Assembly (NCBI RefSeq): GCF_003054195.1
Contig: NZ_QBKP01000002.1
Coordinates: forward strand, 327,970 to 391,969
Length of the DNA: 64,000 nucleotides
Direction: 5' to 3'
Origin: Gemmobacter caeni
Lineage (GTDB): Bacteria; Pseudomonadota; Alphaproteobacteria; Rhodobacterales; Rhodobacteraceae
The notes under the pieces were generated by a model. It ran no database searches, was not told the DNA's origin, and saw only the letters and a list, made by a program, of their open reading frames with translations. The translations under genes and the position numbers were made by a program. Positions 1 through 64,000 of the stretch are shown here, one piece after another; within the stretch, counting starts at the first letter, position 1; every line of letters starts with the position of its first letter.

Positions 1-121
1 TCCGCTCCGGGTCTATCAGGAGCGCGTCCCGGATCAGTGACTGTCCGGTTTTTGACCCGGGCGGAACGGTCCCGGCGCACAACGGGGCCAGAATCCTCTC
101 GATATTCGTCTTTTCGGCCAT
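1..121 (-). CDS. Partial leftward gene, unknown product
   Basis: An open frame runs leftward off the window edge from an ATG at 121. The start is preceded by a good ribosome binding site, GGAGGT, a few bases upstream. The first 40 residues begin MAEKTNIERILAPLCAGTVP and are not recognised. Only the N-terminus is present, so no function is offered. It is transcribed divergently from the gene at 285. Without the rest of the gene I cannot exclude a chance frame, but the start signal is convincing. Confidence 0.5.
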   Translation of the reverse strand, partial: MAEKTNIERILAPLCAGTVPPGSKTGQSLIRDALLIDPER

Positions 122-284
122 GGGACCTCCGTGGTTCTCCGGTCGCGGGTGGCGGCGTGCCCGCCCCCACAGGAGATGGTGCGGATCGAGAAATCCACAA
201 TGATCTTTCGGGGAGGGGAAACGGTGCGTTGCGGCGGTTCCGCCTGATCGCATAGGATGAGGGGTAGAAAACAAGAGGTTCAAT

Positions 285-632
285 ATGTCGCAACCCGTCG
301 TGCAGCCCTCCCCCGTCATCCTCCCCCCTGCGATCCCGACGAAGACGCGCAGTTTCCAGCAGCGCGTGGATTATGCCGGGAAGGCGCTGCGCAGGGGGCG
401 CTGGGGGCGGCGCTTCGACTCCTGTTTCGAGGGGCCGGACGCGGCCCATGTGGCCGCGGTTCTCGTCCTGCGCGCGGAGCGCAGCCGGGACCTGAAAGAG
501 GCGATCCTGCGCGCCTTCAAGACGCAGGAGTGGCAGGAGGTCCCCTGGGTGAAAGCGATGGACCGGTTCTCCGGGATGGGGGCAAGGGAGATCGGACAGG
601 ACGCCTTGCGTGTGCAAGCCGAACAGGGATAA
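285..632 (+). CDS. Small basic hypothetical protein (115 aa)
   Basis: The frame starts at ATG 285 with an AAGAGG ribosome binding site. The first 20 residues are rich in proline and the middle is rich in arginine and lysine (a GKALRRGRWGRR segment near residues 32-43). No signal peptide, membrane segment or known motif is visible. It lies between a divergent gene and a short AT-rich region with two TTTTCGCA motifs. I do not recognise the family. It is probably a real small gene because of its start signal and its codon use, which matches its neighbours. Confidence 0.5.
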   Translation: MSQPVVQPSPVILPPAIPTKTRSFQQRVDYAGKALRRGRWGRRFDSCFEGPDAAHVAAVLVLRAERSRDLKEAILRAFKTQEWQEVPWVKAMDRFSGMGAREIGQDALRVQAEQG

Positions 633-633
633 A

Positions 634-668
634 TTTTCGCAAAACCTATTGATAAAGATTTTCGCAAA
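634..668 (+). promoter_or_regulatory. Paired TTTTCGCA motifs upstream of the lipoprotein gene
   Basis: Two copies of TTTTCGCAAA (634-643 and 659-668) sit in a short AT-rich island in front of the lipoprotein gene at 713. The second is followed by TAATAGAT, which could serve as a -10 box. The same 8-mer, in one orientation or the other, recurs in many intergenic gaps of this window, so a replicon-specific promoter or operator is inferred. Confidence 0.45.
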
Positions 669-712
669 TAATAGATGTAGGGGGACTCGAACATCACAGG
701 AGAGGGTTCCCC

Positions 713-1243
713 ATGTTTCTCGGCCTCAAGTCCGTCCTGACCGTTTCCCTGCTGGCCGCAACGGTGGCCGGCTGCACGACGCAGACCCAACCCTTGCAGA
801 ACGGCGCCTCCGTTTATCGGGCCTCGGAATCGCAACGTGCGATGTATGCGGCCTCCTGCCGGGTCATCTCCGCCCGCTACGTGGCTGTTGTCGGGGACAG
901 CCAGGAGGACCGCAACCGGAGCGCCGCAACGACCGGGGTCGGGATCGTTACCGGCGCCCTGATCGGAAATGCGATCGGTCGTGAGATCGGCGGCGGGTCC
1001 GGCAATCGGCTGGCGCGCAACCTCGGAACGGTCGCGGGCGCTGCGATCGGCGCGGGCGCGGCGGACGCGGCGAACCAGCGTCGGACCACCCGTCAGGGCG
1101 TGGAATATCTGGTCGCCCTCGATCGCGGAGAGCGTCGGGTCATCGTCCAGAACCTCAACCCGGGCGAGGCACCGATCCCCGCTGGCGCCGCCTGCGACCT
1201 GGTGGGCGGCCGCGGGCATGACCGGGTCGTTCCCGCATATTGA
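713..1243 (+). CDS. SlyB/17-kDa-antigen-like outer-membrane lipoprotein
   Basis: The 176-residue product has a lipoprotein signal: a short basic start, a hydrophobic stretch, and a VAGC lipobox with Cys21 as the acylated residue. Residues about 76-122 form a glycine-zipper segment (GALIGNAIGREIGGG and following AAIGAGAAD), typical of the Rickettsia 17-kDa antigen / SlyB / glycine-zipper 2TM family, which associates with the outer membrane. The ribosome binding site AGGAGAG lies before the ATG. Upstream are the paired TTTTCGCA motifs. In this setting it could alter the host envelope, but that is inference. Confidence 0.7.
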   Translation: MFLGLKSVLTVSLLAATVAGCTTQTQPLQNGASVYRASESQRAMYAASCRVISARYVAVVGDSQEDRNRSAATTGVGIVTGALIGNAIGREIGGGSGNRLARNLGTVAGAAIGAGAADAANQRRTTRQGVEYLVALDRGERRVIVQNLNPGEAPIPAGAACDLVGGRGHDRVVPAY

Positions 1244-1314
1244 GCGAAAAACCGAGTCTCTGGGAATTTTCGGCAAACCGGTCTATGATGATCGGGACGC
1301 CGGGATCCCCAGAG

Positions 1315-2334
1315 ATGCATGACCTCCTTAACAGAACGGGCCCCTACCTCCACGCCCCCGATGACGTCTCGAGGCTCAGCTTCGAGACGGGCGGGACGCC
1401 GCGCGTCTTCACCCTCCTGATCGCGGCTGCGACGGAGAGCCGTCGGGCCGACCGCTCCGTGGGCGGGATCGTCATCCTCGATGAGGACGAGGGGGCGGTC
1501 GTGCTCGATAGGCACCTGGTCGCGGAGCCCGAACGTCAGGACGCGGAGTTCTACCGGATCCGGGGGATGGGCTGGCCTGAGTTTTCCGCCTTCTGCCGGA
1601 GCCATGAGCGCTTCCGGAGTCGGGCCTTTGACCTGGTCGATCCTCATGATCGGCCGCTGCCGGGGAGCCGTCGGCGGCAGGCCGCGCTCCCGGCCCCGGT
1701 GCCGCTCGCAGTCCGGGCGGGGGAACTGCGCTCGGACCTGATGATCCGTTCCCGGACCGCCCCTGATGGCACCCCCCTTTTCCCGCGCACTGATCGCTCC
1801 CAGGCGATCGAGGAGCTCACAGCCTCGCCCCTCTCGGCGGGTCCGCATGGCCTCCTCATGATGAGCTGGCCGATCCGGTTCCCTGAGCTGGCCGACCTGT
1901 CCGGGCTTCAGGGGGGCAGGGCGGTTGATCGCGCCCTTGATCCGGCCTGGTCTGAGCTGATCGGACAACGGCCGGAACTGATCGAGGAGGCGCGACTGGA
2001 GGCGCTCATGCCTGTTCTGGACGGGCCCACGCACCCCGCCGGGTCAGAGCAGGAGGGGCGGTTCGGGCTCCTCCTCTGTCCTCAGGGCCGGCCTGAGCTC
2101 CTTCTCTCCACGATGGATGAGCGCCCGATTTCGGTTCCGGACCGGAAGGCCCTCAGATCACTCCTTTCCGGGATGCCGGACAGGACGATCCGGGACCTCT
2201 GGGGCCTGAAACGATCCCTCGATCACGAGACCTCCCCTGACCGTCTTGAGCTCCGCTTCGGGGAGGCCCTTAACCGGATCAGGAGCGCTCTGGAGCTCGC
2301 ACGGGACCCGGAGCCGTCCCCCGCCGGACCATGA
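1315..2334 (+). CDS. Hypothetical protein (339 aa)
   Basis: A long frame with codon use like its neighbours. An in-frame TTG at 1240 overlaps the lipoprotein stop, and ATGs exist at 1285 and 1315. I chose 1315 because the part upstream carries the AT-rich motif region (AATTTTCGGCAAA near 1266) and reads poorly as protein. No signal peptide, membrane segment, or catalytic motif is evident. The protein is rich in charged and proline residues, with several LxxLxG-like acidic segments. I do not recognise the family. The exact start is uncertain. Confidence 0.55.
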   Translation: MHDLLNRTGPYLHAPDDVSRLSFETGGTPRVFTLLIAAATESRRADRSVGGIVILDEDEGAVVLDRHLVAEPERQDAEFYRIRGMGWPEFSAFCRSHERFRSRAFDLVDPHDRPLPGSRRRQAALPAPVPLAVRAGELRSDLMIRSRTAPDGTPLFPRTDRSQAIEELTASPLSAGPHGLLMMSWPIRFPELADLSGLQGGRAVDRALDPAWSELIGQRPELIEEARLEALMPVLDGPTHPAGSEQEGRFGLLLCPQGRPELLLSTMDERPISVPDRKALRSLLSGMPDRTIRDLWGLKRSLDHETSPDRLELRFGEALNRIRSALELARDPEPSPAGP

Positions 2335-2416
2335 TCGCATTTTTCGCAAATCGGTCTTGCGCGGGAGAGTCGTCTGCCGCATATTGCGGTTAAAGATTTT
2401 CTCAAACGAGGTCGCT

Positions 2417-3058
2417 ATGCGAAAACTGATCCTCGGCTCCGTCGGGGCGTTCCTGCTTGTCTGCGCTACCGGCCTGCACTACGCGGTCCCGCGTGTCTCC
2501 GTCGTCCAGGTGGTTGGCGTCGAGGTGAAAAGGGCGGACGCCGGGGGCGGGACGCGGGACGTCTACATGATTCAGTCCCTCTCCCGGGATGGGTCCGCCG
2601 TGCGCGTCTTCCGAAACGAGGATGCCCCGGTCTACCTCAAGTTCAACGCCGCTGACCTTCAGACACGCGCGGCCGCCTTTGCGCGGGGGGTGACCCCCCC
2701 GACCGTGGCCGTGCGGCATTACGGCTGGCGCATCCCCTTCCTCTCCGTTTTCCCGAACGCCCTCTCGATAAGGGAGGTCCCGGCCGATTACCGGCATGTG
2801 CCGGTTCTCGCCATCACCCTCTACGCCGGTCTGTTCGCCCTCCCGCTGATCGCATGGCGTCTGCTGCCTGGTCGCCGTCGTCCCGCCCCGACTGCCCCGG
2901 CCCGTTCCCGGCCTGAGTCGGTGAGGCGGTCCGACCCTGCGGATCCGGGACGGCAGTCGGACTGGTTCGACACGGACCACCCGGTTCAGACCGGGCGCAG
3001 CGATGGCGGATCTGAAGGACCCTCCGGCGGCAGCGATGCGGGGGGCGGTGATGCTTGA
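2417..3058 (+). CDS. DUF1523 family membrane protein
   Basis: The 213-residue protein has an N-terminal membrane anchor (residues about 5-25) and a second hydrophobic segment near residues 130-152, followed by a disordered Arg/Pro/Ser/Gly-rich tail. Between them are the conserved features of the DUF1523 family as I remember them: a VVGVEVKR segment, RDVYMIQ, FRNEDAP, VRHYGWRI and FPNALS. This family is common in Rhodobacterales and related Alphaproteobacteria, which hints at the host group. Its function is unknown. The start ATG at 2417 follows TTTTCTCAAACGAGG. The tail overlaps the start of the next gene by 8 bases. Confidence 0.75.
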   Translation: MRKLILGSVGAFLLVCATGLHYAVPRVSVVQVVGVEVKRADAGGGTRDVYMIQSLSRDGSAVRVFRNEDAPVYLKFNAADLQTRAAAFARGVTPPTVAVRHYGWRIPFLSVFPNALSIREVPADYRHVPVLAITLYAGLFALPLIAWRLLPGRRRPAPTAPARSRPESVRRSDPADPGRQSDWFDTDHPVQTGRSDGGSEGPSGGSDAGGGDA

Positions 3059-4244
3059 CGTGACAGGGCACCCCACCACAAGCGTTCACCGGCTCACGAC
3101 CGGGACGCTGACGCTGACGTTGCGCAACGCGCCGGTGAACCCGCTTTTTCGGGTGGCGGAGCGGATCAACCCCAAGCGGAGTTTCCTTTTCGTCTCCGAG
3201 GTCCTCGGGCGTCACGTTCCGGTGCGACCGTCAGATCATCTGGATGCGGTCCGATCCCTTGTTGAGCGTTGCGGTCCGGCCCTTTTCGAGGGCCCGCTGC
3301 TCGTCATGGGCTACGCAGAGACGGCGGTAGGGCTCGGTGCCGCGGTCGCACGGGAGATCGCGCGACGCCATCCGGGATCGGACCCGCTCTACCTGTCGAC
3401 CACGCGTCATCCGGTGCCCGGGAGGTCCTGGCTGCGCTTCTCAGAGGGGCACAGCCACGCGACGGATCATCACGTGATGCGACCGGACCCGCATGTGGCC
3501 CTGAGCGGGGAGGCGGGGACGCTCGTTCTCGTTGACGACGAGGCGACGACCGGCTCGACCTTCCTCGCCCTGCTCGACGCGCTGATCTGGGGGGGTCTTC
3601 GGTTTCGCCGGGTCCTGCTGCTGACCCTGACGGACTGGTCAGAGGGTGCGGCCGAACGCGCCGTGGCTGAACGTCTGCCCGAGGCGGAGGTCCGTGCGAT
3701 CTCCCTGTCACAGGGGGCCTGGACCTGGGAACCGGACCCGCTGGCGCCCCCTCATGTCCTTCCGAAGATGCCGCAAGCCGCCGATCAGACCGTGGTCCGG
3801 GCCTGGTCCCCGACGGACGTCCCGTCCCCGCGTTGCGGGATCCGGTCCTGGTCCGACGGGTGGGACCGCGTGGCCGACCGTCTCCGTCGGAACGGGACGG
3901 GTCGAGACCGTCCCGTTCTGGTCATCGGAACCGGAGAGCAGGTCTGGGGGCCGATGCGTCTCGGGGAGGAGCTTGAGGCAAGCGGGGCTGAGGTCCGCAT
4001 GCTCGCAACGACCAGGTCCCCCATTCTTGAGGGGGCGGTGATCCGGCACAAACTCTCCTTCCCGGACCATTTCGGGATCGGGGTTCCGATGTACCTGCAC
4101 AACGTTCCAGCCCGCCCGGACGCGGACGTCATCCTTATCACAGAGACCGGTGCGGACCGGATCTGCCGGACCCTCCGGTCCTATCTCGGCCGCGGCCTGA
4201 TCATTGACGGTTCGGAAACCATCACGGAGTTTTGCGAGAAATGA
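3051..4244 (+). CDS. Phosphoribosyltransferase with TRSP domain (Ter metabolic module)
   Basis: Residues about 40-230 form a type I phosphoribosyltransferase fold. The PRPP-binding loop is VDDEATTGST (residues 161-170). Residues about 285-397 form the TRSP domain, and the TRSP motif itself is present at residues 321-324. This pairing is described for Ter-linked operons (Anantharaman, Iyer and Aravind), where it is predicted to help make a nucleoside-like metabolite. The gene opens a run of overlapping genes (HAD, StiP-type, CitE-like, TerB-DnaJ). I chose the ATG at 3051, which follows a GGGGGG run and overlaps the upstream stop. ATGs at 3003 and 3036 are alternatives. Confidence 0.85.
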   Translation: MLDVTGHPTTSVHRLTTGTLTLTLRNAPVNPLFRVAERINPKRSFLFVSEVLGRHVPVRPSDHLDAVRSLVERCGPALFEGPLLVMGYAETAVGLGAAVAREIARRHPGSDPLYLSTTRHPVPGRSWLRFSEGHSHATDHHVMRPDPHVALSGEAGTLVLVDDEATTGSTFLALLDALIWGGLRFRRVLLLTLTDWSEGAAERAVAERLPEAEVRAISLSQGAWTWEPDPLAPPHVLPKMPQAADQTVVRAWSPTDVPSPRCGIRSWSDGWDRVADRLRRNGTGRDRPVLVIGTGEQVWGPMRLGEELEASGAEVRMLATTRSPILEGAVIRHKLSFPDHFGIGVPMYLHNVPARPDADVILITETGADRICRTLRSYLGRGLIIDGSETITEFCEK

Positions 4245-5011
4245 GAAGAAATATCATTCTGACCGATCTGGACGACACCCTGTTCAGCTCCGCCCAGAAG
4301 GGGGGAGGGGTCGGCCCGCAGGTCACCGTCGCCAAGAACGGACATCACGGGCATATGAGCCCGGTCCAGGAGGGCCTGTTCCGGATGCTGTTCGCGGCAG
4401 GTGAGGTGATCCCGGTCACGGCACGCAGCTCGGACGCCTTCGCCAGGGTGCAGCTCGACTTCGGCACCCGACGCGCGATCCTCGCCAACGGGGCCGTCAT
4501 CCTCGACGCGTCCGGGGAGCCGGATCAGGAGTGGAACGCCCGGACGGCAGAGATCGGCCTCCGGTGCGAGGGTGCCATGGAGGGGATGGTCGCCGCCGTT
4601 ACGGAGGAGTTCGGCGATGGGGCCCGCTCCTGGATCGTCCGGGAATACGGGGCACCGGTCTACTTTTGCGTCAAGATGAACCGGCAGGAGCCGGAGGCGG
4701 TCGAGGCGGGTCTCCTTCATGCGGGTCTGATGCTTGAGGAGCGGTTTGACCTGTCCGGCTTCCAGCATCACGTGAACGGGAACAACCTCTCCTTCACCCC
4801 CCTGGGGATCTCCAAGCTGGACGCCTGTGCGCGTCTCATCGAGCAGGTCGCGGATCGTGCGGAGGTCACCCTGTTCGGGGTCGGCGACAGCCTGACCGAC
4901 CTGCCATTCATGCGTCTGTGCGACGTCATGATCACTCCGAGCGGCTCGCAGATCGCCAATCAGGCGATGCGACGTACCGTCGGCGAGGGCGTTTTGGGCG
5001 AGGGTCTGTGA
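4241..5011 (+). CDS. HAD-superfamily phosphatase of the Ter metabolic module
   Basis: The 256-residue protein begins with the HAD motif I sequence DLDDTL (residues 9-14), where the first Asp is the expected nucleophile. It ends with motif IV-like GVGDSLTDLPF (near residue 210), and its length suits a Cof-type cap. Such HAD enzymes accompany TRSP phosphoribosyltransferases in Ter operons and probably remove a phosphate from the pathway intermediate. The ATG at 4241 overlaps the previous stop as ATGA, which implies translational coupling. The substrate cannot be told from sequence. Confidence 0.85.
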   Translation: MRRNIILTDLDDTLFSSAQKGGGVGPQVTVAKNGHHGHMSPVQEGLFRMLFAAGEVIPVTARSSDAFARVQLDFGTRRAILANGAVILDASGEPDQEWNARTAEIGLRCEGAMEGMVAAVTEEFGDGARSWIVREYGAPVYFCVKMNRQEPEAVEAGLLHAGLMLEERFDLSGFQHHVNGNNLSFTPLGISKLDACARLIEQVADRAEVTLFGVGDSLTDLPFMRLCDVMITPSGSQIANQAMRRTVGEGVLGEGL

Positions 5012-6135
5012 TGGGGGCCCCGTTTCGTCATGATCCCGCCCTGGAGGGGACCAGCGGGAGCTATGCCCCAGAGGACGTCCGCTTCCTTCTGAGCCGGGTA
5101 AAGGTCGAACCGACCCCGATCGCGGAGAAGGAACGCCGAATCCAGTCGGGCGAGACCCATTATTCCGAGATGATCTCGGAGGAGCGGCGTCCCGACGCCA
5201 GCTACCTTGAGCTCTTCGAGAACGCCTGCGTACCGGGCATCCCCCGTCTCGCGACAGAGATCCGCGCCCTCACCGAACGCCTGATCCGCCTGGCGGGGGC
5301 CGGTCGGCTGAACCCGCAGATCACCCTGTGCAGCCTCGTGCGCGCCGGTGTCCCCTACGGGGTCCTTCTGCGCAGAGACCTGCGCAGGCTCGGGGCGGAC
5401 GTGGCCCATTTCGGGGTGTCGATCATCCGGGACCGGGGATTGGACCCCGTCGCCATGCGGCGCGTCATCGAGGAGCGTCCGGTCGACGGGATCATCTTCG
5501 TTGACGGCTGGACAGGTAAGGGGGCGATCGCCTCCGAGCTTGAGCGGTCATGGGGGGAGATCTCCGGTCTCTCCCCGATCCTCGCCGTGGTCGCTGACCC
5601 CTGCGGACGCGCGGCGCTCTGCGGGTCGCGCGATGACTGGCTTATCCCGTCTGGCATCCTCGGCGGGAACGTCTCGGGCCTGATCTCCAGATCCGTCCTG
5701 CGTCCTGACCTTACGGGACCGGACGCGTTTCACGGCTACGTCCCGCTCGACCATCTGACCGATATCGACCTGTCGCGCAGCTTCGTCGACCGGGTGGACG
5801 CCCTGCTCGAACGGATCACCGGGCCTGTCAGTTCGGACCCGGACGCCGCGCCCTGGGAGGCGGGCCGTTTCCGTGCCGCGGCCGAAACGGCCGTTGAGCG
5901 GATCGCGGAACGCTACAGGATCGCGAACATGAACCGGATCAAGCCCGGAATCGCCGAGGCGACCCGCGCGGTCCTGCGCCGCCGACCGGACCATGTTCTG
6001 GTCCGGTCCGGCTCAGGGGACCCGGACCTCGCCGCGCTCCTGCATCTGTGCGCCCAGGACGGGGTCCCGGTCGTCGAGGCGCCCGAACTCACCGGCCCCT
6101 ATCGGGCCGTCACCCTGATCAGGAGAACAAGCTGA
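5011..6135 (+). CDS. StiP-type phosphoribosyltransferase with C-terminal PELOTA-like domain
   Basis: The N-terminal part matches the StiP / PRTase_1 family from Ter operons: GSYAPEDVRFLL near residue 12, EKERRIQSGETHYSEMIS near residue 38, a RAG segment, SIIRDRG, and VDGWTGKGAI (near residue 160) as the PRPP-type loop. The last 65 residues form a small alpha/beta domain resembling the PELOTA RNA-binding domain often fused here. The family is sometimes named as a cysteine protease, but a transferase reading fits the loop better. The gene overlaps its upstream neighbour by one base (TGATG). It acts in the same predicted nucleoside-like pathway. Confidence 0.85.
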   Translation: MGAPFRHDPALEGTSGSYAPEDVRFLLSRVKVEPTPIAEKERRIQSGETHYSEMISEERRPDASYLELFENACVPGIPRLATEIRALTERLIRLAGAGRLNPQITLCSLVRAGVPYGVLLRRDLRRLGADVAHFGVSIIRDRGLDPVAMRRVIEERPVDGIIFVDGWTGKGAIASELERSWGEISGLSPILAVVADPCGRAALCGSRDDWLIPSGILGGNVSGLISRSVLRPDLTGPDAFHGYVPLDHLTDIDLSRSFVDRVDALLERITGPVSSDPDAAPWEAGRFRAAAETAVERIAERYRIANMNRIKPGIAEATRAVLRRRPDHVLVRSGSGDPDLAALLHLCAQDGVPVVEAPELTGPYRAVTLIRRTS

Positions 6136-7055
6136 TGCTGACCCAGACCCCCTATCAGACCGGATATCAGATCGGTTCCACCCTTTACATGCCGGTCCTG
6201 CACCCCCGGGTCAGGGACATCCTCACCGGCCTGAGCCCGGCGCCCGCGTCAACCATCGTCCTCTGTCTCGAAGACGCCCTGCATGAGCGGGACGTCGAGC
6301 AGGGGGTGTCGACCCTTACCGCGCTCCTGCCGGAGGCCGTCCCGGAGCGGGTCGGCCGTCCGCTCCTGTTCATTCGCCCCAGATCTATCGATATGGCGGC
6401 CCGACTGCGCGCGCTCCCCGACATTCATCGGGTGGACGGTTTCGTCCTGCCGAAGGCGCGGGTCGAGACCCTGCCGGACTGGGTCGCCCTTCTGGCGGGG
6501 ACCGGGCTTCGGCTGATGCCGACAATCGAAACGGCGGAGTTTTTCGACCCGTCCCGGCTGGTGGCGTTCCGCGACCTGATCCTCGGTTCCGGTCCGGACC
6601 GGATCGCCGCGGTCCGGATTGGCGGGAACGACCTTCTCGGGACGATGGGCCTCAGGCGCCAGCGTGGGGTCACCGCCTATGAGGGCCCGCTCGGGTGGTT
6701 CCTCTCGATGGCCGGATCCCTTCTGATCTCCGCCGGCATCCCGGTTGCGGCGCCGGTCTTCGACATCATCGACGATCTGGAAACGCTCAGGCGCGAGGTT
6801 GAGCGGGACGTGCAGATGGGCTTCGTCTCGAAAACAGCCATCCACCCCGCGCAGGTCCCGGTCATCGAGGCGGCGATGCGGGTGGGGGGTGCGGAACTTG
6901 CCGAGGCGGAGGCGATCCTGTCCCGGGACGCGCGGGCCGTCTTTCAGATCGGCGGGGTGATGTGCGAGCCGGCGACCCATTCCGCCTGGGCCCGTCGGGT
7001 GATCGCCCGGTCCCGGGCCTTCCCGGACCCTGTCGCGCTCCGGGCCGCCGGATGA
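6135..7055 (+). CDS. CitE-like HpcH/HpaI aldolase/lyase of the Ter module
   Basis: A 306-residue TIM-barrel enzyme of the HpcH/HpaI aldolase / citrate lyase beta family. Visible features are LCLEDAL (acidic ligand near residue 43), FIRPRS (Arg for substrate carboxylate), VDGFVLPKA, PTIETAEFF, RIGGNDLLG, and a C-terminal GFVSKTAIHPAQV segment typical of CitE proteins. In Ter operons this enzyme follows the StiP-type transferase and probably adds or removes a short acyl unit. The start overlaps the preceding stop by one base after an AGGAG site, so the five metabolic genes form one operon. Confidence 0.85.
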   Translation: MLTQTPYQTGYQIGSTLYMPVLHPRVRDILTGLSPAPASTIVLCLEDALHERDVEQGVSTLTALLPEAVPERVGRPLLFIRPRSIDMAARLRALPDIHRVDGFVLPKARVETLPDWVALLAGTGLRLMPTIETAEFFDPSRLVAFRDLILGSGPDRIAAVRIGGNDLLGTMGLRRQRGVTAYEGPLGWFLSMAGSLLISAGIPVAAPVFDIIDDLETLRREVERDVQMGFVSKTAIHPAQVPVIEAAMRVGGAELAEAEAILSRDARAVFQIGGVMCEPATHSAWARRVIARSRAFPDPVALRAAG

Positions 7056-7759
7056 GCCTCTGGCGCGCCCTCCTGGAACGGCTCGAGCCGATCCGGCTCG
7101 ACCTGCGCAAGCGGTTCTGGCCGGAGAGCCCGACCTCGCATGTTGACTTCTCCATCGCCCTCATCGCCCTCGCAGCGAAGCTCGCGAAGGCGGACGGACG
7201 CGTGAGCCGCAGTGAGGTCGCGATGTTTCGCCAGATCATGGAGATCCCCCCGTCCGAGGAGGCACGCGTCGGACGGGTCTTTGATCTCTGTCGCGGGGCT
7301 ACGGACGGCTACGAGGCCTACGCAGCGCGGGTGCACCGGCTCATCCGGGGGCACCCGGACGAGGATCTGATCCGGGGGAACCTGCTCGACGGGCTCTTCC
7401 ATATCGCGATGGCGGATGATGAGTATCACCCGAATGAGGATCTGTTCCTTCGCAACGTGGCGGAACGGCTCGGGCTGGGCGAGGCTGAGTTCCTCCGGAT
7501 CAGGGCGCGCCACGTTCCGGACGCCTGGGACCCGTACCAGGTCCTTGGAACCCATCCCGGCGCCTCCCGTGAGGATATCCGGCGGGCCTGGAGAGACCTG
7601 GTGAAACAGAACCATCCGGACCGCCTGAACGCGGCCGGTCTTCCGGCCGAGATGCGTCTCATCGCCGAGCGACGGATCCGGGAGGTCAATCGAGCCTATT
7701 CGGAGATCAGGCAGGTGTATGAAAATCGGAAAGAGTCCGGTCCCGCCCCTTGCATTTAG
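7052..7759 (+). CDS. TerB-domain protein with C-terminal J domain (DjlA-like)
   Basis: Residues about 28-155 form a TerB/DjlA-type helical domain, with paired acidic turns KADGRVSRSE and ADDEYHPNED that suit metal binding. Residues 160-225 form a J domain with the HPD tripeptide at 188-190, which stimulates Hsp70 ATPase. There is no N-terminal membrane anchor, unlike classical DjlA. It is the last gene of the overlapping operon (4-base overlap with the CitE-like gene). It may link the Ter system to host DnaK; this is inference. Confidence 0.85.
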   Translation: MSLWRALLERLEPIRLDLRKRFWPESPTSHVDFSIALIALAAKLAKADGRVSRSEVAMFRQIMEIPPSEEARVGRVFDLCRGATDGYEAYAARVHRLIRGHPDEDLIRGNLLDGLFHIAMADDEYHPNEDLFLRNVAERLGLGEAEFLRIRARHVPDAWDPYQVLGTHPGASREDIRRAWRDLVKQNHPDRLNAAGLPAEMRLIAERRIREVNRAYSEIRQVYENRKESGPAPCI

Positions 7760-7761
7760 TA

Positions 7762-7777
7762 TGCGAAAAATCATATC
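7762..7777 (+). promoter_or_regulatory. TGCGAAAAA-ATAT motif before the terD/terB operon
   Basis: TGCGAAAAA (7762-7770) followed by TCATATC lies in the only AT-rich gap between the metabolic operon and the first TerD gene. The same arrangement (motif, a few bases, ATA) occurs upstream of 32194 and 52076. It probably marks a separate transcription start for the Ter structural genes. Confidence 0.45.
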
Positions 7778-7805
7778 ACATGAGTCGTCCAGAAAAGGAG
7801 TCCGA

Positions 7806-8390
7806 ATGTCCATCTCTCTCACCAAGGGTCAGTCCCTGAGCCTTTCGAAAAACAACCCGGGTCTCACGCGCGTCTTCATGGGTCTCGGCTGGGACGCGGT
7901 CAAGAAGGGGGGCTTCCTCGGCGGTCTCCTGGGCGGCGGCAAGCAGGAGATCGACCTGGACGCCAGCGTCATCGTCTTAGACGCGGCCAGGAACCCGATC
8001 GACACGGTCTATTTCGGTCAGCTGAAGTCCCGCGACGGGTCCATCCGTCACGGGGGCGACAACCGGACCGGGGACGGGGACGGGGATGACGAGGTGATCC
8101 ACGTGGACCTGTCCCGGCTCGACTCTCGCGCCGCGCATCTGGTCTTCACGGTCAACAGCTTCCGCGGTCAGACCTTCAAGGAGGTGGAGAACGCGGTCGC
8201 CCGTCTCGTCGACGAGACGACCGGGAAGGAGATCTGCTCCTTCACCCTGAAGGAGCAGGGGGCCCATACCGGGGTGGTCATGGCCTCCCTCTCAAAGGGG
8301 GCCGACGGCTGGACCATGAAGGCGCACGGCACGACCGCAAACGGCCGGACCGTCCATGACCTGGTCGCCGCCGCGAAAAACGTCGTCTGA
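7806..8390 (+). CDS. terD: TerD-family protein (TerZ/TerD-like)
   Basis: A 194-residue single-domain TerD protein. It begins with the family start MSISLTKGQSLSL, has GLGWDA, the acidic IDLDASV ligand loop, and GGDNRTGDGDGDDE, the calcium-binding loop of TerD folds. It differs from the two later copies by a glycine-rich insert (GGFLGGLLGGGKQE, residues about 38-51), as in TerZ-like members. TerD proteins bind Ca2+ and sit at the membrane in a complex with TerB and TerC-like proteins. The ribosome binding site AAAGGAG precedes the ATG. It is the first gene of the Ter structural operon. Confidence 0.9.
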   Translation: MSISLTKGQSLSLSKNNPGLTRVFMGLGWDAVKKGGFLGGLLGGGKQEIDLDASVIVLDAARNPIDTVYFGQLKSRDGSIRHGGDNRTGDGDGDDEVIHVDLSRLDSRAAHLVFTVNSFRGQTFKEVENAVARLVDETTGKEICSFTLKEQGAHTGVVMASLSKGADGWTMKAHGTTANGRTVHDLVAAAKNVV

Positions 8391-8405
8391 TCGGGAGAAA
8401 CAAGC

Positions 8406-8855
8406 ATGCTGAACTGGCTGAAGGACAAGGGGAACGAGGCGCGTGCGCGCCTCACCGCCGAGGTGTCGAAGTTCCGTAACCGGACCTTCATGGAGGCGAC
8501 CGTCGCCTCCTGCGCCCTGGTCGCCGCCGCGGACGGGACGATCTCCGCGCAGGAGAAGCAGAAGATGGCCGGGTTCATGCGGAACTCGGACGAGCTGAAG
8601 CACTTCGACATGCCGGACGTCATCGCCTTCTTCGAGAAGGTGGTGGGGAACTTCGACTTCGACGCCGCGATCGGGAAGGCGGAGGCGCTCAAGGTGATCG
8701 GCCGGCTGCGCGGGAACGAGGAGCAGGCGCGGGTCATGGTCCGGGTCGCCTGCGCCATCGGCGCCTCGGACGGGGACTTCGACGAGGCGGAGAAGGCGGT
8801 CGTCCGCACGATCTGCAAGGAGCTCGGGCTCAACCCGACCGATTTCGACCTCTGA
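8406..8855 (+). CDS. terB: TerB tellurite-resistance/stress protein
   Basis: A 149-residue TerB: two repeats of a helical domain, each with an acidic metal-binding turn (AAADGTISAQEKQKM near residue 38 and GASDGDFDEAEK near residue 118). The start NWLKDKGNEARARL is typical. In known systems TerB binds TerD and TerC at the inner membrane. It is 15 bases downstream of TerD with a GGGAGA ribosome binding site. Confidence 0.9.
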   Translation: MLNWLKDKGNEARARLTAEVSKFRNRTFMEATVASCALVAAADGTISAQEKQKMAGFMRNSDELKHFDMPDVIAFFEKVVGNFDFDAAIGKAEALKVIGRLRGNEEQARVMVRVACAIGASDGDFDEAEKAVVRTICKELGLNPTDFDL

Positions 8856-8861
8856 CCCAGG

Positions 8862-8881
8862 GGCGGGGCTCCGGCCCCGCC
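8862..8881 (+). terminator. GC-rich hairpin between terB and the antiporter gene
   Basis: An 8-bp stem GGCGGGGC/GCCCCGCC with a 4-base loop lies just after the terB stop. There is no U-tract, so it may be an attenuator or mRNA-processing hairpin within the operon rather than a full terminator. Confidence 0.4.
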
Positions 8882-8909
8882 TCCCCCTCAACCCTCACAG
8901 GAGCCCGGA

Positions 8910-9890
8910 ATGGACGCTCTCTCGAATTATGAACTGGCCGTCCTGGCGCTCGGCGCCATCGGGTTCGGCATCTGGCTCCTCGTCAAGGGGGGCGACGTGA
9001 CGATCGATTCCGCGGTGCGAATCGCGGAGAACGCGGGCCTTTCGAAGCTGTTCATCGCGGCCACCATCGTCGCCTTCGGCACCTCCGCGCCGGAGCTGTT
9101 CACCTCCGTGACGGCGAACCTCGGCGGCTATCCGGGGATCTCCGTCGGGAACGTGATCGGGTCCAACATCGCGAACGTGCTGATGGTGATCGGCCTGTCG
9201 GCGATCATCGCCCCGGTCCTGATCGACCGCAAGGAGGTCCGGGTCGACACCTGGGTCATGGTGGGCGCGACGGTCGCGATGTCCGTGGCCGCCTGGGCCG
9301 GGGTCCTGCCGTTCTGGGCCGCCGTCGGGATGATCGCGGCGATCATCGGATACGTGGTCTATCAGTACAAGGCGAGCCGGATCGAGGTGGAGGAGGATGA
9401 GGAGGCGGAGCCGCTGCCCGGAAACCCCTACCTGCTCGTGACGGTCGGGGTCACGACCCTCGTGATCGGCGCGGAGATCCTCGTTCAGGGGGCGGTCGCG
9501 GGCGGTCGTGCGCTCGGGGTCCCCGAGGCGGTGATCGGGATGACCGTGATCGCCTTCGGGACCTCGCTCCCGGAGCTGATGGCCTGCGTGGCCGCCGCCC
9601 GGAAGGGGCAGTCGGACATGATCGTGGGCGGGATCGTCGGGTCGAACATCTTCAACATCCTCTCCGTGATGGCGATCAGCGCGGCCGTGAAGCCCTTGGT
9701 GATCGATCCTCGCTTCTTCGCCTTCGACGTGCCCGTCGTCCTCGCGGTCACCGCCCTCTTCACGGTGTTCCTGCTCCTGATCGGCCGGATCGGACGGGTG
9801 GCCGGGGCGCTGATGGCCGTCGCCTACATCCTTTTCACCGTGGCGCAATACGGCGGGGTCGCTGATCTCGTCGTGACTGCGCAGAACTGA
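8910..9890 (+). CDS. CaCA-family Ca2+/cation antiporter
   Basis: A 326-residue membrane protein with about ten hydrophobic segments in two homologous halves. Each half has the alpha-repeat signature of the Ca2+:cation antiporter family: [11 protein letters not shown] with [12 protein letters not shown] in the first, and [11 protein letters not shown] with [12 protein letters not shown] in the second. A central acidic loop ([12 protein letters not shown]) faces the cytoplasm. Its length matches bacterial YrbG-type proteins. CaCA genes are known partners of Ter operons, where calcium-binding TerD proteins occur. It probably supplies or removes the Ca2+ that TerD proteins sense. It takes the place where a TerC might be expected. 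Confidence 0.9.
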
Positions 9891-9927
9891 TCGAACCTCC
9901 ACCTTCAACACAGAAAGGAACCCTCTC

Positions 9928-10503
9928 ATGGGCCTCTCACTCTCCAAGGGGCAGAACCTGTCCCTCACGAAGACCGAGCCGGGTCTCAAGAAGGTCGTCA
10001 TCGGCCTCGGCTGGGACCCGCGCGCCACGGACGGACAGCAGTTTGATCTCGACGCCTCCGCCTGCCTGCTGAACGACGCGGGGAAGGTCCGCTCGGAGGC
10101 GGACTTCATCTTCTACAACCAGATGAAGTCCGGCTGCGGCTCCGTCGAGCACACGGGCGACAACCGGACCGGGGCCGGGGACGGGGATGACGAACAGATC
10201 AAGGTGGACCTGTCGCGCGTTCCCGCGGACGTCCAGCGCATCGCGATCACCGTCACGATCGACCAGGCGGACGCGCGCCGCCAGTCCTTCGGCCAGGTCG
10301 CCAACGCCTTCGTCCGGATCCTCAACGAGGAGACCGGGTCCGAGGTGGTCCGGTTCGACCTCTCCGAGGACATGAGCACGGAGACCGCCATGATCTTCGC
10401 AGAGCTCTACCGCCACAACGGGGATTGGAAGTTCAAGGCGATCGGTCAGGGCTACGCGGGCGGACTGCGCGCGATGTGCCACCAGTACGGCATCAACATC
10501 TGA
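9928..10503 (+). CDS. terD: TerD-family protein, second copy
   Basis: A 191-residue canonical Ter[16 protein letters not shown] start, [16 protein letters not shown] ligand loop, the [15 protein letters not shown] calcium loop near residue 72, and a C-terminal GQGYAGGL segment. It lacks the glycine-rich insert of the 7806 copy. It follows the antiporter by 37 bases with an AAAGGAA ribosome binding site. Confidence 0.92.
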
Positions 10504-10508
10504 TCACC

Positions 10509-10532
10509 GGCGGCCCGGGGTCCCGGGCCGCC
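10509..10532 (+). terminator. Hairpin between two terD genes
   Basis: An 11-bp perfect stem GGCGGCCCGGG/CCCGGGCCGCC with a 2-base loop fills most of the gap between the two terD genes. There is no U-run. It probably stabilises or sets the ratio of adjacent messages. Confidence 0.4.
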
Positions 10533-10562
10533 CCTCTCAACCCGGGCAGAAAGGGAAATCAC

Positions 10563-11141
10563 ATGCCTGTTTCGCTGAGCAAGGGGGGGAACGTCTCCCT
10601 CACCAAGGAGGCCCCCGGCCTCACCGCCATCACCGTCGGCCTGGGCTGGGACGCCCGCGTCACGGACGGGAAGGCGTTTGACCTGGACGCCTCCGTGTTC
10701 ATCTGCGGGGAGGACGGGAAGGTCCGCTCGGACGCGGACTTCGTCTACTACAACAACAAGACCGCCCTCGGCGGCGCGGTCCAGCACATGGGCGACAACC
10801 TGACCGGGGACGGGGCGGGCGATGACGAACAGGTCAAGATCGACCTGTCGAAGGTGCCTGAGGACGTAAAGAAGCTGGTCTTCGCGGTCACCATCCACGA
10901 GGCGGCCGCCCGCGGCCAGAACTTCGGGCAGGTGTCGAACGCCTATATGCGCGTCATGAACGACGCGGGCGGCGCGGAGCTTGCGAAATACGACCTGAGC
11001 GAGGATGCGAGCACGGAATCCGCGATGATCTTCGGGGAGATCTACCGCCACAACGGCGAGTGGAAGATGAAGGCGATCGGTGCCGGTTTCGCGGGCGGGC
11101 TCGCCCCCCTGGCGACCGCGCACGGCGTGAACGTCGGCTGA
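10563..11141 (+). CDS. terD: TerD-family protein, third copy
   Basis: A 192-residue canonical TerD, close to the 9928 copy: [15 protein letters not shown] start, [16 protein letters not shown], and a [13 protein letters not shown] calcium loop. The family's conserved [20 protein letters not shown] segment is near the end. Tandem TerD paralogs are usual in Ter operons and probably form mixed assemblies. The ribosome binding site AGAAAGGGAAA is upstream. Confidence 0.92.
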
Positions 11142-11149
11142 TCCGGTCC

Positions 11150-11173
11150 GGGCCGCCCCATCCGGGGCGGCCC
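11150..11173 (+). terminator. Hairpin after the third terD
   Basis: A 10-bp perfect stem GGGCCGCCCC/GGGGCGGCCC with a 4-base loop lies 9 bases after the terD stop. It resembles the hairpins at 8862 and 10509. It may end or attenuate the terD messages. Confidence 0.45.
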
Positions 11174-11229
11174 TTCCCCGGCCCCCGCCGCGCGCGGGGG
11201 CCCGGAAAGGGCGAACCGGAGGATCAGGA

Positions 11230-11652
11230 ATGTCCAGACAGCACGCGACCCGGACCTGTCACTTCTGCGGGGTCCAGGCCCCGCAGCCGGAGATGATCCG
11301 GGACCAGATCTACGTGGAATCCGGCCAGTCGAAATCCTCGATCACCGGCGCAACCATCATCGGGGCGGCGGCCGGGAGCCGGTCCGCGAAACGGGCCCTG
11401 GAGCGCACCGTCTTCGGGGCCGGGAACCGGACCTACCTGCGCAAGCGGGAGATCTGGCGCTGCGACGCGTCGGACTGCCGGTCCCAGGCGCAGGCGGCCG
11501 CACGAAACTCCCGGAAATCACAGGGGATGCCGGTCTGGCTCGGCGTCCTGATCAGAAATCGCGGCAAACCCCGTACTTCAGTGCGGGGAAGAATAGCGAA
11601 AGGCCGATCTGACGGCGCTTTGCGCCTTGATCGGGCCCCCTTGCCAGCGTAA
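11230..11652 (+). CDS. Zinc-finger-like protein, 3' end replaced by the TnpB element
   Basis: The first 108 or so residues look native: CHFCG near residue 10 and C-DASDC near residue 76 could bind one zinc, and a TIIGAAAGSRSAKRA segment lies between. From about 11565 the frame runs into the left end of the TnpB element (the CCCCGTAC hairpin) and stops at 11652. The C-terminal 30 residues therefore come from inserted DNA. The ribosome binding site CGGAGGATCAGGA is strong. The original C-terminus may be lost. Function unknown. Confidence 0.6.
   Translation: MSRQHATRTCHFCGVQAPQPEMIRDQIYVESGQSKSSITGATIIGAAAGSRSAKRALERTVFGAGNRTYLRKREIWRCDASDCRSQAQAAARNSRKSQGMPVWLGVLIRNRGKPRTSVRGRIAKGRSDGALRLDRAPLPA
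11569..11588 (+). repeat. Left-end hairpin of TnpB element, copy 1
   Basis: CCCCGTACTTCAGTGCGGGG forms an 8-bp stem with a TTCA loop. The identical 20-mer is at 20076. Imperfect hairpins like this are bound by Y1 transposases at IS200/IS605 ends. Confidence 0.65.
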
Positions 11653-11686
11653 GCTGACGGAGAAGTTTTTTCGCACATGGTCTGAG

Positions 11687-13477
11687 ATGGCGTACGGGAA
11701 GGGCAGCGCGAAGACGGATCTAAAGCGGATGGCCGATCTCGGCCAGGCGCCGATGACGCCTGAGCTTGCGGAGCTGCGCCGGGCCTGCCTTCTCACTGTC
11801 CAGAAGATGGCCCGGGCCGTCTGGCCCGAGGCGGTCACGGACCCGCGCCTGAACGGGAAGGAGCTGGACGCGGCCCTGCTCCCGGTCCAGAGGGCCGCCG
11901 TTCGGGACGGGCTCAGCAGCGTCTGGGCGGAGAAGATGCGGCTCCTCGCCAAGCCGGCCGTCACCGAACAGTGGAAACGGACCCAGGCCTGTCTGTTCGG
12001 TCGGCTGAAGCACGTCTCCGCCCGCGCGGAGACCCCGGCGAAGGACGGGATTTGTCGCCTCCTCAACCTCCCCGAGGTCTGGACGGTCCGGCTATCCGAT
12101 GCGGACGTCGCCGCGCTTCAGGCGCGGGCGGACCCGCTCGACTTCCCCACCGCGATGACCCTGTTCCGGGAGCTCCGGTCCGGGGACGCCGGCCTCACCC
12201 CGCTCCAGGCGGGGGCGCTGCGCGCAATGGAGGCGGCGGTGAGCGCCCGGTTCGGCTGCCCGGAATGGGGTGAAGACGCCGCGATCCAGTTGCACCTCGA
12301 CGCGCGCTGTGTGCGCGGGGAGGCGAAGTCTCTGAGCGCCGCGCTCGCCGGCCTCGCCTCCGGCCTGGACGGGTCCGGGGGCGGGGCCGCGGTTGTCGAG
12401 ATCTCCTCGCAGCGGGCCCGCGGCCCCGCGATCCGGGTCCCGCTGCGGCTGCCGCGACCGGTCGCGGACCGGCATCAGGGCGATCCGGGCCAGACGGTCC
12501 GGTCCCTCGTCCTGGAGCTCGGCCCGGACCGGCTCCGGCCGAAGGCGGTGCTGCTGCGCCAGCCCTCCGCTTCCGGGATCGTGGGCGCGAAAACCGTCCT
12601 CGCGGAGGATTTCGGCATGGTGAACACCTCCAGCATCGTCGTCGTCCGTTGCGCCGAGGGCGTCACGGCGGACCGGGTCGACTTCGCCCGGTCAGAGCCG
12701 GGCAAGCGCGCGACGAAGGCCTTCCTGGAGACGCACGTCTCCGGGGCGGAGGTGGAGGTGCTGGAGCGGGTTCAGCTCAGCGGCCGCGCATTCCTGGCCC
12801 GGATCGCGGAGCACGCGGCACGGATTGACACGCTCCGCTCCGAGATTGATCTGGGCTACGCCCGGATCGGACGGATCAAGGGGGAGCTGAACCGGCTCAC
12901 CGGCGCGGAGCCGACCGCCCCGGTCCCGGAGGAAACCGAGGAGGTGACCGGGCCGGAGGCGGCCCGTTACCGGAGCATGCACGGCCGGTTCTTCCGGCTC
13001 CTGGCCGGGCTTGGGCGGCTCAAGGCGCGTCGCCGCGCCCTCTACCGGAAGATCGCTGGTGTGAAGAAGAGCTGGTTCGGTCACGTCGCGAACGTACGCG
13101 CCGCCCTTGCGGAGAGGCACCGGGCGGTGGTGGTGCGCGAGGACCTGTCAATCCTCGCCGTGGAGAAAAAGGATCCGGCCTACAAGGGCCGGACCTTTAA
13201 CAAGATGATCAACAACGGCGCGAAGGGGCAATATACCCGGCGCGCCGACGACACGCTGGCATGGAGAGGGATCGCGACGCTGAAGCTTCCAGGCTTCTAC
13301 TCGAGCAGCACGGACTGGCGGACCGGGACGGTGGACAAGGGGCAGCGCTCCGGGTCCCGGTTCCGGGCCCGGGACGGGGCCGAATGGGACGCGGACCTGC
13401 ACGCCGCGGAGCTGCTCGCACGCTGGCTCTTCCTACGACCTAAACCGGCGGCCCCGGCCGCCGCGCCGACCCTGTGA
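11687..13477 (+). CDS. tnpB: TnpB/Cas12-like RuvC nuclease lacking zinc-finger cysteines
   Basis: A 596-residue protein with a C-terminal RuvC-like nuclease: RuvC-I AEDFGMVNT (Asp about 308), RuvC-II VREDLSIL (Glu about 485), RuvC-III EWDADLHAAELL (Asp about 570). The zinc-ribbon region before RuvC-III keeps the FYSSSTDWRTG context but has no CxxC pairs. It is about 200 residues longer than a usual TnpB and approaches small Cas12 sizes. An arginine/lysine-rich helical segment (LKARRRALYRKIAGVKKSW) precedes RuvC-II. It probably is an RNA-guided nuclease using the RNA from its 3' end. ATG 11687 was preferred over TTG 11627. No CRISPR array is nearby. Confidence 0.75.
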   Translation: MAYGKGSAKTDLKRMADLGQAPMTPELAELRRACLLTVQKMARAVWPEAVTDPRLNGKELDAALLPVQRAAVRDGLSSVWAEKMRLLAKPAVTEQWKRTQACLFGRLKHVSARAETPAKDGICRLLNLPEVWTVRLSDADVAALQARADPLDFPTAMTLFRELRSGDAGLTPLQAGALRAMEAAVSARFGCPEWGEDAAIQLHLDARCVRGEAKSLSAALAGLASGLDGSGGGAAVVEISSQRARGPAIRVPLRLPRPVADRHQGDPGQTVRSLVLELGPDRLRPKAVLLRQPSASGIVGAKTVLAEDFGMVNTSSIVVVRCAEGVTADRVDFARSEPGKRATKAFLETHVSGAEVEVLERVQLSGRAFLARIAEHAARIDTLRSEIDLGYARIGRIKGELNRLTGAEPTAPVPEETEEVTGPEAARYRSMHGRFFRLLAGLGRLKARRRALYRKIAGVKKSWFGHVANVRAALAERHRAVVVREDLSILAVEKKDPAYKGRTFNKMINNGAKGQYTRRADDTLAWRGIATLKLPGFYSSSTDWRTGTVDKGQRSGSRFRARDGAEWDADLHAAELLARWLFLRPKPAAPAAAPTL

Positions 13478-13560
13478 CAAAAAACTTCAGCCGTGGGCGG
13501 GGGCTCAACGCCGCCGCTCACGGCAGGGAAGCCCCGGGGTTTAGCCCGGGGAGGTTCACC
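13478..13560 (+). ncRNA. Candidate omega RNA / right end of the TnpB element
   Basis: Right after the tnpB stop there is a nested stem-loop (GCCGTG...CACGGC enclosing GGCGG/CCGCC, 13490-13524), then a GAAG-flanked hairpin CCCCGGG/CCCGGGG (13532-13551) that ends at the presumed element boundary. This is the layout of TnpB guide RNAs, where the sequence just outside the right end acts as guide. The RNA would probably begin inside the tnpB 3' end. Predicted from layout only. Confidence 0.5.
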
Positions 13561-13629
13561 GTCCTGGTCGTCCTCGCCCTGATCGCGGGCGGCGGCTCCG
13601 CCCCCTGACCCTCCCAAGGAGACCCTCAC

Positions 13630-14928
13630 ATGACCGAGCTCGCACCCGGCGCCAACGCCGCCCTCCCTGCCGGGGACCTCACCGTCCTGATCCGCCACGG
13701 GTCGATCCCGGGGGCGGAGATCGACGTCTCCGCCTTCCTCGTGACCGGGACCGGGAAGGTCCGCTCCGACGCGGACATGTGCTTTTACGGCCAGCCGTCC
13801 GTCGCGGGCGGCGCGGTGACCCTCCAGGGGGACGCGAACGGGGAGACCCGTTTCTCAGTCGCCCCGGGCCGGATCCCGGCCGGGGTGGAGAAGGTGATCC
13901 TGACCGCGACGATCCATGAGAACCGGGCCCCCTTCGGCCGGCTCCCGGAGATCAGCCTCGAGGTGAGCGGGGTCCGGGGCCGGATCCCCTGCGCGGGGAT
14001 GACGGAGACGGCGCTGATCCTGGCGGAGCTCTACCCGCGGAACGGGGCCTGGAAGGTCCGGGTGGTCGGGCAGGGGTTTAACGGGGGGCTCGCGGCGCTG
14101 GCCACCCATCTGGGGGTGGAGATCTCCGATCCGGCGCCCGCCCCGACGCAGACGCCCGCCGCCCCGCCCCCACGAGCGGAGCCGGCGAAACCGGCCTCGC
14201 AGATCCGCCTCGAGAAGCGCCTCGTGAGTCTCGAGAAGAAGGACAAGGAGCTCCTCTCGCTCGTCAAGAAGGTGAGCGTCTCGCTCGAGAAGAAGCGGCT
14301 CCTGACGGACCGGGCCAAGGTGGCCCTCTGCCTGGACATCTCCGGCTCCATGTCCTCCCTCTACAAGGCGGGGAAGATCGACACGCTCGTGCGCCGGGTC
14401 ATGGCGCTCGGGTACCGGTTCGACGATGACGGGGAGATCGACGTGTTCCTGTTCGGGGCGAACGTGCACGAGTGGGGACCGATCGGGGTCGATGATTACC
14501 GGACCTTCGTCAAGGACATGCAGCGCCGCCACCCGCTCGAGGGGGGGACGCGATACGGGGCCGCCATCGAGCGGATCCGCACCTTCTACGCCCGAAACAA
14601 TCCGGAGGGGCTCCCGGTCTACGTCATGTTCGTCACGGACGGGGGGACGGAGGACAAGGGGAAGACGGAGAGGGAGCTGCGCGCCGCCTCCGCCGAGCCG
14701 CTCTTCTGGCAGTTCATGGCGATCGGGGCGTCCGGGTTCTTCTCCGGGGTCCGGTTCGAGTTCCTCGAGAGGCTCGACGAGCTGACCGGCCGGAAGGTGG
14801 ACAACGCGAACTTCTTCCAGGTGGCGGACCCGGCCGCCCCCTCGGATGAGGAGATGTTCGAGCTGATGATGGGGGAGTACCCGGACTGGCTCAAGGCGGC
14901 CCAGAAGGCCGGCGTCCTCAAGGTCTGA
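13630..14928 (+). CDS. terF: TerF-like: TerD domain fused to von Willebrand A domain
   Basis: Residues 1-168 form a TerD domain, but the usual acidic calcium loop is altered (no GDNxTGDGDGDDE stretch). A Pro/Ala linker follows (168-190), then a charged region with repeated SLEKK units (200-222). Residues about 230-430 form a vWA domain with an intact MIDAS motif DISGSMS (236-242), GGTRYG for the threonine ligand, and FVTDGG for the distal Asp. This is the TerF architecture. vWA domains bind metal and partner proteins. The first domain is nearly identical to that of the next gene, which implies recent duplication. Confidence 0.88.
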   Translation: MTELAPGANAALPAGDLTVLIRHGSIPGAEIDVSAFLVTGTGKVRSDADMCFYGQPSVAGGAVTLQGDANGETRFSVAPGRIPAGVEKVILTATIHENRAPFGRLPEISLEVSGVRGRIPCAGMTETALILAELYPRNGAWKVRVVGQGFNGGLAALATHLGVEISDPAPAPTQTPAAPPPRAEPAKPASQIRLEKRLVSLEKKDKELLSLVKKVSVSLEKKRLLTDRAKVALCLDISGSMSSLYKAGKIDTLVRRVMALGYRFDDDGEIDVFLFGANVHEWGPIGVDDYRTFVKDMQRRHPLEGGTRYGAAIERIRTFYARNNPEGLPVYVMFVTDGGTEDKGKTERELRAASAEPLFWQFMAIGASGFFSGVRFEFLERLDELTGRKVDNANFFQVADPAAPSDEEMFELMMGEYPDWLKAAQKAGVLKV

Positions 14929-14939
14929 AAGGGGGCCTC

Positions 14940-16157
14940 ATGACGATTCTCACGCCCGGGGCGAACGCCCCCCTCCCCGTCGGGGACCTCACCGTCCTGA
15001 TCCGCCACGGCGCGATCCCGGGGGCGGAGATCGACGTCTCCGCCTTCCTGATCGGCCCGAACGGGAAGGTCCGGTCCGACGAGGACATGTGCTTCTACGG
15101 CCAACCTTCCGTCGCGGGCGGCGCGGTCACGCTTCAAGGGGCCGCGAACGGGGAGACCCGGTTCCGGGTCAGCCCGGGACGGGTCCCGGCCGGGGTCGAA
15201 AAGGTGATCCTCACCGCGACGATCCATGAGAACCGGGCCGCCTTCGGGCGCCTGCCGGAGATCGGGCTGGACGCCGGCGGGGTCATCGGAAAGATCCCCT
15301 GCGCCGGGATGACGGAGACGGCGCTGATCCTGGCGGAGCTCTACCCGCGGAACGGGGCCTGGAAGGTCCGGGTCGTGGGGCAGGGGTTTAACGGGGGGCT
15401 CGCGGCGCTCGCCACCCATCTCGGGGTGGAGATCTCCGATCCGGCCCCGGCCCCCGCTCCGGCCCCGAAGCCCGCACCCGCCGCCGCCCCACGCGGTCCG
15501 GACCTGACCCGGATCCCGAGCGTCAAACCGGCAGCCCCCGCGCCAGCCCCGAAGGTCAACCTGTCCAAGGTGAGCCTGACGAAGGAGAACCGGACCGTCT
15601 CGCTCGAGAAGCGGACCGGCCGGTTCGGGAAGATCCGGGTGAACCTGAACTGGAACCAGGGGAAGACGGGCGGGGTCATGAAGATGTTCGGGCCGAAACC
15701 GGTCGATCTGGACCTGGGCTGCTTCGTCGAGGACCGGTACGGGAACCGGACCTGCGTCCAGGCGCTGGGCGGCGGGTTCGGGGATTACGCCTACTTCCCC
15801 TACGCGAAGCTGCTCGGGGACGACCGGACCGGGGCGGTGACGGACGGGGAGTGGCTCGAGATCAACGGGGAGATGTGGGCGGAGTTCAACCGCATCCTGA
15901 TCTTCGCATTCATCTATGACGGGGTGCCGAACTGGGCGGAGACGGACGGGGTGGTGCGGGTGATGATCCCGGACCAGCCGGAGATCGAGGTCCGGATGAA
16001 CGAGCACGGGTCGCGCGAACGGATGTGCGCGATCGCCATGCTGGAGAATCAGGGGGGCGCGATTCGGGTCAGCCGGGAGGTCCGGTTCTTCCCCGGGCAC
16101 CGGGTGATGGACGAGCACTACGGCTGGGGGATGCGCTGGCAGGCCGGGTCGAAATGA
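14940..16157 (+). CDS. terA: TerA-like: TerD-type N-terminal domain plus TerA domain
   Basis: Residues 1-168 repeat the TerD-like domain of the preceding TerF almost residue for residue. A Pro/Ala linker and a KVSLTKENRTVSLEKR repeat region follow. Residues about 220-400 match TerA: FGKIRVNLNWNQG, VDLDLGCFVED, GDDRTGAVTDGEWLEIN, a FAFIYDG segment, and FFPGHRVMDEHYGWGMRW at the end. TerA is a large relative of TerD that also binds metal. It lies 12 bases after terF and ends the Ter structural operon. Confidence 0.9.
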   Translation: MTILTPGANAPLPVGDLTVLIRHGAIPGAEIDVSAFLIGPNGKVRSDEDMCFYGQPSVAGGAVTLQGAANGETRFRVSPGRVPAGVEKVILTATIHENRAAFGRLPEIGLDAGGVIGKIPCAGMTETALILAELYPRNGAWKVRVVGQGFNGGLAALATHLGVEISDPAPAPAPAPKPAPAAAPRGPDLTRIPSVKPAAPAPAPKVNLSKVSLTKENRTVSLEKRTGRFGKIRVNLNWNQGKTGGVMKMFGPKPVDLDLGCFVEDRYGNRTCVQALGGGFGDYAYFPYAKLLGDDRTGAVTDGEWLEINGEMWAEFNRILIFAFIYDGVPNWAETDGVVRVMIPDQPEIEVRMNEHGSRERMCAIAMLENQGGAIRVSREVRFFPGHRVMDEHYGWGMRWQAGSK

Positions 16158-16243
16158 CCTGACCGGCCACATCTGTCCGCTTGCGGTTGAATCTCCGCCT
16201 TTTCCGGCAGCTTATGACCGGTTCAGGGCGCGTCCCGACAGAG

Positions 16244-16268
16244 CATCCGCCCCGGATCGGGGCGGATG
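16244..16268 (+). terminator. Strong hairpin after terA
   Basis: CATCCGCCCC/GGGGCGGATG gives a 10-bp stem with a short loop, followed by AATATCTACATATTG. It lies about 90 bases past terA and before the nrdJ promoter motifs, a sensible place for the end of the Ter operon. Confidence 0.5.
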
Positions 16269-16312
16269 GAATATCTACATATTGATATGTTTTTCCTGTG
16301 AGACACAAGTTG

Positions 16313-16400
16313 TGCGAAAAACCTGCTTGCGATTTTCACACCGGAACGGCAAAGTCGATCAGGTCACCCCGCCGGACACCGGACGGGGGTTTGCGAAAAA
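16313..16400 (+). promoter_or_regulatory. Two TGCGAAAA motifs upstream of nrdJ
   Basis: TGCGAAAA occurs at 16313-16320 and TGCGAAAAA at 16392-16400, both in the direction of nrdJ. An AT-rich island (ATATCTACATATTGATATG) lies before the first. The pair probably drives or controls nrdJ. No NrdR box (ACACTATATAGTGT-like) is recognisable. Confidence 0.45.
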
Positions 16401-16421
16401 CCGAAACGAACGGAGTTCACG

Positions 16422-19400
16422 ATGCTCGACGCCCAGAAGAGCCCCGCCGAGGCGGGGATGCCCAACATCTCCCGTCAGATCTGGGACATGAAGTACCGCC
16501 TCAAGGACGCGGACAAGCGGCCGGTCGATCTGACCGTCGAGGACACCTGGTCCCGGATCGCGAAGGCGCTCGCCGAAGCCGAGCCGGAGGCGATCCGCGC
16601 CGAGCAGGAGGCCCGCTTCTACAAGGCGCTCGAGGGGTTCCGCTACCTGCCCGCCGGGCGGATCATCGCCGGCTCCGGCACCGGCCGGAACGTGACCCTG
16701 TTCAACTGCTTCGTCATGGGGACGGTCCCGGACAGCATGGACGGGATCTTCGACATGCTGAAGGAGGCGGCGCTGACCATGCAGCAGGGGGGCGGGATCG
16801 GGTACGACTTCTCGACGATCCGCCCGAAGGGGGCCCGCGTGAAGGGGGTCGGCTCGGACGCGTCCGGGCCCTTGAGCTTCATGGACGTCTGGGACGCGAT
16901 GTGCGGGACGATCATGTCCGCCGGCTCCCGGCGCGGGGCGATGATGGCGACGATGCGCTGCGACCACCCGGACGTGGAGGACTTCATCACCGCCAAGCGG
17001 GACCCGGCCCGTCTGCGAAAGTTCAACCTGTCCGTCCTGGTCACGGACGCGTTCATGGCGGCGGTCGAGGCGGATGCGGACTGGGACCTGGTCTGGCAGG
17101 GGCAGGTCTGGAGGACCCTGCGCGCACGCGACCTCTGGGACAAGATCATGAAGAGCACCTACGCCTTCGCGGAGCCGGGCGTGATCTTCATCGACCGGAT
17201 CAACGAGCGTAACCCGCTCGCCTACGTGGAGCGGATCGCCGCGACCAACCCCTGCGTGCCGGCCGGGACCCCGATCCTGACCCGTCAGGGCTGGCGCGAG
17301 ATCGACACGATCGTCGACACGCCCGTCGAGGTCTGGAACGGGGCGGAATGGTCCCGGGTGACCCCGCGGGTGACCGGACATGACCAGCCGATGGTCCGGG
17401 TCTCCCTCAGCAACGGGCGGGGCCTGATTTGCACCACCGCGCACCGGTTCCTGACGGAGACGGGCGCGCGGGTCGACGCGGCCGCCCTGCGTCCGGGCCA
17501 GGCGCTCCTCACCCATGACTGGCCGGTCGTCCGCGCAGGCGCCCCGGTCGAGGGGGCCTACGCCCAGGGGATGCGCGCGGGCGGCGCGCCGGTTCAGGCG
17601 CGGGTTGCGAAAAAATCGACGGTCATGGCGGGAGCGGACGGGTCCGACCTCCCCGAGGCGCTCTCCGGCCTGATCGACGGGGCGCTGCCCTCGAGCTTCG
17701 TGCCGGGCGCGGACTGGGACGTCGCGTCCCGCCTGGCCTGGCTCGCCGGGCTGATCGACGCGGGCGCGGAGATCACGGGGCAGGGGGTGATCGTCCGGTC
17801 GAAGGACCGGGGCTTCCTCGGCGCGGTGCAGCTCCTCCTGAACACGCTCGGGGCGGCCGCGACGCTCCGCGGGGACGGCGCGCTCCTGATCGGCGCGCCG
17901 GCGCTCGCCGCCCTGAGGGGGCTCGGGCTCCCGGCCCGGACCGACCTGCCCGCGGCGGCCCCCTCGCACGGGTCCGGACCGGTCCGGGTCATCGCCGTCG
18001 AGCCGCTCTCGGAGGAGGCGGACGTGGTCTACTGCTTCACGGAAGAGAAGCGTCACGCCGGCTGCTTCGACGGGGTGCTGACCGGGCAGTGCGGGGAGCA
18101 GCCGCTCCCCCCCTACGGGGCCTGCCTGCTCGGCTCGATCAACCTGGCCCGGCTGATCTCGAACCCGTTCACGGATGAGGCCCGTCTCGACGAGGCGGAG
18201 ATGGAGGAGCTGGTGGCGACCGCGGTCCGGATGATGGATAACGTGGTCGACGTCTCCCGCTTCCCGCTCCCGCAGCAGCTCGCCGAGGCGAAGGCGAAGC
18301 GCCGGATCGGCCTCGGGGTGACCGGGGTCGCGGACGCGCTCCTGATGTTGCGCCTGACCTACGGGACCGAGGAGGCGGCCGCCCAGCTGGAGGCCTGGCA
18401 GCGCAAGATCCAGCACGCCGCCTATCGGGCCTCGGTCGAGCTCGCCAAGGAGAAGGGGCCGTTCCCGCTCTTTGACGCGGAGAAGTACCTCGCCTCTCCC
18501 ACGATCCAGGATTTGGACGCCGACCTTCAGGACGCGATCCGGGAGCACGGGATCCGCAACGCGCTCCTGACCTCGATCGCGCCGACCGGGACCATCTCGC
18601 TCTACGCGGGCAACGTCTCCTCCGGGATCGAGCCGGTCTTCGCCTACGCCTACAAGCGCAAGATCACGCTCGATGACGGGTCGAAGGCGGAGGAGGAGGT
18701 GGTCGACTACGCGGTCCAGATGTATCGGGACATGTTCGGGGCGGAAGCGGACCTGCCGGACTATTTCGTCTCCGCGCAGACCCTGAAGCCGCTCGACCAC
18801 GTCCGGATGCAGGCGGCCGCCCAGAAGTGGGTGGACAGCTCCATCTCGAAGACGGTGAACTGTCCGGAGGACATCTCCTTCGAGGACTTCAAGGCGGTCT
18901 ATGAGGAGGCGTTCCGGTCCGGCTGCAAGGGGTGCACCACCTACCGGCCGAACGAGATCACCGGGTCCGTCCTCTCCGTCGAGCCCGCGAAGAAGGAGGA
19001 GAAGCCCGCGCCCGTCCCGGCCCCGCAGGGCTCGACCCGGCCGATGCCGCGCGACCCGGTCCTCGAGGGGCGCACCTACAAGATCAAGTGGCCGGCCGCC
19101 ACCCACGCCTACTACCTGACCGTGAACGACGCGGTCGATGAGGCGGGGGTCCGTCGCCCGTTCGAGGTGTTCGTGAACACCCAGAACACGCATGACGCGG
19201 ACATGCTCGCCGCGATCACCCGGATGATCTCCGCCGTGTTCCGCCGCGGCGGCGACGTCGGCTTCGTCGCGGAGGAGCTGAGCCAGATCGTGAACCCGCA
19301 GGGGGGGCACTGGGTCGAGGGGCGCTACGTCCCCTCGCTGGTCGCCCTGATCGGCGCCAAGCTCTTCGAGCACATGGGGGCGATCGGGTTCCTCGCGCCG

Positions 19401-19559
19401 CAGGCGGCCCCGGCCGCCCCGGTCGCGGCGGAGCCGGTCCCGGATCTGCGCCCGGTGAAGCGGACCCGCCCCGGCTGTGACACCCCGGACGCCTGCGACC
19501 TGGTGATGGAGTCGGGTTGCGAAAAATGCGTCGCCTGCGGGTGGAGCAAGTGCGGCTGA
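16422..19559 (+). CDS. nrdJ: Adenosylcobalamin-dependent (class II) ribonucleotide reductase with intein
   Basis: The 1045-residue precursor reduces ribonucleotides to deoxyribonucleotides after removal of an intein (residues 278-556). The extein of 766 residues shows NrdJ features: FRYLPAGRIIAGSG, FNCFVMG (active-site Cys), GGGIGYDFSTIRPKG, NPC-GEQPLPPYGACLLGSINL across the splice junction (catalytic Cys and Glu), TAPTGTISLYAG-type loop, and SGCKGCTTYRPN. The C-terminus CDTPDACDLVMESGCEKCVACGWSKCG supplies redox and zinc cysteines. The ribosome binding site ACGGAG precedes ATG 16422. B12-dependent enzymes need no oxygen or small subunit. Confidence 0.93.
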   Translation: MLDAQKSPAEAGMPNISRQIWDMKYRLKDADKRPVDLTVEDTWSRIAKALAEAEPEAIRAEQEARFYKALEGFRYLPAGRIIAGSGTGRNVTLFNCFVMGTVPDSMDGIFDMLKEAALTMQQGGGIGYDFSTIRPKGARVKGVGSDASGPLSFMDVWDAMCGTIMSAGSRRGAMMATMRCDHPDVEDFITAKRDPARLRKFNLSVLVTDAFMAAVEADADWDLVWQGQVWRTLRARDLWDKIMKSTYAFAEPGVIFIDRINERNPLAYVERIAATNPCVPAGTPILTRQGWREIDTIVDTPVEVWNGAEWSRVTPRVTGHDQPMVRVSLSNGRGLICTTAHRFLTETGARVDAAALRPGQALLTHDWPVVRAGAPVEGAYAQGMRAGGAPVQARVAKKSTVMAGADGSDLPEALSGLIDGALPSSFVPGADWDVASRLAWLAGLIDAGAEITGQGVIVRSKDRGFLGAVQLLLNTLGAAATLRGDGALLIGAPALAALRGLGLPARTDLPAAAPSHGSGPVRVIAVEPLSEEADVVYCFTEEKRHAGCFDGVLTGQCGEQPLPPYGACLLGSINLARLISNPFTDEARLDEAEMEELVATAVRMMDNVVDVSRFPLPQQLAEAKAKRRIGLGVTGVADALLMLRLTYGTEEAAAQLEAWQRKIQHAAYRASVELAKEKGPFPLFDAEKYLASPTIQDLDADLQDAIREHGIRNALLTSIAPTGTISLYAGNVSSGIEPVFAYAYKRKITLDDGSKAEEEVVDYAVQMYRDMFGAEADLPDYFVSAQTLKPLDHVRMQAAAQKWVDSSISKTVNCPEDISFEDFKAVYEEAFRSGCKGCTTYRPNEITGSVLSVEPAKKEEKPAPVPAPQGSTRPMPRDPVLEGRTYKIKWPAATHAYYLTVNDAVDEAGVRRPFEVFVNTQNTHDADMLAAITRMISAVFRRGGDVGFVAEELSQIVNPQGGHWVEGRYVPSLVALIGAKLFEHMGAIGFLAPQAAPAAPVAAEPVPDLRPVKRTRPGCDTPDACDLVMESGCEKCVACGWSKCG
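17253..18089 (+). other. Intein in nrdJ with degenerate LAGLIDADG endonuclease
   Basis: A 279-residue intein interrupts the conserved NPCGEQPLPPYG motif exactly before the catalytic-loop Cys. Block A is CVPAGTPIL with Cys1, block B is CTTAHRFL (TxxH), and block F is VYCFTEEKRHAGCFDGV. It ends in TGQ before Cys+1, so the terminal residue is Gln rather than Asn, a variant known from some inteins. One LAGLIDAGA motif (near residue 445) is visible. The acidic residue that binds metal in LAGLIDADG enzymes is Gly here, so homing is probably lost while splicing may persist. Confidence 0.88.
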
Positions 19560-19772
19560 CCCGGCCGCACCTCACAACATTGTTCCGACAGGCAATTTTT
19601 GTCCATTTGGGCCAAAAAAACTGTCTGCGTCGGGGCGCGGCGACCAAAGGGCAAATCGCACCACTCCGACAGGAAAAACCGATCACCCAGACGCGGGAAG
19701 TTTGAAATTTTCAAGACACGCTGGTAAGGTCAGATTGGAAAAGACCTGAGCAAACAAGGGAAAGGCAACACC

Positions 19773-20051
19773 GTGACATCGGAAATTTCCACCGAAAACA
19801 CATCAGCACCGCGTGCCTCGACAGATGAAGACAGAGTTGTCTTCGTGAGGACCTCGAAGGAGGTAACCGGGGAACCGGTCGTCTCCCCTGATGGGAAGAC
19901 GAAGATACTCGAGATCACCGGGAATCCAAACCCTTCGATTCAGTCACTGGGCCGGTCGCCCAGGTTCGAGGCGGTGATACTTGAGGACCCGTTTTCGCCG
20001 GCCAAAGAGCCGATGCCCGTCGAAATGGACGCGACATTTGAACTGTCGTAA
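19773..20051 (+). CDS. Small hypothetical protein (92 aa)
   Basis: A GTG-initiated frame with an AAGGGAAAGG ribosome binding site. The product is acidic and polar, begins MTSEISTENTSAPRAS, and has a VVSPDGKTKILEITG segment. No known motif is seen. It lies between nrdJ and the left end of the IS200/IS605 element. The flanking DNA is less GC-rich than elsewhere, which suggests a recently acquired or regulatory region. Confidence 0.45.
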   Translation: MTSEISTENTSAPRASTDEDRVVFVRTSKEVTGEPVVSPDGKTKILEITGNPNPSIQSLGRSPRFEAVILEDPFSPAKEPMPVEMDATFELS

Positions 20052-20075
20052 ACTTACAATCAACAACGGGAAAGC

Positions 20076-20095
20076 CCCGTACTTCAGTGCGGGGA
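20076..20095 (+). repeat. Left-end hairpin, copy 2
   Basis: Identical 20-mer to 11569-11588, forming an 8-bp stem with a TTCA loop. It lies about 75 bases before tnpA. Confidence 0.65.
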
Positions 20096-20171
20096 TGAGA
20101 GTGATCGGCGAAGCCGCGATCTCCCCCTGACTTTGTCTTGACAAAGGTGAGGCGTAAAGTATTTTCGCATC

Positions 20172-20573
20172 ATGGAGATCGTAAGCCGCCGCCACAGCCG
20201 AAGCGCCCTCGGGTACCATTTCGTCTTCGTGACGAAACGGAGACGGCGCGTCTTTTTCGGCAAGGTGGAGGCGGCGCTCAAACGTGTCCTGTCTGAGGTT
20301 TCGGTCGGGGCCGGTTACGGGCTCGAGCTGGTCGGGGTGGACCGGGATCACGTCCACCTGTTCGTGACCGCTCCGCCGGACGCGCCCCCCTCCGATGTTG
20401 CGCGCCGCCTCAAGGGGGAGAGCGCGCGCCGGATGCGCGCGACCTTCCCCTGGCTTAAGGGCCGCGTCCCGGGCGGGTCCCTCTGGTCCCCGAGCTTCTT
20501 CGTCGCCTCCGTGGGAGCGATCTCCGAGGGGGCGGTGCGCCGCTACGTCGCCGCCCAGGGGGCCTCGGCATGA
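20172..20573 (+). CDS. tnpA: IS200-type Y1 (HUH) transposase TnpA
   Basis: A 133-residue Y1 transposase. It starts HSRSALGYHFVFVTKRRRRVF, has the HUH pair in RDHVHLFVT (near residue 60), a LKGESARRMR segment, a LWSPSFFVASVG segment, and the nucleophilic Tyr in AVRRYVAAQ (near residue 125). Such enzymes cut and join single-stranded ends at hairpins. All catalytic residues appear present, so it may be active. ATG 20172 follows TTTTCGCATC. Confidence 0.9.
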   Translation: MEIVSRRHSRSALGYHFVFVTKRRRRVFFGKVEAALKRVLSEVSVGAGYGLELVGVDRDHVHLFVTAPPDAPPSDVARRLKGESARRMRATFPWLKGRVPGGSLWSPSFFVASVGAISEGAVRRYVAAQGASA

Positions 20574-22100
20574 AGAAGCCGCGCGCGAAACGTGTCAAGC
20601 GCCCCAAGCACCCCGGCGAGATCCGGGCCTGGCGCTTCGCGCTCCGGCTCGATCAGGACGTCTCCGCCCTGCACCGGGCGCTGGACACGGCCTGGGCGCT
20701 GCGCAACGACCTCGCCGAGGCCCGGGCGGAGAACGGACGCGTGATCCGGGCCGCGAAGGAGGCGGGGCTCGTCCCGCCGGCCCGGCTCACGAAACGGGAC
20801 CAGGAGATGGTCCTCGCGGAGCGGCGCCGCCGGGACCCGAAAGGGGCCGGGGCGCTCCACAGCCTCGTGGTCAAGAACATCGCGGACCGGGTCGACGAGG
20901 GGTGGAACCGTTTCTGGGACGCGCTCAAGGAGCGTCGCCCCAACGTGCGCCCCCCCGAAGCCGATCCGGCGCGAGCGGTACCGGTCGATCACCTACCCCC
21001 AATACGGGAACGGGGCCCGTCTGAAAGACGGACGCATCGAGCTGTCCATGATCGGGACGTTCCGGCTGCATGATCACCGCAAGGTCCGGGGCCGGATCCA
21101 GACCGTGACCCTGAAATGGGCACACGGGCGCTGGTGGTGCGTCCTCACCAGCCTGATCCAGGCCAAGGACCTCTACCAGCCCGTACGCGCAGGGGTAGGG
21201 GACGCCGGTGCGGACCCGGGTCTGACCGCCGCCCTGACCCTGTCGGATGGGCGGGTGCTGGACCCGCCGCGGGCACTCGACGAGGGGCTCGCCCGGCTGC
21301 GGAGGGCGCAGCGGGCCCTGTCGCGCAAGTTCGAGGCGCTCAAGGCGCGCCAGGCGGAGGAGAACCGGGCCGCGAGGGCGGAGGGGCGTGAGCCGGTACG
21401 GCTCCCGCGGCCGAACCGGCTCCGGCGCCAGATCGCGGAGGTGGGCCGCGCCCACACCCGGGTCGTGAACGTGCGGGACCACTGGCACAAGGTGAACGCC
21501 CGGCGCGTCGCCAACGCCTACGACCGGGTCGCCTACGAGGCGCACGGGCTCATGTTCATGATCCGGAACCGGAGGCTGGCCCGGATCGCGTCCGACCGGG
21601 CGCTGGCGCAGCAGCGCCACGCGCTCGCCTCCGCGCTCGGCCCCCGTCTGGTCCCGGTCCCGAACCGGCGCGAGGGGGTTGGCGGGAACAGCCAGACCTG
21701 CGTCTGCGGCGCCTCCGTCCCGAAGACGCTGCGGGACCGGTGGCATCACTGCCCCGCCTGTGGGGTCAGCGCGCCGCGCGACGTCGTCTCCGCCAACATC
21801 GCGGAGCTGATCGCGTTCGGGACGCACAAGTTGACGACGGCCCCGGGCAGGGGATCGAAAGACGTGGAGGGGGCGACGCCTCAGGCGCGCGAAAGCGCGC
21901 CGGGGACGGGTGAGGAGCCCGTCAGAGCCCCCGATGAAACGTCGACCTCTTGCGACCTGAGATCCAATGAGAACACCGCCGGTGGCTTCGGCCTACGGCG
22001 GAAGGCCAGACTCGTTCCCATCGGCGTTTTGTCGTTGGAGCGTAAACCGAAACCTCACGGATACGAAAAAATCAGGAAGCACCCGGCCTCGGCCGGGTGA
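20570..22100 (+). pseudogene. tnpB: tnpB disrupted by a frameshift in a C7 tract
   Basis: The frame from ATG 20570 encodes a TnpB N-terminal region (GEIRAWRFALRLDQDVSALH, KNIADRVDEGWNRFWDALKERR). At 20950-20956 there are seven C bases, after which the TnpB sequence continues in the +1 frame (YRSITYPQYGNGARLKDGRI, then the product read from 21048). That part has RuvC-I GADPGL, RuvC-II YEAHGL, a zinc finger CVCG...CPACG and RuvC-III PRDVVSANI. With one C fewer the protein would be complete, so the catalytic residues survive. It may be a recent indel, a sequencing error, or slippage-controlled. The frame also runs into the right-end hairpin. Confidence 0.8.
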
Positions 22101-22102
22101 GG

Positions 22103-22846
22103 ATGTCACCACGCTCTGAAACAACGCCACCTTTTCGTGCATCTCCTCGGAGAGGACGGGTCCGCCCCCGCGGGCCCCTGAGCCTCTTGGCTCCGTTCCG
22201 GATCCTCGTCCTGTCGGGCGGCGGCTATCAGGGCCTGTTCACCGCCCAGGTGCTCGCCGCGATCGAGGCGGCCGGGCCGGGGCGCCTGCGGGACCGGTAC
22301 GAGCTGATCGCGGGCACCTCGATCGGCGGGATCATCGGGCTCGCGCTCGCGGCCGGGGTCCCGGCCCGCCGGATCGTCGACACCTTCCTCGAGGTGGGTC
22401 CGGCCCTCTTCCCGAACGGGCCGGTGCGCGGGGGGCGACTCTCCGCGGCGCGGGACGCGCTCCGCTTCCTCACCCGGCCGAAATACGACCCGGCCCCGCT
22501 CCGGGACCTGATACGGGCCTTCCCCCGTCCTGATCTTCGACTCTCAGATCTGCCGCTCGACGTGCTGATCCCGGCCACCCGGGTTTCCGACGGGGACCCG
22601 GTCCTCTTTTCCCGCGTCCACCACGGGGGGCTCCGCCTGATCGACGTGGCGCTGGCCACCTCCGCCGCCCCGATGATGTTCCCGACGCACCGGATCGACG
22701 CGGAGGTCTCGGAGGGGGAGGGGGCCCGGATCGGGCTCGACGTGGCGACCCCGGAGGCGCGGGCGCTGATCGGGCGGATCTCGGCCCGAACGATCAGCGC
22801 GCTGGAGGCGTGCTGCCCGCCCCATTGGGGCGGGCCGGCCCTTTAG
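22103..22846 (+). pseudogene. Patatin-like phospholipase, truncated (CapV-like)
   Basis: Residues about 33-190 are a patatin core: LSGGGYQGLFTAQVLA (oxyanion hole), GTSIGGIIG with the nucleophilic Ser, and LATSAAPMMFPTHRID. The family's next element, the DGG/DGA motif with the catalytic Asp, is missing. The sequence jumps to a C-terminal-like region (IGLDVATPEARALIG...). The N-terminus is rewritten by the IS right end just upstream. An internal deletion plus 5' disruption is the simplest reading, so the enzyme is probably inactive. Close relatives act in lipid degradation or as CBASS effectors. It converges with the next gene, overlapping by 4 bases. Confidence 0.65.
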
Positions 22847-23994
22847 GTGGTGAGGACGTCGAGCACCCGGATCCGGCGCTCCGTCCCCCTGATGTCAAGG
22901 ACGGCGGTCCCGCCGACCGCGGTGTCCAGGAGGGCGCGGCCGAGCGGGCTGCTGACCGACACCTGTCCCGCGACCGGGTCCGCCGCGCCCAGGACCAGCT
23001 GCACCAGCTTCTCCTCGTCCCGACGGTCCTGATAGACGAAGCTCACCAGGCAGCCCGGGGTCGGGAAGCGCGCCTCCGGCGCCGGCCCCTCAGGGAGCGG
23101 CAGGCTCGCCTGTTTCGGGCGCGGCGCGGACCGGGGCAGGGGCTTGGAGGCGATCAGGCCGGTCCGGCCGGGATGGGACGCGCCCGCCGTCTTCTCCCAG
23201 CGGAGCCCGACCCGGACCGGGACCCCGATCAGGTCGGAGAGGCGCAGGACGCGGGTGAACATGTAGTTGCTGGTCGACACCTGCACGGACAGGTTCAGCC
23301 GCTCGCACCAGCGGAACCCCCGCTCCGAGTGCTTCCCGGCCCGGACCCGGACCCCGGACGCCTCGAGCACCTCCGGACCTTGGCCGGCGGCGATCGCCTG
23401 GGCGACCGCCTCCTCGAACAGGAGGCACCAGGTGAGGCCGGTCCCCTCCCGGCTCACCGAGCCGAAGCTGAACCCGTCAAGCGCGGTGAACCGCAGGTCC
23501 GGATAGTCGGTCCGGTTGAAGGTCAGCGGTTTCGGCTCCCGCCTCGCCGTTCCCGACGAGGCGGGACGGGCGGCGGCGGAAGGGGAGGGAGCCCTCGACT
23601 CCACACCCCGGTCCGTCAGCTTGCTCGTTGTCACGGGGGAGAAACGCCGTTCGGGCCTCGCCGTGGCGGAGGGGGCCGGAACCGTCGTCGGCTCCGGAGT
23701 GATCCGGACCGCGGAGGAGGTCTCGACAACGGGCGTCGCCGCATCGGGAGCGTTTTTCGCAAATTCGACCGTTTCCGATTCCGGACGGACGGTTGCGCGC
23801 AACGCCTGGGAGGCGGAGGTCGCCCCGGTCGCGATGAACACGTCGATCAGGCGGGAAACCGTGTCCTCCACCGGCCAGATCCCGGCCAGCTTCTTCAGAC
23901 GGTCGTAATCGGACGGGTGCACCATGAGCGGGACCAGATCGGCCCGCGGGGCCGACGCCCCCTGCGACAGAAAATCGGACGACATGCGCGACAT
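22843..23994 (-). CDS. Protein with C-terminal GreA/GreB domain
   Basis: A 383-residue protein. Residues about 310-383 match the Gre-factor C-terminal domain (VSFVYQDRRDEEKLVQLVLG, then SVSSPLGRALLDTAVGG and a final RIRVLDV), which binds the RNA polymerase secondary-channel rim. The N-terminal coiled coil of GreA, which carries the catalytic acidic tip, is absent. It is replaced by a short helical part (VHPSDYDRLKKLAG), a Ser/Pro/Thr-rich linker (about 65-165), and a middle domain that I do not recognise (FTALDGFSFGSV...GKHSERGFRW). It could be a polymerase-binding modulator. The start at 23994 follows GGAGGTGAG; ATG 24015 is an alternative. Confidence 0.65.
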   Translation of the reverse strand: MSRMSSDFLSQGASAPRADLVPLMVHPSDYDRLKKLAGIWPVEDTVSRLIDVFIATGATSASQALRATVRPESETVEFAKNAPDAATPVVETSSAVRITPEPTTVPAPSATARPERRFSPVTTSKLTDRGVESRAPSPSAAARPASSGTARREPKPLTFNRTDYPDLRFTALDGFSFGSVSREGTGLTWCLLFEEAVAQAIAAGQGPEVLEASGVRVRAGKHSERGFRWCERLNLSVQVSTSNYMFTRVLRLSDLIGVPVRVGLRWEKTAGASHPGRTGLIASKPLPRSAPRPKQASLPLPEGPAPEARFPTPGCLVSFVYQDRRDEEKLVQLVLGAADPVAGQVSVSSPLGRALLDTAVGGTAVLDIRGTERRIRVLDVLTT

Positions 23995-24030
23995 CTCACC
24001 TCCAGCGGGATCCATATTGGAATAGAAAAA

Positions 24031-24050
24031 CTATATCCCAATTTTTCGCA
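24031..24050 (-). promoter_or_regulatory. TGCGAAAAAT-GATATAG motif upstream of the Gre-domain gene
   Basis: On the minus strand TGCGAAAAAT (24050-24041) is followed by TGGGATATAG. This is the motif-plus-ATA arrangement seen at other starts, and it points toward the Gre-domain gene. It may also serve the divergent gene at 24128. Confidence 0.45.
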
Positions 24051-24127
24051 AACGCAACAGAAATATCCTCGGTTCGCGTTTTCACGGATCATCCCTAATG
24101 TTCGGGAAAAGCAAAAGGAGAGATCCG

Positions 24128-24970
24128 ATGTCCATGCGCAGACCCGTCAGCCCGAGAGGCGTCCTCAAGCGGATGTTCCGGGACCTGGAGCGGGGTTATG
24201 AGGGGTTCTGGGGCAAGCACGCCACCTGTGAGGGCCGGGACCGCTATCAGCTGATGGCGCAAAGGCTCCGGGAGGTGGCGGATCATGCGGTCTCCACGGC
24301 CCAGGAGGCGCCGCCGTTTAGGACTGAAAAGCTCGCGGAGCTGATCGGGCAGGGGGACCCGGACCGGGTCACGAGCTTCATCCGCAAGCACCTGGTGAGC
24401 GAGCTCACCGTCCTGGAGATCCCCGGTCTCCCGCCGGAGCCGACCGCGGACCGGCTCCTCGCCGCCCTCTCCGGGCCCCAGGCGCTCGACCGGATCGCGG
24501 CGGACCTCATCGCGGAGACGCCCGGTCTCGAGGCGCCCGAGTTCACCGCCTATCAGCTCGAGTCGGTCCTTCGGGAGGCGGTCGGGCTCGACGGCCGGGT
24601 CCCGGAGCGCGGCTTCAGCGAGGACGCGGCGGAGGCGAACCTGATGCAGATCCGGCTCCTGCTCGGGGCGCCGGGTCCCGATTACGGGTCGACCCCCGCG
24701 CCGGCCCTGGCCGGGGAGGCGGATCGGGAGGCGGTGGAGCGGGCACTGGAGGCGAGCGGGCTGCCACAGGTCGGCGGGATCTCCCGCGATCTCGCGTTTC
24801 ACGCGGCCGTCGGCAACGTCGCGGATGACCTGACCCGACGGATCGGGCTTCTGATGGGCGGCGAGGTCAGCGCGACCCACGCGCAGCTTCTGCACGGGAT
24901 CGTGGAGCGGGTCGCGCACGCGACCGGGCCGCAGATCACGATCGAGATCGAGGGTCCGGGCGGGCCCTGA
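24128..24970 (+). CDS. Hypothetical protein (280 aa)
   Basis: The ATG at 24128 follows AAAAGGAGAG, a strong ribosome binding site. The product is mostly helical, rich in Glu, Arg, Leu and Ala, with no cysteine cluster, signal peptide or membrane segment. A WGKHATCEGRDRYQLMAQRL segment is near the start and a DDLTRRIGLLMGG segment near the end. I do not recognise the family. It is divergent from the Gre-domain gene and converges directly with carD, with no gap between stops. Confidence 0.6.
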   Translation: MSMRRPVSPRGVLKRMFRDLERGYEGFWGKHATCEGRDRYQLMAQRLREVADHAVSTAQEAPPFRTEKLAELIGQGDPDRVTSFIRKHLVSELTVLEIPGLPPEPTADRLLAALSGPQALDRIAADLIAETPGLEAPEFTAYQLESVLREAVGLDGRVPERGFSEDAAEANLMQIRLLLGAPGPDYGSTPAPALAGEADREAVERALEASGLPQVGGISRDLAFHAAVGNVADDLTRRIGLLMGGEVSATHAQLLHGIVERVAHATGPQITIEIEGPGGP

Positions 24971-25480
24971 TCAGGCGGCGCGGCTCGCCTGCGCCGTCTC
25001 GATCCTGGAGCGGACCACCGACTCCCCGGTGCGCAGCACGGCTGCGACCTCCTGCGTCACGCGCGCCAGCGCCAGCTCGTAGAGCTGACGTTCCGAATAG
25101 CTCCCACCCGGGTCATCCGTCCCGCCACGGAGGTCGCGGACCACCTCGGCCGCCTGCATCAGGTCCCCGGATCGGATCTTCTTCTCGTACTCCTGGGCGC
25201 GGCGGGACCAGATTCCACGCTTCGAGCGGGACCGTCCGCCGATCAGCTTCATCGCCGCCTCGGCGAGCTCGGGGTCAGAGAGGGCGCGCATCCCGGCACT
25301 TGCGGCCCGGTCCGTCGGGACCATCAGGGTCATCCGCTCCGGGTTCAGGCTCATCACGAAGAGACGGACCTTCGCCCCGCAAAGCTCACGCTCTTCGATC
25401 GCCTCGATGCGGCACACGCCGTGCGCCGGATAAACGACGAGGTCTCCGATCCTGAACGGATCGCCAGAGTCTTTTTTCAT
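24971..25480 (-). CDS. carD: CarD/CdnL-family RNA-polymerase-binding regulator
   Basis: A 169-residue CarD protein. Residues about 8-65 form the Tudor-like RNA-polymerase interaction domain (FRIGDLVVYPAHGVCRIEAIEERELCG, then LFVMSLNPERMTLMVPTDRA). The helical DNA-binding domain follows (RGIWSRRAQEYEKKIRSGDL, EVVRDL, YSERQLYELAL). It matches the short alphaproteobacterial CarD length. CarD stabilises the open complex at promoters through the beta subunit. A second copy on this replicon could bias host polymerase toward its own promoters. The start is fixed by AGGAGA before ATG 25480, inside a TGCGAAAA-containing divergent region. Confidence 0.88.
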   Translation of the reverse strand: MKKDSGDPFRIGDLVVYPAHGVCRIEAIEERELCGAKVRLFVMSLNPERMTLMVPTDRAASAGMRALSDPELAEAAMKLIGGRSRSKRGIWSRRAQEYEKKIRSGDLMQAAEVVRDLRGGTDDPGGSYSERQLYELALARVTQEVAAVLRTGESVVRSRIETAQASRAA

Positions 25481-25626
25481 CAAGAATCTCCTGTTCGGCT
25501 TTTCAGCTCTTGCTCGTCCCAACTGAATATCACATGATGTGCGAAAATTAAATACTGACTCGCAAAATCTAGCCGGAAATCTGGTCCGGAAGGGGATGAG
25601 CCGGTTCAGATCAGAGGGGGTCATCC

Positions 25627-26172
25627 GTGACGGATCCACGCAATACCGCGATCACCTACCGCTATCGGGACGGGTCGAACTACAAGATCTCGCGCACTGT
25701 CATCTTTTCCGGGCCGATCACCCTGGGGGACCGGGACCGGCTCATCGGTGCGATGCTCCCGCCGGAGGACGAGGAGCTCTGGGGGGTGATCATCCCCGGC
25801 CAGATCCGCCTCCAGGATCTTCAGAACCAGTTCTACAAGGATGAGATCCGCGTCCTGGAGGGGCTGCTCGCCCCGCAGCAGGGTCCGGTTCTGGCCCCCC
25901 TGGCGGAGGCGGACCGGGTCAGGTTCGAGACCCTGCTCTCGGAGATGAGGGCGACGAAGCCGATGTGGCGCCCGGATGAGGACCATGTCTATCACGACGT
26001 GACCGACATCGTCCTGACCGAACATGCGCCGACGGACCCCCGCACGATCGAGTCCTTCATCGCGGAAGTCGAACGGGTCAGCTGGGATGAGGACTGGCTG
26101 CCCTCTTTCCATGCCGAGATGGTCGGCAACTACGAGGCGAGCCTTCGTGCCCCGGACGACCCGTCCGCCTGA
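25627..26172 (+). CDS. Hypothetical protein (181 aa)
   Basis: GTG start at 25627 after a purine-rich AGAGGGGGTC site. The protein begins MTDPRNTAITYRYRDGSNYK and has ELWGVIIPGQIRLQDLQNQFY, HVYHDVTDIVLTEHAP, and a tryptophan/aspartate-rich end. It is a compact soluble protein with no known catalytic motif. Divergent from carD, and 58 bases before the ATP-grasp gene, so probably cotranscribed with it. Confidence 0.6.
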   Translation: MTDPRNTAITYRYRDGSNYKISRTVIFSGPITLGDRDRLIGAMLPPEDEELWGVIIPGQIRLQDLQNQFYKDEIRVLEGLLAPQQGPVLAPLAEADRVRFETLLSEMRATKPMWRPDEDHVYHDVTDIVLTEHAPTDPRTIESFIAEVERVSWDEDWLPSFHAEMVGNYEASLRAPDDPSA

Positions 26173-26229
26173 TCCCTCAATCCCGTGACCGTTCCGGGTC
26201 CCACCCCTTCTCAAGAGGCGTCCTCGCTG

Positions 26230-27252
26230 ATGCGAATCCTGTTCAATCACCATCTCTCCTCCCTCCCGGACGTGATCAGCCTGATGCGTGCGGCGGTCCC
26301 GGATCTCGTCGTGATCGCGACCGACCAGAGGGCCGGGCACCGGGTCTCCGAGGTGGCGGACCATTTCGAGCAGGAGCCCGGTACCGACCGGGACCGGATG
26401 CCGGACTGGTATCCGGACTGGCTGCTGGATCGTGCCCGAGGTCACGGGGCGGAGCTTCTGATCCCGTACCGACACCGGGTCGAGATCTCTGCCGCCCGCG
26501 ACCGTCTTCAGACCGGTCCGGTCCGGATCCTTCACGCCGGCACGGCGGAGGTGGTAGACCTGATCGAGGACAAGGGGAGGTTTCTGCGCCGGGCCGAGGA
26601 GATCGGGATCCGGGTCACCCCGTTTCTGACCTTCCTTGACGGGGACGGGTTCTCGCGGGCGCTCGAGGAGATGCGGGATCTGCATCCGGGCCGTCCGCTC
26701 TGCGTGAAGCCGGTCGTGGGGATCTACGGGGCCGGTTTCCGGACCCTCCTGACCGAGGAGGAGGCGCGCCGCCTGGGTCCGGCCGATCTGGGTCCGGTCC
26801 CGATCCGGCCCACGGAGTATCGGGCCCTTCTCGACCTGCACGGTGGCGGCCGCGAGATCATGCTGATGCCGCTGATGCGAGACCCCGAACGCAGCGTCGA
26901 CTTCGCTTGTCTCGACGGGGTCCTGCTCGGCGCGGTCAGCCGCCTGAAAGGGGGCTCGGAGCAGATGGTCGGACCGGACCCGGTCGGGCTGGAGATGGCG
27001 CGTCGACTGGTCAAGGATATGCGCCTCTCAGGTCTTCTGAACCTTCAGACGATGGAGGACCTGGACGGGGAACAGCACCTGCTGGAGCTGAACGGACGGA
27101 TGTCCGGCGGTGTCGGGATCACGGGCCTCTCCGGTGTGAACCTTCCCGGGCTTCTTCTGCGCGCTCTGCGCGGCGAGATCCCGAACGCGCCGGTAACCCC
27201 CGAAGCCACGCATCGCGTGGTCAGGCGGGACCTCTATGCGTTAAGACCATAG
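26230..27252 (+). CDS. ATP-grasp enzyme, Ter-pathway type
   Basis: A 340-residue ATP-grasp protein. Residues about 95-230 form the ATP-binding subdomain (VDLIEDKGRFLRRAEEIGI with the conserved Lys, RPLCVKPVVGIYGAGF as the lysine/glycine loop). The catalytic metal-binding end is QHLLELNGRMSGGVG near residue 288. ATP-grasp genes of this kind belong to the Ter-linked biosynthetic set and probably ligate an amine to the carboxylate product of the phosphoribosyltransferase-HAD-CitE pathway. Here it sits 19 kb from that operon. ATG 26230 was chosen over 26185. Confidence 0.8.
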   Translation: MRILFNHHLSSLPDVISLMRAAVPDLVVIATDQRAGHRVSEVADHFEQEPGTDRDRMPDWYPDWLLDRARGHGAELLIPYRHRVEISAARDRLQTGPVRILHAGTAEVVDLIEDKGRFLRRAEEIGIRVTPFLTFLDGDGFSRALEEMRDLHPGRPLCVKPVVGIYGAGFRTLLTEEEARRLGPADLGPVPIRPTEYRALLDLHGGGREIMLMPLMRDPERSVDFACLDGVLLGAVSRLKGGSEQMVGPDPVGLEMARRLVKDMRLSGLLNLQTMEDLDGEQHLLELNGRMSGGVGITGLSGVNLPGLLLRALRGEIPNAPVTPEATHRVVRRDLYALRP

Positions 27253-27327
27253 GTTCCGTCCCAACCGATTGAAAATCGGAAGAAAAGAGACTGAAAATCT
27301 TTATCGCATAATAGAGATTATGTTAAG

Positions 27328-28128
27328 TCAGGACGGTTCCGGACCGTCCGGGCGCACCGGGGCGAACGGGTCCGCGACGAGGATCACGTCCGGCACGACA
27401 CAGGTTCCGGCCGGATATGTCGGAAGCAGCGAGTCCGGCCTCGTGACCGGTCTGACCTCGGAGACCGTCGTCTCAGGCGCGGGCCCGAGCCCGGTCGGAC
27501 GGGCCCGCGGACGGATCTCGGCGAGATCCACCTCGACCGGACAGGTGTCGAGCGCCTCGATCCCGTCCACCTCATACCGCAGATGCGTCGAGACGCAGCC
27601 GGACCCGTCGAAGTCCCCGTTCAGATAGGCGGTCGCGTAGTCGATCCGGTCCTGAAGGTGGCGGTATTTCGGGTGCGGCGCGAGGTAGCCCCTCATGACG
27701 ATATTCGCCGCCTCCGCCTCATCCTCGGCCCCCCGAAGACGATCCAGGACATGCGCGTAATCCCCCTCGAGCTCATGGACAAGGAACCCGTAGTTCACCT
27801 CATAGCTCATGAGATCACGGCCCGCGGCGTGCTCCACGAAGGCGTCCCGGCGCGGCCCCGTCCACTGGGCATACCCCAAGCCCCCCCGCGACCCCCTGAT
27901 GAGTGGGTTCAGCTCCTGAAGATAGCGGAAGTTCCCGGTCTCCCGCGCGAGGTTGCCGACGAGGCCGGCCGCCTGGACCTCGGTCAGTTCGAGGTCGGTC
28001 TGAAGATCCCCCATCAGGCGTTCGGGAACGGTCACCGGATCCGCGAAAGCGGCCACGGCGGTGCTGGTGATGGCGAGGGCCGCGATCGCGGCCCGAAAGG
28101 TGCGTCTCACGGGGTCGTCCTTACACAT
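27328..28128 (-). CDS. Secreted phage-type lysozyme (tail-lysozyme family)
   Basis: Residues 1-30 form a signal peptide (RRTFRAAIAALAITSTAVAAFADP). Residues about 40-170 match the phage tail-lysozyme domain (LTEVQAAGLVGNLARETGNF with the catalytic Glu, RGGLGYAQWTGPRRDAF). This cleaves peptidoglycan. A Pro/Asp-rich tail with two cysteines (GCVSTHLRYEV, DTCPVEV) follows. It acts in the periplasm, either in lysis or in remodelling for a secretion apparatus. A GTG start 18 bases downstream is an alternative that gives a cleaner signal peptide. Confidence 0.8.
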   Translation of the reverse strand: MCKDDPVRRTFRAAIAALAITSTAVAAFADPVTVPERLMGDLQTDLELTEVQAAGLVGNLARETGNFRYLQELNPLIRGSRGGLGYAQWTGPRRDAFVEHAAGRDLMSYEVNYGFLVHELEGDYAHVLDRLRGAEDEAEAANIVMRGYLAPHPKYRHLQDRIDYATAYLNGDFDGSGCVSTHLRYEVDGIEALDTCPVEVDLAEIRPRARPTGLGPAPETTVSEVRPVTRPDSLLPTYPAGTCVVPDVILVADPFAPVRPDGPEPS

Positions 28129-28238
28129 CTGGCGTCAGACGTAAGGTGCCTGCGCTGATCGAAAATGAGAAACGGTTTCACTCGGTATTTTCGCAGATCG
28201 AGCACATCCTCTTCGGGAACCCGGATCGGAGCAGTTTC

Positions 28239-29120
28239 ATGGTCGACAGGACCCGCGCGATCGCGCCTCCCCCTCCCTTCTTCAGCGACTGCGTCGGCTG
28301 GCCGCCTCATCAGCTCGGCGCCCTCGAGCTTCTGATCGAGGAGTCGGAGGAGATCGGCCTTGAGGCCTTCAGGGCCCGGATCGGCAGGGGACAGATGTGT
28401 GACCTGACGCGCGGGCTCGGCTACGATCGTCACGGCCTCCGGATAGAGGCGGATCATCATGTGCGCTGTGCCGCGCACCCCTCCGGCCCGGTCTTCCTGA
28501 TCCACTCGGCGATCGAACACGTCTTCGCCACCCCGGAGATGATCGCGGCACTCCAGGAGCGTCATGAGTCCGGCATGACCCGCGCCATGACGGAGACGGA
28601 GGCGCTTGTCCTCGTGCATCCCGGCTCGATGTGCGGCTCCGCCCGATCCCAGCTGGGGCGCTCGGAGGCGGACGCTGCGCGCGCAGAGGTCCTCGATCGG
28701 GTGCGCACCCATGTGGGACCCGTTATCGTCATCGACGGCGCGCTCAGCGATGAGCTGTCCCGCGCGGAGAACCGTCTGATCGATGAGGCGGTGGCCAGGG
28801 CCCTCGCCTCCGGCCACGTCGCGGGCCGGATCTGGGGCTGCGATTCAGGGGAGCGGCCCTACCCGTCATGGTCCGGGCTGCGCAGCGACGGGGGCGCGCT
28901 GGTGCATGACGGCCAGGAGGCGGCCGCAACGGATATCGCCCCGCTTCTGAGCGGCGTGACGGTACTGGTGACCGGCGCCTGGGCTGGTTCCAACGAGGGG
29001 TCCGGCTGTGTCAACTCCGTGGCCAACGCGATCCGCGAGGTGCTCGGCCGGGAGGCCCGGGTCGGTATCGACGAAACCGCGCTCCTGATGCCGGAGGAGT
29101 TCGAGGATCCGGAGCCCTGA
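28239..29120 (+). CDS. Hypothetical protein (293 aa)
   Basis: The frame extends back to 28146, but ATG 28239 fits better because the earlier part covers the TTTTCGCA motif at 28188. The product has no signal peptide. Notable segments are FFSDCVGWPPHQ, a MCGSARSQLGRSEADAARAEVLDRVRTHVGPVIVIDGA middle and a VTVLVTGAWAGSNEGSGCVN near the end. Family not recognised. It is divergent from the lysozyme and its stop abuts the stop of the next leftward gene. Confidence 0.55.
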   Translation: MVDRTRAIAPPPPFFSDCVGWPPHQLGALELLIEESEEIGLEAFRARIGRGQMCDLTRGLGYDRHGLRIEADHHVRCAAHPSGPVFLIHSAIEHVFATPEMIAALQERHESGMTRAMTETEALVLVHPGSMCGSARSQLGRSEADAARAEVLDRVRTHVGPVIVIDGALSDELSRAENRLIDEAVARALASGHVAGRIWGCDSGERPYPSWSGLRSDGGALVHDGQEAAATDIAPLLSGVTVLVTGAWAGSNEGSGCVNSVANAIREVLGREARVGIDETALLMPEEFEDPEP

Positions 29121-30602
29121 TCAGTCCGTGGCCGGGCCCACCTCGATCCGGTAGAGCTGATCCGCGAGTTCGGGTTTCACGGCGAGAAGTCGGATCGTCT
29201 CCTGAAGCGTGAGGTCCGTGGGGGTGGTGAGGGTCAGGCGCCCCGCCCTCTCCTCAAGGCTCAGCAGGAAGAAGCGGGCCAGATCGCCGGCGAGCCGCTT
29301 GAGCGCCGGGCGCCAGGGCTCCGGCTCCTCATTGACCCCCTCCTCGATGTAGATCGCCGCAAGGACGCTGACCGGGAACCCGGTGATAAGCTCTATCGCC
29401 CGAAGCAGGCCCGCATCCCGCTGCTCGACCTCCACGCCCGACAGTCGGATCGGGGGGGCAAGCTCCGTGATCGGGTCGGACCAGCTGAGGGCCGCCCGCG
29501 TCTCCGGGTAAGGGCTAACTACCGCCCCCAGCGTGAAACGGGTCGTGCCGACCCCGATCACCTCGGAACTGATCTCCGCCGAGATCCGGCCGCCTTCCGT
29601 TTGGGCGGAGAGCCTGTAGTCCCCGATCAGGTTGGTGAGTGAGCCGCGGGAAAGGCCAGAGGCCCTCTTCGCCGGGATCAAGTCCTCCGGTTTCAGGATG
29701 AGCCCTGCCACTGAGCCGGTGAGTTCTGCGCGGGCCGGGATGAGGGCGTTGATCACGGCGAGCACGCGCTCCCCCGCCGTTCCGCCCCGGGTCCGAAGCA
29801 GAGCGGTCAGTGCGGGGGTCGCACCCAGAGACGCGATCCTGAGGGTCGCGGTCCCGTCGCGGGCCGTCGCGGCCGCCGCACCTCCCGGGAGACGGTATTC
29901 CGCCCCGCCGAAAAGGCCCGTGAGAAGGAGGTCGGGGACCTCCCCGGAGGCGAGCGTGGCGAGATTTCCCGGGAGGGTCAGGGAGGTCTCGTATTGAATG
30001 ATGCTCAGACCAGACTGGTCCGATCGGACCAGCTGGTGATCCGTGACCCTTAAACCGAGGTCGACCGCACAGCCGGAGCCGGTCGCCCGCCGGGCCTTGC
30101 TGACCTCGGCCCGTTCGATCCGGGTCTCCGACCGGACGTATCGGCCCCCCGGTGCGGCGGGCGGGAGCTCCCGCACGAGACGGACCCGCCCCGCCTCCAC
30201 GGCGGCGTCACCGATCCCGGTCGCGCAGAGGTCAAGCAGACGTGACGGGTCAGAAACCGCGGCCAAAAGACCGGGGGCCGCACGGAGCCGGAGGGTCCCG
30301 ATCTCCAGGGCGAAGCGTTTGTCGCTGTCCAGGTTGATGACGAGACCGGTCGCCTCGATCGAGGCTGCGCCGTCTACGGTCCCGACCCGGAGCTGTTCGG
30401 CCCGTGTCCTCACCCCGTCATGGAGGATGAACAGGTCCCGGTAGGTCTCCACCCCGGCCTCGCCGACCCCCTCCGACCAGGTCACCTGGGCGCCCGGGAG
30501 CGCCCCCTTGAGGATCGTGGTGAGCAGCGTCTCCTGGGCCTGGGCCGGCGCGGCGGCGAGGCCGAGGAGGAGCGCGCCCCGGAGGAGGAGGGTTCTGCGC
30601 AT
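29121..30602 (-). CDS. Large secreted periplasmic protein of unknown function
   Basis: The 493-residue protein has a clear Sec signal peptide: RRTLLLRGALLLGLAAAPAQAQ, with AQA-Q cleavage near residue 22. The rest is beta-rich and acidic. Repeated short segments (GAASIEATGLVINL, GTATLRIASLG, ELTGSVAGLILK) resemble beta-strand repeats of export or outer-membrane assembly proteins, but no family is recognised. ATG 30602 follows a GGGACCCC region. A TGCGAAAA motif on the same strand lies about 100 bases upstream (30707-30700). Confidence 0.6.
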   Translation of the reverse strand: MRRTLLLRGALLLGLAAAPAQAQETLLTTILKGALPGAQVTWSEGVGEAGVETYRDLFILHDGVRTRAEQLRVGTVDGAASIEATGLVINLDSDKRFALEIGTLRLRAAPGLLAAVSDPSRLLDLCATGIGDAAVEAGRVRLVRELPPAAPGGRYVRSETRIERAEVSKARRATGSGCAVDLGLRVTDHQLVRSDQSGLSIIQYETSLTLPGNLATLASGEVPDLLLTGLFGGAEYRLPGGAAAATARDGTATLRIASLGATPALTALLRTRGGTAGERVLAVINALIPARAELTGSVAGLILKPEDLIPAKRASGLSRGSLTNLIGDYRLSAQTEGGRISAEISSEVIGVGTTRFTLGAVVSPYPETRAALSWSDPITELAPPIRLSGVEVEQRDAGLLRAIELITGFPVSVLAAIYIEEGVNEEPEPWRPALKRLAGDLARFFLLSLEERAGRLTLTTPTDLTLQETIRLLAVKPELADQLYRIEVGPATD

Positions 30603-30741
30603 GGGGTCCCCTTTCGGCAGGCTTTCAGCATCTCGCGCTAACCTAGCACGACGGGGAGAGAGGTGCGCGCGATCGTCCACAGAAATATACGCGTTCGGCT
30701 TTTCGCAGATCAGTTCTACCTTCAGACAGGAGGCGAGACCG

Positions 30742-31422
30742 ATGAGCAGGATCAACGCACAACGGAACCACATCTTTATCGACGGGCAAAACCTCTACCT
30801 GTCCGCCAAGAGGGCTTTCGGCCTCCGCTACCCGGACTTCGACATCCTCGCTCTCGGCCGTCAGCTCTCCGAGGAGATCGACCCGTCCCTCGAGACCCGG
30901 GTCCGGTTCTACATCGGGATGCCCGTCCGCAAATACTCCCCCATGTGGACCGGCTTCTGGACCAACAAGCTCGCCGCGGCCCGCGAGAGCGGGGTGGAGG
31001 TGGTGACGCGGGAACTGCGCTATCTGACCGAGACGGACCCGAATGCGCCGGGCGGGTACCGGGTTCTCAGCGCCCGCGAGAAGGGGATCGACCTGAGGCT
31101 CGCTCTCGACGTCATGGCGGCGTCCCGCCGCCCTGACTGCGCCAACATCATGATCGTCTCGCGCGATCAGGACTTCCAGGAGGTGGTCCGGGATATCCGG
31201 ACCCTGTGTGACTTCACCCGTCGCGAGATCGGCCTCTGGTCCGCCTTCCCGGAGGTCCAGGGGGAGCCGTCTCTGAACCGGGGGATTGACGGGACCCGGA
31301 TGATCCGGATCACGCGCGAGATCTACGACCGGGTACGGGACCCGGCGGATTATCGGGACCAGATCGCGCCTCCGCGTCCGGACCCGGTCACCGTGGCTGG
31401 CGCGGCGCCCGATCCGGCCTGA
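30742..31422 (+). CDS. NYN-domain (PIN-like) ribonuclease
   Basis: A 226-residue protein of the NYN/LabA type. HIFIDGQNLYLSAK near the start supplies the first Asp/Asn, KGIDLRLALDVM (near residue 120) the second acidic pair, and IMIVSRDQDFQEVVRDI the third. These make up the metal-binding site of this RNase fold. The ribosome binding site CAGGAGGC is strong. NYN proteins cut RNA in processing, decay or defence; no guide as to which is present here. Confidence 0.8.
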   Translation: MSRINAQRNHIFIDGQNLYLSAKRAFGLRYPDFDILALGRQLSEEIDPSLETRVRFYIGMPVRKYSPMWTGFWTNKLAAARESGVEVVTRELRYLTETDPNAPGGYRVLSAREKGIDLRLALDVMAASRRPDCANIMIVSRDQDFQEVVRDIRTLCDFTRREIGLWSAFPEVQGEPSLNRGIDGTRMIRITREIYDRVRDPADYRDQIAPPRPDPVTVAGAAPDPA

Positions 31423-31460
31423 CCGGGACGACATTCGGTCTGGACGCCCCGGCTCGCATG

Positions 31461-31470
31461 TGCGAAAAAC
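31461..31470 (+). promoter_or_regulatory. TGCGAAAAAC motif with no obvious downstream gene
   Basis: TGCGAAAAAC followed by AGAAATATT lies between two convergent stops (31422 and 31547). It points rightward, where the only gene is on the other strand. It could start an antisense or small RNA, or act as a binding site rather than a promoter. Confidence 0.3.
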
Positions 31471-31546
31471 AGAAATATTTTGCTAATTTAGAGCAAGCCT
31501 CATCTCCGAATGCCCCGGGCGTGGCGGCAGGAGCCAGACGGGCCCT

Positions 31547-32038
31547 CTAACGTCTCGGCAGAACGATAACCCCCTGCCCCCGCAGGCGGTGCGCGGCAGC
31601 GACGCTCCCGTCTCGTGCAAGATCCAAAAGACGCGTACGGTCCGGCTCCGCGAGGAAACGTAGAGCCTCCACCATCAGGTGAAACCCGTAGGCGGGCTCA
31701 AGATGGCCGGCGGCCTGGTAGGCGGCGCGACCCACACCGACGTAGGCCGGGATCGGACCGACCCGTCTGACCCGCTCCGGGAAGAGCCCGAGCGAGATCA
31801 GACAGTCCTCCGCGACCTCGAGCGCATCCCGCTCCGTTCCCCGCTCGCGGGCGAGCGCGAGACGCCAGGTGAGCCGGTCAGGATCCACGGGTCTCCGCAT
31901 CGCGCGGGCGATCGCCAGGGCGAGCGATTGTCGAAGCGCCTCGCTCAGGGGGACCCCGCTCCGCTCTGTCCCGGTGGCGACCAGGTCGCGGGCCGGGCCC
32001 AGGTAAGTGTCATCTGTGGCGACGATCACGATGGGCAT
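31547..32038 (-). CDS. Hypothetical protein (163 aa)
   Basis: Starts MPIVIVATDDTYLGPARDLVATG. The product is helical and arginine-rich, with VDPDRLTWRLALARERGTERDALEVAEDCL in the middle. No known motif. ATG 32038 was preferred because the longer frame (GTG 32107) would cover a palindromic TTGCGAAATTTTCGCG sequence at the divergent promoter region shared with 32194. Confidence 0.5.
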   Translation of the reverse strand: MPIVIVATDDTYLGPARDLVATGTERSGVPLSEALRQSLALAIARAMRRPVDPDRLTWRLALARERGTERDALEVAEDCLISLGLFPERVRRVGPIPAYVGVGRAAYQAAGHLEPAYGFHLMVEALRFLAEPDRTRLLDLARDGSVAAAHRLRGQGVIVLPRR

Positions 32039-32122
32039 GAGATCATGCTGCCACGGCGCGAAAATTTCGCAAGCTATCTTTTTCAGGTCGCGACCGGTTA
32101 TCCCCACCAGATCATCCGGGAT

Positions 32123-32140
32123 TGCGAAAATCCGTTTATA
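32123..32140 (+). promoter_or_regulatory. TGCGAAAA...TATA motif before 32194
   Basis: TGCGAAAA (32123-32130), six bases, then TATA (32137-32140), about 55 bases ahead of the ATG at 32194 and in the same direction. Confidence 0.45.
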
Positions 32141-32193
32141 CTTTCACGTCGGATGCGTATCGTCGCTCACACGCCAAAAGGAGGGTCAGCCCT

Positions 32194-33315
32194 ATGCAGG
32201 AAAACATCAGGACGTTCCTCTCTTCCGGTGCGGGCCGGCGCGCCCTACTCTCGGCCGGCGCCTATATCGCCGGGGCTTACTTCGGCTACGTCATGCCGGG
32301 CGGCCTGGAGGCGCTGCACGAGGCTTTCCAGTACGCGGTCTCGCTCAACCCGTTCACGGACCCGATCGCCCAGATCTCGGCCCTTTATGACGGGGCGCTG
32401 CATCAGACCGCGGCGACCCTGCACAGCGTCGGCGAGTGGCTCCAGTCCGTCGGGGTGGAGCTGTCCCAGAGGGTCCGGGAGGAGATGGACAAGGCGCGCG
32501 CATTCCTCGGACCGGCCGTTGATCAGGCGCGAGATGTGTTCTGCGAGACCTGGCGGTCCGGGACCGAGGCGGCCGCCATGCTGCGCGACCAGATCCGGAA
32601 CGCCGCCCCCTCCGCGGAGAGCGTCATCACCTGGACCAAGGAGACGGTGAAGACCGCGATCGACCTGGCCTCCATGGCCGCGGAGGCCTACGGGATCTAC
32701 GAGGCCGGCAAGGCGTTCTACAAGAAGTTCCTGTCGGGCGCGAAGGCGGAGGTGACTGAAAAGGTCGCACAGGCCCCGGAAGAACCCGCCGCGGTGGTGG
32801 AGAAGACCGTGAACCTCAACCTCAACACCGCGATCGGCGGTGGGGCGGTGGCGGATAACGCGATCCGGATCGCTCGGACCCTCCCGGAGACCGCCCCAAA
32901 TCCGACGCGCGGGATCTCGGCGCTCGATTCAGATCAGATTCTCTGGGTCTCGGACCGTCTCACCCGCAAAGTGTCCGACGGACTCTCCGAGATCGGCTCG
33001 GCCACCGGCGCCACCCCTGTTCAGATCTCGATCCTCGCCCCGGCGCCGGGGCGCGAGATCAGGCTGGAGAACGTGGAGGAGGATCTTCGGCATCGGGATC
33101 GGTTTCCGGTCATCAACTGGGGAGAGAGCCGCCTCTCTGAGGACCGGCTGTCGGACCTGAAATGCGGTGCCCCCCTGCGGGGTAACAGTCGAGTGCAGAT
33201 CCGGATCAGCGATCAGATCCCGATCAGGTCGAACGCGAAAATCGTCATCGGTGAGGACGGATTCCTTCGGGTGGACAGGCCCAAGCCGTCCGACACCCCG
33301 GACCTCCTCATGTGA
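32194..33315 (+). CDS. Hypothetical protein with N-terminal hydrophobic segment
   Basis: The 373-residue product has one moderately hydrophobic segment (ALLSAGAYIAGAYFGYVM, residues 16-33), then long amphipathic helices (about 50-180). Next come a VEKTVNLNLNTAIGGG linker and a C-terminal beta-rich part ending in RVQIRISDQIPI and FLRVDRP. The layout suggests a membrane-associated structural protein. Family not recognised. AAAAGGAGGGTC precedes the ATG. Confidence 0.55.
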   Translation: MQENIRTFLSSGAGRRALLSAGAYIAGAYFGYVMPGGLEALHEAFQYAVSLNPFTDPIAQISALYDGALHQTAATLHSVGEWLQSVGVELSQRVREEMDKARAFLGPAVDQARDVFCETWRSGTEAAAMLRDQIRNAAPSAESVITWTKETVKTAIDLASMAAEAYGIYEAGKAFYKKFLSGAKAEVTEKVAQAPEEPAAVVEKTVNLNLNTAIGGGAVADNAIRIARTLPETAPNPTRGISALDSDQILWVSDRLTRKVSDGLSEIGSATGATPVQISILAPAPGREIRLENVEEDLRHRDRFPVINWGESRLSEDRLSDLKCGAPLRGNSRVQIRISDQIPIRSNAKIVIGEDGFLRVDRPKPSDTPDLLM

Positions 33316-33341
33316 GGGGACAACATAAAAAGGAGCGGCGG

Positions 33342-33932
33342 ATGGCCGGACTCATCATCGGACTTTCGGGACGTCGGGGGGTCGGCAAGAGCCGGGTCGC
33401 CGACCACCTGGTTGCGCACCACGGCTTTCGTCGGATCCACCCGTTTCAGGGCGGGAAGGCGGCCTGTGTGGGCTATTTCACCCATATCGGCGCGACCCCG
33501 GACGAGGCGGCGCGGATGGTGAACGGAGACCTGAAGGATCTCCCCTGCCCGCTCCTGCCCGAGAGCCAGACCCCGCGCTACTTCATGGAGCGGCTCGGTC
33601 AGTTCATGGGGGTCCAGATGGGGCCGGACTGGACGATCGGTCAGGAGATCCGGCTCGCGCTTGAACGGGACCCGGACGCGCGTGTCATCGCGGAGTCGAT
33701 CGTCTACGAGGTGGACGTGATCCGACGCATGGGGGGCGTGATCGTCGAGATCACTCGCGACGGGTCCACACTGACCGGGCTCGAGACGGACAAGGCGACC
33801 GCCCTTATCCGGCCCGACCTGCGTTTCGAGAACAACGGGGACAGCCTCGCCCGGCTCGGCGCGGAGGTTGATCAGCTCCTCGAGCGGGTCCTGGGTCATC
33901 TGGAGCCGGACCCGGAGCCGGAGCCGTGCTGA
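33342..33932 (+). CDS. Deoxynucleoside monophosphate kinase-like P-loop protein
   Basis: A 196-residue kinase. The Walker A loop GLSGRRGVGKS (residues 7-17) is followed by a lid-like region and a RVIAESIVYEVDVIRRMGGVIVEITRDG segment, typical of phage dNMP kinases such as T4 gene 1. It would phosphorylate dNMPs after nrdJ has supplied deoxyribonucleotides. AAAAGGAGCGG precedes the ATG. It is followed at 10 bases by the next gene. Confidence 0.75.
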   Translation: MAGLIIGLSGRRGVGKSRVADHLVAHHGFRRIHPFQGGKAACVGYFTHIGATPDEAARMVNGDLKDLPCPLLPESQTPRYFMERLGQFMGVQMGPDWTIGQEIRLALERDPDARVIAESIVYEVDVIRRMGGVIVEITRDGSTLTGLETDKATALIRPDLRFENNGDSLARLGAEVDQLLERVLGHLEPDPEPEPC

Positions 33933-33942
33933 GGGGGATGAG

Positions 33943-34827
33943 ATGAGCGGATCAGGAGAGGGGGTCGAGGCGTTCGCGAGGGCCCTCGCGGAGGCGGTCA
34001 CCGGGGCGCGCGCGACCCCGGAGGGTTCCGTGGTCGAGGGGCGGGACCGGGTTACGACCCTCGCCCTCGACTGGGACGGGGGGCCGGGCGCGTTCGACCT
34101 GCCCGCGCGACTGACGCTCCGGGTCGGCCCCCACGGGGAGTACGACGCCCAGCTGGAGGGGGCCCCGAGGCCGTTCGCGAGCGGGCTCGCGCAGCAGACG
34201 CTCCTCAGCCCCGCGACGGTCCGGGTCGGCGCGCTGATCCGGGTCACCGATCAGGAGACGTTCCGGACGGAGATCGGCCCCTCGTCCGGGGCGGAGATCA
34301 CCCCGTCCGATCTGGAGGCCCGCATGCTGAGCCTCCCGCTTGACCCGCAGGAGGCCGGGATTGACCGGGTCCGGGTGTCGGATCTGAGGGTGCACGGGGC
34401 GGAGATCTATTTCGAGGTGAGCGCCGAGGTCTCCGACATGGGACGTCTGGTGCGCGCCGCGCGTGACGCCTACCTGGACGCCTGGTGGGACAACAGCTGG
34501 CTCCCCTCCTCGCCGAACGAGGCCCTGTTCGAGCTCGCGCTCGGGTCGAACGCGAACCCGTCCCCGTCCGAGATGGGGTTCGAGTTCGTGGCGTTCCCCG
34601 GGACCCGTCAGGAGGCGGCCCTGCGGGCCGCGGCGGACCGGGAGGTCGCCCTCTCCCCGAGCCTCGTCCCGGACGCCCCCCTCCCCTACGCGGACTGGCT
34701 TGAGCTGACCGGGCGCGATGACAGCTTCGTCGGGGACGGGCGTGACGTCCCGGGCACCCGCGACCTCTACGCGGCGGCCCTTCGCGCCCTCCCCGCTCCG
34801 GACCGGTCCGGGCCGGAACCGGACTGA
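33943..34827 (+). CDS. Hypothetical protein (294 aa)
   Basis: ATG 33943 follows GAGGGGGATGAG. The protein is acidic. A beta-rich part (LALDWDGGPGAFDLPARLTLRVG) is followed by VSDLRVHGAEIYFEVSAEVSDMGRLVRAARDAYLDAWWDNSWLPSSPNEALFELAL. The tryptophan cluster is distinctive, but I do not know the family. It probably shares a transcript with the kinase and the ATP-grasp-like gene that follows. Confidence 0.6.
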   Translation: MSGSGEGVEAFARALAEAVTGARATPEGSVVEGRDRVTTLALDWDGGPGAFDLPARLTLRVGPHGEYDAQLEGAPRPFASGLAQQTLLSPATVRVGALIRVTDQETFRTEIGPSSGAEITPSDLEARMLSLPLDPQEAGIDRVRVSDLRVHGAEIYFEVSAEVSDMGRLVRAARDAYLDAWWDNSWLPSSPNEALFELALGSNANPSPSEMGFEFVAFPGTRQEAALRAAADREVALSPSLVPDAPLPYADWLELTGRDDSFVGDGRDVPGTRDLYAAALRALPAPDRSGPEPD

Positions 34828-34839
34828 GGAGACCGCCCC

Positions 34840-36195
34840 ATGAGCCTCAAGGACCTGATCGGCCGGATCAGCTTCATCTCCGGACAGCGGGAGACCGCCC
34901 GGACCCTGCGCCGTCTCGGTATTCAGACGGGCGCCCTGCTGCGCGGACCCGTGGAGGAGTCCCGCGAGCGGCTTACCGGGATCGCAGAGATCGCGGAGCG
35001 GGTCGAGCGGGAAGCGGCCTCCTGGGTCGATCCGGACCGGATCGAGTCCGGCGGGCCTTTCGACGCCTGCGATCTGCGTCACTGGCTCCTGCTCGCGGAG
35101 CGGGCCGGGGTCCCGTTCGTCCCCGCGATGGAGATCCTCTCGCTCACCGAGGCGGAGCTGGGCGCGATCGACCAGAAGCTTCAGCTGCCGGAGTTCGTCG
35201 CGAACGCGATCGGGCGCGGCCTCAAGCGGGCGCTGCCGGAGCTGGACGGGATGTCTCCGCCTGACCGGGACGGTCCGGACCCCGCAGAGGTCCATGAGCG
35301 GCTCTTCCGGGCGATGGAGAACGTACCCTATGACTGGATGATCCGGACGAACATCTCCGGGTCCAGCATGCTGAAGAGCCTGGCCGGGACCGGCCTGGTC
35401 GGGGACGGCCGCGAGGGGGCGCGCCTTGCTGAGGGTGTTGAGGTCGGCGCCGGCTGGGTCCGGGTCGGGAACCGGGCCCGGATCGACGCGACCGACAAAC
35501 GGTTCATTGAGACCTTCGCGGCCGGACATAAGGACCGGCTCCATTACCTCGCCCGCCCCTGGGTCACCGCCGCCCGCTACGGGGAGGCGGCCGACCCGCA
35601 TCGGCACGGGTCCCAGTTCGCCGGAAAGGGGCGCTGGCCGATGGAGTGGCGCTGCTTCGTCGAGAACGGTCAGGTTACCGGGGTCGCCGCCTACTACGGC
35701 TGGGTGGGAGAGGTCACGCCGGAGAACGCGGCGCGCGCGCTCGAGGCGGCGGATGCGGCGCAAAGGGTCGTCGATGCGGGCCTGGAACTGGGCCTCCACC
35801 CCCGCTGGATGGACGTGGAGCTGCTGCGTCACGCCTCCCCGGAGGCGCTCTCCCGGCCGCACCTGCGCGAAACGCTGAAGCGGTTCCCGGCGGACGGGTT
35901 CGCCTGCACGCTCGACTTCATCGAAACGGAGCGGGGGCTGACCCTCCTGGAGGGGGGGCCGCCGCACACCCCGATCGGGGGCGGGCACCCCTGCGCCTTC
36001 GCCGGGTTCGGGACGAGACCAAACGGGGCCTGCCGGACGGACGGGGTTGCGCTGCGGCTGATCGACGGGGTCTGTCTGGGGGATCCGAGAAGCTGGATGG
36101 GCAGGGAGAATGACGGGTCCGTGCTGAGCTGGGAGGAGGCGGGGGTCCTGGCCCGGCAGGGCGCCCCTGAGCCGGATGACCTGCCGTCCCCCTGA
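34840..36195 (+). CDS. ATP-grasp-like protein (451 aa)
   Basis: The C-terminal half has features of ATP-grasp proteins that ligate or modify with ATP: MEWRCFVENGQVTGVAAYYGW (residues about 268-288), PRWMDVELL, and FACTLDFIETERGLTLLEGGPPH, the metal-binding end. The N-terminal 150 residues are helical and not recognised. It is unlike the 26230 enzyme in sequence order, so it is not a duplicate. The substrate is unknown. AGGAGA precedes the ATG, and a strong terminator follows the stop. Confidence 0.55.
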   Translation: MSLKDLIGRISFISGQRETARTLRRLGIQTGALLRGPVEESRERLTGIAEIAERVEREAASWVDPDRIESGGPFDACDLRHWLLLAERAGVPFVPAMEILSLTEAELGAIDQKLQLPEFVANAIGRGLKRALPELDGMSPPDRDGPDPAEVHERLFRAMENVPYDWMIRTNISGSSMLKSLAGTGLVGDGREGARLAEGVEVGAGWVRVGNRARIDATDKRFIETFAAGHKDRLHYLARPWVTAARYGEAADPHRHGSQFAGKGRWPMEWRCFVENGQVTGVAAYYGWVGEVTPENAARALEAADAAQRVVDAGLELGLHPRWMDVELLRHASPEALSRPHLRETLKRFPADGFACTLDFIETERGLTLLEGGPPHTPIGGGHPCAFAGFGTRPNGACRTDGVALRLIDGVCLGDPRSWMGRENDGSVLSWEEAGVLARQGAPEPDDLPSP

Positions 36196-36234
36196 AGGGT
36201 GGTCCGCGAAGACCGGAAGGGGGCGAACGAAGAA

Positions 36235-36258
36235 GGGCCGGTCGTTATCGACCGGCCC
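36235..36258. terminator. Bidirectional terminator between convergent genes
   Basis: GGGCCGGTCG/CGACCGGCCC forms a 10-bp stem with a TTAT loop, flanked by GAAGAA and TCATCC. It lies between the stops at 36195 and 36276 of convergent genes. Confidence 0.75.
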
Positions 36259-36275
36259 TCATCCGTTCAGCGGGA

Positions 36276-37706
36276 TCACTTCGTCCCGTTATAGGGGTCG
36301 ACCATAGCCCCCGGGAACCCGATCCCTTCGGGCGCACCGGAGACCACCTTCGCCCCCTCCGCGGTCTCATAGACGAAGAACGGGACCCCGGGGATCCGGT
36401 AGTCCCGGATCATGTCGTAGTTCCGCTTGATCCCGGCCTGAACGGGGCCCGGAAGCGAGGTGAACTCACCCGGGACGAGCTCGGACCGGCCGCTTTCCGC
36501 CAGCGCCACCTCGTGATCGAAGAAGGCGAGCGGCGGCTTCTCGGCGGTCAGGACCCCGGCGATCAGACCCGCGGCCCGCTCCGAGACGACCGGGGCGAGG
36601 ATCACACGCAGCTGAAGCGAGCCGGACCCGATCTGCTCGGAGATCGCCGCCACGGCGCGGGCCGAGTAGGGGCAGGTCGGGTCGATGAAGGCATAGACGG
36701 CGGGGGCGCTGTTCGAGCCGACCGAGAACCAGAGTGCGTTCTTGCGCGCGTCCTCCAGGAGGCGGGCCTCGAGGGGGAGCTCCGCGCTGACCGGATCGGC
36801 CGTGGCGGCCTCAAGCGGGGTCACCGTCACAGACGGGGGCTCGAGCGTCGTCACCCCGACCCGTTCCGTCACGTCCGGCAGGACCGTGGTGATGATCTCT
36901 TCCGGTGCAAGAGTGGTGGGGGTGTTCTCGGAGGCTGCCGCGGGGAGCGGGGCAGACCCGTCCGCCGTATAAAACCGGTCAAGCCCCTTCTCCGCCCGTT
37001 TCCGGTCGATCTCCGCGCGCCAGTCCGCGATAGAGCGCAGGAACTCCTCCTGCGTCGTGGCCGCGCGCAGGCGGTTCACCAGGTCGAGCAGGGTCTCCCG
37101 ACGCTCCTCCTCCGAGAACCCCTCCAAGGCGCGCTCAGCGTTCCGCGCGACGGCGGCACCGTCCACGAGGCCGTTCGCGTCGAGCGGGGGCTCCTCCATC
37201 ACGGGCGGGTTCCCGTTCCCGGCGAGGTCCCAGCCGGCGACCTGCGGGGCCCCGAAGGCGGGTCCGCCGCCCAGGATCGGGGACTGGCAGCTGTCGGAGC
37301 CGCGCAGATCGGCAAAGCCGTCACCCGCGTCAACCAGGGTCGGGCTCACCGTCTCGACAGGGGCCTCTGCCCGCGCCGGCTCCGCCGCCTCGGCGGGGAT
37401 CGTGTTCGGCTTTTGCGCATGGGTCGTCAGGAGCGGGGCCGGTTCGGCACCGAGGTAGGCGGCCCCGACGTCCCGTCCGGACCCGTTGAAGATCGCCCCC
37501 CGAACGATGGTTCGCCCGTCCGGGGTGACCGCGAAGAGATCCGTCATCCCGGGGACGGACCAGACGGACATGCCCCCGATCTCCCCTTCGAAGGTGACCC
37601 CCGCGACGCCCGACAGGGCGGACGGCGGGGTCTGTGCCAGTGCACCACCCGCCATGAGGGCGAACAGGCTGACCGCGATCCCGGTCCTCAAACCGATGGT
37701 TTTCAT
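36276..37706 (-). CDS. Secreted DsbC/DsbG-like thioredoxin-fold protein, one active-site Cys
   Basis: The 476-residue protein has a signal peptide (IGLRTGIAVSLFALMAGGALAQ). Residues about 30-95 resemble the DsbC dimerisation domain (GVTFEGEIGGMSVWSV...LFAVTPDGRTIVRGAIFN). A long linker follows. The C-terminal thioredoxin fold starts VYAFIDPTCPYSARAV (near residue 340) and has the cis-Pro loop IPGVPFFVYE. The usual CxxC is CPYS, so it cannot form the redox disulfide alone. Its start overlaps the XRE gene stop by 4 bases (ATGA), so the two are coupled. Plasmid transfer systems carry similar proteins. Confidence 0.7.
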   Translation of the reverse strand: MKTIGLRTGIAVSLFALMAGGALAQTPPSALSGVAGVTFEGEIGGMSVWSVPGMTDLFAVTPDGRTIVRGAIFNGSGRDVGAAYLGAEPAPLLTTHAQKPNTIPAEAAEPARAEAPVETVSPTLVDAGDGFADLRGSDSCQSPILGGGPAFGAPQVAGWDLAGNGNPPVMEEPPLDANGLVDGAAVARNAERALEGFSEEERRETLLDLVNRLRAATTQEEFLRSIADWRAEIDRKRAEKGLDRFYTADGSAPLPAAASENTPTTLAPEEIITTVLPDVTERVGVTTLEPPSVTVTPLEAATADPVSAELPLEARLLEDARKNALWFSVGSNSAPAVYAFIDPTCPYSARAVAAISEQIGSGSLQLRVILAPVVSERAAGLIAGVLTAEKPPLAFFDHEVALAESGRSELVPGEFTSLPGPVQAGIKRNYDMIRDYRIPGVPFFVYETAEGAKVVSGAPEGIGFPGAMVDPYNGTK

Positions 37707-38134
37707 TCCTCGCTCCCCTCTCCCGCGTTGTCTTCCTTGGACATCAGCGCCTGATACAGATCCGGATCGTTGTGCTTCAGAACCAGCTCGGCCAGGTAGG
37801 TCTCCCCCACCCCGTAGACGGGGGCGATCGCGCGGATCACCCATCCGGGCGGGTAGCAGGTGGTCTCGTACTGCGAGAGTTTCCGCGGGCTCGAGATGCC
37901 AGCCCGCGCGGCCGCCTCCGCCAGGGTCAAACCCATCCGCTCCCGCATGCGTCTCAGCTTCGCCCCGAAGCGGACCCGGCGCGCCTCCCGGCGCTCCGCC
38001 TCCTCCTTGCGGATCTTCGGACGACCGCGTGAGCGGACCTGAAAGCGGGCGGCGATCATGTCGGACACCTCCCGTGACGCCTCCTCGAAGACGTCGATCG
38101 GACTGCTGTCCGGATGTGCGATATCAGAAGTCAT
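37703..38134 (-). CDS. XRE-family helix-turn-helix regulator
   Basis: A 143-residue protein. Residues about 55-115 form a Cro/CI-type domain (FGAKLRRMRERMGLTLAEAAARAGISSPRKLSQYE). The N-terminal region is rich in Arg and Glu and may dimerise. It probably represses its own operon with the Dsb-like gene from the TGCGAAAA-containing gap at 38135-38263. Confidence 0.75.
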   Translation of the reverse strand: MTSDIAHPDSSPIDVFEEASREVSDMIAARFQVRSRGRPKIRKEEAERREARRVRFGAKLRRMRERMGLTLAEAAARAGISSPRKLSQYETTCYPPGWVIRAIAPVYGVGETYLAELVLKHNDPDLYQALMSKEDNAGEGSEE

Positions 38135-38168
38135 GTTCTTATCTCATCTGTTCCGTCGTGGCGCGTTG

Positions 38169-38247
38169 TGCGAAAAATTGTGACATGCACATGATGTATG
38201 CAGGCGAGCTTGACTTGGAAATAGTTTTTCCACATGTTTGCGAAAAA
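38169..38247 (+). promoter_or_regulatory. Two TGCGAAAAA motifs in the XRE divergent region
   Basis: TGCGAAAAA at 38169-38177 and TGCGAAAAA at 38239-38247, both rightward, in the gap between the XRE regulator and the small membrane protein gene. Between them lies an AT-rich ATGATGTATGCAGG stretch. Confidence 0.4.
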
Positions 38248-38263
38248 AGTAAGGGACCGCGCG

Positions 38264-38446
38264 ATGAGCACCAGACATCTTCGAAAGATCAGGGACCGGC
38301 ATCGGAACAGCGACGCGGCCGCCGCGGATCGGGCGCGGCGCTGGGCCCTCTACGGGGTGGCTGCTTTTCTCACGCTCTGCCTGATCGGCTTCGGTCTGAT
38401 GGTGGCCGGGTTCGGGGTCCCCTCCTGGGCCTGGGGCCGGTACTGA
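38264..38446 (+). CDS. Small single-span membrane protein (60 aa)
   Basis: The product has a basic N-terminal half (RHLRKIRDRHRNSD) and one membrane segment (ALYGVAAFLTLCLIGFGLMVAGF, residues about 30-52). It is preceded by TGCGAAAA motifs and followed at once by a strong terminator. Unknown function; small phage membrane proteins often affect lysis or exclusion, but nothing here shows that. Confidence 0.55.
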   Translation: MSTRHLRKIRDRHRNSDAAAADRARRWALYGVAAFLTLCLIGFGLMVAGFGVPSWAWGRY

Positions 38447-38461
38447 GGCGAGAAAACGAAA

Positions 38462-38491
38462 AAGGCCCCCGGGGTCTCCCCCGGGGGCCTT
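38462..38491. terminator. Bidirectional terminator
   Basis: AAGGCCCCCGGGG/CCCCGGGGGCCTT gives a 13-bp stem with a TCTC loop. Runs of A upstream and TTCTC downstream let it work for both the small membrane protein gene and the HNH gene. Confidence 0.8.
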
Positions 38492-38492
38492 C

Positions 38493-39032
38493 TCAATCCT
38501 CATCCAGGCAACCCGCCCAGTACAGATAGTCAATCCAGCTTTTGCACATGCCCGACGTGTCGGGACGTGCGATCCGGGACATCTCCCGCGGGGTCGGCGT
38601 CCGCGGCTGTCGAAGCGGCCGCATCGGTTCGCTCCCCTTACGGCTGTTGCAGGGTGCACATGCGCTCACGATGTTCTCGAAGTTCGTCCCGCCCCCGCGC
38701 GAGCGCGGGATCACGTGGTCGAAGGTGAGGTTTCGGGTATCGAACTGGTCTCCGCAGTACTGGCACCGGAACCCGTCGCGCAGGAAGATGTTCATCCGGT
38801 TGAACGGGACCGCGCTCTGCGGTCGGACGTAGCGCCTGAGCGCGATCACCGAGGGGGGGCGGTATGTGAGGTTCGCTGAGCGCAGTTCCGCATCATGTTC
38901 CTCCAGGACGACCACCCGATCCTTCAGGACCGCCCGGAGAACCCGCTCAAACCCCCAGGTGCTGAGCGGATGAATGCGGACTGGGGAGAAGTCCGCGTTC
39001 AGGACGAGGGCGGGGTAGTTCGGGACGGACAT
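38493..39032 (-). CDS. HNH endonuclease
   Basis: A 179-residue HNH protein. The core has CQYCG and CAPCN zinc pairs, FDHVIPRSRGGGTNFENIV with the catalytic His, and a final Asn/His segment. The N-terminal PALVLNADFSPVRIHPLSTWGFERV is typical of free-standing bacterial HNH proteins encoded near mobile DNA and phage genes. It cuts DNA, possibly for homing or packaging. The ribosome binding site AAAGGAGC precedes ATG 39032. Confidence 0.85.
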   Translation of the reverse strand: MSVPNYPALVLNADFSPVRIHPLSTWGFERVLRAVLKDRVVVLEEHDAELRSANLTYRPPSVIALRRYVRPQSAVPFNRMNIFLRDGFRCQYCGDQFDTRNLTFDHVIPRSRGGGTNFENIVSACAPCNSRKGSEPMRPLRQPRTPTPREMSRIARPDTSGMCKSWIDYLYWAGCLDED

Positions 39033-39153
39033 GATCGGCTCCTTTCTGGCCTCCTGATAAAAGCTCCTCTGACGAGATGGCCGCCCCGCTTTCTCGCGTG
39101 GGCGGCCTGGGATCACCGGCTTATTGCCGGGTCTGCGGGAAAAGGGTGGGTGT

Positions 39154-39282
39154 TCAGTCGTAGGGGGCGGGGATTTCGGGCCTGCGCGTGAGCCCGTCAA
39201 GCTCCGCACCCGGCCTCGGGCCGCCCCAGAGCCGGCTCCTCGGGACCCGGCGCGTCTGGGATGAGGTCTGCGTCGTGGTCAT
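39154..39282 (-). CDS. Very small hypothetical protein (42 aa)
   Basis: ATG 39282 follows GGAGGGCG, one of the better ribosome binding sites in the window. The product begins MTTTQTSSQTRRVPRS and is rich in Thr, Arg and Pro. It lies alone between the HNH gene and the first tRNA. Support comes only from the start signal. Confidence 0.4.
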   Translation of the reverse strand: MTTTQTSSQTRRVPRSRLWGGPRPGAELDGLTRRPEIPAPYD

Positions 39283-39373
39283 CACGCCCTCCTCTCTTTT
39301 CCGCACCCTCATGCTGTCCCTTGCGGGTGAAACGGGGAAGCGAAAAAAACCGGTTGTCCACAAAAGAGAGAAA

Positions 39374-39450
39374 TGGCGCGCCGTGAGGGACTCGAACCCC
39401 CAACCTGCCGATTAGAAGTCGGCCGCTCTATCCGGTTGAGCTAACGGCGC
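39374..39450 (-). tRNA. tRNA-Arg (anticodon TCT)
   Basis: Full cloverleaf: acceptor GCGCCGT/ACGGCGC, anticodon loop CTTCTAA, TTCGAGT T-loop. CCA is encoded. Reads AGA. It is the leftmost gene of the minus-strand tRNA array. Its 5' end overlaps the 3' end of the small membrane gene at 39428. Confidence 0.95.
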
Positions 39451-39688
39451 AGTTTTTGGTGATCCGGTCGGAAAGACGGGCACGGTCCGCCGCCGCGATC
39501 AACAGGATCGGGAGGATGCAGGACATCATGAAGAGGGCGCCGAGCCCGGAGCCGGAGAGACCGCCTCTCTGCGCACCCGCGGCGGCCCCGATGGCGATCA
39601 GGACGAGCGCAATGGGAACCCCCGGATGGGGTCCGACATGGGGCATTGGCCCGAGGCCGCGCCGGGCGTCCCGCAGGAACCGCCGCAT
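39428..39688 (-). CDS. Small membrane protein (86 aa)
   Basis: The product has two hydrophobic segments (VPIALVLIAIGAAAGA and LGALFMMSCILPILLIAA) after a basic start (MRRFLRDARRG). The ATG overlaps the stop of the TrpF-like gene by one base, which suggests coupling. The frame ends inside the tRNA-Arg gene. Unknown function. Confidence 0.5.
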   Translation of the reverse strand: MRRFLRDARRGLGPMPHVGPHPGVPIALVLIAIGAAAGAQRGGLSGSGLGALFMMSCILPILLIAAADRARLSDRITKNCAVSSTG

Positions 39689-40458
39689 CAGAGGACCCGG
39701 TCCGAAACGGCCTTGAGCACCGTCTCGACCCGCGAAAGATCGAACCGGTCCGTGGCGTCCCGCAGGCGACCCTCCATGTCGATCCAGATCACCCCGTCCC
39801 CGACCACATCTGCGATCCGGTCCAGGTCCGCAATGATCCCGTCCGGTCCGAGACCGCCCGCGTACCCGCAGAAGACCCCGGCGATCGGGCGCGGCCAGGT
39901 CTCGGGCGAGACCCCCCTGCCCCCGGACGCGTCCATCAGGACCTGGTGACGTCGCCCGCGTCCGTCAGACCGGTCAGCGGACTGGATCGCCGGCCAGAGA
40001 TCAGCGTTGGCCTGGTTATGCTGGGTGATCAGATCACCACGGGTCTGGACCTTCCAGCGCCGGATCATTGTCGCAAGACGGGTCTCGTCGAACCGCTCCC
40101 GCTCCTGGTCGAAGTTGACCTGTGTGCGTCCGAAAAATGAATCATACTCCGACATCGTCAATGTGAACGGGACGAGCCAAGCGTTGAGGTCCGGCTCGGA
40201 CACTCCGCCGAAGGACCCCATGAAGCTGCGCATGGTCCCCCCGCAAAGATGTGCCGCGAAACGCGCCCCCTCCCGGTAAGGGGCGAGGCGCAGGAGCGTG
40301 CGGATCCAGTCCGGACCCGGGTAACGGGCCGTGCCGGCGCGCCGCTCGGAGAACAGGACCCCCCATTCGACGAACGGGTAGCGGCGCGAGAGGTCCAGAA
40401 GGGCCAGCGGGTCGGTCCGGTCATCCGCCCCGGTCATCGTCACTCGCTCTATACGCAT
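39688..40458 (-). CDS. TrpF-like TIM-barrel protein
   Basis: A 256-residue protein whose segments resemble phosphoribosylanthranilate isomerase: FVEWGVLF at the start, HLCGG (cf. the KICG loop), QVNFDQER, MDASGGRGVSPETWPRP with the Asp/Gly phosphate loop, and FCGYAGGLGPDGI (cf. LAGGLxPxN). Lysine/cysteine catalytic residues of true TrpF are not clearly in place, so the reaction may differ. No other trp gene is near. A phosphoribosylated substrate would fit the phosphoribosyltransferases at 3051 and 5011, but this is speculation. Confidence 0.6.
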   Translation of the reverse strand: MRIERVTMTGADDRTDPLALLDLSRRYPFVEWGVLFSERRAGTARYPGPDWIRTLLRLAPYREGARFAAHLCGGTMRSFMGSFGGVSEPDLNAWLVPFTLTMSEYDSFFGRTQVNFDQERERFDETRLATMIRRWKVQTRGDLITQHNQANADLWPAIQSADRSDGRGRRHQVLMDASGGRGVSPETWPRPIAGVFCGYAGGLGPDGIIADLDRIADVVGDGVIWIDMEGRLRDATDRFDLSRVETVLKAVSDRVL

Positions 40459-40477
40459 CTGATATCCCTCGCGAAAT

Positions 40478-40567
40478 TGGCGGAGAGCAAGGGATTCGAA
40501 CCCTTGATGGGGTTACCCCCATACCACCTTTCCAGGGTGGCGCCTTCGACCGCTCGGCCAGCTCTCC
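40478..40567 (-). tRNA. tRNA-Ser (anticodon GGA)
   Basis: Type II tRNA of 90 nt with a long variable arm. Anticodon loop CTGGAAA, acceptor GGAGAGC/GCTCTCC, discriminator G, encoded CCA. Reads UCC and UCU. Confidence 0.95.
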
Positions 40568-40571
40568 GTAT

Positions 40572-40855
40572 CCGGATCTCTCCGGTGTTCGTACAAGACG
40601 GTGCCTCTTCCCGGCCCGCGCTTTCACCGCGTGCGTTCGACGCTCAAAACGCTCCACCGGAGCCTTTTGTCCCTGTCGGGACCGCATCTCACCCACTCGG
40701 CCACTCTTCCATTCCGGATTTCTCCGGTATTCTTGCGGTACGGCGCCTTCGCCCGGCCCGCGCTTGCGCCGCGTGCGTTCGCCGCTCAAAACGCTCCACC
40801 GGAGCCTTTTGTCCCTGTCGGGACCGCGTCTCACCCACTCGGCCACTCATCCGTT
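40572..40855 (-). repeat. Two tandem 142-bp units with tRNA-Ser-like 5' halves
   Basis: Copies at about 40572-40713 and 40714-40855; a third start (CCGGGTCTCCCCGG) is at 40857. On the minus strand each begins with TGGCCGAGTGGGTGAGA, a tRNA-Ser D-arm. Where an anticodon arm is expected there is GTCCC-GACA-GGGAC with a 4-base loop. Then comes the hairpin GCTCC-GGT-GGAGC, flanked by AAAA and TTTT. The central 46 bases are identical in both copies, while flanks differ. No T-arm or CCA is found, so they are not functional tRNAs. The hairpin might act as a bidirectional terminator. Confidence 0.6.
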
Positions 40856-40876
40856 CCGGGTCTCCCCGGTGTTTCC

Positions 40877-40953
40877 TGGCGTCCCGGAGAGGATTCGAAC
40901 CTCCGACCTGCCGCTTAGGAGGCGACCGCTCTATCCGGCTGAGCTACCGGGAC
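40877..40953 (-). tRNA. tRNA-Arg (anticodon CCT)
   Basis: Acceptor GTCCCGG/CCGGGAC, anticodon loop CTCCTAA, encoded CCA. Reads AGG. It is the last tRNA before the inserted mobilisable element. Confidence 0.95.
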
Positions 40954-40965
40954 ATGTCCTCACGG

Positions 40966-40972
40966 GTGGCGG
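40966..40972 (+). other. Putative left attachment core of the mobilisable element
   Basis: GTGGCGG occurs here and again at 51736-51742, at the CCA end of tRNA-Ser(TGA). The two copies flank the foreign segment. A 7-base match in GC-rich DNA is weak alone, but it lies where the serine-recombinase element should end. Confidence 0.35.
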
Positions 40973-41127
40973 GCCGAGAACGATAGAGATGATCACTACA
41001 TTTTCGCTATGGCCCTCTCCGGGTGATAATTTCCATGAAGGAATCACGGTGATCTGAACGCCGCTTGACGGCCACGCCGAGGGATATGTCGCGGGTTTCG
41101 GGAATTTTGCAACGACGCGACAGAGGG

Positions 41128-41637
41128 ATGACCCAGCTGAATGAAATTCAACGTATCGCATCGGCCGCGAGATTATTTATCGAACCAGTATGGCACCGCT
41201 GGCATCAATCGGGAGGTCGCACCGTGCATCCCCCGTCCAGACATATTTGCGGTAGAACCAGCTTGTTTCTACGGGATGTGCTGAGACATGAGGGGCATCC
41301 TGCCGAATGGATGAGCGGAACGCCATATGCCGGAAAAAGCGGGGCACCTGATGCAGCGTGCGGATTTTACTCTGGAGCGCAATGGGAAGGCCACGCCTGG
41401 GTCGTTTCCGGAAATATCATAGTTGACATAACGGCCGATCAATTCGGCTGGGATCCTATCGTCATCACATCGATTTCCGACACACGCTATGTTGGGTCCG
41501 TAGATTTGGCGGACCCCGCTGCCATAAAGGCACGTCATGAAACCATAGCGGCACTATGGCCTGAGTGGATAGGCTTCCGGTCGAACTTCGATCCGTCGCA
41601 CAAATTCTATATATCGCGACAAAATAGGGATCACTGA
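41128..41637 (+). CDS. Transglutaminase-like cysteine hydrolase
   Basis: A 169-residue protein with a plausible Cys-His-Asp triad: RHICGRTSLFLRDVL (Cys near residue 40), GHAWVV (His) and IIVDITADQFGW (Asp). This order is that of small transglutaminase/protease-like folds. ATG 41128 was chosen for its AGAGGG site; the frame is open back to 41065. It is the first gene inside the left end of the element. Its target is unknown. Confidence 0.55.
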   Translation: MTQLNEIQRIASAARLFIEPVWHRWHQSGGRTVHPPSRHICGRTSLFLRDVLRHEGHPAEWMSGTPYAGKSGAPDAACGFYSGAQWEGHAWVVSGNIIVDITADQFGWDPIVITSISDTRYVGSVDLADPAAIKARHETIAALWPEWIGFRSNFDPSHKFYISRQNRDH

Positions 41638-41653
41638 TTTTTAGGGAAAAATC

Positions 41654-41706
41654 TGTCGCAAAAGTCTCGTGCGAAAGTCTGACTTGCGCGGCTGACTTTT
41701 GCGACA
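41654..41706. terminator. 13-bp inverted repeat between convergent genes
   Basis: TGTCGCAAAAGTC (41654-41666) and GACTTTTGCGACA (41694-41706) are exact inverted copies with a 27-base gap. They lie between the convergent genes ending at 41637 and 41787. A long-loop terminator, a binding site, or remains of transposon ends are all possible. Confidence 0.4.
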
Positions 41707-41786
41707 CATCACGGCAAGCTCCGCGGGACGAAGCTACCGCTTGCGATAGGAAGGCAAGCCCCTGCGATGGGACATGCCTTTGGCTG

Positions 41787-42506
41787 TTATGCTGCCGATG
41801 AGAAATCCAGATTGGTCGGCTTCATGAACAGCTTGCCACCGCCGGCCGTTACCGGCCAACCAGCCTGCGCCTCGCCAAACGTCAAGTTTTTCACGCACAT
41901 GCTGCCGTAGCCGTTCAGGAGCAGACCATAATGGATGCTTGCCGCGCTATCGGGAACGTCGAGGACGATGCGACGGGTTGTCCAGTCGTTCGTGCCGCGC
42001 AAGGAACCTTCACCGACACGATCCAACATGTTGTCGAACCGGAGAACCTGCCCAAGAGACTGATCGACACGCATCCATATCGATGCCGCATCCGCATCAT
42101 CGGTGCTGATCATAGCAGAAAGAGCCAGCTTTCGCTCCCGATAGGGTTCGGCGGTTATGCTCTGCATCATCACGCCGAAGCTATCTGATGGCAGGACGAT
42201 GCCATCCGCGCGACCAGCACGGCAGGCTATCTTCGCGACACCGGGCGCTTCGGTGTCCATGCCAATCCGGTAGATTGAGCGGTCCGTATGTCGTGCAAGC
42301 TTCCAGCCTTCCGGCAGCGCGAGGTGATCCATCGACGCGCGATTCGCTGTCGCGGCAATCCGTGCTGAAAGCTGGTTCCAGTCCTTTAATCCGAACTGTT
42401 GCGCCACAAGTTCAAGGCATTCGCTGTGCGAGCGCTCTATTCCATTATGTGCAAGTGATTGTCGGAGATTTTTCGCCAGTATCTTGGCGTCCATGAAGCT
42501 GTGCAT
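41787..42506 (-). CDS. Glyoxalase-superfamily-related protein
   Basis: The N-terminal 50 residues (MDAKILAKNLRQSLAHNGIE, then HSECLELVAQQFGLKDWNQL) match a helical module often annotated with glyoxalase-superfamily proteins in Alphaproteobacteria. The remainder is beta-rich and ends with a FGEAQAGWPVTAGGG segment like that of small-molecule-binding regulators. No metal ligands of glyoxalase I are obvious. AAGGAAACAG precedes ATG 42506; ATG 42494 is an alternative. Role unknown; part of the element cargo. Confidence 0.55.
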   Translation of the reverse strand: MHSFMDAKILAKNLRQSLAHNGIERSHSECLELVAQQFGLKDWNQLSARIAATANRASMDHLALPEGWKLARHTDRSIYRIGMDTEAPGVAKIACRAGRADGIVLPSDSFGVMMQSITAEPYRERKLALSAMISTDDADAASIWMRVDQSLGQVLRFDNMLDRVGEGSLRGTNDWTTRRIVLDVPDSAASIHYGLLLNGYGSMCVKNLTFGEAQAGWPVTAGGGKLFMKPTNLDFSSAA

Positions 42507-42712
42507 GCTCTGTTTCCTTAAAGGCGGAAACGCTTTCGCGCGCCGGTGCTCGCGTTGCCGACAATCCGCCCAAAGGGTCAGAGGTCATGCTATGCTGTGA
42601 GTGCATTCACCATTCCGACTTCGGATGCGAGCGGCAGGCTGCACCAGCCTCTCTGACAGCTTATCAACGGCGATGAATGACAGCAATGGGTTCAAACCGA
42701 CTGTTGCGAAAG

Positions 42713-43216
42713 TTAGGATAATTGCGACGCCTCCGTACTCGGGAGATGATCGAGCGGGAGAGGTGCTTGGGATTTGACGGTCTGGATCGCAAAATTGCTG
42801 CGTATGTCGTTCACGCCCGGTAACTTGAGCAGCGTGCCGAGCAGGAAGCGTTCATAGGCCGCCAGATCGGGAACGACGACCTGCAACAGAAAGTCGGCCT
42901 CTCCCGATACCAGATGGCAGGACACGACCTCCCGCAAGGCGCGAACCGCTTCCCTGAACGCCGCTGCCGGCTCGTCATGGTGGCGCTCGACCTTGACGCT
43001 CACGAAAACGGTCAGACCAAGCCCCAAGCCCGCGCGATCGAGGCTCGCATGATAGCCGCCGATCACGCCGGACTGTTCCAGAATCCGCACACGCCGCAGG
43101 CATGGCGAAGGCGATAGCCCGGCGACCTCCGCGAGCTGCACGTTAGTCAGGCGGGCGTCCCGCTGCAAGGCGGCGAGGATACGGCGGTCGATGGCATCCA
43201 GCTTCAATTTTGGCAT
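42713..43216 (-). CDS. Lrp/AsnC-family transcription regulator
   Basis: A 167-residue regulator. The helix-turn-helix DAIDRRILAALQRDARLTNVQLAEVAGLSPSPCLRRV is at the N-terminus and the ligand-binding RAM domain follows (GLTVFVSVKVERH, HLVSGEADFLLQVVVPD, LPGVNDIRSNFAI). It is divergent from the LysE-type exporter gene, a common regulator-exporter pair, so it probably controls that gene in response to an amino acid. Confidence 0.9.
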   Translation of the reverse strand: MPKLKLDAIDRRILAALQRDARLTNVQLAEVAGLSPSPCLRRVRILEQSGVIGGYHASLDRAGLGLGLTVFVSVKVERHHDEPAAAFREAVRALREVVSCHLVSGEADFLLQVVVPDLAAYERFLLGTLLKLPGVNDIRSNFAIQTVKSQAPLPLDHLPSTEASQLS

Positions 43217-43348
43217 CCTTTAGCATCTTTAGCGAGAAGATTAGCATAACTCGCCAATATGTTCCTGCATCTCAGCACAACTTGCAAGGACATGCCCTCG
43301 ATATTCACGGTAGCCTGAACCGAAACATTATCATCGGGGGGCGGGCTC

Positions 43349-43984
43349 ATGGCCGATTTAGGATTGTTCATCGGGGCACTGGTCGTCGTCTATCTGGTGC
43401 CGGGGCCGGATATGGTTCTGATCCTGCAAACCGGCGCGACGGGGGGGCGTGGGCCGGCTATCGCTACAGCGGCGGGTCTGGCGCTCGCGCGAGCGGCGCA
43501 CGTAACTCTGGCGGCGCTCGGACTTGCGGCCTTGCTCACCACAAGCCCGATGACATTCGAGGTCGTGCGCTTCGCCGGTGCGACCTATCTCATATGGCTC
43601 GGAATCCAAATCCTGCGTGCCCGGTCACTCCTGCCCGAAGCGACGGCAACGCAGACGCCAAGCCGGGCGCACTCCTGTGGATCGTGCTTCTATCAGGGGC
43701 TACTGACGAATATCCTCAACCCCAAGGCGCTGCTGTTTTGCTCTGTGCTGTTGCCGCAGTTCGTCCACGCCGGCCCAGAAAGTATGGCGGGGCAATTCCT
43801 GCTGTTGGGGGTGATCCTTGTTAGCGTGGGGCTGGCCTTCGATCTCGTGTATGCGAGCGCTGGTTTCGTTCTCGGCCGATGGATCGCCCGTCGTCCGCTG
43901 GTGCAGACGCTTCAACGATGGGTGTTCGCGACGATGTTGATCGGTTTCGGGCTTCGACTGGCCCTTTCGCCACGTCCCTTCTGA
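43349..43984 (+). CDS. LysE/RhtB-family amino-acid exporter
   Basis: A 211-residue membrane protein with about six hydrophobic segments. LYLVPGPDM-type motif (VVYLVPGPDMVLIL) is near the start, RFAGATYLIWLGIQILR in the middle, and NILNPKALLFCSVLLPQF after it, all typical of the family. It exports amino acids or related compounds from the cytoplasm. The divergent lrp gene is its likely regulator. Confidence 0.88.
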   Translation: MADLGLFIGALVVVYLVPGPDMVLILQTGATGGRGPAIATAAGLALARAAHVTLAALGLAALLTTSPMTFEVVRFAGATYLIWLGIQILRARSLLPEATATQTPSRAHSCGSCFYQGLLTNILNPKALLFCSVLLPQFVHAGPESMAGQFLLLGVILVSVGLAFDLVYASAGFVLGRWIARRPLVQTLQRWVFATMLIGFGLRLALSPRPF

Positions 43985-44016
43985 CTCCTGTGTCCCGATA
44001 TTAGGATTTGTGCGAC

Positions 44017-44931
44017 TTACCAACTTCCTGCGAGGGCCGCGCCTGCCAGAAGAGCGCCAGTCAGGATATTCGACAGGAACAAGCGGTAATTCAGCTCCGG
44101 CCTTTTGAGGTCAACACGCCATGCCTGCCAAGCCAGATGGGCCGCGACAATGACCATGCCAACCGCGTAGAGCATCGACATATCTAGCAGCCAGCCCCCA
44201 ACCGCCCACGAAACGACGGCGAGGGCATAGAACAGGCCAATGCAGGCTTTCCCGTTTCGGCCGAACAATATCGCGGTCGACTTCAAGCCCAAGCGGGTAT
44301 CGTCCGCCACATCGACATAGGCGTAAACCGTGTCATAGCCGATCTGCCACGCTATTGCGCCGATCCACATAGCGACGGCCCCGGCCGGGATCGTTCCCGA
44401 AACCTCCGCCCATGCCATCAACATTCCCCAATTGAACGCCGCGCCCAAGACGGCTTGCGGCCAATGCGTGAAGCGTTTGCAAAGGGGGTAGATGAACACG
44501 AGCGGCAACACGCATATCGCTACGAGGCGCGTGAAGGGGGTCAGGAAAAACAGCAACAACGCAGCTAGGGCGAGTTCTGCGGCAAGAAACACTATTGCGC
44601 TGTGGAGCCGGAGTTGACCACTCGCCAGCGGGCGAAAGCGGGTCCGCTCCACATGCCCGTCAAACTTGCGATCCGCGATATCATTGACTGTCGAGCCGGC
44701 GCTTCGCATCAGGAACGCACCGAGACAGAACACCACCAGAAGCCAGATTTCAGGGAGCCCGTGGGCCGCCTGTATAAGAGCAGCCAAGCAGGGGAAAAGT
44801 GTAAGCCAAATGCCTACTGGCCGATCAATCCGGGCAAGTCTCGCATAGGGACGCCAAGAGATAGGCAATCGACGATCGACCCAATCTCCAAGGCGGATAT
44901 CGCTCAAATCTGGACGGCTCGAAGTGGTCAT
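44017..44931 (-). CDS. ubiA: UbiA-type 4-hydroxybenzoate polyprenyltransferase
   Basis: A 304-residue enzyme with eight or nine membrane segments. Both Asp-rich motifs are present: NDIADRKFDGHVERTRFRPLASG near residue 82 and YAYVDVADDTRLGLKSTA near residue 210. It attaches the isoprenoid tail in ubiquinone synthesis at the inner membrane. As a housekeeping gene in a mobile element it is surprising cargo, possibly picked up from a host chromosome or giving resistance to an inhibitor. Confidence 0.9.
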   Translation of the reverse strand: MTTSSRPDLSDIRLGDWVDRRLPISWRPYARLARIDRPVGIWLTLFPCLAALIQAAHGLPEIWLLVVFCLGAFLMRSAGSTVNDIADRKFDGHVERTRFRPLASGQLRLHSAIVFLAAELALAALLLFFLTPFTRLVAICVLPLVFIYPLCKRFTHWPQAVLGAAFNWGMLMAWAEVSGTIPAGAVAMWIGAIAWQIGYDTVYAYVDVADDTRLGLKSTAILFGRNGKACIGLFYALAVVSWAVGGWLLDMSMLYAVGMVIVAAHLAWQAWRVDLKRPELNYRLFLSNILTGALLAGAALAGSW

Positions 44932-45080
44932 CTGTATATCTCAATTATTGTCGCGAAAATCCCGAAACCCGCGACACAGTTTTCGGCCAAAACCTATGAA
45001 GTAGCAAGCATTTGCGCGGCGTTGCCGCGCAATGGCGGGCAGCGCTGCGATTGTGGTGTCTTCGCGCCGCCCGCCATCGG

Positions 45081-45347
45081 TCACGCCCGATCCTGATGCG
45101 ATCGAATTCTGTCGTGTGCGCCTGCTGGCTGTCCCTCTGCGAACGCCTCCTTCCCCTTTCCGGCCCACAGTTCTCGCGCCCGTTCAGCATCTTCGCTCCT
45201 GAGCTTTTCGGCCATCCAGAGTAGTGCGCCGTAGGTCATGGCGCGGTCGTCGCCGGTCAATTCGACGATGCCCGACTTGACGACAAGACCGCCGAGCTCG
45301 ATGAGGTGCCGCGTTCTCTTGCGGCGCTCGACCTGCCAGTTACGCAT
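45081..45347 (-). CDS. traD: Conjugal transfer protein TraD (small, Ti-type)
   Basis: An 88-residue protein starting MRNWQVERRKRTRHLIELGG, which is the conserved start of small TraD proteins beside Ti-type traA. It ends with a Gly/Arg-rich tail. It probably assists relaxosome formation. The frame is open farther upstream (to 45503), overlapping TraC, but ATG 45347 matches the family start. Confidence 0.75.
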   Translation of the reverse strand: MRNWQVERRKRTRHLIELGGLVVKSGIVELTGDDRAMTYGALLWMAEKLRSEDAERARELWAGKGKEAFAEGQPAGAHDRIRSHQDRA

Positions 45348-45348
45348 G

Positions 45349-45687
45349 TCATGCCGCGCCTGTGCCGCCTGATGCCGATTGCGGGCTGCCCGGTTGCGTT
45401 TGAGCGCTGCCAGTGTCGCGGTCAGTTGCCGTCGCTGATCGCCGCGATTTGCTGCGAAAGAACGCCGCCCCGCGCTTGGCCCATGCCTCTTTCCTTCCGG
45501 CATCGGTTGTTTCCGCTAAGACGATCAGCGCGCCAGCCAGTTCATCGACGGTGAGCGTATCGGCTCCGGTGGCGATGACCAGTTCGCCGAGTTGCTGCAC
45601 CTTGCGCGTTTTCAGTTCCTTGGCCTTGTCTTCCAGCGCCTTCAATTCCGCGTCGTAGTCCCGTGGCTTGCGCATCATCATCTCCAT
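45349..45687 (-). CDS. traC: Conjugal transfer protein TraC (Ti-type)
   Basis: A 112-residue protein. KPRDYDAELKALEDKAKELKTRKVQQLGELVIATGAD matches small TraC proteins that flank traA relaxases. Several ATGs cluster at the start (45687-45675). It lies just upstream of traD and is divergent from traA, the usual order of mob genes, with oriT expected in the gap 45688-45846. Confidence 0.75.
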   Translation of the reverse strand: MEMMMRKPRDYDAELKALEDKAKELKTRKVQQLGELVIATGADTLTVDELAGALIVLAETTDAGRKEAWAKRGAAFFRSKSRRSATATDRDTGSAQTQPGSPQSASGGTGAA

Positions 45688-45846
45688 AAGCTGTTGATGT
45701 GGCGATGATAGTTGTACAGGCGGCCGAACGCAGTATTGTTGCCGGGACGGTCTGGCACGGCCCGGTCCATCCCGAGATTTTTTCGAAGGAGGGCGCGCTT
45801 ATACGTCGTTCCGACGTGCGCTTGACCGTGGCAATGCTTGATCGCG

Positions 45847-48825
45847 ATGGCGATCTATCATCTTCACGTCAAGGTCATTGGCCGCAAGGCCGGAAGCAGT
45901 GCGGTGGCGTCCGCCGCCTACCGTTCGGCCTCGCGGCTGCGCGACGAGCGCATCGACCGCGTGCAGGACTTTTCCGCCAAGCGCGGCGTCGTCCATTCCG
46001 AGGTCATGCTGCCGGATGGCGCGCCCGAGCATCTTGGCGACCGCGAACGGCTCTGGAACGATGTGGAGGCGTTCGAGGTCAGAAAGGACGCCCAGCTTGC
46101 CCGCGAGGTCGAGTTCGCCATTCCACGCGAGATGACGCAGGCGCAGGGCATCGAGCTTGCCCGCGACTTCGCACAGGCGGAATTTGTCGATCAGGGCATG
46201 ATCGCCGACCTGAATGTGCATTGGGACATCGGCGAGGACGGGATGCCCAAACCCCATGCTCATGTCATGCTCACCATGCGCGAAGTCGATGAGGATGGTT
46301 TCGGCCCGAAAGTCCGGGAGTGGAACCGCACGGAGATGGTCGAACGGTGGCGAGAACGCTGGGCAGAGCATGTCAACGAGCGGCTGGCCGAACTCGACAT
46401 CGACGCCCGCATTGACCATCGCAGCCTTGAGGCGCAGGGCATCGGGCTGGAGCCGCAAAGCCAGATCGGCGCACCCGCGCAGCGGATCGAGGGTGAAGGC
46501 GTCGAAGCGGCAGACCGTGTCGAGATGCACCGCGAGATCGCGCGCAACAATGGCGACCGGGTCATCACCGATCCTTCCGTGGCGCTGGACGCGATCACAC
46601 ATCAGCAATCGACGTTCACGCGCCGGGACATGGCGAAGTTCGCACACCGGCACAGCGACGGCATCGACCAGTTCAACGAGGTCATCGGTGCGATGCGCAA
46701 TTCGCCCGATCTGGTCGAGCTTGGGCAGGACGGACGCGGCGAGGACCGTTTCACCACCCGCGACATGATCGACGCCGAACAGCGTTTGCATCGTGCGGCG
46801 GAATTGATGGCCGAGAAGGAATTGCACGAGGTCAGCGACCGTGACAGAGAGGCCGCACTCGCCCGCGCGGAAGAACGCGGCCTTGTTCTTTCCGGCGAGC
46901 AGGCCCACGCGCTGGCACATGTGACGGACGGGCGCGATCTTGGCGTTGTCGTCGGCTATGCCGGCACGGGAAAGAGCGCCATGCTTGGCGTGGCCCGCGA
47001 GGCATGGGAAGCGGCGGGCTTTGAGGTTCGCGGCGTTGCCCTGTCCGGCATCGCTGCCGAGAATCTGGAAGGCGGATCGGGCATATCCTCGCGCACCATC
47101 GCCAGCATGGAACACGGCTGGGGACAGGGCCGCGACATGCTCACCAGCCGCGACGTGCTTGTCATCGACGAGGCGGGCATGGTCGGCACGCGGCAGATGG
47201 AGCGCGTTCTGTCCCATGCCGCCGAGGCTGGCGCAAAGGTTGTTCTGGTCGGCGATCCGCAGCAGTTGCAATCCATCGAGGCGGGCGCGGCGTTCCGGTC
47301 TATCCACGACCGTCATGGTGGCGTGGAAATCCATGAGGTGCGACGCCAGCGCGAGGACTGGCAGCGTGACGCGACCCGTGATCTGGCGACAGGAAGAACC
47401 GGCAATGCGATCAGCGCCTATGACCGTCACGGCATGGTGCATTCCGCCGAAACGCGCGAGCAGGCGCGCGGCGATCTGATCGACCGCTGGGACCGCGACC
47501 GGCAGGCATCGCCAGACAACAGCCGCATCATCCTCACCCACACCAACGCCGAGGTCCGCGAACTCAACGAGGCGGCCCGTGACCGGATGCGGGCGGCGGG
47601 TGATCTGGGCGAGGACGTGCGCGTGACCGTCGAGCGCGGCGACCGGAATTTTGCCAGCGGGGATCGCGTCATGTTCCTGCAAAACGAGCGCGGTCTTGGT
47701 GTGAAGAACGGCACATTGGGGACCATTGAGCAGGTCAGCGCGCAGAGCATGACCGTGCAGACAGACGATGGCCGCTCTATCGCGTTCGACCTGAAAGACT
47801 ACGACCGGATCGACCACGGCTATGCCGCGACCATCCATAAGGCGCAGGGCATGACGGTGGATCGGACGCATGTGCTGGCGACACCGGGCGTGGACACCCA
47901 TGGCAGCTATGTTTCCCTGTCGCGCCATCGCGACGGCACGGACCTGCATTATGGTCGCGACGACTTCGCCAGTCAGGACAAACTCGTCAACATCCTGTCG
48001 CGTGACAGGTCGAAGGACATGGCGACGGATTACGACCCGGCGCAGGATTATGCCGAACGGCGCGGCATCACCTTCCGCGCCCGTGTCGCACAGATCATGC
48101 GCAGGCTGATGCCGGAACGGATGCGCGATGCTGTCAATGACATGCTCGACCGTCTGCACCAGCATGACAACGCCGCGCCTGGTCGCGAGGCCGTGCAGCA
48201 CCCGGAAAGGGAAAGCGCCGGGAAGACAGGACCGGAACGGCAGGCCGGGGAAGACCCGGAGACCGCGTTGCGCCGTGCCCGTGGCCGGGCCTTTGTCCGT
48301 CATGCCCGTGCCGTGGACACGATCTTCGGGGCGCAGGCGCGAGACATGGCCGCCACACCCGAACAAGTGCAGGAACTGCACGAAGCCCGTGCCGGATTTG
48401 ACGATGTGCGTCCTCACGGTTCCCGCGATGCCGAGGCGGTCTATAAACGGAATCCCGACTTTGCCGCCGATGTCGCCTCTGGCGATCCTGATCGCGCCGC
48501 GCCTGCAAGGCGCGCTCTGCAACTGGAAACCGAGATGCGCCAAAATCCCGAACTGCGCGCCGACCGCTTCGTGGAGCGGTTCCGGGACCTCAAGCAGACT
48601 GGCGACCGCCAGTATGCGGCAGGCAACTATTCCGGCTACAAGGCCGCGCGAGCAGAGATGGGCAACATGGCAAAAAGCCTTGAGCGCGATGCGCAGATGG
48701 AATCCCTGCTCGAAGGTCGCAAGAAGCAACTCGGCATCGACATGGATTTCGACTCAGGCATGAGGCTGGGGCGGCAACTTTCCCTCAGTCATGGCCTTGG
48801 CAGAGGCCGGGGCATCGGATTGTAG
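45847..48825 (+). CDS. traA: Ti-type TraA relaxase/helicase
   Basis: A 992-residue relaxase. Residues about 1-230 form the MobQ/MobA-type relaxase domain (AIYHLHVKVIGRKAGSSAVASAAYR, and the metal motif VHWDIGEDGMPKPHAHVML near residue 130). Residues about 350-720 form a RecD-like helicase (Walker A GYAGTGKSAML near 370, VIDEAGMVG as Walker B). The C-terminus is Ti-TraA specific. It nicks oriT and unwinds DNA for transfer. ATG 45847 was preferred to TTG 45838. Length and motifs appear intact. Confidence 0.93.
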   Translation: MAIYHLHVKVIGRKAGSSAVASAAYRSASRLRDERIDRVQDFSAKRGVVHSEVMLPDGAPEHLGDRERLWNDVEAFEVRKDAQLAREVEFAIPREMTQAQGIELARDFAQAEFVDQGMIADLNVHWDIGEDGMPKPHAHVMLTMREVDEDGFGPKVREWNRTEMVERWRERWAEHVNERLAELDIDARIDHRSLEAQGIGLEPQSQIGAPAQRIEGEGVEAADRVEMHREIARNNGDRVITDPSVALDAITHQQSTFTRRDMAKFAHRHSDGIDQFNEVIGAMRNSPDLVELGQDGRGEDRFTTRDMIDAEQRLHRAAELMAEKELHEVSDRDREAALARAEERGLVLSGEQAHALAHVTDGRDLGVVVGYAGTGKSAMLGVAREAWEAAGFEVRGVALSGIAAENLEGGSGISSRTIASMEHGWGQGRDMLTSRDVLVIDEAGMVGTRQMERVLSHAAEAGAKVVLVGDPQQLQSIEAGAAFRSIHDRHGGVEIHEVRRQREDWQRDATRDLATGRTGNAISAYDRHGMVHSAETREQARGDLIDRWDRDRQASPDNSRIILTHTNAEVRELNEAARDRMRAAGDLGEDVRVTVERGDRNFASGDRVMFLQNERGLGVKNGTLGTIEQVSAQSMTVQTDDGRSIAFDLKDYDRIDHGYAATIHKAQGMTVDRTHVLATPGVDTHGSYVSLSRHRDGTDLHYGRDDFASQDKLVNILSRDRSKDMATDYDPAQDYAERRGITFRARVAQIMRRLMPERMRDAVNDMLDRLHQHDNAAPGREAVQHPERESAGKTGPERQAGEDPETALRRARGRAFVRHARAVDTIFGAQARDMAATPEQVQELHEARAGFDDVRPHGSRDAEAVYKRNPDFAADVASGDPDRAAPARRALQLETEMRQNPELRADRFVERFRDLKQTGDRQYAAGNYSGYKAARAEMGNMAKSLERDAQMESLLEGRKKQLGIDMDFDSGMRLGRQLSLSHGLGRGRGIGL

Positions 48826-48962
48826 AGCGAAGAACTTTCCTATTTGCCGCCGTTTCTACGCCATAGCCCTACGCTGCCTAAATATCAGTTGCACAACGAT
48901 AAATCACTGTTCTGTCTGGTCTCTGCAATAGCCAGAAACACCCAGCAGGAGGCAGCGCAGCC

Positions 48963-49190
48963 ATGCGTCAACCAGACCGTATCGTCCGTTTGAAGACCGT
49001 TCTCGCCCGCACCGGGCTGTCCCGGTCCACCATCTATCGCAAGATCGCCGAAGGCACCTTTCCAGCCCAGATCAAGATCAGCACCAATGGCGCGGGCTGG
49101 AAGGAATCCGACATCAATCGCTGGGTCGCCAACCCTGCCGGATGGCGGCAGCGCTCGTTCAACGAATTTGATTTCCTCGATGACTTCTGA
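48963..49190 (+). CDS. AlpA-family helix-turn-helix regulator
   Basis: A 75-residue AlpA protein: VRLKTVLARTGLSRSTIYRKIAEGTFPAQIKI and a WKESDINRWVANP end. These activate or repress excision genes of integrative elements. The downstream gene starts inside its last codons. Confidence 0.85.
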   Translation: MRQPDRIVRLKTVLARTGLSRSTIYRKIAEGTFPAQIKISTNGAGWKESDINRWVANPAGWRQRSFNEFDFLDDF

Positions 49191-49497
49191 CCGCAGCGGC
49201 GACCACAAGCCGGTGACGGCATCCCGTTCCCGGCGCACCGAACGACCGCCTACGGCGTCGGAGCAGCTTGAGGAATTACTGGGCTATCCGTGGCCGTTCC
49301 CCGGCAGGCCGCCCAAACATGACCTCAGCACATGGACCGTAACCGACGACTGGCCCGATCCCGTTCCGGTCACGGAAGCCGAAATCGAGGTGTTCGAACG
49401 ATGGTTCAGCGATCTCTTCGATGAAATGTTCGGCCCCGACACCGGATCGCCCGACACAGGGCCTGAGATTGATCTTGAAAACGGTACTACAAAATGA
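49180..49497 (+). CDS. Hypothetical element protein (105 aa)
   Basis: ATG 49180 overlaps the alpA stop region by 11 bases, so it is translationally coupled. The product is acidic, with YPWPFPGRPPKHDLSTW and VTEAEIEVFERWFSDLFDEMFG. It is a frequent companion of AlpA and HicAB in such elements as far as I recall, without known function. Confidence 0.6.
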   Translation: MTSDRSGDHKPVTASRSRRTERPPTASEQLEELLGYPWPFPGRPPKHDLSTWTVTDDWPDPVPVTEAEIEVFERWFSDLFDEMFGPDTGSPDTGPEIDLENGTTK

Positions 49498-49510
49498 TAC
49501 TGGATACTCC

Positions 49511-49765
49511 ATGAAAAAGCGTCACAGAGCCACGCTGGAACTGATCTTCGCCCGCCCGGTCAACGGCTCGATCCGCTGGGCCGATATAGAGGCGCTGTTT
49601 GTAGCCCTCGGGGCGGAGGTCAGCGAGCGGGAAGGTTCGCGCGTCGGCGTGTTCCTGTTCGGCGAAGTGCGCGTCTTTCATCGCCCGCATCCCTCACCGG
49701 ATACGGACAAAGGTGCGGTTGCCAGCATCCGAAAATGGCTGGACGAACACGGAGTAAAGCCATGA
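49511..49765 (+). CDS. hicA: HicA-type mRNA interferase toxin
   Basis: An 84-residue HicA: KKRHRATLELIFARPVNGSIRWADIEALF followed by EGSRVGVFLFGEVRVFHRPHP, with the conserved His of the dsRBD-like fold in FHRPHP. It cleaves mRNA when free of HicB. It overlaps hicB by 4 bases (ATGA). Confidence 0.88.
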   Translation: MKKRHRATLELIFARPVNGSIRWADIEALFVALGAEVSEREGSRVGVFLFGEVRVFHRPHPSPDTDKGAVASIRKWLDEHGVKP

Positions 49766-50094
49766 ACAATGTCGTCGAAATCAATGGCGAGAAGGCGGTT
49801 ATCGCTTTCGATCCCGAGATTCAGATGCTGCGCGGCGAGTTTGTAGGCCTCAATGGCGGGGCCGACTTCTATGCCGAAAGCGTCCACGATCTGATCGAGG
49901 AAGGCCGCAAGTCGCTGGCCGTTTATCTCGAAATGTGCCGGGAGAAGGGTATCGAGCCGCGCCGGAAGTTCTCCGGCAAGTTTAATGTCCGCCTCACGCC
50001 TGACGACCATGCCGCCGCAGTCATTGCCGCAGCAGCATCGGGCAAGAGCCTGAATGAATGGATCGTCAGGACCATCAGGGAGGCCGCAGAGTAG
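49762..50094 (+). CDS. hicB: HicB-type antitoxin
   Basis: A 110-residue HicB. The N-terminal partial RNase H-like domain (IAFDPEIQMLRGEFVGLNGGADFYAESVHDLIEEGRKSL) binds HicA. The C-terminal ribbon-helix-helix (FNVRLTPDDHAAAVIAAAASGKSLNEWIVRTI) binds DNA and autoregulates. The pair would stabilise the element. Confidence 0.9.
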   Translation: MNNVVEINGEKAVIAFDPEIQMLRGEFVGLNGGADFYAESVHDLIEEGRKSLAVYLEMCREKGIEPRRKFSGKFNVRLTPDDHAAAVIAAAASGKSLNEWIVRTIREAAE

Positions 50095-50137
50095 CGGCCC
50101 CATTCGGGACACAACCGGCTTTGAAAGGAAACAGATT

Positions 50138-51868
50138 ATGACCGCTTCTACCGTGCCGCTACGCGCCGCCCTCTATCTGCGTGTTTCGACGGCGCGGCAG
50201 GCCGAGCATGACGTTTCCATTCCCGACCAGAAGCGGCAGGGCGAAGCCTATTGCGAGTCACGCGGCCTGCAACTGGTCGAAACCTTTATTGAACCCGGCG
50301 CATCGGCGACCAATGACCGCCGCCCCGAGTTCCAGCGCATGATCGAGGCCGGAACGTCGAAACCCGCGCCCTTCGACGTTGTGGTGGTCCATTCGTTCAG
50401 CCGGTTCTTCCGCGATCACTTCGAGCTTGAGTTCTATGTCCGCAAGTTGGCGAAGAACGGTGTGAAGCTGGTTTCGATCACTCAGGAAATGGGGGACGAC
50501 CCCATGCATGTCATGATGCGGCAGATCATGGCGCTGTTCGATGAATATCAGTCCAAGGAAAACGCCAAGCACGTCATGCGCGCCTTGAAGGAGAACGCGC
50601 GGCAAGGCTTCTGGAACGGCTCGCTACCTCCTATCGGCTATCGCACCGTCGCCGCCGAACAGCGCGGGGCTAAGACCAAGAAGAAGCTGGAGATTGACCC
50701 GCTGCACGCCGATACGGTGCGGCTGATCTATCGCCTTGCCTTGGAGGGCGACGGCACCACCGGCCAGATGGGCGTCAAGAACATCGTCTCCTATCTCAAC
50801 AGCCGCCGCATCTTCACCCGCGATGGCGGGCGTTGGGGCATCGGGCAGGTGCACCGCATCCTGACCCGTCGCACCTATATGGGCGAGCATGAGTTCAACA
50901 AGCGCTCCAAAACCAAGGAATTGAAGCCGGTCAGCGAGATCGTGACGGTTCCGGTCCCCCCCATTATCGACAAAGATACGTTCGAGGCGGTTCAGAAGCT
51001 GCTCAAGGCTCGTAATCCCAAGGTCATGCCCGCCCGCGTCATCAGCGGCCCAACCATGCTGACCGGCCTGATCCATTGCGCCAAGTGCGGCGGGGCCATG
51101 ACCATCCGCACCGGCAAGGGCGGGCGCTATCGCTACTACGCCTGCTCGATGAAGGCGCGGCAGGGGCCGACCGCCTGCGAAGGCATGGCCGTGCCGATGG
51201 AAAAGTTGGACGATCTTGTCGTCAATCACCTTGAGAAACAGCTTCTCCAGCCCGAGCGGCTGGAAACCGTGCTTGCCGCTGCGCTCGACCGCAGGGAAGA
51301 ACACGCTGAGCGCCGCCGCGAGCATATCGCCGAGTTGAACAAACGCTCAGCCGAATCGGAATTGCGCCTCAAACGGCTTTATGACGCCATCGAGGCAGGT
51401 GTTGCCGATCTGGACGACCCGGCGCTGAAAGATCGTATCGACGGCCTCAAGGCCATCCGCGATCAGGCCAAAGCTGATGCCGAGCGTGCGCAGGCCATGC
51501 TCCAGAACACAGGACAGAAGGCGGTGACGCCGCAGATGCTGCGCAAGTTCGCCACAACCGCCCGTGAGCGTATTAGACTGGAAAGCGGCGGCTATCGTCG
51601 CGACCACCTTCGCGCGCTCGCGCAGCGCGTCGAGGTCGCGGAGGGCGAGGTTCGCATCATGGGATCGAAGTCCCGGCTGCTACAGACGCTTGTGGCGGGA
51701 AGTTGCGTAAATTCAGTGCCCACTCAGGGACTGAAGTGGCGGATGGAGTGGGATTCGAACCCACGGCGGGGTCTCCCCCGCGCTGGTTTTCAAGACCAGA
51801 GCCTTAAACCACTCGGCCATCCACCCGTAACCGCTTCGGACATCTTATCTGTGTGCGAAAAACGATAG
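50138..51868 (+). CDS. Large serine recombinase (integrase) of the element
   Basis: The N-terminal resolvase domain has RAALYLRVSTARQAEHDVSI with the catalytic Ser near residue 14 and VVVVHSFSRFFRD with Arg residues. A recombinase domain (GVKNIVSYLNSRRIFTRDGGRWGIGQVHRIL), a zinc ribbon (HCAKCGGAM...YYACSM) and a coiled coil (about 400-470) follow. The last 50 residues read through the antisense of tRNA-Ser (EWDSNPRRG...), because the gene has no stop before the attachment site. The C-terminus therefore depends on the insertion site. ATG 50138 follows AAAGGAAACAG. Confidence 0.92.
   Translation: MTASTVPLRAALYLRVSTARQAEHDVSIPDQKRQGEAYCESRGLQLVETFIEPGASATNDRRPEFQRMIEAGTSKPAPFDVVVVHSFSRFFRDHFELEFYVRKLAKNGVKLVSITQEMGDDPMHVMMRQIMALFDEYQSKENAKHVMRALKENARQGFWNGSLPPIGYRTVAAEQRGAKTKKKLEIDPLHADTVRLIYRLALEGDGTTGQMGVKNIVSYLNSRRIFTRDGGRWGIGQVHRILTRRTYMGEHEFNKRSKTKELKPVSEIVTVPVPPIIDKDTFEAVQKLLKARNPKVMPARVISGPTMLTGLIHCAKCGGAMTIRTGKGGRYRYYACSMKARQGPTACEGMAVPMEKLDDLVVNHLEKQLLQPERLETVLAAALDRREEHAERRREHIAELNKRSAESELRLKRLYDAIEAGVADLDDPALKDRIDGLKAIRDQAKADAERAQAMLQNTGQKAVTPQMLRKFATTARERIRLESGGYRRDHLRALAQRVEVAEGEVRIMGSKSRLLQTLVAGSCVNSVPTQGLKWRMEWDSNPRRGLPRAGFQDQSLKPLGHPPVTASDILSVCEKR
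51736..51742 (+). other. Putative right attachment core at the tRNA-Ser 3' end
   Basis: GTGGCGG covering the encoded CCA and discriminator of tRNA-Ser(TGA), matching 40966-40972. Insertion here would leave the tRNA intact. Confidence 0.35.
51737..51826 (-). tRNA. tRNA-Ser (anticodon TGA)
   Basis: Type II tRNA, 90 nt, acceptor GGGTGGA/TCCATCC, anticodon loop CTTGAAA, encoded CCA. Reads UCA/UCG/UCU. The serine recombinase gene runs antisense through it. A TGCGAAAAA-ATA motif lies just beyond its 5' side at 51854. Confidence 0.95.
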
Positions 51869-52049
51869 ACGTTCAAGCGGAAAAGCGCGTCCGGCGCCCC
51901 TTTTTTGGAGCGGTCCCGCGGGGGTCGCACCCGGCCCCCGGCGCTATGCGCACTCGCCTCCGGGGGCAGCCCCTACCCGGGCCCAGGACCGCAAAACATG
52001 TGGAGAACCGATGATCCCGGGTTGTTCCCTGGGTGTTCGTTCCGAATTA

Positions 52050-52065
52050 TGCGAAAAACGATATA
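52050..52065 (+). promoter_or_regulatory. TGCGAAAAAC-GATATA motif before the YkuD gene
   Basis: TGCGAAAAAC (52050-52059) directly followed by GATATA, ending about 10 bases before the GTG start at 52076. If ATATAG is a -10 box the message would have almost no leader. Confidence 0.45.
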
Positions 52066-52075
52066 GGTGGTTTTC

Positions 52076-52588
52076 GTGAGACGCAGAAATTTCCTTTTCG
52101 GGTCCGCCCTCGCCCTTTCCGGATGTTCGGGCCTCTGGCCCTCTCGCGAGACGCCCTCCGTCGAGGTGGCGCCCGGATCTGTGTCCCGGTTGCACGTCCT
52201 GAAGGGGGAGCGTCTGCTACGGCTCGAGGCCGGCGAACAGGTTGTCCGGGAGTATCGGATCGGGCTCGGGTTCACGCCGGAGGGGCCGAAACTTCACCAG
52301 GGGGACGGCAGGACCCCGGAGGGGCTCTACAGGATCGATCGGCGCAATCCGCGGTCCGCCTATCATCTCGCCCTGGGCGTCTCCTATCCAAGCCCGGAGG
52401 ACCGGGTCCGTGCCTGGGCGAAAGGTCGCTCCCCGGGCGGGGACATCTTCCTGCACGGGTCCCCCAACGGGATGGACCCGGAGCCGTCCGGTGACTGGAC
52501 CCGGGGCTGCATCGCGGTCCGAAACGCGGAGATCGAGGAGATCTGGCGGCTCGTCCCGACCGGGTGCCCGATCCTGATCGAGGCCTGA
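52076..52588 (+). CDS. L,D-transpeptidase (YkuD) lipoprotein
   Basis: A 170-residue protein. A lipobox LALSGC is at residues about 13-18, then a YkuD domain: VLKGERLLRLEAGEQVVREYRIGLG, and the catalytic block FLHGSPNGM followed by DWTRGCIAVRN, with Cys as the nucleophile. These enzymes cross-link peptidoglycan or attach lipoproteins to it. It would act in the periplasm and may reinforce the wall during infection. GTG 52076 is chosen because AGGTGG precedes it. Confidence 0.82.
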   Translation: MRRRNFLFGSALALSGCSGLWPSRETPSVEVAPGSVSRLHVLKGERLLRLEAGEQVVREYRIGLGFTPEGPKLHQGDGRTPEGLYRIDRRNPRSAYHLALGVSYPSPEDRVRAWAKGRSPGGDIFLHGSPNGMDPEPSGDWTRGCIAVRNAEIEEIWRLVPTGCPILIEA

Positions 52589-52605
52589 CCCGTTCGACTG
52601 CGTGC

Positions 52606-52690
52606 TGGTGCCCCCTGCGGGACTCGAACCCGCACGCCCGAGGACGGAGGAGTTTAAGTCCCCGGCGTCTACCGCTTCCGCCAAGGGGGC
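52606..52690 (-). tRNA. tRNA-Leu (anticodon TAA)
   Basis: Type II, acceptor GCCCCCT/AGGGGGC, anticodon loop CTTAAAC, discriminator A, encoded CCA. Reads UUA, a codon that must be rare in this GC-rich DNA. Confidence 0.95.
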
Positions 52691-52692
52691 AC

Positions 52693-52769
52693 TGGTAGGC
52701 CCGGCAGGATTCGAACCTGCGCTCTACCCGTTATGAGCGGGCGGCTTTGGACCGCTAAGCTACAGGCCC
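52693..52769 (-). tRNA. tRNA-Met or tRNA-Ile2 (anticodon CAT), copy 1
   Basis: Acceptor GGGCCTG/CGGGCCT with G1-U72 and one internal wobble, anticodon loop CTCATAA, encoded ACCA. It is not an initiator by its anticodon stem (no GGG/CCC triplet). Elongator Met or TilS-modified Ile cannot be told apart by eye. Confidence 0.9.
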
Positions 52770-52778
52770 GGAACACGC

Positions 52779-53228
52779 TCATTGATCAGGAAGGGGGCCC
52801 AGGCAGTCGAGAAGGGCCTGATAGCTCCCCCCGCGCAGGCGCGCGGCGACCGTACAGACCCCCATGAGATCCGTATCGTACCGGGACATCCCCGTCTCGA
52901 TCAGGTCATAAGCCTCCGTCTGCGCCGTCATGCAGGTCTCATAGGCGAGCGCCACGTTCACCGCGCCGGCCGCCTCTGCGGCACAGAGGTCCTGCACGGG
53001 CAGGTCCGGCATCCCGCCGACCTCCCGGGTCACCGGAAGCGCCATCACGGGGTCGCGGTTCAACGGCTCGCTGACCACCATGTCGCCGATGGCGCCGCCA
53101 GCGAGGGCCTGGCCGAGCGCCCCGACCGAGGCCGCGCCAGAGTGTTCCGCGACGGCGGAGCCGGTCTGGGCGTTCAGGGATGCGGGGGTTGCCGCGAACA
53201 GAAGAGGAAGAAGAGCCCGTTTCAACAT
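52779..53228 (-). CDS. Small secreted protein (149 aa)
   Basis: A signal peptide (MLKRALLPLLFAATPASLNAQ) is followed by an Ala/Gly-rich region and a C-terminal part with four cysteines (DLCAAEA, YETCMTA, GVCTVAA, LLDCLG), probably two disulfides in the periplasm. Family not recognised. It overlaps the preceding gene by 7 bases. Confidence 0.6.
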   Translation of the reverse strand: MLKRALLPLLFAATPASLNAQTGSAVAEHSGAASVGALGQALAGGAIGDMVVSEPLNRDPVMALPVTREVGGMPDLPVQDLCAAEAAGAVNVALAYETCMTAQTEAYDLIETGMSRYDTDLMGVCTVAARLRGGSYQALLDCLGPLPDQ

Positions 53229-53518
53229 GTGATCTCCATCATCGAACTCGTGTGGTCGGGGATCTCCCGGATCTCCGACCGGAACCGCTCAAGCGCGCGG
53301 CGCTCCCCCATCAGGAGCTCCCCGAAATGCCGCCGCGGGTTTCCGCAGGCGAAACAGGAGCAGGGGGCCCGCGTCGCGGCCATCATCCCGACCTGCGCTG
53401 CGACGAAGTCGGCCGGGCGCCCCTCGGGCGGGGTCCAGGTCCAGCGCGCCTTGAGCTTGCGCCGGGCCCGTGCCTTCGCCCGCTCCTCCGTGTGACGCCG
53501 ATAGGCGATGCCGCGCAT
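53222..53518 (-). CDS. Small protein with CxCFxCGNPRRHFGE motif
   Basis: A 98-residue basic protein. CSCFACGNPRRHFGE near residue 53 closely resembles a short conserved motif in many small bacterial and phage proteins of unknown role; the three cysteines may bind metal. The N-terminus is very basic (EERAKARARRKLKAR), which suggests nucleic-acid binding. It is upstream of and overlaps the secreted-protein gene. Confidence 0.65.
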   Translation of the reverse strand: MRGIAYRRHTEERAKARARRKLKARWTWTPPEGRPADFVAAQVGMMAATRAPCSCFACGNPRRHFGELLMGERRALERFRSEIREIPDHTSSMMEITC

Positions 53519-53537
53519 GGCCGAACCCTCCGCTTTC

Positions 53538-53614
53538 TGGTGCCGCCACCAGGTTTCGAACCCGGGACATCCTGATTACAAATCAGGCGCTCTACCATCT
53601 GAGCTATGACGGCC
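53538..53614 (-). tRNA. tRNA-Thr (anticodon TGT)
   Basis: Acceptor GCCGTCA/TGGCGGC, anticodon loop TTTGTAA, encoded ACCA. Reads ACA. Confidence 0.95.
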
Positions 53615-53630
53615 AATCCCTCGTTTTCCT

Positions 53631-53714
53631 GGTGCCCGGGGCGGGATTTGAACCCGCACGGCTTGCGCCGCCACCCCCTCAAGATGGTGTGTCTACCAGT
53701 TCCACCACCCGGGC
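53631..53714 (-). tRNA. tRNA-Leu (anticodon GAG)
   Basis: Type II, acceptor GCCCGGG/CCCGGGC, anticodon loop TTGAGGG, encoded ACCA. Reads CUC and CUU. Confidence 0.94.
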
Positions 53715-53721
53715 CTTCCTC

Positions 53722-54360
53722 TCAGGGCCCCGACATCGCCGGGGCCTCCTCGGTTTTCACGGACCGCTCCCGGTCCACCTTCGCCTGGGCGAAGATCAGG
53801 TCCACCTCCGCCTCCGTGACCCGCCGGAACCCGTCGGGTGTGCTCGGGGAGGACCCCTCGGGGAGCCATCGTATCTCCCCCTTGACCCGCGCCGCCGCCT
53901 CATAGTCCGGGGTGATCAGGATCACCTCGGCGATCCCGTCCGGACGGGAGGTCCAGCAGGCGGAGAAGGGGTTCGGCCCCCCGGTCGTGAGGAAGCGGGT
54001 CCCCTTCCCGTCCGGCCCCTCGTAGGAGAGCCCGTGAGGCAGGCTGAACGCGTCCTGGACGGTCCGGGCCAGGTCCTGGCGCCAGGGGAGCGCGTCGATC
54101 AGCGCCTGATCCGTGGTGTTCGTCCGCTTGGGCCGGCTCGACCCGTTCGGGCCCGGCCTCGTCCAGCCGTCCGGGACCCGGTTCCCGGGGAACCTGAAAT
54201 GGGACGGCTTCTCGAATCCGAACCGGAAGCACCCGTCCGCGCCGAACCGGCTCATCAGCTCCGAGAGGCGGAGCTCCGCCTCATACCAGGCGGTACGCCA
54301 GGCCTCGAGGATCTCCTTCGGTCGACCGCTCTCTGCGATCAGATAGGCGCGCTCCCGCAT
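53722..54360 (-). CDS. Hypothetical protein (212 aa)
   Basis: ATG 54360 follows GAGGGACG. Segments include FRFGFEKPSHFRFPGNRVPDGWTRPGPNG, DAFSLPHGLSYEGPDGKGTRFLTTGGPNPFSACWTSRPDGIAEVILI and a charged C-terminus. No known motif. It sits between tRNA-Leu and the Thg1-like gene on the same strand and may share their transcript. Confidence 0.6.
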   Translation of the reverse strand: MRERAYLIAESGRPKEILEAWRTAWYEAELRLSELMSRFGADGCFRFGFEKPSHFRFPGNRVPDGWTRPGPNGSSRPKRTNTTDQALIDALPWRQDLARTVQDAFSLPHGLSYEGPDGKGTRFLTTGGPNPFSACWTSRPDGIAEVILITPDYEAAARVKGEIRWLPEGSSPSTPDGFRRVTEAEVDLIFAQAKVDRERSVKTEEAPAMSGP

Positions 54361-54381
54361 CTCGTCCCTCAAAACCTCTAT

Positions 54382-54396
54382 TGCGAAAAACTATAC
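54382..54396 (+). promoter_or_regulatory. TGCGAAAAA-CTATACAAT motif
   Basis: TGCGAAAAA followed by CTATACAAT lies in the gap between the 53722 gene and the Thg1-like gene, both on the minus strand. Read for the minus strand the order is reversed (ATA box, then TTTTTCGCA). This is a counter-example to simple promoter orientation. Confidence 0.35.
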
Positions 54397-54418
54397 AATG
54401 ATTCCTCGTCGCGCAAGC

Positions 54419-55423
54419 TCAGTCAAAGGAGCTGGCGACAGGCGGAAGGTCCGAGGATCTGATCGCGTTCACCACGGAGCGGACGCTCAGGAGGAGGAGA
54501 CGCTGGTCCTCGACCCCGGGCAGATCTGCCCGGACCGCCGCCAGAACCTCCTCCTCCGGCTCGCCTGCGCGGACCCGCGGCTCCGCCAAGGCCCGCACCG
54601 CCTCGACGAGGTCGTTCCCGGCCAGCGGGGACGGCCCCGTCATGTCGAAGAGGAGCGCTGTCCGGTCCCCCGATTCCAGAAGGCGTCGAACCGGGACCTC
54701 CTCGACGAGGGTCCGAACAACGAGTCGGCCGTCCGGACGGCGCCCCTCCGGGATCCGGTCCCAGGTCTCCTGCCCGATCAGCGCGTAACGCGCACGCCGC
54801 TGGTAGAGGGCCCCGAGCCGATCCGCCTCGGCGAAATCCGTCTCAAACGCGACCCCGCGGTCCCGCATCAGGCCGATCATCTCCGGTCCGGAGAGCCCCC
54901 GCATCTCGGAGGGGCGTGCGACGGAGCGGCAGGCGGCGCTGATCCCGTTCTTGCGCGCGTCCTGGACCCGCCAGAGGATCGCGTTCGCCGCCTCCGTCCG
55001 GTCCGGGACGGACCAGGCGCGGGCGTCGAAGCTCGGCAGCCCGTCCAGGGCCCGGTCCGGACGGGTCCGGTGGAGCGCGCGGATAAAAAGCGCGGTCGCA
55101 AGCGAGGCGCAGGTGGACGCGATCTTCTGGGACCGGCCCGAGAAGGGGAGCGCGTCCTCCTCGTGACGCCGCTCGAGGATCAGGCTGATCTCGTCGGACT
55201 GGACGTAGCCGGCCCGGGCCCCGGTCTCCTCGACGAGGAGGCGGCAGGTCTCCCGCATCGCCCCGGACAGGTCCGGGTCGAACGGTTTGCGGAAGCCCCG
55301 CGTGAACTTCGAGAACCGGCGCCCGTCGATCCGGACCAGGACCGGAAGGTCCGGCGGCAGCGTGCGCTGCGCCTCCGCCGCCTCGTAGCCCTTCATCCGG
55401 TCGCCGAACGCGTCCCTCTCCAT
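54419..55423 (-). CDS. thg1: Thg1-like tRNA 5'-end 3'-to-5' polymerase
   Basis: A 334-residue Thg1-family protein. The palm-domain metal sites are VRIDGRRFSKFTRGF (Asp near residue 31) and YVQSDEISLIL (Asp/Glu near residue 79), matching the family's two carboxylates. Other conserved parts are the start RDAFGDRMKGYE, DGLPSFDARAWSVPDRTEAANAILWRVQDARKN, and GISAACRS. Thg1 adds G-1 to tRNA-His, and Thg1-like proteins repair 5'-truncated tRNAs by reverse polymerisation. It lies inside a large tRNA array that includes a tRNA-His with A73. Confidence 0.9.
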   Translation of the reverse strand: MERDAFGDRMKGYEAAEAQRTLPPDLPVLVRIDGRRFSKFTRGFRKPFDPDLSGAMRETCRLLVEETGARAGYVQSDEISLILERRHEEDALPFSGRSQKIASTCASLATALFIRALHRTRPDRALDGLPSFDARAWSVPDRTEAANAILWRVQDARKNGISAACRSVARPSEMRGLSGPEMIGLMRDRGVAFETDFAEADRLGALYQRRARYALIGQETWDRIPEGRRPDGRLVVRTLVEEVPVRRLLESGDRTALLFDMTGPSPLAGNDLVEAVRALAEPRVRAGEPEEEVLAAVRADLPGVEDQRLLLLSVRSVVNAIRSSDLPPVASSFD

Positions 55424-55448
55424 ATGCAGATCCTCTTCTTTCCGTGTG

Positions 55449-55847
55449 TTATTCTTGGGCGGGGAGGGCCGGCTGCGGCTGCCCGCGACGATCCCGCTCG
55501 GCCCGCATCCAGGCGATGTCCCCCTCGAGGTCCACGTCCGGGACCAGGTCGGTCAGGGCGAAGATCTCCGACATCCGACGCTGCACCTCCTCGGGCGGCA
55601 GCCCCTCGAACGGGGTCGTGGTGAGACGGCTCACCCGGCGGAGCACGTCGCTCAGCCGGTACACCTTCGCCTGCTCCCGCTCCAGCTCCGTGAAGCTCGC
55701 GTAGACCGCACCGGTCCGGCGCAGCCCCTCCAGAGCGGCGGCGAGCCCGTCCGGGGTCGCCTCCGGCCCGAGCGAGACCCGGACCTGTGCGGCGCCGATC
55801 GCCTGGCGATGCGCCTCGATAACCTCGTCGAACGTCCTCTCCGGCAT
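55449..55847 (-). CDS. Hypothetical protein (132 aa)
   Basis: Start MPERTFDEVIEAHRQAIGAAQ at 55847 is fixed by AGGAGGGC just upstream. The product is helical and acidic, ending EGDIAWMRAERDRRGQPQPALPAQE. No motif is known. It is cotranscribed by position with the Thg1-like gene, 25 bases away. Confidence 0.6.
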   Translation of the reverse strand: MPERTFDEVIEAHRQAIGAAQVRVSLGPEATPDGLAAALEGLRRTGAVYASFTELEREQAKVYRLSDVLRRVSRLTTTPFEGLPPEEVQRRMSEIFALTDLVPDVDLEGDIAWMRAERDRRGQPQPALPAQE

Positions 55848-55871
55848 GATCAGCCCTCCTGTTGATGATAT

Positions 55872-55895
55872 GGCCGGGCCCGAAACGGCCCGGCC
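55872..55895. terminator. Perfect hairpin between the release-factor-like gene and 55847
   Basis: GGCCGGGCC/GGCCCGGCC with a 6-base CGAAAC loop, no U-run. A second hairpin (GCGCCCGGG/CCCGGGCGC) follows near 55960-55983. They separate the release-factor-like gene from the next leftward gene. Confidence 0.45.
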
Positions 55896-55996
55896 TCGTT
55901 CCGCTGGCGGGGACGGCGGCCCTCCTCCTCCCCCGCGGATCCGGGGAGGGGCGTTTTCGCGCCCGGGCTGAGACCCGGGCGCCCGTCCGGTCCGGA

Positions 55997-56677
55997 TCAG
56001 GCCCAGAGCAGGTCGAACCGGCCCCGCATCACCGCGGAGCAGGCGGCGGACCTGCCCGTCAGGTGGTCCTGAACCCGGTCGTCCCGGAACCGGTAGGTGC
56101 GGCGTTTGTCCGCCCGCATGCCCGTTCCGACCTGGTCCGACCGGGCCCGGTTCTCCCGCCCTCGCGCCTCCCCCTCGGAGAGGTCCCGGAGCCGGTCCAG
56201 CAGCGCCTCGCGCGCTTGACGCAGGCTCTCCTCCCGCTTCCGGCACTGGGCCGTCACCACGAGGCCGGACGGCAGGTGCCGGAGCCGGACGGAGTTCTGG
56301 TGCTTGTTGCGGTGCTGACCGCCCGCCCCGGAGCCGGAATACCACTCGAGCTGGAGGTCACCCTCCTTGAGGGGGATAGGTGCCCCCCGCCGCGTGTCGG
56401 GGAGGACGGAGACGGTGACGGTCGAGCTGTGCACGCGGCCGTTCCGCTCGCCGAGCGGGACCCGCTGCACCCGGTGCCCGCCCGCCTCGTTCCCCCAGGC
56501 GGACAGGTCCGCCCCCTCGAGGAGCAGGAGGTGGGTGCGGGCCTCCCCGGCCGGCGCGCGCCGGCGCAGTCAGCCCTTGCCGGCGGCGAATTTCACGTAG
56601 GCCTCCGCGAGCTCGGAGGCGAAGAGTTCGGCGTCCTGGCCGCCCTCGGCGGGCCGGATCTCGATGCGCAGTCGCAT
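55997..56677 (-). CDS. Class I release-factor-like protein with in-frame UGA codon
   Basis: From ATG 56677 the frame reads MRLRIEIRPAEGGQDAELFA, a short PCRF-type start, to a UGA at 56572-56570. It continues in the same frame without other stops as LLLLEGADLSAW, EAGGHRVQRVPLGERNGRVHSS, then the catalytic loop SGSGAGGQHRNKHQNSVR (GGQ intact) to 55997. Total 226 codons. The stop-recognition tripeptide PxT of RF1 is PLG here. The UGA is followed by C, a weak-stop context. It may be decoded by readthrough, as an autoregulated gene like prfB (which uses frameshifting), or be a mutation. GGQ factors hydrolyse peptidyl-tRNA on ribosomes. Confidence 0.8.
56570..56572 (-). promoter_or_regulatory. In-frame UGA stop inside the release-factor-like gene
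   Basis: The stop falls after codon 35 (AAGKG) in a frame that remains open and homologous on both sides. The next base is C (UGAC). Neighbouring genes end in UGA, so UGA is a normal stop here. Confidence 0.75.
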
Positions 56678-56754
56678 GGTCTTCTCCTTCTCTGCGATGC
56701 GGGACGCGAGGAAGAGCTGTCCCCCCGCGGCGTCCCGCGCGGGGGGGCGCGTCC

Positions 56755-57171
56755 TCACCGGAGCTTCAGGTGTCCGGTCAGGGCGTGGATCCGGTCCGGG
56801 TCCCCGGGCCCGATCGCGAGAGCGGTCCTCGTCGGGACCCCGTTGAACTCGGTCCGGCCCGCGTCCGTGATCAGGCAGCAGGGGATCCGCTCGCGGAGCG
56901 CGGCCGCGTGGAGGGCCGTAAGCTCCTCCTCCGTGTCGACCCCGACCGCCACCTTGGCGAAGGGGCCGTCGAGCCACATCCGGACGAACGGGTCGCGCCG
57001 GTGCGCGAGATAGGCCCCCATGGAGGCGTGCGCCCCCTGGGCGATCTCCTTGCCGCGCCGCATCTTCAGATCCGTGCGCAGGATGATCATCTGTTTGAGC
57101 CGCCCCTCATGGCGGCGCATGAGGCGGCGGAGCGCCCACATGGGCAGGTATCGTCCGATGAGCCGGAACAT
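56755..57171 (-). CDS. pth2: Pth2-type peptidyl-tRNA hydrolase
   Basis: A 138-residue protein. After a short basic N-terminus, MIILRTDLKMRRGKEIAQGAHASMGAY carries the Pth2 signature (Lys and Gln-Ala-His catalytic segment). Then VDTEEEL, ITDAGRTEFNGVPTRTALAIGP (Thr/Asp of the active site). Pth2 releases peptides from drop-off peptidyl-tRNA. Pth2 is the archaeal/eukaryotic type and less usual in bacteria. It lies next to the release-factor-like gene and two tRNA-Val genes, so it belongs to a translation-rescue set. Confidence 0.9.
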   Translation of the reverse strand: MFRLIGRYLPMWALRRLMRRHEGRLKQMIILRTDLKMRRGKEIAQGAHASMGAYLAHRRDPFVRMWLDGPFAKVAVGVDTEEELTALHAAALRERIPCCLITDAGRTEFNGVPTRTALAIGPGDPDRIHALTGHLKLR

Positions 57172-57189
57172 GGGATCTCCGCGATAAGG

Positions 57190-57264
57190 TGGTGGGTCCT
57201 GAAGGGGTCGAACCTTCGGCCTCTCCCGTGTCGGGGGAGCGCTCTACCGCTGAGCTAAGGACCC
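57190..57264 (-). tRNA. tRNA-Val (anticodon GAC)
   Basis: Acceptor GGGTCCT/AGGACCC, anticodon stem CTCCC/GGGAG, loop CCGACAC. Position 33 is C where U is nearly universal. Encoded ACCA. Reads GUC and GUU. Confidence 0.92.
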
Positions 57265-57294
57265 GGAGCCGCGCCTGAGCGGCGCGAGAGGCGA

Positions 57295-57370
57295 TGGTGG
57301 GTCCTGCCAGGTTCGAACTGACGACCTCCTCGATGTGAACGAGGCGCTCTACCGGCTGAGCTAAGGACCC
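57295..57370 (-). tRNA. tRNA-Val (anticodon CAC)
   Basis: Acceptor identical to the previous tRNA-Val, anticodon loop TTCACAT, encoded ACCA. Reads GUG. The T-stem has a mismatch (GTCAG/CTGGC). Confidence 0.93.
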
Positions 57371-57561
57371 GGGGAAGGTGCGCCCCGCCCCGCTGCCCCC
57401 TCCCCCGCCACCTTCCGGCGCAGGGTTCGGGGTCCGCTCATCACGCGGCGGCAGAGGTTAACGTGCCCTTACGGGGCGGGGCTGGGGCAGAGGCGTCCGG
57501 GGCACGTGCGGCCCCGATGGTGCGCGAACGGGGGAGCGACCCCCTTGCCCGTCTCGGATAT

Positions 57562-57993
57562 TCAGGCGGCCAGCAGGCCGCGCACGACGGCGGAGGCGAG
57601 CTTGCCGTCGTAGCGGCCCGGGAAGTCCGCCTTGAGGGCCGCCATCACCTGGCCGAGCCCGTCACCGGCCCGGACCCGGGCGGCCGCATAGGCCCGGAGC
57701 TCGTCCTCGCTCAGCTGGGCCGGCAGGTACGCCTCCAGGGTCCGGATGTCGGCCCGGAGCCGGTCCGCCTCCTCCGGCCGGCGCGCCTCGACCGCGGCGA
57801 GGGTCTCCTCGGCCCCCTTCAGGAACTTCCTGACCACCGCGACCAGCTCCTCCTCCGTGAGGGGGCGCTGCTCGGGCAGGGACTTCGTCCGGGTCTCGAT
57901 CTCCCCGATCAGGGTGGTGAGCAGCCCCGCCTCCGGGCGTTTCGTCTTTCGGGCGGCGAGCGCGTCGGCCCGGAGCCGGTCCAGGGTGGTCAT
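57562..57993 (-). CDS. YqeY/GatB-tail-domain protein
   Basis: A 143-residue protein matching YqeY: TTLDRLRADALAARKTKRPEAGLLTTLIGEIETR, then ADIRTLEAYLPAQLSEDELRA and GQVMAALKADFPGRYDGKLASAVVR. This helical domain binds the tRNA elbow in GatB and is found alone in YqeY. It probably binds tRNA, which fits its place among tRNA genes. Confidence 0.88.
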   Translation of the reverse strand: MTTLDRLRADALAARKTKRPEAGLLTTLIGEIETRTKSLPEQRPLTEEELVAVVRKFLKGAEETLAAVEARRPEEADRLRADIRTLEAYLPAQLSEDELRAYAAARVRAGDGLGQVMAALKADFPGRYDGKLASAVVRGLLAA

Positions 57994-58020
57994 GATATGG
58001 TCCTCGTTCTGATGGAAGGA

Positions 58021-58095
58021 TGGTGCCGTCGGGGGGGCTCGAACCCCCGGCCTCCCCCTTACCAAGGGGGTTCTCTACCACTGAGCTACGACGGC
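58021..58095 (-). tRNA. tRNA-Thr (anticodon GGT)
   Basis: Acceptor GCCGTCG/CGACGGC, anticodon stem CCCCC/GGGGG, loop TTGGTAA, encoded ACCA. Reads ACC and ACU. Confidence 0.95.
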
Positions 58096-58145
58096 GTTGG
58101 GGATATCGGCGGGGCCGATATCTCCGAGATATCGTCTACGGGCGA

Positions 58146-58439
58146 TCAGACGGGCGCCGGTTCCGGCCGGGCCCGTCTCGCCTCGATGTTCCGGATCCCG
58201 TCCGGGCTGATCAGGAGCTGGCCGCGCACGTAGGGTCGGCCGTCCCGGAGCGTCCCGGTCGTGGCGGCGAGCACCACGACGTTCCCCTCCCCGATCAGGC
58301 CCATCAGCCCGTCCCAGTCCTCCGGAGAGAACCGGGTCGGCGGGTCGATATAGGCCCAGCCGTCCGCCCGGTGGGTCTTCCCGGGGACCGGCTCCCCGGG
58401 CGGGAGGAACGGGCTCTGAAAGCTGGGGTGTTCGGCCAT
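58146..58439 (-). CDS. Hypothetical protein (97 aa)
   Basis: Starts MAEHPSFQSPFLPPGEPVPG at 58439 after GGAGAAGCCCGAG. A beta-rich part ENVVVLAATTGTLRDGRPYVRGQLLISPDGIRNIEAR (approximate) is near the end. No family known. It sits between tRNA-Thr and tRNA-Tyr. Confidence 0.55.
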   Translation of the reverse strand: MAEHPSFQSPFLPPGEPVPGKTHRADGWAYIDPPTRFSPEDWDGLMGLIGEGNVVVLAATTGTLRDGRPYVRGQLLISPDGIRNIEARRARPEPAPV

Positions 58440-58461
58440 CTCGGGCTTCTCCGGTTGAAAA

Positions 58462-58546
58462 TGGTGGGTGGTCCAGGGTTCGAACCTGGCGTGCTTTTCA
58501 GCGCCTGATTTACAGTCAGGGGCCCGTCCACTCGAGCATACCACCC
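58462..58546 (-). tRNA. tRNA-Tyr (anticodon GTA)
   Basis: Type II with long variable arm, acceptor GGGTGGT/ACCACCC, anticodon loop CTGTAAA, encoded ACCA. Reads UAC and UAU. Confidence 0.95.
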
Positions 58547-58851
58547 ATGAGACGAGACAGGGCTCGTCGGTGTAGAGGGTCTGGTGCGGGCCGCCGGACT
58601 CGAACCGGCACGTCTTGCGACAGGGGTGTTTGAGACCCCCGCGTCTGCCGTTCCGCCACACCCGCATGGCGCCTCGGGGCGCTCGGGGAAGGGGTGGCCC
58701 TTCCCGGAACGTCCCGGTCCATCCGCCGCAGCGCGACCGTCTCGGCCCGACGCTCCGCCTTCCGGCTCTTCTGATGCGCGCCCGCCTTGCGCAGGCGCAT
58801 CAAAGCCACGTGCCCGTTCCGGGGGCGCGGCAGGGTCCTCTTCCGCTTCAT
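58516..58851 (-). CDS. Small basic protein, frame running through tRNA-Leu
   Basis: ATG 58851 follows AGAAGGAGACC, a strong site. The first 45 residues (MKRKRTLPRPRNGHVALM, RKAGAHQKSRKAERRAE) are highly basic and look like a small nucleic-acid-binding protein. The frame then continues through the tRNA-Leu gene on the same strand and stops at 58516, inside the tRNA-Tyr gene. Either the overlap is real or the true 3' end was lost when the tRNA was inserted. Confidence 0.4.
   Translation of the reverse strand: MKRKRTLPRPRNGHVALMRLRKAGAHQKSRKAERRAETVALRRMDRDVPGRATPSPSAPRRHAGVAERQTRGSQTPLSQDVPVRVRRPAPDPLHRRALSRLMGGMLEWTGP
58582..58665 (-). tRNA. tRNA-Leu (anticodon CAA)
   Basis: Type II, acceptor GCGGGTG/GGCCCGC (one weak pair), anticodon loop CTCAAAC, encoded ACCA. 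Reads UUG. Confidence 0.93.
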
Positions 58852-58877
58852 CGCGGGTCTCCTTCTGATGATGGTGG

Positions 58878-58962
58878 TGGTAGCCCGTAGGGGAGTTCAT
58901 GCCGGTCCGGATCGTCAGATCCGGGGATCTCTCCGGTGGAGAGATCAAGGCAGGAACGGGCG
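58878..58962 (-). ncRNA. tRNA-Glu-like 85-nt CCA-ended RNA, unit 1
   Basis: The 3' end TACGGGCTACCA is identical to that of tRNA-Glu at 59102, and the 5' end CGCCCGT pairs with it at six of seven positions. The interior has no anticodon arm. It forms GATCTCTCC-ACC-GGAGAGATC (9 bp) and CCGGATC-TGAC-GATCCGG (7 bp). It is aligned base for base with unit 2, with compensatory changes in the second hairpin. It may be a structured small RNA or a tRNA relic. Confidence 0.5.
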
Positions 58963-58990
58963 GAGCCAAGAACCCCTTCGTCGAGAACGA

Positions 58991-59075
58991 TGGCAGCCCG
59001 TGCGAGAGTTCGCGCCGGTCCAGGTCATGGGACCTGGGGATCTCTCCAGTGGAGAGATCAAGGCGAGAACGGGCG
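58991..59075 (-). ncRNA. tRNA-Glu-like 85-nt CCA-ended RNA, unit 2
   Basis: Same length and fold as unit 1. The first hairpin GATCTCTCC-ACT-GGAGAGATC is kept; the second is CCAGGTC-CCAT-GACCTGG, where two pairs differ from unit 1 by double changes that keep pairing. The end is ACGGGCTGCCA. The interval to unit 1 is 28 bases. Confidence 0.5.
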
Positions 59076-59101
59076 GAGCCCGGAACTCGCCTTTTTGGGG
59101 G

Positions 59102-59176
59102 TGGTAGCCCGTAGGGGAATTGAACCCCTCTCTTCAGGTTGAAAACCTGATGTCCTGACCGATAGACGAACGGGCC
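59102..59176 (-). tRNA. tRNA-Glu (anticodon TTC)
   Basis: Acceptor GGCCCGT/ACGGGCT, anticodon loop TTTTCAA, encoded ACCA. Reads GAA and GAG. Two degenerate relatives lie just downstream in the array. Confidence 0.95.
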
Positions 59177-59208
59177 GTAGAGCAGCCCCGTAGGGCTGAT
59201 CAGGTGTC

Positions 59209-59958
59209 TCATGCGGCGTCGCGCATCAGATCTGAAACGATCTGATCAAGCTCCTCCGCCGCCTCCGCGGCGGGCCGCAGGAGGGCGCGGGTGAACCGGT
59301 CCGGCCGGATCATACCGGGCTGCCACCGGTCCGGGGGGACCGGGGAGAGCACGTTGAGGACGGTCCGGCAGGGGGCCTCCTCCGCGATCTGTCCGATCGG
59401 GATCACCGCCCCGTCCGTGCCGATCACGACCAGCACGTCCCGCGGGCGAAGGTCCGCGAGGACCCGCCACATCTGCGGATAGAGTGGCGCCCGCTCGTGA
59501 AAGAAGATTACGTCCGGCCGGACCGCCCGCCTCGAGGCGCATTTCGGACAGCGTCCGGTCTCCGGGTCCCAGGGGTTGGCCCCGATCTCCCAGGCGGACC
59601 CGCAGGCCTCGCACCGCATCCGGGTCAGCCGGCCGTGAACGTGCAGCACGTTCCACGCCCCGGCCCGCTCCAGAAGGTCATCGACGTTCTGGGTGATCAG
59701 GGTGCAGTGGTACCGGTCCTGCCAGGCGGCGAGGAGCCGGTGGGCCCGGTTAGGCTCGGCGCGCGCAGCTGCGGCGCGCCGGTCGTTGTAGAACCGGTGG
59801 ACCGCGGCCGCGTTCCGCTTCCAGGTCAGCTGGTTGCAGACCTGATCGATATGGTGCCCCTCCCAGAGCCCGTCCCCGCCCCGGAAGGTCAGAAGACCGC
59901 TCTCGGCGGAGAGGCCGGCTCCGGTGAAGACCACCAGGTGCGGGTCATTTCCAGTCAT
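59209..59958 (-). CDS. cobB: Sirtuin (CobB-like NAD-dependent deacylase)
   Basis: A 249-residue Sir2 protein. VVFTGAGLSAESGLLTFRG binds NAD, TQNVDDLLERAG and LHVHGRLTRMRC include the catalytic His, two Cys pairs (CEAC and CPKC) bind zinc, and FYNDRR has the Tyr-x-x-Arg pair that recognises acidic acyl groups in CobB/SIRT5. VIGTDGAVIPIGQ closes the NAD site; the usual GTS is GTD. It probably removes acetyl or succinyl groups from proteins. ATG 59958 follows AGGGATGATC; ATG 59967 is an alternative. Confidence 0.9.
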   Translation of the reverse strand: MTGNDPHLVVFTGAGLSAESGLLTFRGGDGLWEGHHIDQVCNQLTWKRNAAAVHRFYNDRRAAAARAEPNRAHRLLAAWQDRYHCTLITQNVDDLLERAGAWNVLHVHGRLTRMRCEACGSAWEIGANPWDPETGRCPKCASRRAVRPDVIFFHERAPLYPQMWRVLADLRPRDVLVVIGTDGAVIPIGQIAEEAPCRTVLNVLSPVPPDRWQPGMIRPDRFTRALLRPAAEAAEELDQIVSDLMRDAA

Positions 59959-59964
59959 GATGAT

Positions 59965-60063
59965 CATCCCTAAAGGAAGCCGCCTGTCCGGCGGGAGATT
60001 GAAGACCGGGGTCGAAACGAAGCCACCCGGTTTTCCTCTAAGCCGCCTATCCGGCGGAAATCT
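59965..60063. repeat. Paired CCGCC-GGCGG hairpins upstream of the sirtuin
   Basis: AAGCCGCCTGTCCGGCGG and AAGCCGCCTATCCGGCGG lie about 60 bases apart, around an ACCGGG/CCCGGT inverted repeat. They fill the gap between the sirtuin and tRNA-Trp. They may be processing or regulatory hairpins for the tRNA transcript. Confidence 0.35.
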
Positions 60064-60139
60064 TGGCAGGGGCAGAGGGATTTGAACCCCCGACATCCGG
60101 TTTTGGAGACCGGCGCTCTACCAGCTGAGCTATACCCCT
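60064..60139 (-). tRNA. tRNA-Trp (anticodon CCA)
   Basis: Acceptor AGGGGTA/TGCCCCT, anticodon loop CTCCAAA, discriminator G, encoded CCA. Reads UGG. A normal CCA anticodon gives no strong UGA suppression. Confidence 0.95.
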
Positions 60140-60147
60140 GTATACCT

Positions 60148-60237
60148 TGGCGGAGAGGCAGGGATTTGAACCCTGGAGGCCCTTTCAGGCCCTCCGGTTT
60201 TCGAAACCGGTGCAATCGACCACTCTGCCACCTCTCC
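60148..60237 (-). tRNA. tRNA-Ser (anticodon CGA)
   Basis: Type II, 90 nt, acceptor GGAGAGG/CCTCTCC, anticodon loop TTCGAAA, discriminator G, encoded CCA. Reads UCG. Confidence 0.95.
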
Positions 60238-60249
60238 AAGTTTGACCGG

Positions 60250-60474
60250 TCAGGCCGCGGGGAACCGCTGCGCGTTCCGGTACTGCGCGATCGCGCTGTA
60301 GACCGCGTGCCGCAGGGCCGCTGCCCCGGTGACGAGGTCACAGCTCAGCTCATGCAGGAACCCTGCGATCGCGATCTTGACCTTATCCCCCTCGATGGTG
60401 CCGCGCACCGGGAGCATCCCGTCCAGCGTCCCCTTCAGGGAGGTCTCGTCCATATGTTCGATTTTCAGACCCAT
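60250..60474 (-). CDS. Small hypothetical protein (74 aa)
   Basis: ATG 60474 follows AAGAAGGAAAAAC. The product MGLKIEHMDETSLKGTLDGM continues with VRGTIEGDKVKIAIAGFLHELSCDLVTGAAA and is a compact soluble protein. No motif known. Confidence 0.6.
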   Translation of the reverse strand: MGLKIEHMDETSLKGTLDGMLPVRGTIEGDKVKIAIAGFLHELSCDLVTGAAALRHAVYSAIAQYRNAQRFPAA

Positions 60475-60666
60475 GATGTTTTTCCTTCTTCTTGGGTTCT
60501 TGTTGCGCCGCGCCGATCTTCGAGGCGGCGGTTCTGTCCGTTGACCGTCCCGGACCCCGGATGGGTCGGACGGCCCCGCCCAATTCAGGGCGGACTTATA
60601 TCCCGCGACGTGATCTGGCGCGGCGGGGGCCTATCCCCCTCGTGGGGGGCCCTCTCGGGCCCGGTC

Positions 60667-60741
60667 TGGAGCGGCGAGAGGGATTCGAACCCTCGACCCT
60701 CACCTTGGCAAGGTGATGCTCTACCCCTGAGCTACCGCCGC
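60667..60741 (-). tRNA. tRNA-Gly (anticodon GCC)
   Basis: Acceptor GCGGCGG/TCGCCGC, anticodon loop TTGCCAA, discriminator U, encoded CCA. Reads GGC and GGU. Confidence 0.95.
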
Positions 60742-60919
60742 GTGTGCCCCCAGATGGTGTCCGGAAGGCCCATGATATGGTCCATGAAATGAACCGGTGA
60801 TGGAGTCCGGCCGGCGCTAAGCGCCTCACCCGCCCGGGGGCAGGTTATCCGGACCGCAACACAGGTCCTTGGGGCGGGCGCCCTTCGCGCCGGCCTATCC
60901 GTCAGAGACGGGCATGAGG

Positions 60920-60996
60920 TGGCGCCCACGGAAGGAGTCGAACCTCCGGCCTCCTGGTTCGTAGCCAGGCGCTCTATCCAGCTGAGCTACGTGGGC
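60920..60996 (-). tRNA. tRNA-Arg (anticodon ACG)
   Basis: Acceptor GCCCACG/CGTGGGC, anticodon loop CTACGAA, encoded GCCA. Reads CGU/CGC/CGA after deamination of A34 by host TadA. Confidence 0.95.
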
Positions 60997-61000
60997 GCAA

Positions 61001-61079
61001 TGGTTCCCGGTTCCCACCTGCCGGGGACGCTGTTTGGCCGCGTCGGGTTATCTGAGAAGGTCCGTGCCAATCCGGAACT
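61001..61079 (-). other. Possible tRNA relic with CCA end
   Basis: On the minus strand TTCCGGA at the 5' side can pair with ACCGGGA before an encoded ACCA, spanning about 79 nt. A TCCC/GGGA stem occupies the T-arm position. No proper D-arm or anticodon arm forms. It may be a decayed tRNA, like the units at 58878 and 58991. Confidence 0.25.
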
Positions 61080-61188
61080 TCAGGGGTCCGGACCCCGTAT
61101 CCAACATCCCCGGCCACAGCGGGACATTGGTGGCGATCAGGTTCTCATCTCCCGATCACGGTCGTCGTGCCCCCTTTGGGGGGTGTTC

Positions 61189-61263
61189 TGGTCGTCCCAG
61201 GAAGAATTGAACTTCCGACCCCAGAGTTATCAGCTCTGTGCTCTACCACTGAGCTACGGGACG
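61189..61263 (-). tRNA. tRNA-Ile (anticodon GAT)
   Basis: Acceptor CGTCCCG/TGGGACG, anticodon loop CTGATAA, encoded ACCA. Reads AUC and AUU. The first base is C, unusual for tRNA-Ile. Confidence 0.93.
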
Positions 61264-61347
61264 AGGGGACCGGCGCGCCGTGGCGGGGCCGGTCCGGGTG
61301 GGCGCGCCGCGTGCCGGAGGCAGTGGCGGCGGGCTCGGAATTGGGTG

Positions 61348-61423
61348 TGGTGCCGGCAAGAGGACTCGAACCTCCGACCCCCTGATTACGAATCAGATGC
61401 TCTACCGTCTGAGCTATGCCGGC
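61348..61423 (-). tRNA. tRNA-Thr (anticodon CGT)
   Basis: Acceptor GCCGGCA/TGCCGGC, anticodon loop TTCGTAA, encoded ACCA. Reads ACG. Third tRNA-Thr of the array. Confidence 0.95.
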
Positions 61424-61432
61424 CCGTGTTGG

Positions 61433-61509
61433 TGGTGAACCCTCTGAGATTTGAACTCAGGACAACCCGATTAAAAGTCGGGTGCTCTAACCAGCTGAGC
61501 TAAGGGTCC
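61433..61509 (-). tRNA. tRNA-Lys (anticodon TTT)
   Basis: Acceptor GGACCCT/AGGGTTC with one wobble, anticodon loop CTTTTAA, encoded ACCA. Reads AAA and AAG. Confidence 0.95.
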
Positions 61510-61663
61510 GGAAAGGAGGGCTGGTGGCTGGCTTGGTCCGTCACGGAGTTGCGCTCGCAACGTCGCCCTTTGCAACTATCGGACCGCGATGTTCTCCGGG
61601 ACCCCTTGCGACATCCCGGCTCCTGTCGCGCCTCCCCAGGCAGCAGCCCTCCTGGTCCTCTCA

Positions 61664-61771
61664 TCAGAGCCCGAAGAGGCGGGCCCAGAAACCGCGCCCC
61701 TGTCGCGCAACCCGGCGCCGGGGCGCTGAGATCGCGTTCAGATGGGCAAAGGCAATGGTGGGATGATCCAT
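61664..61771 (-). CDS. Very small basic protein (35 aa)
   Basis: ATG 61771 follows CAGGAGAATAACC. The product begins MDHPTIAFAHLNAISAPRRR and ends RGFWARLFGL, an amphipathic basic peptide. Support is the ribosome binding site and position between a tRNA and the next gene. Confidence 0.4.
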   Translation of the reverse strand: MDHPTIAFAHLNAISAPRRRVARQGRGFWARLFGL

Positions 61772-61810
61772 GGTTATTCTCCTGTTGAACCGTTTTTCGC
61801 GTTGTGTCCG

Positions 61811-62098
61811 TCAGGCGTCCGGGGCGGGCCCGGCGAGGGCGGCCCGGTAGAGCTCGGCCCCCTTCTCGATGAAGGCGCGCGCCTCCGCCTCCTCCATCCA
61901 GCCCGCGTCGAACGGGCCGTCCCCGTAGGGCTCCTCGTGGTAGAATTCCGGGGCGCCGATCACGTCCGCGCCGCCCACGGAAAGGGACCAGCGAGACCCT
62001 CGGGCCCGGAAGTAGAACGGGGCCCCGTCAATGAGCCCCTCCGCCTGGACCGGGCAGTTCCCGCCGATCTCGTCGATCCGGATCTCTTTTTCGCTCAT
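61811..62098 (-). CDS. Small hypothetical protein (95 aa)
   Basis: Starts MSEKEIRIDEIGGNCPVQAE at 62098 after AAAAGGAGCG. GLIDGAPFYFRARGSRWSLSVGG and PEFYHEEPYGDGPFDAGWMEEAEARAFIEKGAELYR follow. The latter resembles small phage proteins of unknown role. Good start signal and codon use. Confidence 0.6.
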   Translation of the reverse strand: MSEKEIRIDEIGGNCPVQAEGLIDGAPFYFRARGSRWSLSVGGADVIGAPEFYHEEPYGDGPFDAGWMEEAEARAFIEKGAELYRAALAGPAPDA

Positions 62099-62412
62099 CG
62101 CGCGCTCCTTTTGTTTTTCGCCGGGACCGGCTGTCAACCGCCCCCTATGGAGGCGGGTCACCGGTCGCGCCCGGGGAACGCGTAGCTCCCGTGGGTCGCC
62201 GCTCCGGCCCGGCCGATGGCCGGATCCTGAATTCACTGGCGCGGGACGGGTCGCGTCCCGCGCCCCTCCGATTGCTCGGAGAAGGCACCACGCCCATAAG
62301 CCGCATTTCTACGGCTCTTCCTGTCCTTCCGGGTTCCGTGCGAGACGGGGAAGGCTTAGGCCCCGTGAGGGCGGGGGATGTTGTGGGCCGACGCAGGCGC
62401 TGACCCGGAAAA
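62099..62412. other. Non-coding gap of about 310 bases
   Basis: No convincing gene or tRNA. It contains a GCGCGGGACG/CGTCCCGCGC inverted repeat near 62239-62261 and several short GC-rich palindromes. It probably is transcribed as spacer between tRNA-CAT and the small protein gene. Confidence 0.5.
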
Positions 62413-62489
62413 TGGTGGTGTGAGCGGGGATTGAACCTGCGACCTCCCGATTATGAGTCAGGCGCTCTGACCGGCTGAGCTACCACACC
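62413..62489 (-). tRNA. tRNA-Met or tRNA-Ile2 (anticodon CAT), copy 2
   Basis: Acceptor GGTGTGG/TCACACC, anticodon loop CTCATAA, encoded ACCA. It differs widely from the copy at 52693, so one is probably elongator Met and the other Ile2. Confidence 0.9.
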
Positions 62490-62504
62490 GTGTGTCGTTA
62501 TTTT

Positions 62505-62579
62505 TGGCTGGGGCGGGAGGGATCGAACCTCCGTATGTCGGTACCAAAAACCGATGCCTTACCGCTTGGCGACGCCCCA
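62505..62579 (-). tRNA. tRNA-Gln (anticodon TTG)
   Basis: Acceptor TGGGGCG/CGCCCCA with the U1-A72 pair typical of tRNA-Gln, anticodon loop TTTTGGT, discriminator G, encoded CCA. Reads CAA and CAG. Confidence 0.95.
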
Positions 62580-62786
62580 ACGATGCTTGATGAGTGGCGG
62601 TCCGGATCTCTTCCGGCCACCTGTGAACCTCATCATGTCTAAGCGGGCTGGTCCCCCGGCCCGGGCGCTCCCGCCCTTCGGTCGACCCCGAGGGGCCCGC
62701 CCAGACATGATCAGGCTCGTATTCCGGACCCGCGGATGAGCGCGGATCCCTTGTTATGCGCGCAGATTCGGGTCTTGCGCGTAGAG

Positions 62787-62870
62787 TGGAGGTGCCGCCG
62801 AGAGTTGAACTCGGTCTCTTGCGAGGCATCGGATTTGCAATCCGCCACGTTACCGTCCCGTCCCGGCACC
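62787..62870 (-). tRNA. tRNA-Cys (anticodon GCA) with long variable arm
   Basis: Acceptor GGTGCCG/CGGCACC, anticodon arm GCGGA-TTGCAAA-TCCGA, T-arm CCGAG-TTCAACT-CTCGG, discriminator U73 (a Cys identity base), encoded CCA. The variable region is about 14 nt and can form CTC-GCAA-GAG, so this is a class-II-like tRNA-Cys. Position 8 is G rather than U and the D-stem has three pairs. Reads UGC and UGU. Confidence 0.85.
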
Positions 62871-63380
62871 CTGTTGTCCGCGGTTAGATGGTGGTGCCCG
62901 GGGTCGGAGTGCGGGCTTCAGGGCGGGTCCGCGGCCCTTCCCCTACTCCCCTCGACCGGCCCGGACGGGAGGGCGGCAGCTACCCCGCCCCGATCCGTCC
63001 AGCCCGGCTTACCGACATCTGCGCTCATCGGCGCCGCTCTGGTTAAGCTACCCGGAACCTGATGATGGGGGTCTGATGGACGCCCCATTATCTCTTTTCG
63101 TTTTCTGGTGGCCACAATAGCATCTTAAAATGCGATACCCCTTACGAACCCTGCCGCATTAGCAGTGCGTTAACATCTTCCACCGCCTGAGGAGGGGTGG
63201 ATTTCCAGCGGGCCGATGGGGAGATTGACCCCCGCAGGTCCGCTAGGAGTTGACGGTTCATCGGGCGCTAACGCGTTCCCCTCCCCGTCCAGCAGCGGCG
63301 TGTTCCTCCGCTGTTTCGTGTCGTCCCCGCGTAGAAAACGGTTCAGGATCGCTTTCGCCGCAGGCAGCAAGTTATATCTA
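62871..63380. other. Long gap with a possible interrupted tRNA relic
   Basis: No convincing protein gene. At 62892-63057 the minus strand has a tRNA-like 5' part (TTCCGGG-TA-GCTTAACCAGAGC) and an acceptor-like 3' end CCCGGGC-ACCA about 165 nt apart, which could be a broken tRNA. A weak leftward frame (63370-63170, TTG start, no ribosome binding site) reads AKAILNRFLRGDDTKQRR; I do not call it. Confidence 0.35.
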
Positions 63381-63470
63381 TGGCGGACGGACCGGGATTT
63401 GAACCCGGGAGACCATTTCGGGCCTGGCCCCTTAGCAGGGGGCTGGTTTCAACCACTCACCCACCCGTCC
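63381..63470 (-). tRNA. tRNA-Ser (anticodon GCT)
   Basis: Type II, 90 nt, acceptor GGACGGG/TCCGTCC, anticodon loop CTGCTAA, discriminator G, encoded CCA. Reads AGC and AGU. Its GGGTGAGTGG D-arm resembles the tRNA-Ser-like repeats at 40572. Confidence 0.95.
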
Positions 63471-63557
63471 TTATCCGTTCGTCCGCACAACCGAAAATCC
63501 TCAGAGGTCTGTTTCGGGTGTCATGAACGCTTCAGTCGATCATTTTTCAAAGAGAGA

Positions 63558-63634
63558 TGGCGCACCCGAGAGGATTCGAACCTCTGACCTTCGCCTTCGG
63601 AGGGCGACACTCTATCCAGCTGAGCTACGGGTGC
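63558..63634 (-). tRNA. tRNA-Arg (anticodon CCG)
   Basis: Acceptor GCACCCG/CGGGTGC, anticodon loop CTCCGAA, encoded GCCA. Reads CGG. Confidence 0.95.
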
Positions 63635-63673
63635 GTGCTGTCCCGTTCATATCCGGGCTCTTTGAGACGTGCA

Positions 63674-63688
63674 ATATAGATTTTCGCA
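63674..63688 (-). promoter_or_regulatory. TGCGAAAA-ATAT motif before tRNA-Arg(CCG)
   Basis: On the minus strand TGCGAAAA (63688-63681) then TCTATAT, about 40 bases ahead of tRNA-Arg(CCG) and in its direction. It may start one tRNA transcript. Confidence 0.45.
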
Positions 63689-63707
63689 AATCATCAGATT
63701 TTCCAGA

Positions 63708-63783
63708 TGGTCCCGCCTCCAGGAGTCGAACCTGAGTCTCTGCGTCCACAGCGCAGCGCTCTGACCATTGAGCTAAGGCGGAC
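63708..63783 (-). tRNA. tRNA-His (anticodon GTG) with A73
   Basis: Anticodon loop CTGTGGA, acceptor TCCGCCT/AGGCGGG, encoded ACCA. The discriminator is A73, not the C73 of most bacteria, so the usual G-1:C73 pair cannot form; base -1 in the DNA is G. Alphaproteobacterial tRNA-His genes are known for A73. A Thg1-like gene lies in the same array. Confidence 0.93.
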
Positions 63784-63789
63784 CGGGGC

Positions 63790-63984
63790 TCACCCGTCTC
63801 CGGGCAGCACCTGTGCGGTGAGCGCGTCGATCATCTCACTCAGGAGGGTGACGTTCCGGCAGACCGCCTCCCCGTACCGGTCGGCGGCCTCTCTGATCGA
63901 AGCCTCGCCGAGATCGGCGCCGAGGGCCGTCGCCGCGAACACGTGTGCCCGGGCGACCCGGATCGTCTCCTTCGCGAAATTCAT
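63790..63984 (-). CDS. Small hypothetical protein (64 aa)
   Basis: ATG 63984 begins MNFAKETIRVARAHVFAATA. The product is helical, with ASIREAADRYGEAVCRNVTLLSEMIDALTAQ. No motif known. Only a weak purine-rich site (GGTCGGACAG) precedes it. It may continue the operon upstream beyond the window. Confidence 0.5.
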   Translation of the reverse strand: MNFAKETIRVARAHVFAATALGADLGEASIREAADRYGEAVCRNVTLLSEMIDALTAQVLPGDG

Positions 63985-64000
63985 CTGTCCGACCCGGAAG

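Follow-up and report, generated by a model that had tools for sequence, protein, structure and literature searches.

A conserved in-frame UGA in a phage-type RF1-like release-factor gene points to expression by programmed readthrough

The release-factor gene described here is probably (at roughly 85% by our own estimate) an intact gene for programmed readthrough, whose output is tied to slow termination at an in-frame UGA. It lies in a window of 64,000 nucleotides, which is the whole stretch of DNA analyzed and corresponds to positions 327970–391969 of contig C2 (446,545 bp). As read from the sequences, the UGA is conserved, one frame codes on both sides of it, base +4 is never U, the codon stands at the equivalent of a Trp position, and the genetic code is ordinary; readthrough is the route of expression that best fits them. 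Nearly every viral relative read is interrupted as well, which makes the stop look like a control that belongs to the gene and not like damage.

We infer that ribosomes would start at the ATG and reach the UGA at codon 36, where most would be released with a 35-residue peptide, too short for a release factor, and where a minority would decode the UGA as Trp by means of a near-cognate tRNA-Trp and go on to complete a 226-residue factor of RF1 type. Competition at the UGA between host RF2 and the near-cognate tRNA-Trp would set the amount of full-length product, which would go up when termination at UGA is slow and down when it is fast. Readthrough may be raised by a weak context (no U at +4), and perhaps also by a downstream hairpin and by the tRNA-Trp of the neighboring tRNA island. 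The purpose of such an arrangement may be to supply a factor for UAA and UAG when termination capacity runs short and to keep it low at other times, with the level set by that capacity, chiefly by RF2.

The gene and its signals are laid out as follows.

56684..56689, minus strand: ribosome-binding site AAGGAG, 5' of the ATG, from the sequence
56677-56675, minus strand: start codon ATG, from the sequence
55997..56677, minus strand: RF1-type class-I release-factor gene lacking domain 1; ATG to terminal TGA spans 226 codons, with one internal UGA
56572-56570, minus strand: in-frame UGA, codon 36, which lines up with the conserved Trp of bacterial RF1
56569, minus strand: base +4, a C, the first base of a CTG Leu codon; never U here in relatives
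56550..56565, minus strand: predicted hairpin GCCGGC-GCGC-GCCGGC, a candidate stimulator from folding, with moderate family-level support
56450..56458, minus strand: position of the stop-reading tripeptide, PLG in the window gene
56315..56323, minus strand: GGQ catalytic motif, codons 119-121, from the sequence
55999-55997, minus strand: terminal TGA, in the same frame as the ATG, the UGA and GGQ

The original prediction, of a release-factor-like gene with an in-frame UGA, stands, since the ATG, the UGA, GGQ and the terminal TGA share one frame and this frame, with the UGA read as one residue, exceeds the Pfam cut-offs for both RF-1 (70.1 bits, cut-off 35) and PCRF (59.9 bits, cut-off 24). The PCRF match begins at position 104 of 194, which means that domain 1 is missing from the window protein, and 18 aligned relatives begin at the same point. 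When 19 family members were used in a PDB profile search, RF1 structures came first (E 2e-62) and RF2 structures later (from E 2e-39). The gene is predicted on these grounds to encode a bacterial-type class-I release factor of RF1 type that carries out peptide release. The read-through protein (56677-55997) also matches PHROG 19918 at 138.9 bits, a phage family listed as of unknown function. A purine-rich core lies no more than 25 bases from the start in 73 of the 78 loci (relatives and window together). Elsewhere in the source genome, contig C1 carries two more genes of the same release-factor family, and contig C5 carries one whose frame is short (143 aa).

The tRNA genes, Pth2 and Thg1 named in the original prediction are present, with 26 tRNA genes in the window (39 on C2) and a Pfam match for both proteins.

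56755..57171, minus strand: Pth2 peptidyl-tRNA hydrolase (PF01981, 105.5 bits), 77 bases upstream of the release-factor gene
54419..55423, minus strand: Thg1 tRNA-His guanylyltransferase (PF04446, 110.6 bits), downstream of the release-factor gene
60064..60139, minus strand: tRNA-Trp(CCA) in the tRNA island, with 87% identity to the tRNA-Trp of contig C4

Genes matching YqeY and Sir2-like families in Pfam also lie among the window tRNA genes. Farther away, at 4918-6135 and 13630-14928, the contig carries stress genes (StiP/PELOTA and TerD/TerF-like) of the kind linked to tellurite resistance, and a ribonucleotide reductase gene at 16422-19559 has a weak internal LAGLIDADG match that suggests an intein or homing element. 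Over the rest of C2, where 18 of 162 large ORFs were scanned, we found tail-fibre-like repeats, helicases, a polymerase exonuclease and a VirB4/TraG-like protein, and no match to Terminase_6N was obtained in the source genome. The VirB4/TraG-like ATPase stands at the end of C2 (L140:1185-3725), and because of it the contig may be a conjugative plasmid or a mixed element rather than a phage.

Conservation of the UGA was followed in viral contigs with the part of the gene 3' of the UGA as query, which gave 240 relatives, the best 80 of which were kept. Among these best 80 of 240, read upstream from the match with no requirement for a stop, a stop occupies the equivalent of codon 36 in every locus that reaches that codon; L034 and L093 begin 3' of it, and L026, which begins at the interrupted codon itself, has TGA there too. 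With a pattern that did require a stop, the codon is TGA at 78/78 sites (77 relatives from the best 80 of 240, and the window). A second scan avoided this bias for stops by admitting TGA or TGG alike, and it returned TGA in all 80 loci listed out of 82 stretches (67 of them distinct) and TGG in none. An in-frame GGHR follows downstream in 78 of these 80 loci; of the two exceptions, L439 ends before GGHR could be reached, and L379 lacks an in-frame GGHR after the UGA and differs from the others downstream. That the UGA occupies the same codon in all the loci so listed, with TGG equally allowed, indicates that it is held by selection.

The homologues thus bear out conservation of the UGA, a check named in the original prediction, with no sense codon in its place in any homologue read in the window's clade, and an error in one base cannot explain the same triplet in so many separate assemblies. 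Conservation of the C in the UGAC context, which belonged to the same check, is not supported: base +4 is A at 55 of the 78 sites, G at 19, C at just 4 and U at none. The codon before the UGA is one for Gly at 77 of the 78 sites (GGC in the window).

Coding in a single frame through the UGA is also seen in the pattern of substitutions among 66 distinct members of equal spacing. The pooled pN/pS is 0.266 over the 33 codons before the UGA, 0.432 over the 28 codons after it and 0.379 over the 50 codons further on, with median pairwise dN/dS of 0.137, 0.272, and 0.186 for the same three stretches, and in shifted frames pN/pS reaches 1.0–1.5 for the first two. These values indicate that the release-factor protein is constrained in one frame on either side of the UGA. 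The UGA column itself is ungapped in bacterial RF1 and holds Trp in 30 of 32 sequences and Phe in the other 2, in a set where 12 of the 32 come from one genus. An AlphaFold model with Trp at the UGA (15 aligned sequences) has a mean pLDDT of 83.9 and a pTM of 0.72, and it places a strand (2–11) and a helix (14–33) before the UGA and strands (37–41 and 49–54) after it. By Foldseek, this model fits ribosome-bound RF1 as a whole, with TM of 0.81–0.83 for the first five matches.

Wider scans, with the huge-phage factors of GenBank LR756502 and LR745206 and then others as queries, brought in related viral genes whose frames are broken as well, though at different codons and through different mechanisms. 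That other clades recode this region of the gene by different routes speaks for the readthrough reading. A census of 267 loci, the window included, was reduced to 175 by dropping 38 without the motif pair and 54 exact duplicates, and subtraction of 12 bacterial RF1 left 163 distinct viral genes (the window and five GenBank records among them). Recoding is found in 160 of the 163, and the remaining three (L243, L328, and L329) are uninterrupted. A same-frame UGA occurs in 102 genes (89 with one and 13 with two), a same-frame UAG in one gene (L293), and a +1 frameshift in 57 genes, where the stop is UGA in 40, UAG in 15 and UAA in 2; over all recoded sites the control stop is UGA at 155, UAG at 16 and UAA at 2. 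The frameshift genes have CTT before the stop in 57/57 cases and a Shine-Dalgarno-like pentamer three bases ahead of the stop in 39/57, and a Shine-Dalgarno-like core precedes only 2 of the 116 same-frame sites. The claim that no frameshift is needed, unlike in bacterial prfB, therefore holds for the window's clade and fails more widely, as a prfB-like +1 frameshift occurs in 57 of the 160 viral genes that are recoded. L293, with its same-frame UAG, is located near relatives whose UGA falls close to codon 40 in the motif count.

Several loci outside the census complete this picture. L304, L316, and L335, which the motif filter missed, proved on inspection by eye to be +1 frameshift forms too, and L154 (GenBank LR756511) is a fourth uninterrupted phage gene without domain 1. 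Viral contigs also carry RF2-like genes with no interruption over the part read, namely L171, L172, and L201. L197 and L198 share their contigs with L171 and L172, and L155 and L156 are uninterrupted full-length RF1 genes in records called phage. L026, L034, and L093 begin inside the gene, and the others listed among the loci without the motif pair are short GGQ proteins. The uninterrupted viral genes, L243, L328, L329, and L154 together with the RF2-like L171, L172, and L201, count against the readthrough reading, as does L379 with its dissimilar downstream part.

The census members are related to one another and the viral contigs are assemblies; near-copies remain, with the 163 genes forming 118 clusters at a coarse similarity cut (116 of them recoded). 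Of the 55 phage records that matched, 8 places were covered, and in an open census the recoded share may be lower, the scans having started from recoded genes. For bacterial relatives, a scan of genome contigs with single-sequence patterns, which may miss distant ones, gave 12 Pontibacter RF1 genes only, and in a search of 101 genomes the closest match outside the window's own genome had 42% identity.

In a quick likelihood tree of 170 rows (recoded columns included), the window falls within a starred clade of 76 rows that is exactly the set with UGA at this codon, with a long end branch (1.23) and an unsure place inside the clade. The tree calls for at least nine changes among readthrough, frameshift and uninterrupted forms, and the starred branches alone force three changes each for readthrough and frameshift.

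The bases around the recoded stop suggest weak termination. Base +4 is U at 0 of the 155 recoded UGAs (115 same-frame and 40 frameshift) compared with 40 of the 146 terminal TGAs of the group-A loci, a contrast with a Fisher p of 1e-14 if relatedness is ignored. Where Leu comes right after a same-frame recoded stop, its codon is CTN in 27 of 27 cases, and downstream of GGHR the same genes (window left out) write Leu as CTN 93 times and as TTR 85 times (Fisher p 2e-7). By these two marks the UGA would sit in a weak stop context.

Signals at the level of RNA are more diffuse. A test of synonymous choice in 65 members of the main clade against each gene's own habit finds the highest constraint at codons +2, +3, +4, +5, and +9 (1.25–2.02 bits), and values are also high away from the UGA at +22 (1.68) and +30 (1.03). 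In 33 representatives compared with synonymous codon shuffles (60 each), the mean folding z is lowest in the stretch that spans the UGA at −1.27, a moderate excess of structure, with −1.01 just after the UGA, −1.05 six codons on and −0.92 upstream. The window hairpin has a predicted stem of 6 bp, all GC, four bases 3' of the UGA, and folds of 78 sites place a stem after the UGA in many relatives. One RNA structure common to all relatives was considered and rejected, as the same folds show no single structure; this, and the presence of folding and synonymous signals elsewhere in the gene, tell against the readthrough reading.

The rival that survives best is direct autoregulation, in which the phage-type factor, with an altered or all-stop specificity, would itself read the UGA and so limit its own synthesis as RF2 does at the prfB frameshift. 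UGA is the control stop at 155 recoded sites (against 16 for UAG and 2 for UAA), and 13 genes carry two UGAs, which speaks for this rival. The specificity may also have drifted, given PLG in the window and the missing PxT segment in L149, and 15 of the 57 frameshift genes are gated by UAG, which an RF1-type factor should read itself. RF1 reads UAA and UAG but not UGA, and the RF1-like tripeptide PPT, found in 150 of the 163 viral genes, predicts reading of UAA and UAG where most of the gates are UGA. The PLG noted in the original prediction is indeed what the window protein has in place of the PxT motif, but it is peculiar to the window gene and no family trait, given this PPT. UGA is the leakiest stop, and it is perhaps used for that reason. 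Since the tripeptide of the relatives is RF1-like and RF1 does not read UGA, the direct sensor may instead be host RF2. The PLG of the window could mean a changed stop specificity, and autoregulation by the factor itself is uncertain; we consider it a serious contender with the odds somewhat against it.

A second alternative is that the locus makes two products, a 35-residue peptide and, from a start codon of its own, a distinct protein encoded downstream. In 33 of the 78 loci at least one in-frame GTG or TTG does lie between the UGA and GGHR, but no in-frame ATG occurs there in any of the 78, no ATG, GTG or TTG at all is present in 45, and the conserved protein begins directly after the UGA. 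A start of its own for the 3' part, which would have undone the original prediction, is thus found to have little going for it, and we regard two products as very improbable.

Reading UGA as a plain Trp codon, under a code with UGA = Trp in the replicon or its relatives, would fit the Trp that most bacterial RF1 have in this column. Code-4 phages with an RF1 have been described (in the excerpted text of PMC10746230). Allowing UGA as sense also raises ORF coverage. The gain is slight in the huge-phage segments (0.911 to 0.919, 0.824 to 0.828, and 0.808 to 0.825) and larger in LR745208, which is richer in GC (0.794 to 0.874) and where TAG as sense has a like effect (0.89). Against this, UGA terminates 32 of the 41 window ORFs that reach 200 codons; in relatives it terminates 146 of the 458 ORFs that reach 150 codons, and there the open extension beyond the UGA has a median of 7 codons, which is random-like. 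Elsewhere in the window gene Trp is written TGG, the UGA stands at other columns in other clades, and within ORFs opened to UGA in the AT-rich huge-phage segments TGA is much scarcer than TGG (11/156, 28/216, and 17/138). The segments of three such huge phages look standard-coded, and LR745208 is less clear in that several altered codes raise its coverage. No tRNA with a UCA anticodon, the UGA suppressor type, is found among the 39 tRNAs of C2 or among 731 in the fetched loci (distinct within each of three groups), which for most phages cover parts of the genome; this absence also tells against the readthrough reading. The ORF ends indicate that UGA is an ordinary stop elsewhere in the window and its clade, and a UGA = Trp code there is refuted unless UGA readthrough were general; we give it very little chance.

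The island tRNA-Trp is a possible extra supply of UGA-misreading tRNA. A suppressor tRNA-Trp of the Hirsh type was rejected, as the D-arm of the island tRNA-Trp pairs normally (CTCG/GAGC). Outside the window, a tRNA with a CUA anticodon, of the amber suppressor type, lies at C2:416871-416942, and CUA tRNAs are also present in L061, L085, L258, L261, L265, L266, and L363, replicons with a recoded release factor. The occurrence of PLG in the window protein and a CUA tRNA on the same contig might reflect a changed reading of UAG.

Selenocysteine at the UGA would be in line with the stem after the UGA in many relatives and with L328, where the column holds TGC (Cys), one base from TGA. It is nonetheless very improbable, because all 32 bacterial RF1 sequences have Trp or Phe in that column, the stems share no structure common to all, and the two matches to the tRNA-Sec model above its cut-off are tRNA-Ser genes. 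A pseudogene or base-calling error, for which one might cite that genes in decay usually show premature stops and that L379 lacks the in-frame GGHR, is already refuted by the same TGA at the same codon in 78/78 sites, by constraint on both sides and by a confident RF1-like model.

Programmed readthrough of the UGA is the reading that we carry forward from this comparison. A broader reading, which we put forward tentatively and below even odds, is that recoding is the rule for such phage factors, nearly all of them being gated either by readthrough at a single UGA or a pair of them or by frameshifting at UGA, UAG or UAA, that these forms interchange in evolution, and that the factor reads stops broadly enough to sense its own gate, which would amount to a phage-borne termination feedback. 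If true, this would include a readthrough form never seen before and a UAG form for an RF1-type gene. Readthrough gates of both UGA and UAG occur in phage-type RF1-like genes beside the frameshift form, and together they make up a set of naturally occurring switches, all at the same point of a single gene. The arrangement also suggests sensing of host termination capacity by large phages. At a practical level, gene finders that use the standard code will cut such genes short.

Among known systems, the release factors of code-switching phages share a phage-borne RF1-type factor and a role for UGA with the gene described here. In the code-4 phages the RF1 occurs with a suppressor tRNA and TrpRS (as excerpted from PMC10746230), and the difference is that no reassignment is seen here and no UCA tRNA was found on C2 or in the fetched loci. 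A survey of huge phages mentions RF1 and RF2, and its excerpted text has no word on internal stops (PMC7162821). The best literature matches, covered as titles and abstract openings and with most subscription journals outside the set, contain no report of recoded phage release factors.

The closest viral case is the class-I release-factor gene of Mimivirus and Megavirus, in which internal stops are passed by readthrough and frameshift (Jeudy 2012, PMC3521657); the excerpted review of Atkins 2016 (PMC5009743) likewise mentions a giant virus of amoeba with a gene that uses both. The likeness lies in a virus-encoded release factor with recoded internal stops. That factor is of eukaryotic/archaeal type, in a eukaryotic virus and with both events in one gene, whereas here the factors are bacterial-type, use readthrough or frameshift, and occur in many viral contigs.

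A readthrough-controlled RF2 gene was imagined before prfB was sequenced, according to the excerpted text of Atkins 2016 (PMC5009743), which also states that an early in-frame UGA with the frame continuing is in no bacterial RF2 gene and that a UAG/RF1 counterpart is unknown. As summarized there, the imagined gene would have an early in-frame UGA that a near-cognate tRNA reads through when termination is slow, as proposed here, and it differs in having been an idea only and in that the present gene is RF1-like. That idea, which precedes the sequencing, is now directly testable in E. coli.

Feedback through a stop inside a release-factor gene has its textbook case in prfB. The +1 frameshift of prfB (RF2) shares with the viral genes an early stop, mostly UGA, in a class-I release-factor gene, and a need for recoding to reach full length; in the other viral clades the likeness extends to CTT before the stop and the Shine-Dalgarno-like pentamer. 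The window's clade differs in staying in frame 0 without a slippery site, with GGC before the window UGA, and the viral factor is of RF1 type and lacks domain 1. The viral frameshift sites differ further in that 15 of the 57 have UAG, a stop that PMC12421855 reports as absent from all 8,164 bacterial genomes carrying the prfB frameshift motif. Control of prfB is the nearest known kind of regulation, and the viral frameshift clades resemble it closely.
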